From assembly GCF_019649055.1 (NCBI RefSeq), contig NW_026570242.1, positions 930,001 to 994,000 on the forward strand: DNA of 64,000 nt, in the 5' to 3' direction. The DNA comes from Paramacrobiotus metropolitanus. Lineage: Eukaryota; Tardigrada; Eutardigrada; Parachela; Macrobiotidae. Below, in pieces: positions 1-64,000 of the stretch. The notes under the pieces were generated by a model. That model worked only from the letters and a program-made list of their open reading frames with translations, had not been told where the DNA came from and did not search any database. The position numbers were made by a program, and so were the translations under genes. How positions within the stretch are numbered: the stretch's first letter is position 1; the number at the start of each line of letters is the position of its first letter.

Positions 1-1796
<1,796 letters not shown>

Positions 1797-2542
1797 GCCT
1801 GCTATCTGCTAGGTCACCACACTTTCACAAGTACAAGGGGCTGCCCCAAGATAAAAAATCAAATTTAATGCGACATAAGAATCCCGAAAGGCTGAAATAA
1901 GCTACGACAAAGCTAAAAAGTACAGAACCTTGGGAAATAGATCAAAATATTTCTACAAAAGAGCGCTTAAGCCAGTTCTTTTGTCTGTTGCGAGCTCTAT
2001 CCGAGCCGTTCTGTAATGCACATTGCAAATCTATAGCAACCACTAGCGTTTTATATTCAAAGCTATGGAGCGCCGCGGGCTCACCGGAAACGATTCCGAA
2101 AGCTGTAATTTTGATTTATTCGTTGTTTTGCCAGAATGTTTCTTGTGTGTTGAACATTCAAGGCATTTTAACGGGCACAACCAGATGACCAAAAAAAGTA
2201 TTACAAATTATTACTATATGCTTATTTTATAGTGGTTTAGGACTTCGTACGGCTGTATTACCAAAGAGATTGCTAATAAAATCATTACGTGTCGAATTTT
2301 CTACCGGATGACGAGCCGGTAGACTGGTACGGCCAACAAGGATAAACGTTCCCAGTTTTGTAACCAGTAACAGCATCGCCTCCAGAAGCCTTGAGGTTTA
2401 CGAGTGGCCTTGAACTGAATACTTTTCGTGTGGTACCATATTTAGCTTATCACTATAGAGTATAGGTACATGCTTCACTGACAATATATGTTGCAGTAGT
2501 GAGGTGTAAGTATTATGCGCATTTTATCTAATTTTTAAGCAT
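1797..2542. other. Intergenic stretch upstream of enolase
   Basis: About 750 bp between the enolase start and the end of the next minus-strand gene. It should hold the enolase promoter. I see no convincing exon, RNA gene or repeat in it. Confidence 0.5.
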
Positions 2543-2770
2543 TTAGAGGGAATTGCGTGGATTTATCTCAGAAGTGAAGAAACTCATAATTACGGGAAAG
2601 CCGGCAAAAAATCCTGCTATTAAAAATAATCGCCAAAAATGCCGCATGTAGGTGTAAATGATAAAGCGCGATAGGTGTACGCTGAGCCTTTTCTGTAAGT
2701 ACATTAAGTCATAATTCCGTTGACGCATTTGCAGAATATGTGGATCAGTATAGCGATTCTTGAGAAACAT
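2543..2770 (-). CDS. Possible 75-aa single-span membrane protein overlapping the DNAJB13 stop
   Basis: An ATG-initiated frame of 76 codons begins 26 nt before the DNAJB13-like stop codon, in another frame. It encodes a basic N-terminal half rich in Tyr, Arg and Leu, then one hydrophobic segment (FWRLFLIAGFFAGFPVIMSF) and a short polar tail, which is the layout of a small membrane protein. I recognise no family. It could be a separate small gene, a second cistron or a chance frame; no splice donor was seen that would fuse it to the upstream gene. Confidence 0.25.
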   Translation of the reverse strand: MFLKNRYTDPHILQMRQRNYDLMYLQKRLSVHLSRFIIYTYMRHFWRLFLIAGFFAGFPVIMSFFTSEINPRNSL

Positions 2771-4037
2771 TGATATCTTCCGTGATAAAGTCGTAATTAT
2801 TTTGATCGCTATTAGCAGGATTTTCTTCCTGAATCGGCTGGATAGTCTTTGCACGAGCAGCGGCTTGGTATCTTCTTTTTGGGGCTACCAACGTGGGGGT
2901 TCGAGTATAACCTGAGACACCGATCAGAGTCGTGGGCACAAGGGCTTTGTCTGCTCGCTCCTTGAGAGCGTTGGCAATCATCTCCCGTCTAACCAGATCC
3001 AAATCTTTGGGGAAAACGACTTTGTAGTCGAGGTAGAGATTTCCTCTGCGCGACGCATCATCCACACGGGGCATGCCCATACCAGGGATCATGCGTGCAC
3101 TGCCTGGCCGAATCACACCGATCTCCTCGATGCGAACCGGGGTGTCATCGATACTGTTAAGACTGATATCTCCTCCGCACAGTGCTACTAACAAGTCAAC
3201 CTCGATTTCAATCCGCAGATCATCGCCATCGCGAAAGAATCGATCATGAGGCAGTTGCTCGATCTGCACCACAGCGTCAGCGGAAATAAAGTTGCGTGCC
3301 TGGTGACCTTCTTGAGGAAAGATGAATTGGGTGCCGTCAGGACATCCGGGCCGAATGATGACATCCTTAATTACGGCCTGTTCCACTAGATCGCCTGTTG
3401 GTAGTAAAATATTCCGACTGAATTCCACTTCGCGAATGTTACCGTGGAATATTTCCTCAAGGGTCATATCCAAGCCAATGATGAGAGGCGGCAACTGCGC
3501 TTTTTCTCGTGCCCGGAATATAGCTTGGTAGTAATGGTAATCATGAGCGGCATCGAAGGGTTCGTAGATCTGTACCAAATTCACCGGTTGCGAAAGTGCC
3601 ACATAGACGTAAACGATTCGCAAGGTTGTGTTACCTGCTTACGTGGGCGTAAGGATTTGATGTACCAAAGTGCTCTTCAAAAGTCCGCATCGGATCGCCA
3701 TGATAGCGATAGCCATGTGGTTGGTCCGGTAAGCTGTTGAACCGGTTAGTGAGACCATCGTAGCCTAAATCGAAATAGAAACTTTTGTTTCCTTACATTG
3801 CTTCAAGCACCTTTATGAACAGAGAAAGCCATTACCAAATTCATCGTACACTTTACGGGAAATCGAGTTCCTCAAAATATCGTAAGCTTCTCCCAGGTCG
3901 CGAAAAGCTTTGCGTGCAGCATGAGGGTCTGTATGGCCTCTTGCAGGATGTTCGGCGACCGCAAGTCGCCGATACTGAGCATGAATGCGACTCACCGGTG
4001 CATCTGGATCTAAGGACAAGATTTTGTAGCAGTCCAT
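2745..4037 (-). CDS. DNAJB13: DNAJB13-like type II J-protein (radial spoke / sperm tail)
   Basis: Exons 4037-3836, 3764-3643 and 3569-2745 join in phase to a 382-residue protein. The J domain starts MDCYKILSLDPDAP and carries the helix-III tail EAYDILRNSISRKVYDEFG. Its HPD loop reads H-P-A, so the Hsp70-stimulating Asp is missing; as I recall, vertebrate DNAJB13 also lacks it (HPL), which supports that subfamily. The two C-terminal substrate-binding domains follow (TLEEIFHGNIREVEFSR, RPGCPDGTQFIFPQEG, VIRPGSARMIPGMGMP). DNAJB13 is a structural part of the radial-spoke neck in cilia and sperm tails. Compared with about 316 residues in human, this protein has a C-terminal extension of roughly 65 residues rich in Asn, Gln and Glu. 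Confidence 0.85.
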
Positions 4038-4857
4038 GATTACTGAATGTTTTCGAGTATCACTCGTATCGATGTGAAAATGAGTTTGTAGAGCCAGATT
4101 AATAAATGATGTAGAGCCAGATTAAATAGCAAATGTTGATATGCTTTGTTAATTTATTACTACACAGAGGACAACTGGTTTTAATTTCGACTAAAACCAA
4201 GTTCAAATAACATTTTATGGTCAGCGTATCAGTTCGGATAATAAAGCAAGAAGTAGAATGTACTAAAGGATTGCTGGAAAACAGTTACTTAATTATAACA
4301 GTAATCTCACTTGAGCCAAGACTTAATGGGCAGTTTGTTGGTTAAGCTTGCTTTGTACATCTGCATTCTACGATACAGTATCGTAAATGCAATTACAGAT
4401 ATGCCTCACAAAAACATCATTTAGCACGTAATTTTTGCAGTAAGCTAGTAAACCGGTATCTTCTGAAGCGCGAAAATTAATGGTTTTAGATAGTTATTTT
4501 TTAAATTTAAGCGGATTGCAAACTATGGTATCGCACTATGGAAAATCAATAAGTTATTAGTACCGTATTTGCTGCACTATGGTTGCAGGCGTCCGTCAAA
4601 TACTGGCGTCGCTCCGATCCCGAAAATACTGTAATAAAAGCGCCCCAAGGATGTAGTGTGCCTACTGCCTAGTAACTACCGCACTATCAGTTGCTTAATA
4701 CTGATGAATTTTCCAAATGTGGTGATGCAGTTCAGTCCGTATCCGACAACATCTGGCAGTATTCCTAACTATTTTAAGAAGTTAAAAAACCATAAAAATT
4801 AATGCAGTATTCGACTCTGTAGTACTTCCGACTCAGCAGGTAAACCAGGAATAAAAC
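4038..4857. other. Divergent intergenic region
   Basis: Lies between the start of the DNAJB13-like gene (minus) and the start of a small plus-strand gene, so it probably holds both promoters. It is AT-rich. No exon or repeat was recognised. Confidence 0.4.
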
Positions 4858-5413
4858 ATGCATAAGCGGATCGATCCAGTTCGACAGGCTTTCATCGACT
4901 CAGAAGGACATCCACCACCTTTGGTCGGCGCTCCTTGTACCATCAAAGTAAGCTTTTCTATCCTAGAGTAGCCTGCTACGATAAGCTGCACTGAGCCACT
5001 TATCGAAATTGATAGGTGCAGTGCACAGACAAAAAGACTGGACAATGTCAAATGAAAGATTTTGCCGGGGTCATCCAGAAGGCATGCGAAAACCATGGAC
5101 CATTCGAAGTATTTGTCTACAAGCTTGGTTATAGAATGTAAGCATGCTCTACTTTCATAAAACGTACTACTATTGCATAAAGTAGAATGGAGTCATGACT
5201 ATAAAAACTTAAATGTTAAGTCGACTATCTCCTTTATTAAAGCAGATTGTATATTAGAAAATGTATTTATAAGCCAAATGTACATTTTGTTGCAGAACTG
5301 TTCCGTATGATCAAGTGACCGTGCGCAAAGAAGCGTTCGAACCGACTTTTGTTTATAACCCTAGTGATTTTAATGGTGGAAACTCCTGTTGCAATAAGTC
5401 AAACAAAAAATGA
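4858..5413 (+). CDS. Small three-exon gene, 107-aa protein of unknown function
   Basis: Exons 4858-4947, 5022-5137 and 5296-5413 have GT-AG borders (AAA|GTAAGC, GGTGCAG|, AAT|GTAAGC, TTGCAG|), matching phases (0 then 2) and a total of exactly 108 codons ending in TGA. The protein is soluble-looking with no signal peptide. It begins MHKRIDPVRQAFIDSEG, has a Cys-rich middle (PCTIKCTDKKTGQC) and then an alternating hydrophobic stretch (FEVFVYKLGYRITVPYDQV) that could form a beta hairpin, and ends in a Lys/Asn-rich tail with a CC pair. I do not recognise the family. Small proteins of this size beside axonemal genes are often microtubule inner proteins, but that is only a suggestion from context. 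Confidence 0.55.
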
Positions 5414-5675
5414 TAAAAAAATACTCAGGAATCGCAGGAGTGCTCGCTTTGAACTGATCTCCGTTTTTCGTTCCAAATTATCCGTGCAACGATAAAATTT
5501 TGCAGCAAAACTGACCATTAATGTCCCTGCTGCATGTAACGCACGCATTATTATGATACAATGGCATGGATATTTTTAATTTTTCACATAGCATTTCCAT
5601 GGAAGCCCAGGTGGGGCTGTAACACAAGAAGAACGTTACTGTATTTAGAAAATCTTTTTTGATGAGAATATTGCA

Positions 5676-8358
5676 ATGAGTAACAACGAAAATCTATTAC
5701 GGTATAACATCAGAAAAGAATTCGAAGCCGCTAAAAGCAGAGAAGCCCAGCTTAGTTTAATTCGTCATCTGGTTACTGACGTCAAAGAACAGCTCGCTAC
5801 ATCTGCTACCAGCACATCTCAGCCGTCAATTCACAGCGCACCACGTGTGTATTACGGCCCAGCCTCCAGCGCGACCTTACTGTGCAACACAATAAGACCT
5901 GCGTCTCGGAGACAATTTGGAAATGTAAAATTTTTACCCTTAAGCAGACCATCAAAAGCTTTCAATGCACTGCCAAGACCGAATACACGCACGTCGTTTA
6001 CCGGTAATTTCAGTGAATATGGGGATAACAAAATCGACTTCACGAAGGCTTACTTGCCCGGAAAGCGGATTGGCGCGACATCAGACGATATTGTATCAAA
6101 ATCCAGAAACCAAAGCTCTAGTTCGGTTGACTTCAAGCGACTGAAAAACATAACCCGTAATGAGTTTAGAAGAGTCGACCAGTTTGAAAAGGAGATAAAG
6201 CCTGCTGGATCACGAGGATCAACGGCAGAACAAAGGGCAGCAAAGGATACTCTGACCACTGACAACGAAACCTGTCGACGATGTCTGCAGCGGGAGGAGC
6301 GAAACATATCAGCGGTTGTTCCAAGGAAGACTGGTTCATTACAACGAGCATTCGAGGCTAGCAAGGAACGAACCACGAAAAACGTTCAATCAGAACGTCT
6401 AACTACTGCATCTGCTTCTGGTAGTGCAGTAGAATACGAATACGTTCCCGGATCTGTTGGCGATAAAACTGCATGTCATTTCAAATCTACCCTTAATCAA
6501 CAACTGAAAGCGGAATTAATCGGCCAAACACCAACCACCAGCGGTCGCGTCAACAGGGAAAGCGCACAGCTCAATGCGTCCACAATCGGGAAGGACCGTC
6601 CTACGGAACCGCTTACAGCCACTGCTAAAATCAAAGTGCCAATTAATAGCGCTTCTCTCAATGAAAAAGAAAAGTACAGCAAGAGCTCCGCTGCAGAACC
6701 CTCATCAAAGCAGATCCAAGAAATAATCCCTTCAGCCCATACCACAAGGCCGAACAAACGACAAGATATGGTACCGCAGAAACATATAATAAACAGAAAC
6801 ATAAAATACTTTACCGACCAGGGATTGACACCACTTCTTTGCGCTTTCCGCAATCTGAACTGGAAGGATTATGCTAACAAAGGCCGATGGAATATGTTCT
6901 GGGGAAACGTTAACACGGCACGTGCACTGTATCAGCCAGGACAACGGCATTATTTCACGGATGATCAACTGGTATGAGTGACCTTCCATTTCCCCACTGG
7001 TGAGAGTTGCGTAAAGCAGAAATCGAATGAACCTTAGTATACAAACGATTCATCCGCGATTATCGGTTTCATTTAATTATCCGCCTAGGTTTAAAACGAT
7101 CATATTATTAATGGAACGACATTTAATGAAACCCTTCAGAAACGTTTATGTTTTGTAATTAGATGATAATGCAAGCAAATTTTCGTCAGGAAAATACTTC
7201 GCGTTTTGTCTTTTTGGAAAGCGTAAATTTTGGTGCCAGATTGTAAGTCCGAAAATCGCACGCTATTTTCAGGTGAATCATTTTCCATCGTGCTATCAGT
7301 TATCGCGGAAGGATAATATGACGAAAAATATCAAGAAATACAGGAATGATTTGTACCATGCGAATGACCCATTAGGAAAAAAGGATAGGCATGGGAATTT
7401 TGTCTACCTGGATCTGATCGCTCCGACATATCTGCTGCCTTTTGACTTCAATTCGTTTGTCACGGAATTTCGCAAGCATGGTGGTTTATGGATCGTGAAA
7501 CCATGTAACGGATGCCAAGGCCAAGGTATCTATTTAGTCAATCAACTTGAACAGGCGAAGCGCTGGCAAGAACGTGCTATCGCCGAAGTGGCTAACAGTG
7601 TCCAAGATAACGAAGCCTACCAAGGATTCCTGATTTCCCGCTACATAGCCAACCCTTTGCTGATTGACGGAAAGAAGTTTGATCTGCGGCTCTACGTGCT
7701 GGTTACTTCATTTAAACCCCTGCGTTGTTATTACTACAGGCAAGGCTTCTGCAGATTCTGTGCTAAGCGCTACAGTCCCGATAGTGCCACTATCGACGAC
7801 AAATTCATGCATCTGACCAATGTGGCGATCCAAAAGCAGAAAAGCGATTACAATCATTCTCACGGAAATAAATGGAATGTCAAGACGTTTCGGCTGTATT
7901 TGGAACGAGTCTTTGGCCGTGGTCGGACCGATGCGCTGTTTGACCGCATTTTTTGGATGATCGTGCAGTCACTTAAAGCAGCACTACCATTAATGGATAG
8001 TGAACGACATTGTTATGAAATGTACGGATATGACTGCCTCATTGACGCGCACTTGAAGCCGTGGCTACTTGAAATCAATGCATCGCCGTCGCTGGAAGAA
8101 TCCACACCCATTGACCGTATTAATAAAACCAATTTGCTGATGGATACGATGAGAATGGCAATGTACGAGAGATGCCCGGGTCTCATAGGAATAAAGGAGA
8201 AACGACCGGACGGGTCCGACATGCCCCTGGGCGATTATGAGATTCTGTATCTGGAACCGCCAAGCCCGCGTCCACATTTAGAAAAGCGGAAAGCCGATGC
8301 TGTCATCGCTGGGCAAAGAGATAGCAGTATTCAGGGTCGGCCTCGATGGAATATCTAA
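5676..8358 (+). CDS. TTLL1: TTLL1-like tubulin polyglutamylase with long N-terminal extension
   Basis: Two exons, 5676-6971 and 7273-8358 (CTG|GTATGA ... TTTTCAG|GTG), give 793 residues. The C-terminal 430 residues are the tubulin-tyrosine-ligase-like ATP-grasp domain: NHFPSCYQLSRKDNMTKNIK, LWIVKPCNGCQGQGIYLVN (ATP-binding Lys loop), KKFDLRLYVLV, DYNHSHGNKWNV, and YGYDCLIDAHLKP followed by EINASPS (Mg-binding Glu and Asn). These match TTLL1, the catalytic subunit of the tubulin polyglutamylase complex that modifies axonemal and neuronal microtubules, better than TTLL9 or TTLL6. Human TTLL1 is about 420 residues; here an additional stretch of about 360 residues, Ser/Thr/Arg/Lys-rich and low in hydrophobics, precedes the first conserved strand (IKYFTDQG). 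The start was chosen as the first Met of this uninterrupted frame. Confidence 0.88.
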
Positions 8359-9430
8359 CAAGAGCTGTGGCTCTTTCCTTCCATCATTTTCAATTTACCA
8401 TGTAATTTGTAATGTGTTCAATTTTATTGTGTTTGAACTGCGCTAAGCCGTTTATTTTATTGTTGCAACAGACTGGAAATTTTAAGTGCTGTATCAAGAA
8501 AGAAGCTGCTAGAATTACAGTACTTGTACAACGTTTTGCAGAACCTCCAGCACGTGCACAATGCACACTACTAGAACTATTTCAATAATAGTGCGAATGT
8601 TCACTGATGATAGGTATATATATGCATATAGTGTGCACTGTAAACAAAGCCGTGTACTGCAATCGGCGTAATGCCAGTGAACGTTTTACAACGACAAACT
8701 GAGTTAGGTTCTTGTTAATTCAGTTGTTGCCCAGCAGGGCCGACGTGAAACTAAAGTGCACAAATACGCTAAGGAAAGCAGCGGTTGTTGATTATTGAGC
8801 GCAAAAGGTCATAGCATTAGGCAATGATTGTGTGAAAAATTGCACAGATTAGGCTAGCGGAAGTCTTTTTCCAGATAGATATTTGAATGACTGAGCAAAT
8901 TACTATGCAGTACGGATTGTTCAAAATTGCAAAAAAATTAACGTGGGCTCTATTAATTCATTGCATATGCCAGTCGAATAATGTAATAATAAAAAATACA
9001 TGGTGATATTTATTATGCTGCATTATTATAATCACCTGTTGAGAACTGTTTTCCCTCACTGTATTTAAGTAAATCCTTGTAGCTGGTTGGATTATATCCC
9101 ATATTGAATGCAATATTGCAAGGCATTAAACGAAATTGCAAAAACAACTGGACAGTTAATTGATCTGATTTATTTATGATGACTGATCTATTAATAAAGT
9201 TAGTTACGGTAAACCAGCCTTCAATTTCGTATTGACGACATGATATGCATGCCAGATTATTATCGTACGGTTGCCCTGTATCTGTTTGTTTTGTAAAGAT
9301 TCCGCAAAGTTAACAGCGGGATTTCAAACGATTTGGCGATATTTGCGCGAATAAAGAATATCAGAATCATTGGCACTATATTGGTCGGGTTTCTTCAGCT
9401 GGATGTGTTAACACTTAACAGTACCATGTC
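8359..9430. other. Intergenic stretch after TTLL1
   Basis: About 1.07 kb, AT-rich, holding the TTLL1 3' UTR and upstream sequence of the next plus-strand genes. I see no exon, RNA gene or clear repeat. Confidence 0.4.
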
Positions 9431-9585
9431 ATGAACTCCACTCCAGACATTGTCCCATGCGCTAGTGCAGGTAAGTTTGTATGGCTGATTTCTGCATACT
9501 TCATTTACTAACAAAAGCGCTGATTTTTTTTCTTTTCGCAGCACCGGCCGGCACATATGTCATTGTATTATGTATCATATTGTGA
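9431..9585 (+). CDS. Possible 27-aa membrane micropeptide in two exons
   Basis: ATG at 9431 opens 40 nt ending at a near-consensus donor (GTGCAG|GTAAGT); a pyrimidine-rich acceptor (TTCTTTTCGCAG|) at 9541 continues the frame for 44 nt to TGA. The product would be 27 residues: a polar, Pro/Ser-containing start and a hydrophobic end (GTYVIVLCIIL), the size and shape of the tiny tail-anchored regulators found in animals. No homologue is recognised. Alternatively the first exon is the 5' end of the membrane-protein gene that follows, or a 5' UTR with an upstream ORF. Confidence 0.28.
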
Positions 9586-9921
9586 GATGGTCCATTATTT
9601 TGGCAGTAAGGTTTGCTACCGTCTTTAGTGTAAATCAGCGCAAAATATTTTAACGTGTTTCAACGCTTAATATAGTGGCAGCTTTGAGGCGATGTGCCGA
9701 CATCAAAAATGGTTATGGCTGGAAACTTGACAACGTCCTCAAGTGTTTCTTGCTGGCTACGGGAATATGGGTGTGCGTTTGTAGCGGTGACTACTGCGAT
9801 GGTTTTTCGTATGATATTTTTGGCGGATCAGTTAGACAGCCGGACGGTGTAAGGAACAAGATGTTTTGTCCGGCGCGTTGCCAAAATATATTTAATATCG
9901 AAAAATATTACGCTTCTGCAG

Positions 9922-11142
9922 GGTCTTAGTCGGATTCAACCACAAGCCTTTAACTATCATCCACCAAATCCTTTGCCCGAAAGGCTTTTGAATTCGTCCG
10001 GTAAGGTAGCCAATACTAGCCATTGATTTTGCAGTAATAAACTACAATTAATATTAGTAATTTCATACTGCCCAACTTATTGGAAAAATATTCGATAATT
10101 CACAGATGTGTCTACCACGGTAAAACCTTTTGTAATAACCAGTCAAGTTTCAGCTGCGGAAAAAGGCCCGGGATCTGGTGATGATGCTTCGGCCTCAGGT
10201 AGTTAAGGTGAAATTTGATTTTGTTGTATGTACATATCGTACAGAATCATTGCTGACGATTCAACAAGAGGTTCGGCTGCAGGGTCCAAGCGCGGTCAGT
10301 CATCAGTCTACAATGTGGATAGTAATGATGATCCATCTGGAAATGCGAACAACGCCGCTGGTGGTGATACGCGCAATGAGAGCCACAATGACGGAAGCTT
10401 ATCCGGCTTAGGTGTGTCCCTTGCATCCGTACTGACTTAATCTTTCAAAAGAAAAACAACTCGAGATCATAATATTTTGTTTTATGGAAAGTTAAAGCAT
10501 TACAAATGGGAGAGTATCAACGAAGAGGGGCTGGCGCCGTGGGATCGGGTAATCTCACCCAGCATAAAGGTATAGTAACCGCTATTTTCCAGCTAGGTTT
10601 TCGCATGCTCTTTGCTGTTTTCAAGGATCAGGGCGTGGAGTAACTGGGAATGTTACGTCATCCCAAAATCCCGGTAACTTCTCTTTCCTTCTTCTTTCTC
10701 TTTCTTCTTTCCTTTTAGGCTACAGCTCGAATTTCTCTAAACACCGCTTTGGAAGAATATTTTAGCAACTTTTCCATTGTCAGTAGCCGGTACACATAAC
10801 CGCTACGTTATGTGCAAATGGCATTAAATGATAGCCTGACCAGTTTTTACACAGATACTGGCGGAATGTCCGCTGGAATGATCGCCGCTATTGCAGCAGT
10901 GTCTTTGGTGAGTTACTGTATTTATGTAGAGAAATCTTGCAAGTGTGGTACTATATTTAGCTTCGTTTGTTAACAGTAAAAATTCATACGGAAAATTGCA
11001 GTTGTTCGACAGACACTAACAGATCTGTTTGCAGATAGTTGTTGCGGCATTGTGTGTTGCTGGTTGGCATATAATCCATAGTGCTGACCATAAAGACAAG
11101 CTTGGAAGCCAACTGGACAAGGGTGCCGAAGAATCAGAATAA
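9922..11142 (+). CDS. Single-pass membrane protein made of short phase-1 exons (5' end unresolved)
   Basis: Exons 9922-10000, 10154-10198, 10283-10411, 10498-10569, 10626-10673, 10855-10907 and 11035-11142 all have GT-AG borders and chain in frame to a TAA stop. The junctions between 10000 and 10855 are all phase 1, and the four middle exons (45, 129, 72, 48 nt) are multiples of three. They encode a low-complexity Gly/Ser/Asn/Asp ectodomain (SGDDASASGSKRGQS, NANNAAGGDTRNESHNDGS). The last two exons give a membrane span (GMIAAIAAVSLIVVAALCVA) and a short charged tail ending in Glu/Ser. The layout recalls CD99-like or mucin-like surface proteins, but no homology is claimed. An upstream open stretch (9675-9860) holds a hydrophobic run followed by GDYCDGFSYDIFGG and may be the signal-peptide exon; how it joins is not resolved. 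Confidence 0.55.
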
Positions 11143-11686
11143 GACATTTTTTCCAGCTAATGTCTCCTTCCTAGCTTAGTTTGCAAAGTATAACAGCGAT
11201 AACACAATTTTAACTTTTATCTTGCATTGTATTGATTCCATTACGGCTTGATTTTCAAAATTTATACACGGCTTTGATCAAGCGAGTGCTTTTATAAAGT
11301 TAATGAGGGCCGGGGCGCAGACATTTTGCTTTTATCCGTGCTGTATGTGATGTTAGTTCTTTTCGGTGTTTAATTAGCCTCTACACGGCATGTGTTCAGA
11401 AGCTTTTAAAAACTATAGTAATATTGTTTTTTCACAGAATTTAACAGTATTCGATGCAATGAGAATTTACAATTACTTAAAACAATTCTTAGCTGTGATT
11501 TAGACCATTGTCCAGTTGCACCTTCCGACATGCGAAGCCCAGTTTTGAATACCCTTATATAAACCGAGTTTTGAGAAACGAAATGAATAATGCAGATCGG
11601 ACAATTCATACGAACTATACTCGTATATATTTGTAAAATGTTACATTTTGCACATTTCCATGTTGCGCATTTTCATGTTTCACTTT
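11143..11686. other. Convergent 3' intergenic region
   Basis: Lies between the ends of a plus-strand gene (11142) and a minus-strand gene (11687), so it should hold two 3' UTRs. Nothing else recognised. Confidence 0.4.
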
Positions 11687-13396
11687 TCAATCGTCGATTC
11701 GTATAGCACAGGTTGGAGCAAATAAGACATCTTCGGTCTGCTTAGCAGCATCACACCGTGTGGCGCTAAGCACTTGTCTTTGTTTTTCCAAAGTGAACAG
11801 TAAACGCGTCTTAAGTCTTGACAATTTCCCATGCATTCTAGCATTAAGCAATTTAGCATCCAAGGATACATTTTCGTACTCGACTTTAGTAATTTGTTTT
11901 TGTGTCTGACATAACGCTACTTGGTTCAGAATCCAGTCTTTACGCTCATCCGGTAAAGCCCGTGGTCTCACACACTTGGAGACTTTCGCGGCCTTTTCTG
12001 CACCTCTCGGAAACACAGAATGCAGCGCAGTGGCCACTGCATCCTGCAGAGCCTGAACTTTATCACCAAGCACCATGGCGCGGAAGCGCAGCTGATTAGC
12101 GAATTCATTGCGTTTGCTGGTGATGAGTTCCTTCGTGTAGGCGGCTTCTTTTGTCAAGATATCCATTTGGTACTGCACATAACCCAGGCAATACGCCACC
12201 GATCGCAGCTTGGAGATTGTCTCCGCTTCGTGATCTGAATATCCCATGTCTTCGATCTTCCGCTGCACATCTTCCGATTTTTTGCAAATATTGTCGGAGC
12301 GTCCTTCCTCCTCCGCTACTGAATCTTGTACTCTCATTAATTCGCACCTGTAAGAAAAGTTTATGCAAAGTTTACCGGCCGTAGAGAACGTTGCTACGCT
12401 GATGGTGAGTTGCTAACAGTAATCGCTTTTTTCAGTGAAAGTACCTTACCGCTTGCGTAAAATGCGTTCGCGAAGGTGTTCAATGCAATGCAACTGCTCT
12501 TGCATCCGTTCTGCTCGCAGCTTCCGATATACATTCGGAAGGACTTCGTCGTTCACCGTTAAATCCACAAACAAATCGATGTTGCTTTCAATAATATGCT
12601 CTTGCAGTTCTTGGTTTTTCTTCAAGTAGTACTTGTCCACAACGGACTTGCGTTGACCTTTCTGAAACTGTTTATCAGCCTTTGTGTAATCCTTTTCAAC
12701 TGCTGCCAGGTCATTCTCCAGCTTCTCCACGACATCGCGATGGAAATCAATCTGCTTGCACAAGTTAGCGTTGGAGAGTTCCAAGTACATAACATTTTCT
12801 CGCTTGGCTTGCACTTGGTCTAACAAACCCGAGATGACGAGCGTTAGATCTTTTACTTCGGCAATTAAACGGCCTTTGCGACGCTTCCGGTCATCTTCTT
12901 GGCGATCGCTTGGATCGCCGTCAGTTTGAGATGCCTCGCTTTGTCGAGGTGGCAGTAATGTTGATTTTCGTGGCTCTACATCAGCAAAAGCTAATGGATC
13001 TTTACGATTTTTTCCTCTTTTTTTCCTGAGTTTTACCTGTTCCTTGCTCTTGCTTGATTCTCCCTTTTCGTTTTGCTTACTGTCCCGTCTTTTCCCCTTT
13101 ACTTCGCTTGACTTTTTCTTTTGCTTCTCGGGCGCGGATTCTTCCTTCTGTTGTTTTGCATCCGATTTTCGACGGGACTTTAATAACTTCTCTTGACGAG
13201 AAAGTTGTGCCTGACGGCGTTTTTCCTGAGAAGCAAACAGAGCATCCTGCTCCTTTTTGAAAACGTCTTCGGTTTTGTCCAGCGACCGCTTTATCTTTTC
13301 ATCCTGCGATTTGCGAACAGCTGATTCTCGTTGCAGTTTTTTTAGCTCATAATCCTGAAGTGGTTGGACGTACTTATCACTTGTAGCTGCATTCAT
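11687..13396 (-). CDS. Coiled-coil protein, 535 aa, family not identified
   Basis: Exons 13396-12450 and 12347-11687 join (CGCAAGCG|GTAAGG ... TTACAG|GTGCG) to 536 codons. The N-terminal third is Lys/Gln/Glu-rich (runs of charged helix plus a low-complexity basic stretch with KKSSEVKGKRRDSK). The middle has long heptad-type helix (LTLVISGLLDQVQAKRENV, VVEKLENDLAAVEKDY), and the second exon continues with helix up to a short tail. There is no signal peptide or membrane span. Long coiled coils of this type next to axonemal genes are often ciliary docking or basal-body factors, but I found no signature that names it. It shares a divergent promoter with the small plus-strand gene at 13790. Confidence 0.7.
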
Positions 13397-13789
13397 TGTC
13401 CTTCGAACAAGGCATTAATAATCAGCGAGAAAAATTCATCAAAAAAAACACGTCTCAAAATTCGTCCGAAGGGAAAATGTCCCGTTTTTCTGTAATGAGT
13501 TACTTAATTAAACAACCCATGTTTAGTACTCGTACTGCACTGACTGTACGCGCATATTTTTCCCAAATCTGGAACAAAACACCGCGGATTAAAGCGCATG
13601 TGATACACACAGTTTACAGTAGTATAATATATCACAGTACTAACCTAACCATAAGACTAGTAAGTACTTGTGCTAACACGTGCTACATAATAAATATTAG
13701 TGCGCCAATTGTCAATTCGCGTTAATACGCTACTTTCAAGTATTTTACTTCCGATATCAACATTGTGTACTTACATTTTCCAGAAATTT
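13397..13789. promoter_or_regulatory. Probable bidirectional promoter
   Basis: Only about 390 bp separate the start codons of two divergently transcribed genes. No classical TATA or other element could be assigned by eye, so this rests on geometry alone. Confidence 0.35.
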
Positions 13790-14457
13790 ATGTTTGCAGT
13801 TGACAGTTACTGGGTAAGCAATTATTTTCTTTCTGGTTGTAAAAATTTCAGCAAAGGGTCATGCCTCCCCCGACCACAAACACCTCTCGTCGAAAACTCA
13901 ACGAGGCTCACGCAGAAACTAACCAATCTGCAATTGATGGTACCGGTCTCGCCGCTCAGGTGCAACGAATGAGCGCAGCCACGCCCGTCAACTCCGCTCC
14001 GGGCCCTGGGATTCTTCCAGACACGCTTCTTTCCCCTCTCAACGCCGGTAGCCCTTTAAACGATTCGCCTCCGTTAAAGCACGAAGACTATGCACTGCAA
14101 CTTATGGAAAACGGTAGCGTTGATGGGATTCTCGAGATAATCCAGCATACGGCGAAATTGTACGCGGAGGGCGTACCACCAGCGCAAGCTATGGATGCGT
14201 TGGCGAAGATCCTAAATCAAAAGCAAGGTGGACAAGAACAGACAACGACCAAGATTAAGGCGTTGGAAGAACAGATTCAGAATCAGGAGGAAAATCTGAC
14301 CAAACTTCAAGCCGAAAACACAGAGCTAAAGAAACTTGAAGAGAGCCGGCAAAAGACGGTGGAACCTCAGGGTGGTGATGGGGATGATGCGAAGCACGGC
14401 TCAGAAGATAGACAGAAAAAGTCCAAAGCGGCTAAAGCCGATAAGAAAAAGAAGTAA
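13790..14457 (+). CDS. Small helical protein with Lys-rich tail, unknown function
   Basis: The secure part is the frame 13861-14457, 198 residues from MPPPTTNTSRRK to a poly-Lys end. A donor (TGG|GTAAGC) and acceptor (TTTCAG|CAA) at 13814-13851 would add an upstream exon, 13790-13813, in frame, giving 209 residues; that intron would be only 38 bp, so it is doubtful. Residues 1-80 are Pro/Ser/Ala-rich, followed by an amphipathic helical part (VDGILEIIQHTAKLYAEGV), a coiled coil (KALEEQIQNQEENLTKLQAE) and a basic tail. No domain recognised; cytosolic or nuclear by composition. Confidence 0.6.
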
Positions 14458-15319
14458 TCGGCAATTGTTTCTCCCCGACCTATCTGTGGATGATGTGGAC
14501 TCCAGATAATTCGGCAAAAACCTATTTATTAGGTCCGAAATTATTTTGCAATTCCCTCCATGCGAGGATGCAAATACGATTATTACCGTTAGTACGAGCA
14601 CAGTATCTGTACAAATGGTATCAACGTGTAAAGTTAATAAGATATTAATTTAAGTATTTATATAGATATTAATTTTAATAGCTGTATACAGATATTATAT
14701 GTAAGTATTCGCACAACGTATGCATCCATATGAATAGGAGGCATTCATATACGTACGAGTAGGTTGACCATACGTATAGTTAGATATTTGTATTCATATA
14801 TGTAAACAGTTAAATTTATGTATACTGTATGATGTCTGTAACTATACTTTATGAATACATACGTTTGGTCGCTGTTACCATCCAGCAGTCAAAATTCCGG
14901 CATACATAATTAATTCATGACTGTAACAGCATTTTTAAATTGAATCCTATTATAATCGTTTTAAATAAATGAATTATATCTACGAATTTTTAATTATTTC
15001 ATTTAGTTTCTAACTTTCTACCCGATCAGTCTTATTATTTATTACCGGAACTGGCTTTTGGCAAATAATTGACCATTATTGGCAATATCCCACTCAATTA
15101 AATTTAACAACAGTTGCAGGCGCTGGTACACTACTTGATAGTTAAAATTCAAGTTTTAAATTGGTAAAATAAAGTTCCATTTCTCTGTATTAAACAGAAC
15201 ATTAAGTTTTATCTTCAAATAAAAAATGTAGCAACGAACGTGTTTTGCAATAGTTTAAAATCCCGTTTAAAGGAAAAATCACAAGCGACGATACAACCAT
15301 AATTATCACGTAAGACTAA
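14458..15319. other. AT-rich intergenic region
   Basis: About 860 bp, strongly AT-rich with many repeats of ATACGTA- and GTATTCATAT-like words around 14640-14860. No exon supported. Confidence 0.4.
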
Positions 15320-15558
15320 TGTACCCGTGCACCGGTCACAACAATTTATGAACATGCCCACAAGCCACGTCCAAATTTTGATAAGGTTAAGGCATTTGAA
15401 CAAACCATGGCAAATTTCATTATTTCTGTATTTTTTCTTGACTATGTTTCCCTTACAGAAGACGACAAGAAGAACCATGGAAAACCAAAATCAACATCAG
15501 GAGACACGGAGTCACCACTCACGGATTCCTACACAGTTAAAAATCATTTGCAAATCAG
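15320..15558 (+). CDS. Possible orphan exon or exons
   Basis: An open frame without a good start runs to a stop at 15556-15558. It reads IYEHAHKPRPNFDKVKAFEQ and, after a pyrimidine tract and ACAG, DDKKNHGKPKSTSGDTES. The composition looks coding, and the CCCTTACAG in the middle could be an acceptor, but no start exon was found. It may be the 3' end of an unassigned gene or chance. Confidence 0.2.
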
Positions 15559-15704
15559 CAGTAACTAAAAAGCAAAACTACCCAACAAGTAAGAAAAGAA
15601 GCAACAAAATGGATTAAGTTAAATTCCCAGAAGTATGAGTGCTAAACATAACTGATTCGCAGCCATCCTGCGGTTACGCCAGCCGCCCAGTTTCCGATCC
15701 CCTC

Positions 15705-16274
15705 CTAACCCAATCCTTTCCCGCAGCGATCCATGCAACGAACATCGCTCCGCGCCCACTCATCCGACCCATCACAGCAATCACAGATCCCATCTCCTAC
15801 CCATGCACTGGGAACCTTCCGCCTCGTCCCTGGTACAGTCGTGGTGCAGAAGAAATACATCTGCTTGACGGTATAGCTGCAGGCCGACGTGGCAGGCTCA
15901 TCACTCCCATCAGAGCAATCACAGTAATCGTCGTTGACGCGCTCCACGGGCAGTTCCTCCTTGGAGCCGATACAACGGAATGTCCTCGTGCGGAATGATG
16001 ATTTATAATGGGGGATATTTTGTCTATCAACGCCAATGAGGCGGGGATTCCGTGCGGGTGGCATCTTGCTGGGGGGACGCCGTGAATAAACGAGCTCGAT
16101 GGGCAGACTGCCTTCGTTGGGGTTGCCAGACGGGGGATAGGCGGTGAAAAGGAAAACGGCACAGTAAATCGTCAAAACTGCCACGGCGAGAAGTATAGTG
16201 AGCTTCCATATTTTCAGATGTAGGATATTTGAAATGATCAGCCACGGAGGTTTGCCACGATGATGTGGAAACAT
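15705..16274 (-). CDS. Type II membrane protein with a glucosidase-II-beta (PRKCSH)-like Cys-rich domain
   Basis: Single exon, 189 residues. After about 22 residues comes one membrane anchor (LTILLAVAVLTIYCAVFLFT), so the rest would face the ER/Golgi lumen. Residues about 85-185 carry paired LDLa-like Ca-binding modules: FRCIGSKEELPVERVNDDYC, DCSDGSDEP, VGDGICDCCDGSDEWA and a last Cys pair. This arrangement (VNDDYCDC..DGSDE, then VGDGICDCCDGSDE) is the hallmark of the N-terminal domain of glucosidase II beta, which binds the alpha subunit in glycoprotein quality control. The protein ends right after this domain: the coiled coil, the mannose-receptor-homology domain and the KDEL-type retention signal are absent. 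It is probably an ER/Golgi protein of the PRKCSH-N family rather than the beta subunit itself. Confidence 0.75.
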   Translation of the reverse strand: MFPHHRGKPPWLIISNILHLKIWKLTILLAVAVLTIYCAVFLFTAYPPSGNPNEGSLPIELVYSRRPPSKMPPARNPRLIGVDRQNIPHYKSSFRTRTFRCIGSKEELPVERVNDDYCDCSDGSDEPATSACSYTVKQMYFFCTTTVPGTRRKVPSAWVGDGICDCCDGSDEWARSDVRCMDRCGKGLG

Positions 16275-17010
16275 TGATGATAATCCAAAGAAATAATGAT
16301 CATGAAATTATTAATTATTCGATTGAGAACTGCAAATTTAATTGCTGAAGCATGTAGGTCCGGACTTGTTGGATGGACAACTTTTCAGTATCTTGGTTTA
16401 CATACAGTTTTATGGTTGCACTAGGAACTCATTGGCGTAAATTTCTTGTGACAAGAATCTTGTCACAAGATAAAAATGAAACAAAATACAGTTTAAGTAC
16501 TCGTAAAAGACAGAAGTCCAACTCCGACCGTGACTACAGTCATTTTCACTCTTCACAATCAGGAATCGATAATATACTGTAACTAGCTGCTAGTGGCGGG
16601 TGGCGTTTCAGGCAGCAGTCAACTTTGCGTTCGATAGCCAGGCCATTATTGGCGGCCACTGGCCATTTACGGGCAAGTTATTATTAATGTCGGCTGTGGC
16701 GTAAAACTTACTATGTAATTGACTAGTTGTTTTTGTAGTTGCGGTGCACTTGTTTGTTTGTAACTCAATAAAGCTTTCCCGTACTGCCTTTTTGTTGTTG
16801 TATTCTACGCTGTTAAATTCCAGTCACCCGGTGTCGAAACTGTTAATTTATCGGCTAAAATACATCGATCGATTCCGTTAGCTGTACTACCTTGAACTCT
16901 ACTCATGGATTTGGGATAAAAATTTTAGTGTACTCAGTTTATTGACTTTAATCAAGCCAACGAGATCACCTAGAATCTGCGGTGTACCAGTTGCACAGTG
17001 GAAGCACAGT
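16275..17010. other. Noncoding region with a short palindromic pair
   Basis: About 735 bp between two minus-strand genes. It contains two adjacent near-palindromes near 16444-16470 (TTCTTGTGACAAGAA then ATCTTGTCACAAGAT). No exon recognised. Confidence 0.4.
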
Positions 17011-17061
17011 GGGGAGGTCACGTGCAGGACTGCATGACGTGCACGTTTCCACGACCTCCCC
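17011..17061 (-). other. Hairpin-forming inverted repeat downstream of PKA-C
   Basis: GGGGAGGTC plus ACGTGCA on the left pairs with TGCACGT and GACCTCCCC on the right: two perfect stems of 9 and 7 bp separated by a 6-nt bulge on one side. It lies about 115 bp beyond the PKA-C stop codon, so it would sit in the 3' UTR if that extends so far. Function unknown. Confidence 0.5.
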
Positions 17062-17095
17062 TGAGCAGTATGCCCATTAGACTACTCGAGTACAA

Positions 17096-17127
17096 ACCGG
17101 AACCGTCTAGATGCGGACGGTTCCGGT
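17096..17127 (-). other. Perfect 12-bp hairpin downstream of PKA-C
   Basis: ACCGGAACCGTC (17096-17107) and GACGGTTCCGGT (17116-17127) form a perfect 12-bp stem with an 8-nt loop, 50 bp past the PKA-C stop. It is GC-rich and has no following T-run. It could be a structured 3' UTR element. Confidence 0.55.
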
Positions 17128-17176
17128 GGAAGTCCGCACCGCACGAGAGACAACAACAAAATTTATTTCCAACAAA

Positions 17177-18536
17177 TTAAAAATCAGCAAATTCCCGCGC
17201 ATATTTATCAGTCGGCGAACTGGGAATGGGATCCTCATCATATTTATCGAAATTACTAGCGTCTCCTGGACCCTTAGTTTTAGGCACAAACGGAGCCGGT
17301 ATTCGTTTCCCGTATAAAGCCATCCAGTCTGTCTCAGCAAAGAAGGGATGGTTTTTTATATCGTTTGCTCCGCCCTTGAGATTGCCAAAGCGCTTTGTGA
17401 CATCGACTTGCAATATGTTCTTCACAACATCTTTTAAGTCGGGCGAGAAATGCGTTGGATATTTTACTTTCCCGCTGACAATCTTGTTGTATGTTTGTAT
17501 GGGTTGATCCGACATAAAAGGAGGAAGACCAGCTGACATCTCATAAATCAGTACTCCGACCGCCCACCAATCAACTGCGCGGTTGTAGCCCTTGCTCAAG
17601 ATTATTTCCGGCGCCAAGTAATCTAAGAAAGGTCACAGTAAAACACCTTTTAACGATTTTCTCCAAATTGCGCTGCGATTCGTTCAGTGTTTTTACTCGT
17701 ATATCAAGACAGTACACACACGGACACATCCATTGTTAGTATTGTATATTGTATCTAGGGCCATACAAATTACTTACAAACCACTGAAACCTGGGTGTGT
17801 ATAATAAAACTGGCAGTAAAAAATTAATATATAATAAATTGTTATAGCGGTCGAAATCTATATACTGCGTTACAAAGTTAAAGAATATGCAGTATCCGGA
17901 AAGGTTACCTGGTGTTCCACAGAGCGTCCAGGTCCTTGATTTTATTCTCTTAGCAAATCCGAAATCCGTTATGCGTATATAGCCATGATTATCGAGAAGT
18001 AAATTTTCAGGTTTCAGATCTCGATACACCAGATCGAGGGAATGCAGATATTCAAACCCCATTATCACTTGGGCAGCGTAAAATTTCGCTTGTGGCTCGG
18101 GGAATTTTCCGAAATTGCGTAAGTGTGAAAACAGCTCTCCTCCACTGATAAACTCCAGACACATATACAAATTGGCATTATCCTGAAAATGATAAGCCAT
18201 GTTCACGCAAAACGGAAACCTGATGGAATAGAGGACTTGTTTCTCATTCATAGTGTGCTCCACTTGTTTCATTTTGACAATTTTCTCTTTATCGAGGATT
18301 TTCATTGCCAAGTACTCTCCGCGGTCCTTGCTCTTGACCAGTATAACGCGCCCGAACGAACCGGCACCCAGTGTTTTAATGCGGTCGAAATCGTTGAGCG
18401 TCCGATGGCTGGCTGAGTTCTTGTTCTTCCATCGATCAATGAAAGCCCTACGTCCATCTTCGAGAACGGCACGCCATTGCGTGCCTTGGGCAATCTCCAG
18501 GAAGTCATTGTCGAAATCCGTAGTGGCCGCAGACAT
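17177..18536 (-). CDS. PRKACA/B-like: cAMP-dependent protein kinase catalytic subunit (PKA-C)
   Basis: Exons 18536-17909 and 17622-17177 (ACACCAG|GTAACC ... TTCTTAG|AT) give 357 residues, the usual length. Visible: glycine loop [13 protein letters not shown]-type Lys (YLAMKIL), catalytic loop [15 protein letters not shown] (ITDFGFAKR), activation-loop Thr in [22 protein letters not shown], and the AGC hydrophobic C-terminus REFADF. It phosphorylates Ser/Thr after basic residues when cAMP releases the regulatory subunits. The residue after GTP, made by the splice junction, is Asp where PKA almost always has Glu (Glu203 in mammals). The N-terminus MSAATT lacks the Gly2 needed for myristoylation, so another first exon may exist upstream. 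Confidence 0.94.
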
Positions 18537-20002
18537 TGTAGTTCCCTGGATGCAATCGAGGGTTTTATTGGCATAATTGCGACATTTATAAGTGAGTCAG
18601 GTAACCAGGAAAAAATCGAATTAGATTTCGGCGCAGGCCCTAACGGCCGGATACATCAGCGGAGCATAAAACCAGTACACTTCGAGGCGGTATTAGTACA
18701 ATAATAGCACAGAAAGCAAATTGTCATAAACGTCTCCCCGTTTTCGACTGTTAGTAAAGAAGATTATCCTTGGCAACATTGGCCGTCCGGTTGGATTTGA
18801 AATCCATCTTCTAAGAATGGGTAAACGAACACTGCCGCAGCCTGACGGCTTTCGGACGACGCTTATGCCTTGGTTTTTGTTGTACTACAGTATATTTTGC
18901 GGCTTCTCGTATATCTTTATAAATCGGTGGCATAGCTGATAAGGTAGGTCCTAAATCCTAATGCATGAAATCTGAAGTAAGCTTTGTGTGTAAGTTTGTT
19001 TCGCTGACGTGCCCGAGTTGATGCGAACGTGAGTAAAAGTGAAACAAAGATTCTGGTTACAGTTAGTGAATGTAACGAGATGATAAATTCCAGCTGCCCG
19101 CTGGCTTATTGCAGTCTGGGAGGAAGTAAGTTAGAGTAGAAAATTATTTTGTTGCAAAAGTTTGTAAGTAAGCAATACGTTTGTTTGGGCGGACGCCGGG
19201 GTAAACCAACGCACAAACCATTTTGCGATGGCCGGTAGTACGACCTTTGCGTCCTACCTTTTCGCCTTGCTTGCTTGCGTCGGCTGTTCTTGAGAGTTTT
19301 CAGTCATTAGTCATTTCTATAGTCTGCCTTTCTCTAATTCTACGACTACAAGAGAAATTCGCAAAAGTGTGAAAAAATAACAATCTTGGTTGCAGAAGCT
19401 GCAGTGTTATTGTAGGTATTTTCGAGTTAAAACAGCCAGGTCTTCTTTCGTTAGTGTATCTGAACTTGCACTGTAAGAGCAGGATTCATATTTTACGATT
19501 ATGTAGTCTGATTAAAGCGGTATAAACCAGCGCTATGAAGCAGTTCACAAATTCACGAAACTGCTGGATGACAAAATGACAATATAAGACAAGGATAAAA
19601 CAAAGAATCACAGAGAGTGATAAAGCAAAACATAGCTGAAGAGAATCGGGTTGGTTGTTTACTTGAACAAGGAATATTTAATTACACTCCACTGTATAAA
19701 AGTAAAAGAAACCAGGGAACGCGATGTCACATAATTGTTGAAAAATGGCACATGGTCAAGGCAAATTTCGTAGCACACAAATTGGCAAAGCATATTTATG
19801 GCTGCATACAAGTACTTTCTTGCATAACACGAAACATGACAAACGAAGCCTCCAGGCAACTCACCCATGTTTTGTATTTCTTATTTTAGTTTCATGTGCT
19901 GTATGTTTATGTAAGACCTGAGTACCTTCTGTTATCATGTAATTCGACTGGCTAATCATTTATTACGTACTCCTTGCTCTATTTGGTGAAAGCGGAAAGA
20001 CC
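18537..20002. promoter_or_regulatory. Divergent intergenic region between PKA-C and the FSIP2-like gene
   Basis: About 1.46 kb separating divergent genes, probably with both promoters and possible alternative first exons of PKA-C. I saw no confident exon. A 90-codon frame at 19617-19889 lacks protein-like composition. Confidence 0.4.
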
Positions 20003-23000
20003 ATGCCCAAGGTAAACAGCTCACGGAAAACAAAAGCGCGTTCCACAAGCCTGTGGATGCGACTGAAGCAGAAACCGTTTAAGACGACGATAATTCCTCC
20101 CGAAACTGGTCAATCAATCATATCAATCCCCGATGCATGGCCGCAACCAGAATTGCCATTGTGGCGCTCCTTGGAATACCGTAATAAACTGCCGCTTCCC
20201 AGCTGGCACAAATGGACGCTGAACTGCGGTCCCATGAACAAAGGCTACGTTCCCAAATGGCTAGGTTATTAGTATTACCGAATTACCCTCACTGAATTTT
20301 TTCCTCGACTTACTTAACAATTTCGGCACTGTTGCTGCTTATGCTTTACAGGAGCCATGTTTGACACTTGGGACATAAACGTGCACGTGTACGACACGGA
20401 GTACCATCCCCTTCACGATCCAGCTCTTCGTATATTTTGTTTTAATCGAAGAAAGATACTGTTACACCAAAAGCTGATCACACCCGATGGAAATGTGAGA
20501 GCAAACTTGCGACAGTTTAATCAGTGGCGGCGACATTTATTCCGGTATTGGTACCAGTAACGCAATTAAAAGGAATGAATTTTGTATTTTAATTGCACTA
20601 CCGAAGCCTTATCCGGCCGTAACTGTTCTATGTTGTAGGTACCAACACCAGCTAATACTGAAGAAGCAAGCGCTGGCTCGTCGAGACGAACTATGCGACA
20701 CGATCCGTGGTTAGTAAGGATGGTGAGCGTAAGTCCCGCACGTAGCGCATGCTGAAGCATGGTATACCTGGCATTAAGAACACATCGTTATGAAATACAC
20801 ATACCGTTATAAAATTATTCATTCGCAGAACATCATTAAATTTTGATATAACACTAGGAAAGTCAATTTTTAAATAAAAGTCATCGCGCACATAAAGTTT
20901 TTGTGATGTTATTAGGGTTTTTGCACGACCCAAAAAAGACTTCAATCGCACAGGATATTCAAAAAGACGCCGCTGATGTGACGGACGAACAAGCGAACAG
21001 CCGTTACCGAGAAGGCGACGAATTCAATGCCCTGTTAGTCGAGCTGAGTAAGCTCCATGACCTTTCCAAGCAAGTTCGTATCGAAATTCTGCAGTACATG
21101 CGGAAAGTGAATATCGAAATATCCCAAGAAAGGGAAAGTAACCGACAACTGAAGCTTCTGCAGTTATTATGCAAAAAAGATCACGAAGCCATGGTGCGCC
21201 GTCATTATCAAAAAGTCATTCTTTTCACCAATAACAAAAAGAAGAAAGCAGCTACTGCTTTGGAAAAAAGAATGAAAAGTCAAGCCGACGAAGATGAAAA
21301 AGCGGAGCAAACGCAAGAAAAAATTCGCATGAGAACACATCATAACGTGGACATGTGGAAAAGCATCTATCGCCGCCTGCATGAGAAAAATCGGCCTAAA
21401 CTACCTTCCGAACGCACTCGCAAAACAAAGAACACCGATCAACATGGGCAAGCCCTAAGTGGTGGCGCAATACCACAAAATATTATTATAATGTTACCAG
21501 ATACACCTGAAAAGGCGGCACCTGCTCCTGCAGTTAATCATTCCAAGGTTGACGGGGAACACATCGCGTGTGACCGGTTGGAGGTGGCACTACCCGTACG
21601 CTTTTCAGACAGCGATCACTCTGCACACCGTTCGGTTGAAGAGGTTACTAACGAGATTATGGAGAGCGATTCGGCTGGCGAAACAACACCAAGCGGAAAT
21701 ATCGAAAACAGTGGCACGTCTGTGTTGAGCTTTGAGCGCCTGGCAAGAAATATCCTGGAGGACATTTTAAACAGAACGGCTCCTAGCAGCGATACTGCGA
21801 TCCCTCTTCGTAATGAATGCCCTCCAAGTGGAAAAAGAACGGTTCCAGTCAAATCCGTCTCTAGCACTGTCGAGCAGGACGTTCAACACAAGTCATCAGC
21901 GGTATATACAGACTATCGATTTTTAATTATAATGCGTTTTTCATTAACTTTTAATACACTTGACTACTGCTTATGCAAGATGTTTTTCTAGAACTCTGGG
22001 GATAGCAAATCGTTAAGGATAATGAAATCAGCGCTGTCAAAGTCAAACGCCAACAGTCAACATGGTAGTAATCACCGGCATATTTCCTTTGCCCCAAATG
22101 CTGCGCAAGAACCTGTGGTACCAACTGCCCGAATCAGCACAGAAACAGTGGACAAAAACTGTATCGCTTTTCCACATCAAGCGAAACCTGTGGAACATGA
22201 GACGTTTGGTACTCCAAGCTTAACAGGTAACAAAATTGGCAGTTTTTCAAGCAAAAGCGTGATTAATATGGCTGATACTTCTTAAGCAATATCGGACAGT
22301 AAAAGTATTATTTCTCGCACTTCCTAATTAAAGTTTGTTGCGTTAAAGATGTTGCTGTTTAAAATTACGTATACGAAATTGTGAGTGTCTCGAGTACCAC
22401 TGCTTGTGTCATGATTTCAGAAGGTGCTCCAACAAAGGTCAAGAGCTCAGCCTCACCACAAAACATCGGAGGACAACATGCGTCACGTGAAGTCGTGGTG
22501 GAGACCACTGTGATTCCCCATAGCGATCATGGAATGCAAAAGGCAGTCTACGTACCTGCGAAATCGCGATCAAAGTTGGAACCCAGCAGTTCACCTAGTT
22601 TCCAAGGCAAACATTCTCCGCCTGAGTTCTCCGAATCAAAACCTTTAAGGGATAGGCCTGATTTTCTGGCTGCTCGATCATCAGAACATCAGATACGCTT
22701 GCTTGAAGTGGACAAGCCAAGCGCAGAAACATTTGTGGGAGTTAGCAGCAAGAGCAGTCTTCCTGTACGAGATTCACTGGCGACAGCAGCAGACATAGTT
22801 ACCGCCTTACTGGAGGAGGGCGAGCAGGATGGGGCTGACGTGAATGACTCGAAGGTTTCCGGGAAGAGTCTGCATTCGGTTCAGAATCCAGCAAACGAAT
22901 CCAAGTCTGCCAGTATATTTGCTCAAAGCTACGAGGTGGCTGATCCACCGCCGAAACGGGAAGCGAGTCCACCGGCAATTGGTGTCGATGAGGACGAAGG

Positions 23001-23337
23001 CTACGTGATATCAATACCGGTTGTCTCTGTTTTACGGCAGAACAATTATTCTAATTTGGTTACTGCCCACAGCGATACCACAGTAAACAGCTTGGAGCCG
23101 GACGGGCTAATTTCGGAAACAGACTTGCCGGCATTCGACGGTAAACCTACGGTAGAGGAAGCTGACGAGATTGTGGAAAAGCTAATAACTACGCAATCTT
23201 CGCAAATGAATACGGACACTGGATCGGATACAAATTTGCCAAAGTTATGTAATTCTCCTACTTTCAGTACTGCTTTGGACATAATTGACGATTTGACATC
23301 TCATGATGATATGTTCTTGAACATTTATTCTGCCTAA
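20003..23337 (+). CDS. FSIP2-like scaffold, possible A-kinase anchoring protein, six exons
   Basis: Exons 20003-20264, 20352-20550, 20639-20709, 20916-21901, 21992-22226 and 22421-23337 chain in phase to 889 residues. The fourth exon's acceptor is the least certain. The N-terminal 170 residues (YDTEYHPLHDPALRIF, NRRKILLHQKLITPDGNV) resemble, from memory, the start of fibrous-sheath-interacting protein 2, a sperm-tail scaffold. Exon 4 then has a long charged helix (RIEILQYMRKVNIEISQERE). The rest is Ser/Pro/Glu-rich and disordered, with short amphipathic helices ARNILEDILN, AADIVTALLEEG, EADEIVEKLI and ALDIIDDL; their hydrophobic spacing resembles the RII-binding helices of AKAPs. It stands head-to-head with the PKA catalytic subunit. 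The gene model is good; the family call is tentative. Confidence 0.65.
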
Positions 23338-23464
23338 AATGCAGTTCTCAACAGTTCGTTCTATAAACTTGCCGGAAAATCGTTTTGCTAGTCTGATTTG
23401 TTTTTGCCCTGTCGGATATTATTTTCGGGCTAAACTGCTGCCCTTGTACTGCATTGTCTGCTCA
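23338..23464. other. 3' flank of the FSIP2-like gene
   Basis: Short sequence between the stop codon and the foldback element; presumably 3' UTR. Confidence 0.3.
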
Positions 23465-24175
23465 CCAGGGCACACAGGGGTCCTCCCCCTTCAAAAAAAT
23501 CTTTTTTTTTGCAGGAAGCCAGTAAACATATGTAGGACATTTAAAAAAATATTTTCAGCTGCTGTGATCAAAGTAGGCGTGGTCAAACGTAATTTAAAAT
23601 CGCCTAATTAGCCAGTACTGCACATATGCAAGTACATTAGGTTTTTTCACCAGGGTCATTTCACCGGCTCCCGCCTCCAAAAAATTTCATTTTTGCAAGA
23701 AGACAGAGTGATCCTGTGGTATAAATATATTTTCTTACGGGTCTGACTTGAGAAAAGGGTCTGACTACTGATAACACATATTTATGTCAACCTCTGACAT
23801 TGCACGCTAAACTGATTATATGGTATTACCAAATCCCGATACGTAGTGCTGTTTGTGTGCCGCTGAAATTTTAGTTTGACCACGCTCACTCAACCATGGC
23901 CGAAGAAAATGTTTTTATACGAAAGGATCACTCTGTCTTCTTGCACAGAATGAAATTGTTTGGAGGCGGGAGCCGGTGACATGGACCTGGTGAAAAAACC
24001 TAATGTACTTGCATATGTGCAGTACTGGCTAATTAGGCGATTTTAAATTACGTTTGACCACGCCTACTTTGATCACAGCAGCTGAAAATATTTTTTTAAA
24101 TGTTCTACATATGTTTACTACCTTCCTGCAAAAAATCAGATTTTTTTGAAGGGGGAGGACCCCTATGTGCCCTAG
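23465..24175. mobile_element. 711-bp foldback (MITE-like) element
   Basis: Two inverted arms of about 275 bp with small mismatches surround a loop of about 155 bp. The ends are CCAGGGCACACAGGGGTCC and its imperfect complement GGACCCCTATGTGCCCTAG. Landmarks in both arms are the GGGGGAGGACC block, TAATTTAAAATCGCCTAATT and GGCTCCCGCCTCC. It is flanked by TCA on both sides (23462-23464 and 24176-24178), which may be a 3-bp target-site duplication. There is no transposase frame, so it would be non-autonomous. Confidence 0.75.
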
Positions 24176-24785
24176 TCAGTCTGAATCGCTAAAACCGTTT
24201 AGAATTAAATTAATCAGTTAAGTATGTTTGACGATGGCTGTTGTCATCACTAAATTTTCTAGTACTTACTTAAATGTCTGACCAGTTGCGTCGATATCCC
24301 TCAGAGAACAAGGTTAATGATAACTGTGTTCATTTTATCTGTAGCACATGGTACATGCAAGTAAGAGCGGAACAACGTTCGACTACTTTGTGCATGCTGG
24401 TACCAAAAATTACGCAGTATTACCTAACCTGATAAGGTAGTAAGTGACAATAAGAAGAAAATGTAGTCACTTTATAAATATTGTACTCTGGACTGAAATG
24501 TCTTGATTATTAATTCTGTAACGTTGCATCAAGAGTTGTGACGTACTTGAAATTACTTCATAATTGCAAATACCAAGAAAGATAAGTATTTCAAATTACG
24601 TACAAATTAAAATTGTACTAATACGACACCACGCTGTGCCACCGTAGAAAAACAGTATAACTTTTGCCGATATTACTATCATTTGTTTTTTCTGTATGTC
24701 ACAGTATGTGTAAACAAGCAACCGCGTTATCAAGCTAAAATCTAATTGTAACTTACATAAATCAAGATTGTTATGAAATAAAATT
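24176..24785. other. Intergenic stretch
   Basis: About 610 bp of AT-rich sequence between the foldback element and the next plus-strand frame. Nothing recognised. Confidence 0.4.
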
Positions 24786-25298
24786 ATGAGCAACTTATTG
24801 GCAGCTAGTCCGACCATGGGAGAAATCTCCACAGGACACATCGATGTGGAAATCGATAAAGCCGATCTTCCGATAGGTTTATACGCGTCTGAAAATTACC
24901 TGCAAACGTCACCAGATTTAAGAAGGCGCTCCGAACTGAATGTGACAACAGATACACTGATAAATTACGGTTCAATGGAACAAGAAAATCTCGCTATCGA
25001 AGGTGGCGAGCGGGTGCAGCGATACGAAAATGTAACCGTCAAAGAAAATAAGCACCCCAAAGGGCCTGAAGGTTACCAGAACTTTGGTATGCTGGCAGCG
25101 TCCTCATTTGATAAAGGGACATTAGAGGAATCGGTTATGCAGGAACACGCCTCCGAAGTACCACTGGACAAAAAACGAAACTATCAGCAGATGACGGAGA
25201 GAACAAGTAATTTTGTCCCGGAAGACAGTGAGAAACCGCGAAACCTAACCACTGACGAACCTCTTTTGCCCACCAGACGATCAGTGCAGCATCTCTAA
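24786..25298 (+). CDS. Uncharacterised 170-aa acidic protein
   Basis: Single uninterrupted frame from an ATG preceded by AAATAAAATT. The product is rich in Glu, Asn, Ser and Thr, with no signal peptide, membrane span, Cys clusters or strong coiled coil. It starts MSNLLAASPTMGEISTGHID and ends LLPTRRSVQHL. Composition suggests a disordered protein. No family recognised; it may be one exon of a larger gene, although both ends look complete. Confidence 0.45.
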   Translation: MSNLLAASPTMGEISTGHIDVEIDKADLPIGLYASENYLQTSPDLRRRSELNVTTDTLINYGSMEQENLAIEGGERVQRYENVTVKENKHPKGPEGYQNFGMLAASSFDKGTLEESVMQEHASEVPLDKKRNYQQMTERTSNFVPEDSEKPRNLTTDEPLLPTRRSVQHL

Positions 25299-25502
25299 TC
25301 GAACTCGACAAACAACCTTTTGTCCATATATTTCACATTTTCGCTACCGTTTACGCTACTCGTGATTTTGTCGGTGCCCATGCCCTTTTCCAATTTTTTT
25401 TTAAAATTTTGTGAACACTAAGGCTTGTTTATGTACCGTAAGGATTGGTACCGGCTGTTGTGCATTTTCAGAACAATATTTCTTTAATTTGTTGCGCTTA
25501 TG

Positions 25503-28500
25503 TCATGCGACTCGATGATGCGGATTGCGCGTAATGTATTGCATATCTTCGAGCGGCACCCATTCAAGGTTAGCTGAGGCTTCGACTGGAAGAGGGTACA
25601 AATCCTGCCTCATGCGTTCTTTCATCTCTTCTGTTACATTTCGCCGGTGCATCTTTCGTATAGCCACGGCACCTTGCGAACGGTCTAAAATGATGGTACC
25701 GCTCAGGCGTTCCAGATTGAGGCCGCAGCATTCGTAAAATCTATTCGTCTCCGGAAGGACCTGCCGTAATGTATCGAAAACTGGCAGACAAAAATCCCGT
25801 AAAAACTCCACCTACAAAATAAGAGAAAAATTTTTGTGTGAAATATTGCAATCGACAGGTATAGTACTTAATAGATGTTCGCTAAGTACAGTATGTATAT
25901 TTATTACCTCTAACCGGTGCAGCTCAAGTGGGTCGTCTGGCAAATCCCAACGTTGACAAAATTCGGCTCCATTATCTTGAAATTCGCCGGTAATGCTATA
26001 ATATTCTTCCAGTGCGCACTGAACAATTTCTTGATACAGCTCAAAAGAGCGACAAACAAAGTGCAGGGAGGCGGCGGCTACAATAAACTCTTTTAGGTGT
26101 TGCCGGAAATCGGGATTCTTAAAATTGGGCAGTCCAAATTTGATGCTGCTCCGCAGTGCAGCACTCCGTAGAAGTAAACCTGGTAACTGTGTCGCACTGA
26201 CGCAAGACCTGCTGTTTTCCAACAGTTTTCGCCATCGCTTGTCTTTATAATTCGAAAAAATGTTTGTTGACGGGTTCTGCAAATATCGTTTCTTTCATTA
26301 CAGGGTTTACGCTAAAATTCGTGAACCAGAAATTCTTACCCACAATACAACTGACGGGTAATAAACGGAGTTGTTATTCGGTGTCGTAGTCCCGAATACA
26401 TACATCAAACCTCTGGCCGGATCGCATCCTTCCGTCAATGTGGCATTGTACCAAAAATGATCGACACCGTGGCATAAAGCCGCCACGAGCATTGTCAACT
26501 TCTCATCGTCGCTGAAAAGGTCACCGGTTTGTTGTACAATGGCATACACCGATTGCAGCGTTGCAAAAGCATTCTTCCAATCTTTGAATCGCGTACGAAA
26601 ATGAGCGTTGCGGATCGTCTCGATGAAGTCAAACACCATCTTCACTTTAACACTCGACTCCGTCAACATATCAAAAATGAAGGTCATGGAAAGGCTAACG
26701 CTGTCGCTCAGATGATCAATAAAGAAAAACGTTGGCTCAAGCATATCGCGAGTGATTTCAGCAAACGGTGGCGGCGGCTTGATCACGTCTACGGGCATCC
26801 ATGCCCTTTCGGTGCGGTGATATTGCCGTTTTCTGGCGTAAGCCAGTTTCGACCGTTGTAAGTTAATAAGATGTTCGTGTTTATTGGCATGAAAACGATA
26901 CCATGCAAGCAAAATGCCGACAGCTGGAAACACGCTGTTTAAATGTAACATATCAATGTCCTGATCCGAAAAGCTGGAAGAACTCCTCTTATTCAGTACC
27001 TCCACCATTCCGTACGGCTCATTGTTAATAACGAATGGAACACAGACTTGAGACTCAGTCTTGTTAGAGAGAATGCGGTCAATTTCGGAGAAGAAGTGTT
27101 TATTGTCCTGTGTGGCAACTGACGCATAGGTCCGACGGTGGCGAAAAGTACAGCCAACAATTCCGCGATCGACTGACATTCTACAACATACAACTATACA
27201 TAAATCAAGCATGCATAGATACAAATATAGATATTTGAATGAAGCGGTAGTGTCTGGTTAATACTGTGATAATTATGAATCGAAATAGAGTATACAAACT
27301 GTAAATCAACAGGCCCGATGTCTGTACTCTAGCTGCATTACTCGAGATTCATGATTATTATCATTAAAAGTATTTCGACGACTTACCGAATATCATATCC
27401 TCGGCGGTAAGATGGGCGACCGCTGATTGGATCGATCAGACCCGTACCCAGATGAAAAGGAACCAAATGTCGCTCCGCCCGCAAAGACTCCGTCAGAGTA
27501 TTAACTAGAAATGAGCTCGATCGGTCGGCATCAGTCAAAATTTTCACCAACATTAAGGTATGGTGGAGAAATTCCTCGGTAGAGGCTTCCTTGAGCTGCA
27601 GTATTGACTGCATTTCTCTTCTCATTTTTTCCTGCACTTTCCGCTCCTCGTTACGAACACCGGTAAAATAACGGTACCGCGTCAAAAAGGAAACATAAGT
27701 GAATATCGCTTCACATTCGTTTTCCGAAAACACTGGTTTGTTTGAATTCCTGATGAACCCCAGAATACCGATAATACGACCATCATGGATGCCGACGGGT
27801 ATCAACATTGCAGAGTGAGCATTCTCGGAAATATTTGGTAGAAACCGACATCCTAATGCCAGATACGACTGCAAGTTTACAACGCGCCGCCAGGTTTGAT
27901 CGATCAGTGTGCGACAAAGTATATCACTCTCCACACGGTAATCCAAAACCAACTCGAACATATTTGGATCTTTTGTGAGAGTTCCTCTGCGCAACATGCT
28001 GAAATTCAAGTGCGATTTAGACGCAGGAAGATTGGAGCTAGGGACCGTATGCAGAGCATTTGCCGCCGATAGGAGACCGTGGGAGTTTCTGTCCGACATC
28101 TACGATTTCCGAACTGTATGTGCAAAAGCAAATAAATGACCCCCGACAACAGAATGCATGACGCACGACATACGGCTTAAAACTCACGTCTAAAGTGGAG
28201 TGTTCTGTCCTCATGGCATGCAGCGGTTCCAACCCATACTGTAGACTGTCAGGAATCGCGCGGACATAACTGGGCGACGGTCTTCTGGGTGGATATTGCT
28301 CCAGCGTAACCAGCGGTCCATCAATTTTTTTAACAGTGTAAAACACGACGGTGTCGGCAAAGAGAACATCTTTCTGCTTTTTAGCATAATTGAATATTTC
28401 TTTATTTAACTCGGATAAGTTTTCGATGGAGAAGTCCTTATCATCGTTCCATACAGGCGGCGTTGTGACCATCACACTGTGTGGAGGAAGATCGTAAATG

Positions 28501-29453
28501 TACTTGGAATCTTCGTGCCTCAGTGAAAGTTTGTGATGTCCTTCTGCTTCTTTACCTCCTGCTTTATGTTCAAAATGTCGCACGGATCCAACTTTGTACT
28601 GAAGAGTGTCGTCTTTGTGTGGCTTGTTCTTGATAGCAAACAATGGCGGAGGCAATTTGCGACGGGCTTTTTTTAAATGCAGCATGTGAAAAGCATCTCT
28701 AGCAGCAAAAACACCTGTTGTTTTAACATACTCTTTAACGAACTTTTTGTTGGCTAAGATTTCCTTTTCAATAAGCTTAGGATGCGTGCAAAACCAGAGA
28801 GGATCCTGCTGCGTCGTTTGTTGTAGGAGATCAACGGTCTGGCTTCGACAAGCATGCTCATAATTGCCGAGGTACATTTGATGGCGCAGATAGCTTGGAT
28901 AATTATTGGCCGTCGTGTGACAGTTTTCGTTCTCTTTTTCTTGGATAATCCGCACAAAACTGTCATCCGAGGCTAGTTCTTGCACAGAATCTGGTAAATA
29001 ATGATCGTAATTCCCGCTCTCCATTCCAGACAGCAACTGATAAAACTTGAAGTCAACCGGACATTTCGCATTTTCCGTCTGGAGGCGTAAGTCTTTCCAA
29101 GCTTGTGTGAGGTATACTTTCGGTGTCTTGAATACAGTCTGCGTTGACTGATCCGTTTTTGTGGGTCTCGACACTTCCTGCTCGATGTCTTTAACTTTTT
29201 GTTGTGATACCTTTTCTCCGGATACTTTTGCACGTCGCTTATCATGTTCGACAGGAATAACGGAATCTGCAGTGTTTGCTGGAGGAACAGTGGTCGATAC
29301 TTCGAGAAATGACGGAATTTCTTCGGTATTTCTAGCATCCTGATGATGGTCTTGGACACTTTGAATATTTTCAGAATCAGCAGTCGGTTCCTCGAAAGTT
29401 GTTATCGATCGTTTAAAGTTGTTATCGATCGGTTGTCCTTGATTTTCATCCAT
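25503..29453 (-). CDS. GAF-GAF cyclic-nucleotide phosphodiesterase of the PDE5/6/11 type, probably catalytically dead
   Basis: Exons 29453-28188, 28099-27387, 27180-26340, 26276-25908 and 25811-25503 join in phase to 1165 residues. About 380 N-terminal residues are unlike known families. Two GAF domains follow (end of exon 1 through exon 2, then exon 3 with VPFVINNEPYGMVEVLNKRS, a partial NKxnF motif), then the PDE helical domain. In the catalytic core, PDE5 YHNWRHAF reads FKDWKNAF, SHDLDH reads CHGVDH, TACDLS reads AAASLH, and the purine-clamp Gln before VGF is Glu. By PDE5 numbering H613, H617, D654, D764 and Q817 are replaced and only H653 is kept, so both metal sites should be lost. It may be a cGMP-binding regulator or scaffold. 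An alternative Met lies at 29495. Confidence 0.8.
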
Positions 29454-29552
29454 TTGTGGATACCGCAGTAAATGTGAAAATTTATAAATAATCACATGCA
29501 GGTTTTTTAGCCTTTAAAATATAATCAGACATTCGTAAGGTCAAAATCCAAA

Positions 29553-29765
29553 TCAACTGAACTCAAAAGCATCGCGAAAAACACCGCCCCTGTTCCATGG
29601 GAATTGGGATTGTCGAAGTATATTTTCATACCGACTGTAGATAGCCGCTGCAGTTTTAAGTTTTACAGGTATTTGCAATTCCGTTAAGTTTTTTGAGTTA
29701 TCAGTGCGCCTCACGATCATAATTTCTGAAGTACGCGTACGATCAGGTCCCAAAGCGGCAGCTGC
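29553..29765 (-). CDS. Orphan last exon of an unidentified gene
   Basis: After an acceptor (AAAGTGTTAG|) an open frame of 70 codons runs to a stop: start AAALGPDRTRTSEI, then NLTELQIPVKLKTAAAIYSR and end VFRDAFEFS. The composition looks like real protein, but no upstream exon could be joined in phase, and splicing from the dynamin gene would need a different phase. Confidence 0.3.
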   Translation of the reverse strand, partial: AAAALGPDRTRTSEIMIVRRTDNSKNLTELQIPVKLKTAAAIYSRYENILRQSQFPWNRGGVFRDAFEFS

Positions 29766-30423
29766 CTAACACTTTAATAATAAGAATCCGTGATCTAACT
29801 ACAGAATACATACAGATACTTAGTGCTTACTGATTACGAATTCGCAGTTTAGGCTGCGAGTACATACAGCAACTCAATTACGCATTCAACTGGTGCCGGG
29901 AATTTAACATTGGTGGTGCTCTTCCGCTAGCTGTACAGTACTTATACCGTTTACGCAAGGATGCAGTAACGATGTACTATACTTAGTACACTATGCTTAC
30001 TATGTACTATACTATGCTAAATATATATTGGGATGTACTATATTATGCTATTATGCTTAATATTAGTACTATATTATTAAGAGTCGTGCGTGATCCTTCC
30101 ACCTTTTTAATTGCAACAGTGTTTTACAAGAATGCCAACAAACAGCTGATAATCCAGCGTTAAATTTTTGTAATTGTCCTCACATTCAATTCAGCCCGAT
30201 GCATTGCATTAGTGAAACTGAACCTGAAAGTTACCAGTAATATGATGCACATTGCCACTGCATTCGTAGGATTGCAATACGCGGATCGGCGTTAACCTTA
30301 ACAATTGGCAGCAATAAAGATCATCAAGCTGTTAAGATGGGCTTACAGATTTGCGAAGACCATATAAACAAAACTTATGGCAGGCCCTGCAGATCAAGCA
30401 GATAAATCAATTAAGTACAAATA
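29766..30423. other. Intergenic or intronic stretch with simple repeats
   Basis: About 650 bp holding repeated TATACT/ATGCTTA words around 29960-30080. No exon recognised apart from the possibility that the orphan exon's upstream part lies here. Confidence 0.35.
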
Positions 30424-33400
30424 TTACGGGCCTGCTTTCGGCCGCGGTGTCATCGGCGTTGGTAACCTCACAGCCGCTTTTTCCCGATCTCCAAAGGCAA
30501 TTGCCAGCATTGGCCCATCGTTAGCTCCGCTATCCGGCGTCTTCTTACTGGGTAATGGTACTGTTAAAGATCCTCGAACCGGCACGGGCGGGGCTCGGCT
30601 CAAAGCATTACCCACCGAATTACCTTGGCCGCATGCCAATTTCCCCAAATCCACTGTTCCGGACATTTCCACAGAGACACCCCGTTTCGATGCATCGATG
30701 CTGACAGTCGGGACAGACGGAGTAGACAGAGCTTTACTAACCAATATCCAGTTACTGTCGACTGGGGGTGGGATAGGCGTGCTGACAGTTTCCACTACCA
30801 CGTCTCCGATGATTTTTAGCGCGTCTTTACAGGCTTGATGCATGGCCAGGGCAGATTGGCGTCGCGTCACCGCGTCTTGGGACTCTTCCATCAAACCTTC
30901 TTGATCGGTGCTACCATACAGTTTTGGAAGCAATTCAGAATGGATAAATCGTTTCATTTCACTTATCAGGAGGTGGACAATGGTTTTCGGGATGATATCA
31001 CGCACGTTCTTACTGACAATGCGCATGTATGATTCCACCAGGTTTCGAATTGTCTCGACTTGTCGCTCGAGTTGAGGGTCTGCTGGGTCTGCATCTGAAG
31101 CATTGCTCTGTGTAATAAAAGATGGGTAAATAATAAAATTTATTATCAAAGCCAAAAGAATATCCATGATCACACTGATGGGGTTAGGGAATATGCCCAG
31201 AAAACTAAAAAAAGAGACCAAAGAAGTTCATCTCATCTTACTGTGCTTGTTTTAAATTTATCGTCGACTTTTGTAGGGTTAATTCCCACTCGGATAAATG
31301 CGGCCCTCCAGCCGTCCATCTCGTCCGGGTTTGCACAAGACAGTTCGAGTTGTTTGTGACCTTTGTAAACATTCCGTCCATCAGGATGGTATAGGGCGAC
31401 TACCGGTCTCCTTGATAAAAATCCTGCGTCCAAGTCAAAATACCTCAAACCTTCCACCGGCAGTATAAATTTTCGTTCGATTTCACTCATATCGTTGAAC
31501 CAAGTCAGATCCTCATGGGTAAGAACAAACCACTGTTCTTTGTTGCCTCGCATAAACCCTCCGGTCTTCTGTACAGCGAGATAACCTTTTCGCAGTACTT
31601 GATTCCCAGGCGTTGACTGCACCTAAGCACAACGCTCTTCTTGTATGGAAGCAAATGGATAATGTGCGACAATGAGATGCCTTATGTTGCATACCTTATG
31701 TTGCGAGGCTGAGGCACGTGGCGCAGCGCCTTGAAACCCTACGAAATCGTCATGGTTTGTGTTCATATAGGCGAGCTCAATGTCGATTATCAGTTTGATT
31801 TGCTCTTTCGTGATTCTCTCGCGATCGCGAGCATGCGTAGCAATCAGCCGTTCTATTTCCTCTTTGAGCCGCGGAAACGGATCCAGACGGTTGCTGATTT
31901 GGTGAATAGCCTTTGCCAACTCGATTATTACCATATCGACACAACGCAGTGACGGCTCCTTCAGCTTGACAATCTGAGTTTTAACGATCGTCTCAAAGGC
32001 TTTGTCTGGTGTGAACAGCCCAACCCGAACTCCATGAATGTTTCTGATAGCCACAGCAATTTCCCGTCGCAATTCCGTGTCAGCAAATCCAGTTTTTAAT
32101 AATTCGTACGGAAACCGCTCATGGAAGATGCGATTTATCCGAGCGCCACCACTAAGTTCGTTGGTGTTAACATCGTAGGTGCCAACCGTGGCACCTTCTA
32201 TGCAACGTTCAAATTCATTTGCAAATTGCTGCACCAATAGCAGCATGACCTTTGTCCTCCGCGACGTATCGCCTGGAGCCAGCAGTTTGTAGTCCTGAAT
32301 TTCTTTTTCCATGGCGTTTATTTGGCGGTGAATTTTTTCTCGCACGGCAGGTAATACGTCACGAATGTGGTTGACGAGCTGCTGATTTAAAACTTGCTGG
32401 AGAAATGGTGTGCCCATTCGGTCTGCCATGTGTCTGAAAGGCAGAGCATTGCAGCAACTGCTTCATATTGACTGGAATAAGCTCAGTGTACGGTAAGCAT
32501 CAAAACGGCCACCACTCACCCTGCCCCTCCCATGTTTTGAAAGTGATTCAAAGTAAATTTCGGCGTAAACAATGTACAGTAAGCGCAAAGTATACTCGAA
32601 GCGCCCCGATTAATGAGTGCTCGTTTGAAGGGTTGTCTCACTGGCCGATTTGAGCCTAACGATAAGTTTAATTACGTAATAATAATAATGTTCTCGGGTG
32701 ACCGAATTCGAGCTGTACCTCCCAACATTCAAAATCTTCACCGGTATGCAGGGTGGCCCAGAAAGAAGATGCGTTCGCTCTCCAGAGCTTCTTGGATATT
32801 TTTATTCGACTCGACATCTCTCTGGCTACGACTGACCACTCCAACATAACCTCGCCGAAGCGGCAAGAGACGGTTTTCCAAGATTTCTCTAGCGTCAGTT
32901 CCCTCGTCCATTAGATCGAGTTTGGTGATGACCCCGATGGTCCGCACACCCATCGGATCAACTTCCTTGGCGATCTTTAAAGCATCGGATGTGGCCAGAT
33001 CAGAGTTTGCGGGCGATACAGCGAGAATTAAACAGTTTTCCTGACGGACAAACTGAAGAACCATGTCCCGAATTTGTTTCTCAATATCCCGTGGCTGATC
33101 TCCTACTGGAACTTTAGTCATTCCAGGGAGATCAATCAAAGTCAGGTTCAAAACTGCGAAAGGCAAAAAAATGCGTTACATTCACTGGTTATGCTGGTTT
33201 CGTTTGAAATCTATTTGGTACAGTACTCAAAACTTTAGTACAGCTGCGAAATGTTCCACTGCCTGTTAAGCGAAACACATGGGCTATGTATGATAAGTTT
33301 CGGAAGAAACGCGGGAATTACCATGTGGCGAATAAATCCGCAAATGGATAGGTACAGGTGAAATATTTTTTGTATGACCAAGTAATCTGTCGGTTTCGCG

Positions 33401-33721
33401 TTCGATTTCACGCCGTACTTCACTGAAGTCTGTGAACTGTTTTCCTTTTAAGTGTAAGAACTCTGCGCACTCGACATCGTTAGTGACCAGCTGCAGTATG
33501 ACTGGCCGTCGGGTCACGACACCAGATCCCCTAGGCAAGAAATCCCGTCCCACGAAGCTCTCAAGAACACTGCTTTTTCCAGCACTTTGCCCTCCAATAA
33601 CAGCAATTTGGGGCAAATCAAGAGCCACGGGAATGAGCAACTGGGCAAAAGCATGTTGTAACTTGTTAACCATCGGAATTAGCTTTTCCATTCCAGGATT
33701 GCCCGGGATAATGTTAGTCAT
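30424..33721 (-). CDS. DNM-like: Classical dynamin GTPase
   Basis: Exons 33721-33322, 33153-32742, 32433-31695, 31622-31242 and 31107-30424 give 871 residues with every domain of a classical dynamin. GTPase: P-loop [12 protein letters not shown], switch Thr in [24 protein letters not shown]. Middle/stalk: [19 protein letters not shown] onward. PH domain: [20 protein letters not shown] to [10 protein letters not shown]. GTPase effector domain: [20 protein letters not shown]. Short Pro-rich tail with APPVPVRG and MTPRPKAGP. It drives scission of clathrin-coated and other vesicles at the plasma membrane. The start was taken at the Met before [15 protein letters not shown] because the frame upstream of it looks like 5' UTR. 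No key residue is missing. Confidence 0.95.
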
Positions 33722-34319
33722 TTTCTCGGGCAAAAAAACTTCAGCTACTAAGATAAATACCAAAATCTGCTATGTGAAAGCCTTGTGCTAAGTAAGCAGC
33801 TTTGTTCAAACAAATTATATGCATCCAATAAGAGAAGTTGACGCACGACGGCGTTTGTGAGTACTGTAATAAATTTCAGGATGATCGAGTCAAACCTGGC
33901 AACGGTGTCGAACACCTTGTTTAACTGAGAATTAACTACTGTATATTATAAGCATAAGTCATAAGAGTACAAACTATAGCAGAACGTAAGTGTAAAAGCA
34001 ACTTTAGTGCAATGATAGAATAATTTTCGATATTGCAGATTTCCTGTTTCTGGTTTACACGCCTGTAAAGCAGTTACGTATTAAATATAATATACATTCG
34101 CATTTGCCGCACAAGGGAGCACTGTAAAGTGCATAGTGCATACTCTGCATAGTGCATACAGTCCAAATATGATAGCGCAGTGATCTCAAGTGGTACACAC
34201 TTGAAGAAAAGTTCCTGCATAGAAGTACTGGCGTGTACGACGTTTCAGCTGCAGGACAAAAGGAGAATCTGACAAATAAAATTTAAAATTTAGTGCAATC
34301 ACAGACTTAAAAAATGCCA
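33722..34319. other. Intergenic stretch upstream of dynamin
   Basis: About 600 bp, AT-rich, holding the dynamin promoter. Short direct repeats TGCATAGTGCATAC occur near 34130-34160. No exon seen. Confidence 0.4.
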
Positions 34320-37300
34320 TTAAAATCTCATTATATCCTCTTTACAACTCGGATCAGTACAAGCAGCAGTACGAATATCCATTTCTAAACTGCAGTAAGA
34401 AATTGTGCTAAATAAATCGCTTTCCGGTGGTATAGGTAGCCTTGCAAGATCTTCCTTCAGTTTGTCAATCTTTCCGCATGCATCACTCTCCTCTTTCTTG
34501 GGTGGATAGCGACTGGCACATGCATCTTTCTCTTTAGCGGGCGCACATTTGTTTTTCTTAGGCTGATCAGCTGACTTGGGGCAAGCAGATTTGCATCCAT
34601 AGGCCACCTTCGGGCCACATTTTCCATCGCCTCCCCCTGCTGAGTCCACGCGGCAGCCGGCTGTGGGCCGGGGTGGAACCACCACGGGATGTTTACTAGC
34701 GTAGGCGCCACGTGGTGGTTTGATGTCGAATTCGTGCCATTTTTTGCCCTTCTGTATCATAACCTTATACCTGAAAGCACCATTCGTTAATAATGACGAC
34801 CAACGCTTAAAAACTCATGTACGGCAGCCAAGTAAATTAAGTACTGTATTACATTACAATATGTACCAGGTTACCAAGTTTAACTTATGTCCAGTATTAA
34901 TTCGCCAACATAACGTTTTGTAAACGCGTACCAATTAGCGTCAGCAACCAATTCATGGGCTTCGGATCTGTTCATCAGACAGGGATCTTCTCGTTCACAA
35001 CAAACCATCTCCTCAGCTGTCATATATGTCCATCTGACACAATTTAAAACCGCTCGAATATGATCTAAACGGTCTTCGGGGCGATAATTTATCCACAACC
35101 GAGCGGCTTCAAAAACTTCCAGTTCCGTCTAGAAAATGTCGGGCTGAATAAGCACAGCAAAATTTTAGAGGTTGATGTCAACGGAACGATGAATACCTAC
35201 CATAATAGGAATGTCCTCATGTGACAATAGGTTCAGCACCCAACGGACTTCCCAGTTCAGGAAGTGGCACCCGTTGACATGTTCAGAGAAGTTTGCCACA
35301 AACAATTTCCAAGTATAATCTGCCAGGCAGCCCATTTGTTTGCACAAAGCAAAGTCAATAACATTAGTTTGATTCGGTGGAGCAAACAGCTTATCGTGGT
35401 ATTCCTTCAGGACAACCGGTACATCCACAACGCCCAGTGCATTAGCAGCAGCCATGATACCCAAAATATTGTATATGTTCGCTTTCAGTTCTCCATAATA
35501 AAGGAAGTGTAAGACTGCGGCTACATCTGATCCATCTATTTCCTGTAAACATTTGTCATCAGTTAAAAAATATATTATATTGTTTCTAGGATTTAGTGCG
35601 AAATAGCGGCCACTAAGCACTGTATACACTGTGTTTTGTAAATTTGATTTCGACTTACGCACAAATCTAGAGACGGTTGATCTCGAAGAGGCTGTCCTTC
35701 GATCACTGGTATATCATAATTCGTGAAAGCTAAAAGATATTCTTTGTGGATCTTGTATATATGATCTCTTGAGGTTACGGTAACATCCGTAAAGAACTGG
35801 TCTTTTAAATCCGCGCTCAAATAAATCGCCAGTTTTTTTGAGTCTTGAAGCTGCTCTTCATCGTTCAAGTCTTCCTCAAGTGACATTAGTTCTACGTAAA
35901 AAAATACATGTTATCGATACCTCGATCCGGGTGCGCTTTGACCAGAAGCGTACAAGGGGTGATTAAGTACGCTTCAAAATTAAGTACGTTTCCGAACGCA
36001 TATTACGGAAAAATTCTAAAACGTTGTGTTTTGTGGCAAAGCATACCTTCTGCATCCATTTGACTAGGAGCCGAGCAGTCTTTTCCGCCCTTGGCCGATC
36101 CACAAGCTGCCTTTTTAATCAATGCCGGGTCCCCGGCTGTTTTCGTGATGGTAACCATCTGCGCCGGCCTGCATGCGACATTTTGTGGTTGGTTCATATC
36201 CTGTTCGAACACACTAGCGGCCAGTCTCATGGGTTCTTCGTTACCATGACCTTTGTGGCCTCCTTGCCATGCTATTATGTCGCACGGGTCCACCGGTGGG
36301 CCACAAGGACCGCAATTCCTGCTACCCTGTTTCTGTCCCCGCCCACCAGCCGTCATAGGACGCTGTCCATCGCGAACAGCAGTATTCAGTCTGCCTTGCG
36401 TGTTTTGAGTATCCACGCTTTTCCACGGCTTGCTTTGCTTTCCCTGCCCACATTCAACGGCTGGATCAGGTGGTGCACACGGATCACTGTTGGGAATGCA
36501 ACAGGTTCGACTAGGCGGTCCGAGATGCGCCAGATGTGCAACCGGTGGAAGACAGTCCGCGTTGTGATCTTCTAAGTATCCTGTCCGCTTGCACGACCGT
36601 CCCAATGGTCCACGCGGCTTTTCCGCATTTTTCTTGCATATCGTTTTCTCCCAAACAAGGCTGCCCAGGTCTGGTCGTGAATCGGCATTAGGTTCAGGTC
36701 CTGAACACGGCACTGGGGCTGGCGGCAGTCCACACGGTGTGCCATATTTACGCTCTGTTCGCGACAAATGGGTCGGGCTAGGTTTCTTTTTTACCACCTT
36801 AATTGACACTCCGCGTTTGGTTAATCTCGTCCGCGATGGTCCGTCGAAAACCGATTCACAGGGCGTGTCCTGGTCGAGAGAATTGCACAATGTTGAGGTT
36901 ATGCTGAGACCTTCCAGTCCGTCATCTTCTTTCAACATAGCCAACAGTTTCTGTGTATCGGTGGTCGCCAGTGAAACATTATCGCTCTGACGCGATCGGC
37001 CACCGCGTTCCGATCTGCTGAATGTCGTACTCGTTTGAAAAGAGTCATCAGTGCGCCGTGAAGAGTTCTCGTACGGTGGATTCCGTTTCGAATCACAATC
37101 TCGTTTGCTACAGTCTTTGTGGGTTTCTGTCATTTTCATACTGACCTGCCGTAACCCCACCAAACACGGTTCCACTCCCGTTGCTGTAGAGATGGCATCA
37201 ATGTTGTTTGTACGCAAACGACAACCGTCTCTGTCCGTTAGACCCTCCAGGCCGGTGGGTGACGGCGAATGACTGGCTGATGATATGGAACGACTAAAGG

Positions 37301-37604
37301 GGTCAACACCACAGTTGTTCTGCTTAACGTTAACACAGGTCCACAAATCGGTACGCGGTTGTAAGAAACGGTTTTCTGTCTCTTTGCAACGGCGACGTTG
37401 ACGGTTCTGTTTTTGTGCTTCCCGTGCCTGTTTTTGCAGTTCTTGACGGAAATCGTCCGCTTCGCATGGATCAATACAGGGATCGAGTGAGGTGGCCTCC
37501 GGAGGAATGACATCCGTTAGTTGCAAATTGTGCGCAGGAATCATGGGGGGCGGCGACAGCACGCCTGTCGATGGATATGGTTTCGGTCGGGTGTCCGCGG
37601 GCAT
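34320..37604 (-). CDS. BTB-BACK protein with Cys/Pro-rich N- and C-terminal regions
   Basis: Exons 37604-36047, 35891-35659, 35542-35201, 35128-34932 and 34770-34320 join in phase (first junction GCAGAAG|GTATGC ... TACGTAG|AACTA) to 926 residues. Residues 1-520 are disordered and unusually rich in Cys, Pro and Gly, with repeated DPC and CGP motifs (DPCIDPCEADD, CGPCGPPVDPCD). A short BTB fold follows (QFFTDVTVTSRDHIYKIHKE ... VLHFLYYGELK ... ANALGV), then a BACK-type helical domain (TELEVFEAARLWINYRPEDR, IRAVLNCVRWTYMT). The C-terminus is again Cys/Lys/Pro-rich, with no Kelch repeats. BTB-BACK proteins usually dimerise and bring substrates to Cullin-3 ligases; whether this one does is inference. 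The Cys-rich wings recall structural or sperm-sheath proteins. Confidence 0.72.
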
Positions 37605-40254
37605 TTTGCTTAAATTTGAATCATGCAGCTGTTGCAAGAATACTGCGTAAACGTTTCTGTTAAAAACAAAACAAACCTTCCTCCTACATTTAAAGAGTTG
37701 TTGTTTCGAAATCAAAGTGGTACAGCATTCAAGAGTCCAAGACTGATGATTATGTACTGTGTTGCTTGGTAGCGTGAAGTAATTTCCGGGCTTTTTAATA
37801 CGGTTTACAAAACTGGCACAAAGCAATGATTACAGCACACCAAAAGTTAGAAAATGTACAGAGTCCGTACTAGCGGCATCAAATACTAAGAAGCGTCACC
37901 ATTCTTTTGAAACAAATTTTGCCAAACAAGCGAAAAGCACACACCAAAACAATTCCGTTTTAGTTCAATATTACTATGATAAAAGTCACCTGTGAACTAT
38001 GCAGCCATTGCAATATCACAATATCCCGTAAAACCATCCGGTTGTGGGCATTGCTGCGAAGGTGTACACTTTGGAGCAGTACCGACCAAATCGTCTGGGG
38101 CATGGCTCATTGCTTTCCCGGCAATTTTCAGACAGTCTTCCGGTTTATTGCACGCCTACAAAACGTATTCAATAGTGTGCCGAAATCAGTTAGCAAGACG
38201 CATGATACTACAATGCACTAGAAGCATCGAACAATCGGCTTCAACTAAAGACCAACGTACATAGCGCGGGAACGGATTAATTACGTTTCGTTCACAAAAC
38301 GATGAACAGTATCCGTACGCAGGTTTTTAGTGTCTCAATTTAGATACTGTTCGGGAAGCCACCTCGAGAGGTAGATCTGCTGTATCGCAACGAGATTCGC
38401 TTCGAAATTGCGACACTCCCTAAGTACTCCTACAGCCATGCTCAACAAGTCCAGACACTTACCCAATTCTCCTTAGTCATTTCTTGGCTAATATCCACTA
38501 AGCAAAAGCATCTTGCGCCAGTGCATGTCTGAAAGTAATTACAGCATGTACGAATTGATAATTAAGTAAACACTTCGCACTAAAGGACGTAAACGAATCG
38601 TACCAGACCAACGTCGCCGCACTGTTTTGTCGAAAAGCACCCTTCTCCTTTGTTCAAACCTGACGGTCAAAGCATGATTGTTTAAAAATTTTTATTGTCA
38701 TCTGAATTGCAAAAATGCTCAAAAATCTTTTAACCGGTTCTAAGACGTATGGTACAGCACTTACCGTATACGACAACCGAACCGGTCAACAAAAGTAATC
38801 CGACCGCGTACATATCCGCTTCGAGCTTTAATACAGTCAAGTATTTCCTATATTACTGTTATTCCGTACAAACAAAAGAGAGCGAGAACCGTTTTCCAGT
38901 TTTTTCGTGCAAATATAGCTAATTCTTCAACGCAAACGTTTCCGAAGATTACAAAAATCGCTTTCGATTACATCAGTTTACAGCTGATAAGTCAGTCAAC
39001 CTGCTTTTATGCAATCCATCAACCCGTTCATTATCACTACGTTTCGTAACCGAGAGCGCTTAATCTGTTCTCCGCAGACCAGCAATCAAAATTTGTGATA
39101 AACCTTAATTATAAACGACGTCCGGAGAAACGATGAATTCATGGCTGCCTTCGTTCACGAAACATTACGGTGCAAATTAAATAAAAGACTCGTAACACAG
39201 CGATCACGAGGCATACTTGGAGACTGTATGCCGGTGCAAAAATCCCATCCACCTGGTTTGTCATATGACTTTAGTTTATAGCCGGGTTAATTTTAGTAAC
39301 CCTGATTATTGATCTAAACAAGCTCAGCTGAGCCTTAGGCAGTATAATTTTCACACTTGCCACTGCCGCATGCTGACAAGTTGTGTTTTAAGAATTTATT
39401 GCCTCTAATGCCGGCAAATGCGGCACATTAGACAAGAACAACAAATAAACAAGTAAGTTCCCAACTAATGTTTACTAGTTTGCCGGCATGCATGCTTACT
39501 TGACCGTGCAGATGACATGAAAATTGTTTTTCATCACTGCAGATAAAATTCATGCTACAGCTCACAAGCAGAAGTCCTTACAATAGTGTAGCCGTACAAA
39601 TGAGATCTGTAGTGAAGGTGTACATCTCATTGGTGCTAGTTCAACCGGAAACATCTGAATGTGTACTTGTACGAGATGACCAGTTCTAACGTGGATTTTC
39701 TAGACTTCTGAGATTGTCTGAATGTTCTGAAATCATTCTTGTTCTTGCCCTTGCCCTTGCTCTTCCCCAATGACTTTTCAGCTGATTAAAAATGTTTGTG
39801 CACTTTGACAATCGCGCCGGTATCGGTTAACATGTTCGCAATTGCATAATTGATTTTTGGGTAATTCGCTAGCTGGTAACATCACCGACGGTCACCAACG
39901 AACCATCAAACCTCGTTTTATCGTGGTACGGGTGTGTAACCCACTCCACTAGTGGCAGCTTAGAAGTTGCCGTTGCAATAGTGTGCCCGCGTGCAAAACT
40001 TGGCATTTGGAAAAATAATAGTTATCTCAAATATCAAAATTAGAAACGTTAAAAGCACGAAGGATACTGAATTCCATTGCAACAAGCGTTACCGACGGAA
40101 ATCAAACGGCGGATGATGATAGAAAAACCGCTTTATCTTTCTGTCGGATTTCGATTTTTTATCATTAGCCATCAACCTGCCTACCTTCCGGGCGGTGACA
40201 AGGGAGCACTGGTGGTTATTTGCCTCGCTTCTTTTGCTGTTAGTAGATATTTGC
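37605..40254. other. Long noncoding region
   Basis: About 2.65 kb between a minus-strand start and a plus-strand candidate. I found no supported exon. Low-complexity CTTGCCCTTGCCCTTGCTCTTC occurs near 39742-39765. A 48-codon ATG frame ending at 40262 (with AYLPGGDKGALVVICLASF) vaguely recalls COX7A but is not supported. Confidence 0.35.
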
Positions 40255-40602
40255 ATGACTGATCAAGATGCGATATTTGCAAATTTTTATTTGATTTTCT
40301 TTTTCTTGACTATCTTGTCCTGTTTAATTTGCCCATCTTTTGCGGGCAGTGTACCCAGGTGAGTTAAGGCTTACCTGCCCTGCGCATGCGTGTTTTGTCG
40401 ATAATGCTACAGACTTATTCGTATATCCAGTGATGTAGTGCAATTGTTAGCTCTTGTACATGTGGAAAGGCAAACAAAGGATTTCCGCCATAAATCTTCA
40501 AAAAATCCATTAAAAAATAGTCATATTATATGGCGTGTTTTGTCTGTTGCGCATCAAAATAATACCGTAGTACACGAACGTAGCTGGTTGATAACACAAT
40601 AA
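40255..40602 (+). CDS. Possible small secreted protein, 97 aa, two exons
   Basis: ATG at 40255 opens a textbook signal peptide (FYLIFFFLTILSCLICPSFA). The frame reaches a strong donor (CCCAG|GTGAGT), a 54-bp intron and an acceptor (ATGCTACAG|), then stays open for 63 codons to TAA at 40602. The mature part is basic (VERQTKDFRHKSSKNPLKNS) with no Cys and no obvious dibasic processing pattern. No homologue recognised. Intron size matches other introns in the window, but without homology it remains a candidate. Confidence 0.35.
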
Positions 40603-40769
40603 TATGCATAAGACAGCGACGTACTTTCATTTATATACACTGGATTCTGAGGTAAGCCTGAATTAGTAATCCACATAATACTATTACTAATCCACATAAG
40701 ACTGGATAAAATTTAAAACACAACAGCAGAACATACTAGCAATATAGCACAGCGTCCTTTACAACAATG

Positions 40770-42836
40770 TCAGACTCTACGCGAAATCTCTGCGGCATCG
40801 CCTTTCTTTCTATCGTTTACATGGCTGTCTTTCGGTTCTACGGTCAATTCTAGCCGTTCTACACTGCTTTTCGTAGCAAAGCGGTTGCTTTTGTTTGCCT
40901 CCGTAAAGTTGGTGCGGTTCTTTACGAGGGACTTAAAGGGAAACCTCGAGGCTAAGTTTCGGTTTCCCATCACTTTTAAAACGGTAGCAGTCGATACTTC
41001 GCCACAATCGGGTCGTAGGGGTTTATCTGGTCGCATTTGTCTCCAAAGCTTTTCTATTAACATCCGCCTAAAACATACCATGTTAAAGTTGTTCTGAACT
41101 GCAACATATTGACAATCACGTATTATATACACATAATTTAAAGCTCCGCCCTTTTCCATTTACTTATTTCGGGCACCTCCACTACCATCCGGAATTTTGG
41201 TTTTAAAATCCTCTAAACACTCGGCAACCAAGTGCACAAGAGACGCGGCATCCATCACTGTTGGCGCTGGGCATGCTGCCACGATTTCTTTCAAAAATAC
41301 AACTTTGGTATTTATTGTTGCATAGGTATTTTTTGTTGAATCCTTGTGCCACCTTACCGGTAACGGCACGCTCAATATGGTAGTCTAATTGGCGATCCAA
41401 CATTTTGACTTCTTCGGATACGGTCGGTGCGCCAGGGAACACAATAAGAGCAACCGTAATATTATCACGAGAACCCTAGAAACATACTGCATATTAGTAA
41501 AAATGCCTTACTCTCTTGTTCGACGCGATGCAGTCAGAGAGGGATAACGGATTCGGCAATAACGGGACCCTAATATCACGATTCTAAAATCGTTTTTGTA
41601 AACTACCAATTTACAGAAACTGATTTGATTCGACTGTCATTTGTTCAAAGTTTTTCGAGTAAACTATATTTGGCACGCAATTTAGGATGCGGTGATTCTT
41701 GGCATGTATAGAATCATTTTCTACACCTCTACGCCGAGTTGCTTGCACGTTTCGGTGGAGAGGCGTAGAGACGCGGCGTAAACACAAAAAAGCAGAAATC
41801 AGTGACTGCCGAATTCGCTGTCTGACTACAGCTCTTCGAACCAAGATCAAACAGTACAAGATTTTACGGCTCCCTGAGCTGCATCGAGCCAAGTACCTTG
41901 GATGAATCGGTTAGCCCATTACCCTTCCAAGGCAGACGTCCAGAATGGTGGAGCAGATGTGATCCAGACTGCTGGTCACTTGCAGCTGGTAGCGAACAAA
42001 CCGGTAGAATTCCTCACTGCCCATAACATCCCATACTCCATCACAGGCCAATACAATAAACTCATCTTCGTTCCTCCTCGGTAGTGGATATAGATCCGGT
42101 TCCGGACTGACCAACTGCTCGAACGGGCCGCGGTCTAAGCGGTTCTTATAGTCGTAGTCGCCTAACGCGCGCGAAACAGCCAAGTTGCCGTTAATACGCT
42201 GCATAGTCACTGAGCCGCCGGCAGTGACAATCCGCTTCTGCTCATCAGTGCGGTACGGTTTGTGATCCTCCGTGACCACCATGAGGTTTCCGTTTGATAC
42301 TGCAATGCCGCGGCTGTCCCCGAGATTGGAGAAATAAATGGTGTCAGGACCGATTAAGGCACATATTACGGTTGAGCCGCTTCGCTCTTCACCGCTGGCA
42401 ACGCCCGGAAGTCGGCGCATTTGCAGGTCCAGCTGTAAAAAAGCGTAATAGATCCTGGCATGGCCAACTTCTTAACAAAGCCACAATTACTTTGTACCGT
42501 GAGGAAGCTTTTGGCGAACACCAGGTGCATGAGATCGTTTTTCTCTGTGACGGTTCGCGCGCTAGATGCTGCTTCATGGAATTCCGAGCAGCCCAGAATG
42601 GTGGACAAGATATTCTGCGCTGCATAATCCGCTACTTGTTTGCCAGCGTGCCCGTCGAATACTGCGAAGAACGACCATCCCGCAAAATTACTATTACCCA
42701 GTCCGATGCGGGCCACATGGGTGTCCTCCATTTCGGCTCTCCATCCCTGCATCGATCCAATAGCATAGCGAATATGATTGCCGCATCCTGTCTCGATTGC
42801 CTTATCCGTTTTAGGTTTGTCCATAAAAGCACCCAT
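40770..42836 (-). CDS. PPM1A/B-like: PPM1A/PPM1B-type PP2C Ser/Thr phosphatase
   Basis: Exons 42836-42498, 42432-41923, 41475-41358, 41287-41164 and 41067-40770 give 462 residues. It begins MGAFMDKPKTDK, keeping the Gly2 myristoylation site typical of PPM1A/B. PP2C motifs are all present: SMQGWRAEMEDTH (phosphate-binding Arg and Glu-Asp metal ligands), FAVFDGHAG, GDSRG, AVSRALGDYDYK, LACDGVWDVM and GSRDNITVAL with the last metal Asp. After the catalytic domain comes the PPM1A-type helical C-terminal domain (VKMLDRQLDYHIERAVT, LVHLVAECLEDFKTK, MLIEKLWRQM) and a basic tail. It removes phosphate from kinases such as the stress MAPK and AMPK families using two Mn/Mg ions. No catalytic residue is missing. 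Confidence 0.93.
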
Positions 42837-43642
42837 TTTACGCCGCGGTCTACCAGCCCACGGTCGTTGATAATATAGCATTCGCGGCAGCATACCCAGC
42901 TGTGGCTAATATAGTGCACATTGGAGTCAAGTCATTGTACAGCGTGGGAAGCACTACGGGGAATTTGGGAGGGTGAACTGTAATAGTTGCTATGGTTGCC
43001 AGGAAGGTTACAGCGCTGAGCTAGCACCATCCGCAGCCAAATCTGCAACTGATAATCACAGCTCTGATTGTAATGTCCCTGTCATTTGGTGAAGCTGAAG
43101 AGATAATTGGCTGATCACAGCTGTTTGCAAACAATTGCTACCAACAAAGATACAATTGTTGTGTCAGCTTTTTATCTTTTTGACATAGATTAGACCGATT
43201 AGTTGCCAAATTTAACAAGTTAATCGTACATGTAACTTGTCCTTTTTAAGCGCATCAGCATTCAGCGGATGCCGGTATCTCATCAGTACAATAACCATAT
43301 GATCAAAGAGTATAATCACAATATTATTATAGCAAAGCTGGTGATGCACACAGCAGAATGTAGAACATTACCGACTGGAGCACATTGTAACGCACAAATA
43401 TTGACATAATTATTTTAGGTACAGAGTATGTGGGACTATGTCCATAAGACGATAATTAAGATTTATAAACACTTAATTCACAATATTTTGCATTATCGAC
43501 TGGTATTAAAAATGCTGCAGTATAACAAAGGCGACCATTGTTATTGAAGAGTGCAGAACACTTCTCAAACAAGTACAATGTAATTATTTAAAAAAAGCAG
43601 ATGTCCATTCAAGGTTGCACGTCTCGTTTCGATACTACCCGG
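42837..43642. other. Intergenic stretch
   Basis: About 800 bp between the PPM1 start and the CFAP44 stop, both on the minus strand. It holds the PPM1 promoter and CFAP44 3' UTR. Nothing else recognised. Confidence 0.4.
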
Positions 43643-51910
<8,268 letters not shown>

Positions 51911-52271
51911 CTGGGAACAATCAAGTTAAACTACAAGATACTTTAAACTCAATTTACTTTACAGCCTGTTAGCGATACACAGTAACACATATCACGAGCA
52001 GCTGCTTTGAGTCTTTGACATCTATGCGTGGAACGTAAGATATATGTATTTAAAGTATGGCATGCTTGGCACTGCTTGCTCATAAAAGCCATATTCGTGG
52101 TTGACCAAATTTATGAAAGTTCTATCTGTACATGGTTTAGGCTTTTTCCGCAATCGAAACCACATAAAAAGTAGCAAATAGAGGGAAGCATTGTACGTAA
52201 TTACTCGTATAAATCTCAGCAAACAATCTCAGTGATCGTTAATCTGGATATTACTAACGTAAATATTACAT

Positions 52272-52309
52272 ACAAGAGTCATCTTCGGCTTCGCCTCAGA
52301 TGCTCTTGT
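52272..52309. repeat. GC-rich hairpin repeat, copy 3
   Basis: ACAAGAG-T-CATCT pairs with AGATG-CTCTTGT around the same TCGGCTTCGCCTC core as copy 1. The stem bases differ from copy 1, but pairing is kept. Confidence 0.6.
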
Positions 52310-52839
52310 AATCTACAGTCAATTCCCTAAAAAATAGTTTTTGTATGATCCGAAGTTTGAATATTTGATGAATATATAAAAAGTAATGTTTAATATAGTG
52401 TCCAAGATTTTTCTATTAGAACGCAGCATAACGAGGCGAAGAAAAACTTAAAAGAATTTTATTATTTCCGTTTATTTTTTTAGCAGCATGGTTTTTGTGT
52501 GCGTTTCTTATTCGAAGATTGCGTAGCGTGGAAAGAGCATTCGACATTACATTACGTGCTAGGACAGCCCCGAAAATATAGTCCGAGATATTATTTGAAC
52601 GTATATTATTTGATTTACTGCACTTCGCGGTCTGAAATATCTGTAGAGGCCGCAAAGTTTCGACCAGACAAAGCTTTGTCATTTTAACCACGGTAACGTC
52701 GCTGTCGAAATTCCATGGAAGGATTGCCGCTCCAGGAAGGTAACAAATCACTGACAATAGTAAAAAATAATCATACTAGAACACTATGCGATGCCGCACT
52801 GTCTCCCGTTCATACGCAATAGCGTTCATGCGTTCATGT

Positions 52840-53270
52840 GTCCTGTAATTTCCGTCCATTGGTATGGACTACGGGTTGAATAGTTCTGAATTTCAATCGC
52901 TTCAGAATAAATATTTCATTCTGAAACGAGAAAGTGGACACAATTCGTTGACATAGATCGGCGACGATTCTGGTCTCATCTGGTCTAAACTGCGAACAGT
53001 TTTACGAGATCCTGTAACTTCCGTTCACTCAACAGGCCTGATCTGTGGTCAGTTATTGTATGTTTCCCGTAATTTTGTGTGGGTTTGGTCAGTGGAAAGT
53101 GTGACCCTTTGTGTGATTCTGTGCACTTGGCACCTCAAGCACTGAGCAGGGATATCGGTTCCGTTCTCACATAGTCTTAGATTCTGGGAACAGTTCACAC
53201 CAGTTCCTGTAATTTCCGTTCATTCAGCTCGCCTGATCAGTAGTCCCGTATTGCACAGTTCACACACACA
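52840..53270. repeat. Diverged direct repeats, roughly 170-195 bp apart
   Basis: CCTGTAATTTCCGTCCATT (52842), CCTGTAACTTCCGTTCACTC (53011) and CCTGTAATTTCCGTTCATTC (about 53206) recur. The last two are followed by related CCTGATC-GT-GTC sequence and preceded by GAACAGTT. They may be an old tandem duplication. Confidence 0.5.
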
Positions 53271-53601
53271 ATGGGCAAACATTCCAGGGGCAGTTTTGGT
53301 GGTTGCGCTTCGTGGTCATACACTCACTTGTCCCTTGCCCGCAGTTTTGCGCATATGCACCGAGTTTTTGATTACAGTAATTTGATCAGAAATTCGTAGT
53401 TTTCCACTCGCTTCCACCGAGCAGACGATGCGTTTTCGTCTTCTGCTCATGTACGAAAGTGTGCCGAAAATTTTGAAATGCTTAAAAATAATTGAGGGGT
53501 ACAAAAGTCTCATTATACAGTAGATCCAATCCAAACGATCCGATCGATCTTTTCCAAATTTTGCAAGCAAACGTATAACTATGAGCAGCAGGTAGTACGT
53601 A

Positions 53602-54155
53602 CAATGGACTTCAAAATTTTGTTACACTCACAAAACGCGCGCAACCAGCTATTTACCTGTACTCAATCAGCCAAATTCCGGGCTGGCCATCGGCCTGTTG
53701 AGTTCAAACACTTGCACCTCACGCATTTCCCAGCAAAAACCACCAATATCTCAAACCGAAGAAAAAATTTTTATGAATTTTGATACCAAACAAGTTATGC
53801 AGGGTTTGACAGAAAATCGACGCATCTAAAGTTTCTCGTAGACAAAGCATAGCATTTGAATCCACGGTTTGGTTTCAGTTTTCACACAGAAAACGTATGC
53901 TCTGTCTACGAGAAACTTTAGATGCGTTGGTTTTCTGTCAGATCCCATAAAAACTAACTTGTTTCGTATCAAAATTCATAAAATTTTTTTCTCTTTCGTT
54001 TGAGATATCGGTGGATGGTTTTCGTTGGAAAATGCGCAAACAGCAAGTGTTCAATTACTGCGCGTTTCCAGTTTATTGGTCATTTGGTCTTGGCCATTTA
54101 TTTCTATTGGTCATTCGGTCCCGGACCGAATGTAACAAAATTTTGAAGTCCATTG
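53602..54155. mobile_element. 554-bp foldback MITE with TA target site
   Basis: Inverted arms of about 260 bp start CAATGGACTTCAAAATTTTG and end with the exact complement, flanked by TA on both sides (53600-53601, 54156-54157), as in Tc1/mariner-type non-autonomous elements. The inner arm parts GAGAAACTTTAGATGCG and CGCATCTAAAGTTTCTC show that the fold extends to a loop of about 60 bp near 53850-53895. No transposase frame. Confidence 0.75.
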
Positions 54156-54157
54156 TA

Positions 54158-55217
54158 TAATGTAGATGCAGGTCGTTTTCACCGAATTCGAACGATTTCC
54201 AATATTTGGCTTTCAAAATATACTTTTGTAAATTTATACGATTTAAAATTTACAGATGTAAGTATGCATAAGGACGCGCGAAAGCAAAAGTTCCCATGCG
54301 GTAAGCACACCGAAACCTGCACCGTCTCTGAATGGCACCGGCAGACGTCTCTTTAATTTACAAAGGCTTCCGGTGTGATACAACTTCACGAAATTTGCAC
54401 TTTTCAGTCCTGAAATCTATTTTTAAAAATTCAGATTTTATTACTTACTACACAACTCTGTATTGGAATATTAACTGCTCCACGCAACAATGGTTTAAAG
54501 GTCTTTCAAAGTCACCTTGAAGTCATGCCTGTACCGGTACCGGCATCCGAACGATGGTCTCAGGGAAGATATTTTTGGAAAAAAATGCATGCGGGACCCT
54601 TTTGGAACATGCTGACTTTAATGGTGAAATCGGTTTTTTAATTTTCTCAGCGGTTTTTTCTAGCCACGTTCCACGGGGCGGCCGATCATAATATAGATCT
54701 ATTTCCTTGATATACGTACATGGTGTATAATGTATTTCTTGCAAATACCTGCGTTTGCACTGGCCAACTGTCTTCATCTCCAGGGAATTCCCACATGATA
54801 ACAACTTTCACGAAATAAAAGCGATTAAATGAGAAATCATCTTCGAAATAATCCAAAATATCCAAAGGTAGAAATTACCCCAAGAGTACAGAAAATTTTC
54901 GTAACCCTATGGCATTTTGCTTATCAAATCCGACTTGCGACGATTTTGATTCCCAAAATTTTTTGTGGTGTACAACCACTTGAATCAATTGAATGTAGTT
55001 ATTTTAGTTCCGAAAGTGACAAGAACTTGCTATACTCCAAAACGTATTGGTGCAACGTACACTAAACACGGTAACGGAGTATCATAAGAATCCTGTTACC
55101 ATGGAAAACAAGATGCTCCTGTGGAGATTGCGGTGGGATACAAGGAACCTTTCGTGGTGTTTTTTTCTCTGTTAATAGTAATCTTACGCGCGACTCGATT
55201 ATGCAGCTGTCTACGGC
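54158..55217. other. Intergenic region before the receptor gene
   Basis: About 1.06 kb with the promoter of the plus-strand receptor. A minus-strand 93-codon frame at 54523-54804 has no supporting feature. Confidence 0.35.
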
Positions 55218-58200
55218 ATGGCATTCGATTATCATGAGAAATTGTTCGTTTTCGTCTTCATACTATCCTTGGGGTGTGTTGCTTATTCAGCTAATTATAC
55301 ATTTTTTGTCGTTTCTACCAGTACATTTCTTGCAGCTTGCAATGATTTGAAAACGTACTACACCAGCGCTAAGCTGAAGTACGGTGAATATAACAATATA
55401 ACTTGCCTGTCATACGAAATTGCTGATCAGCTTAAGCTTGCTAATACCACCAATGCCTCTACCATAGCTTTGAAAACTACCACTGGAGCTAATCTGACAG
55501 CAGCTGAAGTAGGACAAACTGTATTGTTTCTGATGCGAACACCACTAGTTCCTCAAGAGGAAACGCTGCTACAGTCATCCTTTCGCCAATTCCCGGTTAT
55601 TGTTAATTGTATTTTGATTGGTTACAATATTCCGGAACTTACTGCTAAAGGTGAAGTATTCCGATTAACTCAAGACAATTTGGTGGGAATTTTCAGCGGA
55701 ACAATAAAATTCTGGAATGACACAAGGCTCTTAGTAAATAATACTGCGCTTCGTGCACCTAACGGAAGTTCTATTCTGCCCGGGAAGCGCATAACATTGG
55801 GATTTCGTCTGGATCGCTATCTTTCAACGTGGGTTCTGACCAGAACCTTGTCGTCCATATCTCCTGGCTGGGCAAAGACGTACGGGAATATTCAAGACGG
55901 CACCGTGTTTTCTACAACGGTCAAAGGTCCCAAGACGTGGCTGACCAATAAGATGTTGGGTATCAGCTTGTATGGCTTTTTGAAGGACACTCCTTATTCG
56001 ATGATCATAGCACCACAGGAGGATGTCGAAAAGTATGGGTTTGATGTGGTGAGAGTACAGAACAGTCAAGGGAAGTTCACCAAATGCACTGAGCTTACGG
56101 TAAGTGATCCGCCGAAGCGTGAGCTGCAAAAGAATGCGTTACCGGTTACCAATCGCTGTAGATAAATGGAGGCATCGAAGCTGCATCCAGTTCCTACGCT
56201 GCCCGCGTCCGTAACGGCTCCATGGAGAATTTGAACGGAACGACCACTTATCCGCTGCTGGGTTTTTCATATGTCGGACTATCACTTACCAAACTTGGCC
56301 AACGGGACCAGCTGTTTGACTGCACCATCCTGTCCGGAAGCCTTCGGTTTCTCAATTGGATTCTCGATGCATCTAACCAAGAGTCCCAGCAGATCCTCAC
56401 AAACAACTACTATATTCGATGCCCAGCTGCGTGGTATCCGGATTTATGGAGCCTGCAACAAGATCTCCGTTGTGGAGATCGAAAACAGCTGGTACAGCGC
56501 TATCTGGATTCGATTCAGTCGACAGAAGATACTTATGAGCTTCTACATTCAACTACGTTTTGGGCGTATCTTATATGTGGACTACTCGCCGGCCTGGCCG
56601 TTGCTGCATATGTTGGGAAACAAGCATACATATATCTGAACCGGCTTCGTAGAGAAAACATGGAACAGTATGCTATTAGCAGTAAAATGATACGTATTAC
56701 GCCATCCGTTTACTCACCGATGGATCGTTTCAAAGGTGTCGTTGCGTCACGGAAAGTCGTGGACCGGTAATGCAAATATGGGTACCTATTTTGATATTTA
56801 AGCGCCACTTATCGCTTTTGTTTATTAAGCTTTGGTAGTAGCAATCATAGACTTCAAAAGGTAGTTTCGAGATACTTGTAATTGGCAACTTTGATGTGTC
56901 CTATAATATGAATAATTTGCTCTTAGATACGTGCTGTGCAGGTTCTGACAGTTCTCATTGCACGAACAGCTTATTTAATCAAATGACGTTTTTCAGGTAT
57001 ATACCTACCGCTTCTCTGCAATGTTTGGCAACCGGAACCTGGGGTGAATATGAAGTTTTCCTGCGGCCGTGCAGTCTAATGCTGCACAGGTTAAATCATC
57101 GAACCAGAATGCAGATGTTAAAGCTCATGGAGATATCAAGCCAGAAAAATATCGTGGAATTTTATGGAATGACCGAAGTTCCCGGTGGCAGATGCTTGGT
57201 GTGCAACTTTTGTGAGCCGAATGTTCTAAAGTAAAGGTCACGTCATCGAACATTCTTATAAATCTCTCAACAAATCGTTAAATTGTTATTTTTATATTGT
57301 TATACCGGTTGGCATATTATTAATTTTTAAGAAGTTAGTCACTTAGCCAGCGCGAATACTAATTCAACGTTAATACACATGCCAGATATTAGAATACACG
57401 AGCTATTTTTGGTTTATTTATGTAGGCCCGTTTGGTGACTTGCGGACGCTGGTTATTTCGAAGAAACACATTTTCAGCATGAACACGAAGTTTTCGTTAA
57501 GCGGAGATATTGCTGAAGGTATGGAATACCTGCATGATTGCGACGTTGTTCATGGAAATCTGCGCAGCTGCGCTGTATATATCGAAGCAAATTGGACGGC
57601 AAGGATTTCTGATTTGTATGCATAAGTGTTTGTAAAGATCCAACTATCTACGTTAATTTTATCCAAACAATAACAATAATATGTTAGTTTTGTTATTATA
57701 GCGAGTACGATACCTTGCACCAAGTCCAAGGGTCATTCCATCCAACCGTAGCTCAGCTCAAGCAAAAACTGAATTTGTATCAGCAAACATCACTGTACCC
57801 TTGGCTGTACTGGACTGCACCAGAAATTCTGCGGCAGGGAATAACAGGACGGAAATACCACCGGAAAAAAGTGCGGATATTTATAGGTACATGTAAAATT
57901 ATTGTTTCATTAGAAACTGATACACCGGCATGTGGCACAACTTTTCTGTACAGTACAACTTCACTTCGCTGTATCTATATATATAACAAATGACAGTATT
58001 GTGTTTCAATATGTAGACGTTTTTGTACCGGTACGTATTTGCGCTTACAACAACGAAAGTGATTTGATAGCTTCGGCATCGTCTGCTCTGAAATCTTCGC
58101 CATGGAACCGGCGTACCAAAAGTACCAAGAACTGCCTTACAAGCTAACTCCAGCCCAGATCCTCAATGGGATATTGTCGGCCGATATGCGCCCTCGAGAA

Positions 58201-60609
58201 GACTGGAAGACCACCGCCACTCCAAAGTGTGTGCTGCGCGTTATGGAGCACTGCTGGCAAGAAAACGCTTCACGTCGACCGTCTTTCGCCACACTGCGCA
58301 AACTACTCCGCTCCGTGCGTTCACTGCGGCGTCATGTGGCTGATAAAATCATGATCGCGGCCGAAAAAACCGCCGAAGCCGTGAAGAGTCGATGCGACAC
58401 AGCCAGCGATCGGCTCAACCGTTTTGATCAGGAATTCCATAAGTATTCCAAAATTCTTGTTCCTCCAGCATATTGGCGCTCCATCTACAAGCAGAAATTG
58501 TACATGTCAATGACGCGGCACAAGCTTGGAATTGTGTTCTATTGCAACTTAGTGGAGTATGGAAATTTAATTAACGAGCAGACAACCAGCCGGGCTTTCG
58601 AATGCATAAACCTGCTGCACGAAGGTTTTCAGAATTTGATAGACAAAGGTAGTATACTGTAATTAATATACTAATTATTGTAATTTTAGTGCCCGACTTG
58701 ATATAGGTGGCCGTGTCTATCGTGTGTACCGCAACGGTACAGGATTTGTTGCTCTGGGGAATGTTCCCTATGGCGTTAAAGAGGATCCAATAGATTCCAT
58801 CGCTCATTTGGCATTCGACTTTCTCACATGGGCATGGCGAGTCAAACTACCAGGACACCTTATGGACGGCTTTCAGCTGCAGATTGGAATTCATAGTGGG
58901 CCGGTAAGTGACTACGACGAGAGACATACGCAAAAAACTGCTGGATCTAAACCAAGCTTCGCTAATTTCTTGTCCAGCTCACAGCCGGTACGTTAAAGCA
59001 TAGTACAAACCACTTCATTCCACTTGGTCCCGTTCAGAAAGAAGCGTGGGATATTGTTCGGTCTTCTGCTCCATGCCGGATCCTGATTAGTGAAGATTTC
59101 CATCAAAATCTTCGCCAGTTGGCGCAGATTTTTATTAAATATCGGATTGTGCCTAATACTGGCCGTGTTTTTGGATACTCGAAGAAGACATATTGGCTCG
59201 TCGGCATGAATTACTATCGAGGCCAGAGCCTGTTAGATGACATGTTTCTCTTAGATCCGGATAACCTTGAGGCAGCCGCCAAACTTGCCGCCAAAAAAGA
59301 AGCTCAGACTAAAGATAGGAAAGGGAATTTGAGGAACGAGCTGGTTAAAGTAGTGTCCGCCCTGCCCTTCGATTATCAGGCTTTAACAGCCGGTGGCGCG
59401 CAGTACGTGGTTGATGTAAAGGAGAAGGAAAAGCGGCGGTCGCAGGCATACGACCGAAAATCGTTTGTGCACCATGCTGGTCCGTTACTTTTGCCATCGA
59501 TGCAATTCGATGAGATCTTCGAGCGGAAGTCCCACCTGGATATGGAGCCGTCGGAATTAATGGTGCACCCAACGGTGACATCTGGGAATCATCCACGATA
59601 TGTTGCCGGTCCCAAAAAGGTGCACTCAGTAGAAGACACTGATCAGCAACATGCTGGTCGGCATTCACCGGAAACAGAGAAGGCGTTGAAACGGTTGCGA
59701 GCCATAAAGAAAAAAGAGATAACAGATATGGAGCACAAACGGCAGGATGAGGCCGCCCGTACACATTTGCACCACGAGTTATTAGAAGCCACCGGATCTG
59801 ATGAACGTCTGCAGGAAGACTTACAGGATGTGAATCAAGGGGAACCACCCGAAAGCAAAGCAGACGAGAAAACCGAATACTACCAAAGATACTCAGACGT
59901 GCATAGACCCAACCAAAGACATAGACATTATTACGATGATGAGGACGAAGAGTACGAAGAAGCAGAGTCCGCGGAAGAAGGTCAGTAACACTTTAATTAA
60001 ATAAGTGCCGCAAAAATTCTGGTTTCAAGGTGCCATATAATGTCAGGAAACACTACTACGTAATTAGTAATCACATAATGCGTGCTCTTCATATATGTAT
60101 ATTGTATAATAATTATTGGTTACTACTGGTATATTACAGTATACGGCCAATCTGACGAATACTTTGCTGGGGAAAATTATGAAGATGATCAAATATATTA
60201 CGATCCGGAAGTGGTAACCGGCAGTCTACAGTTTATGCGAGAAAGCGAGATTTTGTCAGGTAAGAGCGCTGAAAAGGCGTTTTCGTTTAGTATTACCAAG
60301 ATTTGCTGGGTTACGTTTTTAGTAAAATGCATAATACGTTTAAATAACGTTTTAATAATTTATGTAAAGACTGCCTTTTTTCCAGACCAAATGGAAAACC
60401 ATCTGGCTCAAATGGCACAGGTCGATTTTGAGCAGCAGCAGGTCGCTTATGATACCACGTATTCGCAAACGAGTATACCGGTTACTGATGCACATCAGCC
60501 GAATGAAACAATAATCGATGTGGTGCCCGATGAGAAGGTCAAGCGCAAGAAAAAGAAATCAAAAAAGCGTCGCAAGCATAAGGAAGCCACAAAGGATGAG
60601 GATGAGTAA
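55218..60609 (+). CDS. Receptor guanylyl-cyclase-like protein with PstS-like ectodomain and degenerate cyclase
   Basis: Ten exons: 55218-56099, 56162-56766, 56997-57211, 57426-57615, 57702-57886, 58071-58648, 58707-58903, 58978-59980, 60140-60259, 60386-60609; about 1400 codons if one frame slip at 57865-57870 is allowed. Order: signal peptide (LFVFVFILSLGCVAYS); a type II periplasmic-binding-protein fold of the phosphate-binding kind (QFPVIVNCILIGYNIPEL, LVGIFSGTIKFWND, FLNWILDASNQ); one membrane span (FWAYLICGLLAGLAVAAYVG); kinase-homology domain with HGNL, WTAPEIL and ADIYSFGIVCSEIF; dimerisation helix; cyclase domain; about 300 charged C-terminal residues ending in Lys/Glu runs. In the cyclase, DIVGF is NLVEY and the GDAY loop is NGTGF, so both metal Asp are absent. 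It is probably a surface sensor without cyclase activity. Compare standard receptor cyclases, whose ectodomain is a type I fold. Confidence 0.8.
57865..57870 (+). other. Apparent one-base frame slip in an A6 run
   Basis: Before the A6 run the frame encodes LYWTAPEILRQ and onward; after it the conserved ADIYSFGIV of the kinase-homology domain is in the -1 frame. No GT lies between the two conserved blocks before the run, so an intron cannot explain it. One missing A in the assembly, a real mutation, or programmed slippage are the options. Confidence 0.65.
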
Positions 60610-61139
60610 AGCGCCACTCTTATCATTCCTAGCTCATGCAGACCTGTGCTTAGTTTCGTTGTTTTTCACCTTTCTTTACAACAACCCAGGGAAAACTGGG
60701 TGAGATATTTCGAAGTTTTGAACATATTTTTTTATGTATAATCTTGTCATATTATCTTTGATATTAGTGTTTATTGACTACCATATTTAAACTGTAATGC
60801 TATTTGCTGTTACATAGTAAATGCATCGAATAGGTTGCACTTTGTCGTTCATTTGATGGTGTTTTGGGAAACACATAACAATTATATAAATCTTGAAAAG
60901 TGCAATATCAAAGTCGCCTCCTATCGGTAGAATCTGTGGATTTTGGCATTTCGTGCCAAACGCCAGGTTTCTTTTAGACTTATGTTTCGTAGACAACATA
61001 GATTCTAGGCAACTCTCGTCAGCTTCCGCGAGATCATGGAGGCACTACCACATAATATAGCGCTAAGCTCAAAATTTCTTCCGTTTCGCTTCTTACTCAT
61101 GACAATAACATTATGGCTTCTTACTAATCAATGTAGAAA
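60610..61139. other. Intergenic stretch
   Basis: About 530 bp between two plus-strand genes: 3' UTR of the receptor and promoter of the protease. Nothing else seen. Confidence 0.4.
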
Positions 61140-64000
61140 ATGTTGAACACCATTGCGCTGAATGTCCACTTCAGCTTGGATAGCGTTATACTTATTTATA
61201 TAGTATTATTACGATTTAGTGCAGTACTCACGGATGAATTCCCTTCTAATATTCCACAAGCAAACGTTATACTCCTGACTAGCAGCAACCCTGTTAAAAA
61301 CCTACAATCACCAAACTATCCAAAAGCATATTCCAGCAGGTCCAGTACCTCCTATTGGATATCTGGCGGAGGGAGTCCCATACGGGTATGTTTGCATCTA
61401 TCTTGTTGCAAAGTTTTCACACAACTGCTGCCACACTGGAAGCAAAATCGCTGTCCAGTGTTTACTTCTTTATAGATACGTTCGAAACAATTTTCTCTTA
61501 ATCCAGCGAACAAAGGCCAGTGCGATGCCGATAGGCTTACTTTCTGGGATGCTAAGTGTAAGTTTACAGCCTACGCTGCCATACTTTAACCGGGAGTCGC
61601 AAATACTTTTTTATTAATGTAGATCCGTATTTCTCTCTGGGCACCTTTTGTGGCGCAGTAACGCTGGATGTTTTGTCGTACAGTGATAATGTGGTACGCA
61701 AAGTTGTGGATAACGATGCGGAAGTGCGTTCATCCGACAGAATGAATTACTTCATCGTATGTTCTGATAGGCGGTTGCATTTACTGCAAACAGTCCAAGA
61801 GATTATTCTGGCTTCGATTTGGAGGTCTCTAGTATGTACACAACTAGGAATTGCAGGCAACCTTTAGCTTGCATCTGCACAATCTAGCGCAAAGCTGTTT
61901 AACAAAATTATTGTACATGTACATCGTACGGAGTACCTTCACTGGTAGTGGCGTATATATTTACGTACAGTACTATATCGGTATTTCGCCTTTCGAAACA
62001 GACGGGATACTCGAATACCCAGTACTTTGTTTTATCATTCAAGTACATAGCACATGGCCGTTGGAAGTGACCAAACCCCCAAATAGCAGTTGCCAGTTTT
62101 ATTGTACCTAGTACTTACGGTATATTTCCGAAAGTCAAACAAAAAAATTTGTTAACAACTGTGGTGGATGCGTTAGTGGCTTTTGTATCAAATGGACCAT
62201 TCAGAGCAAACGGAATATGTACGAGTACTTTTTTATTCAAAGAAGTTTTTTATTATAGGAAAATTAATATTCTATACAGTTCAGTTAAATACGAGTATTC
62301 GCAACCAACGCAATTGTAGCCAAATGATGGCACCTGCAAAAGTGCTTTCGTATAACAGAATGTCGACTTCTGAACTTTGCCTATTGAAATGCTAATGAGA
62401 GGAATTGAAAACTGTATTAATTTTGATACCTTCTTCTAGGATCTCAATGCGGAAAAGCGGATTTCCTATGTCCCTCAAAAAAGGACAAATGTATTCCCAG
62501 TGACGCTGTCTGCAACGGTAGCGTCGCTTCAAAAACATGCAGTAAATGAGATATTCGATACTGAAAATAATCTAAACATATGCTTTCGGGATTGCGACAG
62601 GTGTGGCAGATTGTCCACAAAAGGAAGACGAAATTTGCTCGCTAGACTGTGGAATACCCCAAACTCCAATAGGTCCAGTACAGCAGGCTAATAACGATCG
62701 CATCATTGGTGGTACGCAGGTATTTGAGCACTGCTGGGACTATTCCGTATTCACGGGTACTAGAACTTACCGAAATCGTTTCTGCACTGAATGTAATAGG
62801 TGAAGAGTCGGTCATGGCCATGGCAAGTTCGGATGCAGTTTAAACAATTCATATGCGGGGGATCTCTCGTAAGTTGTGGGAAAGTTATACTGAGCGTGCA
62901 ACGAATACCGGAAACTGCTATTTGTTTGCCAGGTGGCTCCCCAATGGATTGTGTCAGCCGCACACTGTTGCTTCGAGGATAAAGAGAAATACCGGTATCC
63001 GTAACTGCTGCGGATTGTTTTTGCGAAACAATTACGCTACTCTTCCGCCCTAAACTTGTCTGATCTTTGTATACGCATGCTTGAAGGCCAGAAGATATCA
63101 CAGTGCAGTTAAAACCTGAATTATGCGGTTCTTCGCAAAGCATACGAGTCGAGGTTAAAGAAGTCATCCCACATCCTGATTATAAAGGGGAGCCCGCCAA
63201 CGAATATGATTACTGTCTTCTCGTTTTGAAAGCGGTAAACAAGCTTAGCGCACCTGATGGAAAATGCCTGAAACTGACGAAAGACTGCTTGTATACGGAT
63301 GCTTTGTTGTGCACTTTCTAGCCCATTCAGTTCTCGGATGACCTTAAGCCGGTCTGTTTGCCTCGAGCAAACGACATCGCTCAGATCAGTCAGGGATGCT
63401 TTACAGCCGGGTGCGGCTCTACATTGCAGTACAACGCCGACGTTTCGAAACCACCTTCACAAATATCCAAGCTGTTGTTGCAAATTCCGTTGTCGATTGT
63501 GGAAAAATCTACATGTTCAAGGAGCATCGCAATATCACCAGAGACCATCTGCGCTTACACTCCCGGGAAAGACTCGTAAGTGGACGTAATCTGAACACGC
63601 TTTAAGTGCCTGAAAACGGAGAATTAACGGAATTTTCATTTGATGTCGAGCCACAAACAACATAAAGTTACTCGTTGCGGTTACCTGTGACTGTATCCCG
63701 TTCGGCCATTTGCGCCGTATGCTGATAATTTTTAAAATCGTTGGTCACTCAGGTCATCATTACAATTTCATCCTGTGTTTTCGTAGATGCCAAGGAGATA
63801 GTGGTGGTCCACTGATCTGTCCACGGCAGGACAATCCAAACAGCACTCAGTGGGTGCTGCACGGCGTTACTTCGGTTGGATTGTAAGCTCAAAAGGGCTT
63901 ACCAACAAGTTTGTTTAACAAAATACAGTCACCGGCATTTTTAAATAAGTTTTCAATAAAAGCGGTCTAAACTTGCCGGACAGGTGGTTTGTATGAAGCT
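61140..64000 (+). CDS. CUB-LDLa-trypsin serine protease (3' end outside the window)
   Basis: Supported exons: 61140-61385, 61476-61557, 61623-61756, 62440-62517, 62601-62719, 62800-62868, 62933-62994, 63087-63234, 63322-63575, 63787-63882; one or more CUB exons between 61757 and 62439 are unresolved. A signal sequence or anchor (SVILIYIVLLRFSAVL) precedes a CUB domain (NLQSPNYPKAYS, KGQCDADRLTFWD, LGTFCGAV), an LDLa module (CGKADFLCPSKKDKCIPSD, then VADCPQKEDEIC), the activation site DRIIGGTQ, and a chymotrypsin-fold domain (SWPWQVRMQ, WIVSAAHCC, YDYCLLVL, KDSCQGDSGGPL). His, Asp and Ser of the triad are present, and Asp six residues before the Ser predicts trypsin-like cleavage after Arg/Lys. 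The activation Arg and CUB/LDLa modules suggest a secreted or membrane-linked zymogen of the matriptase/ovochymase type. The last exon, with the end of the protease fold, lies beyond the right edge. Confidence 0.85.

Follow-up and report, generated by a model that had tools for sequence, protein, structure and literature searches.

PstS-type ectodomains on receptor guanylyl cyclases of Paramacrobiotus metropolitanus: a diverged, probably non-catalytic gene and its paralogues

Receptor guanylyl cyclases are a textbook class of animal receptors with type I ectodomains that sense peptides or ions, usually of the ANF_receptor type. The 64,000-nucleotide stretch of tardigrade DNA analysed here as a whole (the window) contains a gene in which a domain homologous to bacterial PstS, of type II, stands in that place. 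It is likely, in our view, that such genes form a family of receptor guanylyl cyclases with PstS ectodomains, whose intact members probably sense phosphate and to which the window gene belongs as a diverged and probably non-catalytic pseudo-subunit. An earlier note on this DNA had called such a fusion undescribed, and no earlier account of a PstS-receptor cyclase fusion was found in the titles and abstract beginnings of the open-access papers listed.

The window gene and its PstS-type ectodomain

The window gene lies at 55218-60609 on the forward strand and consists of 10 exons (Table 1), of which all nine introns are GT-AG and the frames are open apart from one change in exon 5. Its product is ordered as signal peptide, PstS-type domain, one transmembrane (TM) stretch, kinase-homology domain, cyclase-like domain and charged tail. 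This is the part order of receptor guanylyl cyclases and is also found in the paralogue A1, with signal and TM assigned by hydropathy only. The hydrophobic start covers aa 9-27, and the PstS-like ectodomain carries ten N-glycosylation sequons. Exons 1 and 2 are open and joined by a 62-base GT-AG intron, at the positions where the earlier note had placed them. Pfam scans gave PK_Tyr_Ser-Thr at 63.7 bits (aa 529-633) for the N-terminal piece of the protein and Guanylate_cyc at 42.4 bits for the C-terminal piece. Exon 6 by itself matched just six kinase C-lobe fragments in the PDB (E 0.0025-0.0066).

Table 1. Features of the window gene (positions in the window) and loci of the family
Feature	Position	Strand	Content	Basis
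Exon 1	55218-56099	+	Signal peptide and most of PstS-like domain, aa 1-294	Open frame, TIGR00975, PDB PstS matches, fold search with predicted model
RQFPVIVN motif	55584-55607	+	PstS motif in exon 1	
DNLVGIFSGTIKFWND	55674-55721	+	Best conserved PstS helix-loop	Alignment with 5 bacterial PstS rows
RLDRYLST	55806-55829	+	Counterpart of PstS RADGSGTS phosphate loop	Alignment to E. coli PstS
Exon 2	56162-56766	+	Remainder of PstS C-lobe, TM helix (aa 427-445, 56558-56614), juxtamembrane	
Exon 3	56997-57211	+	Kinase-homology domain begins	PK_Tyr_Ser-Thr match, GT-AG intron
Exon 4	57426-57615	+	Kinase-homology domain; kinase HRD loop replaced by HGNLRS	
Exon 5	57702-57886	+	Kinase-homology domain (TAPEIL); frame change at or near A-run 57865-57870	
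Exon 6	58071-58648	+	Kinase-homology end, linker, cyclase-like start (GIVFYCNLVEY, without metal Asp)	
Exon 7	58707-58903	+	Cyclase-like domain (RVYRNGTGF, without metal Asp)	
Exon 8	58978-59980	+	Cyclase-like end (KTYWLVG) and long charged tail	
Exon 9	60140-60259	+	Tail	Splice sites, open frame
Exon 10	60386-60609	+	Lysine-rich end KKKKSKKRRKHK, then stop	
PstS-cyclase loci	C71 (A1, A2, B1, B2), C4, C39, window (C22)		Seven loci	TIGR00975

The PstS-like ectodomain that the earlier note had claimed was recovered by several searches. Exon 1 matched TIGR00975, the PstS model, over aa 120-291 (3.7e-14, 52.5 bits), and a phmmer search of the PDB gave a best value of 1.1e-5, with PstS making up 17 of the 19 distinct sequences at E<=1. 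When the 426-aa ectodomain was reversed, no NCBIfam match was obtained and the PDB returned only matches of E>=0.32, none of them PstS, so chance resemblance was rejected as the source of the match. The Pfam model PBP_like_2 reached 24 bits, which is below its cut-off of 27. Since the equivalog cut-off of TIGR00975 is 205 bits and lies above both exon 1 and A1 (1.4e-52, 178.7 bits), the two appear to be clear PstS homologues, not transport equivalogs. By these domain matches and those of A1, the PstS domains of the window gene and A1 are fused to receptor parts instead of belonging to a Pst ABC transporter. A fold search with a predicted model of the ectodomain also returned PstS, not the type I ANF-receptor fold; this model had a mean pLDDT of 54.3, with a small confident part, and was built on an alignment that included bacterial PstS rows. 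A single-sequence AF2 control gave a pLDDT of 31 and no usable model. ANF_receptor was absent by hmmscan from both the N-terminal piece of the window protein and A1, and none of the 86 ANF_receptor matches listed for the genome lies at a PstS-cyclase locus, by which a type I ectodomain in the window gene was rejected. The PstS motifs named in the earlier note are present, and only the start of RLDRYLST, given there as 55803, has to be moved. The residues G, I, F, G, T, I, W and D of DNLVGIFSGTIKFWND are invariant between the window gene and the five bacterial rows.

Several other elements were observed in and beside the window. A palindromic, MITE-like element of approximately 560 bases (53600-54157), with nested inverted arms that are 78-97% complementary, lies about 1 kb upstream of the window gene. 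Further upstream, a 51-base tandem repeat in 13 copies (48615-49277) has long ORFs on both strands; a (TA) run at 49645-49911 comes next. Downstream, 61137-61867 (+) could be the start of the next gene, where the CUB-like text LQSPNYPKAY was noticed by eye; two ORFs tried in this region gave no Pfam match. A gene resembling cyclic-nucleotide phosphodiesterases at 25812-28099 (-) has PDEase_I exons (31.7 and 25.8 bits), and its GAF matches are weak, below the cut-off. The PDEase metal motif usually has HD, and this gene reads CHGVDHFWYN, so that judging by its residues it may be a pseudo-enzyme as well. On the same contig there is a further cyclase a short way upstream of the window (C22:927024, L036).

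A family of PstS-cyclase genes and its graded residue losses

Four queries, namely PBP_like_2, TIGR00975, the window exon and A1, were run against the genome (169.8 Mb, 533 contigs) and led to the same loci; the family counts are lower bounds, as only the best candidates were scored. TIGR00975 gave 16 matches (all 16 candidates scored), every one of them within the seven loci of Table 1, and no free-standing PstS gene was found among these matches. An eighth locus, C22b (L035), on the contig of the window, gave no TIGR00975 match and was noticed from a weak match (E=0.054) adjoining a cyclase match. With 48% identity in the main segment of the kinase domain it is, by this measure, the nearest paralogue of the window gene; its ectodomain matches those of the window gene and C4 at a genome-wide E of 0.018-0.035 and that of C39 at 0.0033, all of which are weak. 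Four genes are located at C71:558000-652000 (L016-L019), where neighbouring genes A and B are paired twice, approximately 78 kb apart. The DNA of the two pairs is 95% and 92% identical over the main stretch, and extra first-exon fragments, IPVHYIHSGGATLPIEIYKV, occur between A and B in each pair.

The A1 model reads cleanly, with 8 exons and 1034 aa. The alignment of its ectodomain to PstS of the PDB covers residues 9-317 of 346 (E=2.8e-31), and phosphate-binding proteins account for 20 of the 21 PDB sequences at E<=0.01. PBP_like_2 (82.8 bits), PK_Tyr_Ser-Thr (83.1 bits) and Guanylate_cyc (211.9 bits) are all above their cut-offs, and the best PDB match of the cyclase domain is ANP receptor 1 (E=2.4e-75). 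A single 996-base exon of A1 encodes the PstS C-lobe, the TM stretch and the kinase N-lobe. C4 and C39 also have these three parts on one exon, and C22b has them within one ORF. The fusion is thus evident at the DNA level, and it is for this reason that we read the window gene as encoding one protein. The first exon of C4 was not found, its model being otherwise complete, and the C39 model (L021) has a GC-AG intron after exon 2.

The phosphate site of E. coli PstS, which we take to comprise T10, F11, S38, D56, R135, D137, S139, G140 and T141, was compared across A1, B2, C4, C39 and the window gene. Two of the nine residues, R135 and D137, are kept in the window gene: its RLDRYLST loop has lost Ser139, Gly140 and Thr141, and the Asp56 of GASDAP is replaced by Arg, in agreement with the altered pocket that the earlier note had described. 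PDB titles among the fold matches list PstS mutants of Asp56 and Asp137. Eight of the nine are present in A1 and B2, where F11 is Leu and Met, respectively. C4 keeps five of the seven residues aligned (Ser38 and Ser139 are changed), and C39 keeps two of nine (D56 and G140). Since paralogues retain the phosphate pocket together with the enzyme residues, the suggestion that the ligand may no longer be phosphate fits the window copy and not the family, of which A1 and B2 keep the pocket.

A similar gradation was observed for the cyclase domain. Class III cyclases take two metal-binding Asp from one chain and the Asn and Arg from the other. A1 has all four of these residues (FSDIVGFT, VETIGDAY and NTASRM), and A1-type sister genes, which retain both pocket and enzyme residues, could be phosphate sensors. 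C4 keeps both Asp, and its Asn/Arg stretch reads IQMTIL; C39 keeps the second Asp (TSGDD) and has lost the first Asp, the Asn and the Arg. The window gene has none of the four, and its product should therefore be unable to complete a catalytic site, either alone or with an active partner. By analogy with ODR-1/DAF-11, described as an obligate heterodimer with essential residues from each chain (PMC5225109), C4 could serve as a half-site donor in heterodimers.

Constraint, origin and alternative readings

Small frame changes occur in four of the eight loci (the window gene, A2, B1 and B2). In the window gene the frame changes once, at or near the A-run in exon 5, where C39 and C22b are in a single frame. 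These four loci could be pseudogenes, or the changes could be assembly errors; the Paramacrobiotus sp. TYO assembly is described as built from Nanopore and Illumina reads (PMC8277472), and single-base frame changes could stem from long-read errors that were left in. A1 and A2 gave dN/dS = 0.067 over 698 codons, with exon 4 omitted because A2 changes frame there, and their exons 1-3, which encode the signal and PstS domain (209 codons), differ by 4 synonymous and no amino-acid changes. B1 and B2 gave dN/dS = 0.46 on 15 changes in exons 1-3 (206 codons), the remaining exons being left out for frame changes. Between the window gene and C22b, codon positions 1, 2 and 3 differ in 47, 38 and 70% of 694 codons, respectively, a third-position bias that shows signs of protein-level constraint.

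In the ectodomain tree, A1, B2, C4, C39 and the window gene fall on one side and six bacterial PstS on the other with support of 100/99; the branches of C39 and the window gene are long, and the tree program raised a warning that these two may be joined falsely. Six bacterial PstS loci were found with two short patterns in genome contigs, the closest being cyanobacterial at 31% identity; the sixth of them, L030, was left out of this tree. On viral contigs, 70 stretches matched a pattern and none was a relative; 90 records of a phage collection matched, of which the eight listed are 28-32% identical. All six introns of the C4 model are common to A1 in column and phase. C39 and the window gene have four of these introns (columns 335, 637, 700 and 1055), and a fifth near 778, beside placeholders, is probably present in them as well. 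The cyclase-domain tree, built from 11 rows with two long branches and with seven other-cyclase rows that are stitched and partial, supported only the C39-window pair and one pair of other cyclases, being otherwise mostly unresolved with A1 and C4 unplaced; C22b was left out because its stitched row was too short. As A1 was grouped with neither C4 nor C39 and the window gene, this tree gives no support to one fusion event. The genome has a very large cyclase repertoire: scoring 150 of 849 candidates gave at least 200 matches to Guanylate_cyc. Given the abundance of these and of ANF_receptor matches, cyclases seem to have expanded greatly, with the PstS members as a side branch.

In favour of a PstS resemblance due to chance, bacterial contamination or a chimeric assembly, the window match is by itself modest in Pfam. 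We regard this reading as practically excluded: seven clear loci lie on four contigs, introns fall within the PstS domain, the fusion is contained in single exons of paralogues, and none of the bacterial PstS found exceeds 31% identity. By these observations it is, in our view, already refuted, and contamination and chimerism were rejected. That the window gene is instead a decaying pseudogene of the family whose function is gone would fit the frame change in exon 5 and the lost catalytic and pocket residues; it seems unlikely, as the gene retains ten exons separated by GT-AG introns, with frames that are open elsewhere, and its third-position bias against C22b is strong. Its sole break falls at an A-run or close to it, and the figures of the assembly resemble those of the Nanopore and Illumina build described in PMC8277472. 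Moreover, C39 reads cleanly over 1521 codons yet shows most of the same losses.

Two further readings concern the ligand. The intact members might bind another oxyanion (arsenate, phosphonate or sulfate) or a phospho-metabolite in place of inorganic phosphate, the binding of which is only predicted; the Leu of A1 and Met of B2 at Phe11 and the changes of Ser38 and Ser139 in C4 point that way. We find this doubtful, because eight of the nine site residues, among them Asp56 and those of the RADGSGT loop, are retained in A1 and B2. It is similarly improbable, and slightly more so, that no member senses a small ligand and that the PstS domain serves as a structural or peptide-binding clamp. Such a role would be consistent with the loss of most of the pocket in the window gene and C39, and the ectodomain is reported to be dispensable in some nematode receptor cyclases (PMC5225109), whereas the phosphate loop is kept in A1 and its exons 1-3 are unchanged in amino acids relative to A2, against just 4 synonymous changes. 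We therefore keep to phosphate-sensing receptor cyclases as the probable nature of the intact members, with the window gene as a diverged pseudo-subunit.

Proposed function and comparison with known systems

From the retained and lost residues we infer the following scheme, in which phosphate as the ligand, the coupling of clamp to cyclase, the pairing of chains and the damping role are all proposed. The two-lobed PstS-type domain takes the place of the usual ANF-receptor ectodomain, and extracellular inorganic phosphate would close its clamp in A1 and its near-copies on C71, in the parts that read. The clamp movement would be passed through the single TM helix and the kinase-homology domain, so that the dimer turns and the cGMP output of the cyclase dimer changes. 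The window protein would bind another ligand or none, and may damp, sequester or localise the active paralogues. The fullest version is tentative, with the chances somewhat against it: that animals grafted a PstS clamp onto a natriuretic-type cyclase to give a direct receptor for extracellular phosphate, in which the C71 genes turn inorganic phosphate into cGMP, C4 contributes a half-site to heterodimers, and tuning is done by phosphate-blind pseudo-subunits, namely the window gene with C39 and perhaps C22b. If true, this would be a natural phosphate-to-cGMP switch. Since the ectodomain has a known bacterial ligand and pocket, a single binding assay could deorphanise such a receptor. The paralogues, which differ in how many pocket and enzyme residues they have lost, offer a ready series on receptor enzymes becoming pseudo-receptors.

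Bacterial PstS (TIGR00975; PDB 1ixh, 2z22) shares with the family the fold, a near full-length alignment to A1 and the phosphate-loop residues of A1 and B2. It is a free transport protein, whereas in the family the PstS domain is joined to TM, kinase-homology and cyclase domains, its scores lie below the equivalog cut-off, and the window copy is without the pocket. The soluble DING or human phosphate-binding protein (PDB 2v3q, 4m1v), whose bacterial origin is debated, differs in that the PstS domain described here lies in an intron-bearing animal locus. Natriuretic-peptide-type receptor cyclases (NPR1, GC-C and the C. elegans GCYs) have the same type-1 membrane layout of ectodomain, TM, kinase-homology and cyclase domains, and ANP receptor 1 is the closest of the PDB chains to the A1 cyclase; the family differs from NPR1-type cyclases in its type II PstS ectodomain, and the window cyclase in its lack of catalytic residues. 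The C. elegans GCYs include receptor cyclases described as direct ion sensors, and the complementing subunits ODR-1 and DAF-11 are a model for C4, the window copy being without both catalytic halves; a PstS-type ectodomain is not mentioned in the portions of the source on which we draw (PMC5225109). PBP_like_2 has been reported on a chytrid class C (7tm_3) receptor (PMC3251606) and on 7tm3 proteins of Plasmodiophora (PMC4815078). These receptors, whose added domain is PBP_like_2 or another bacterial solute-binding domain, likewise place a bacterial-type type II domain on a eukaryotic receptor, but as described there they are seven-TM and non-animal, and not receptor cyclases (PMC3251606, PMC4815078). 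How animals sense extracellular phosphate is described as still being worked out (PMC6795806, PMC10104895). For the calcium-sensing receptor, likewise a membrane receptor of animals, a response to extracellular phosphate is reported, phosphate being there a non-competitive antagonist; it differs from the PstS-cyclase family in being a GPCR (PMC6795806).
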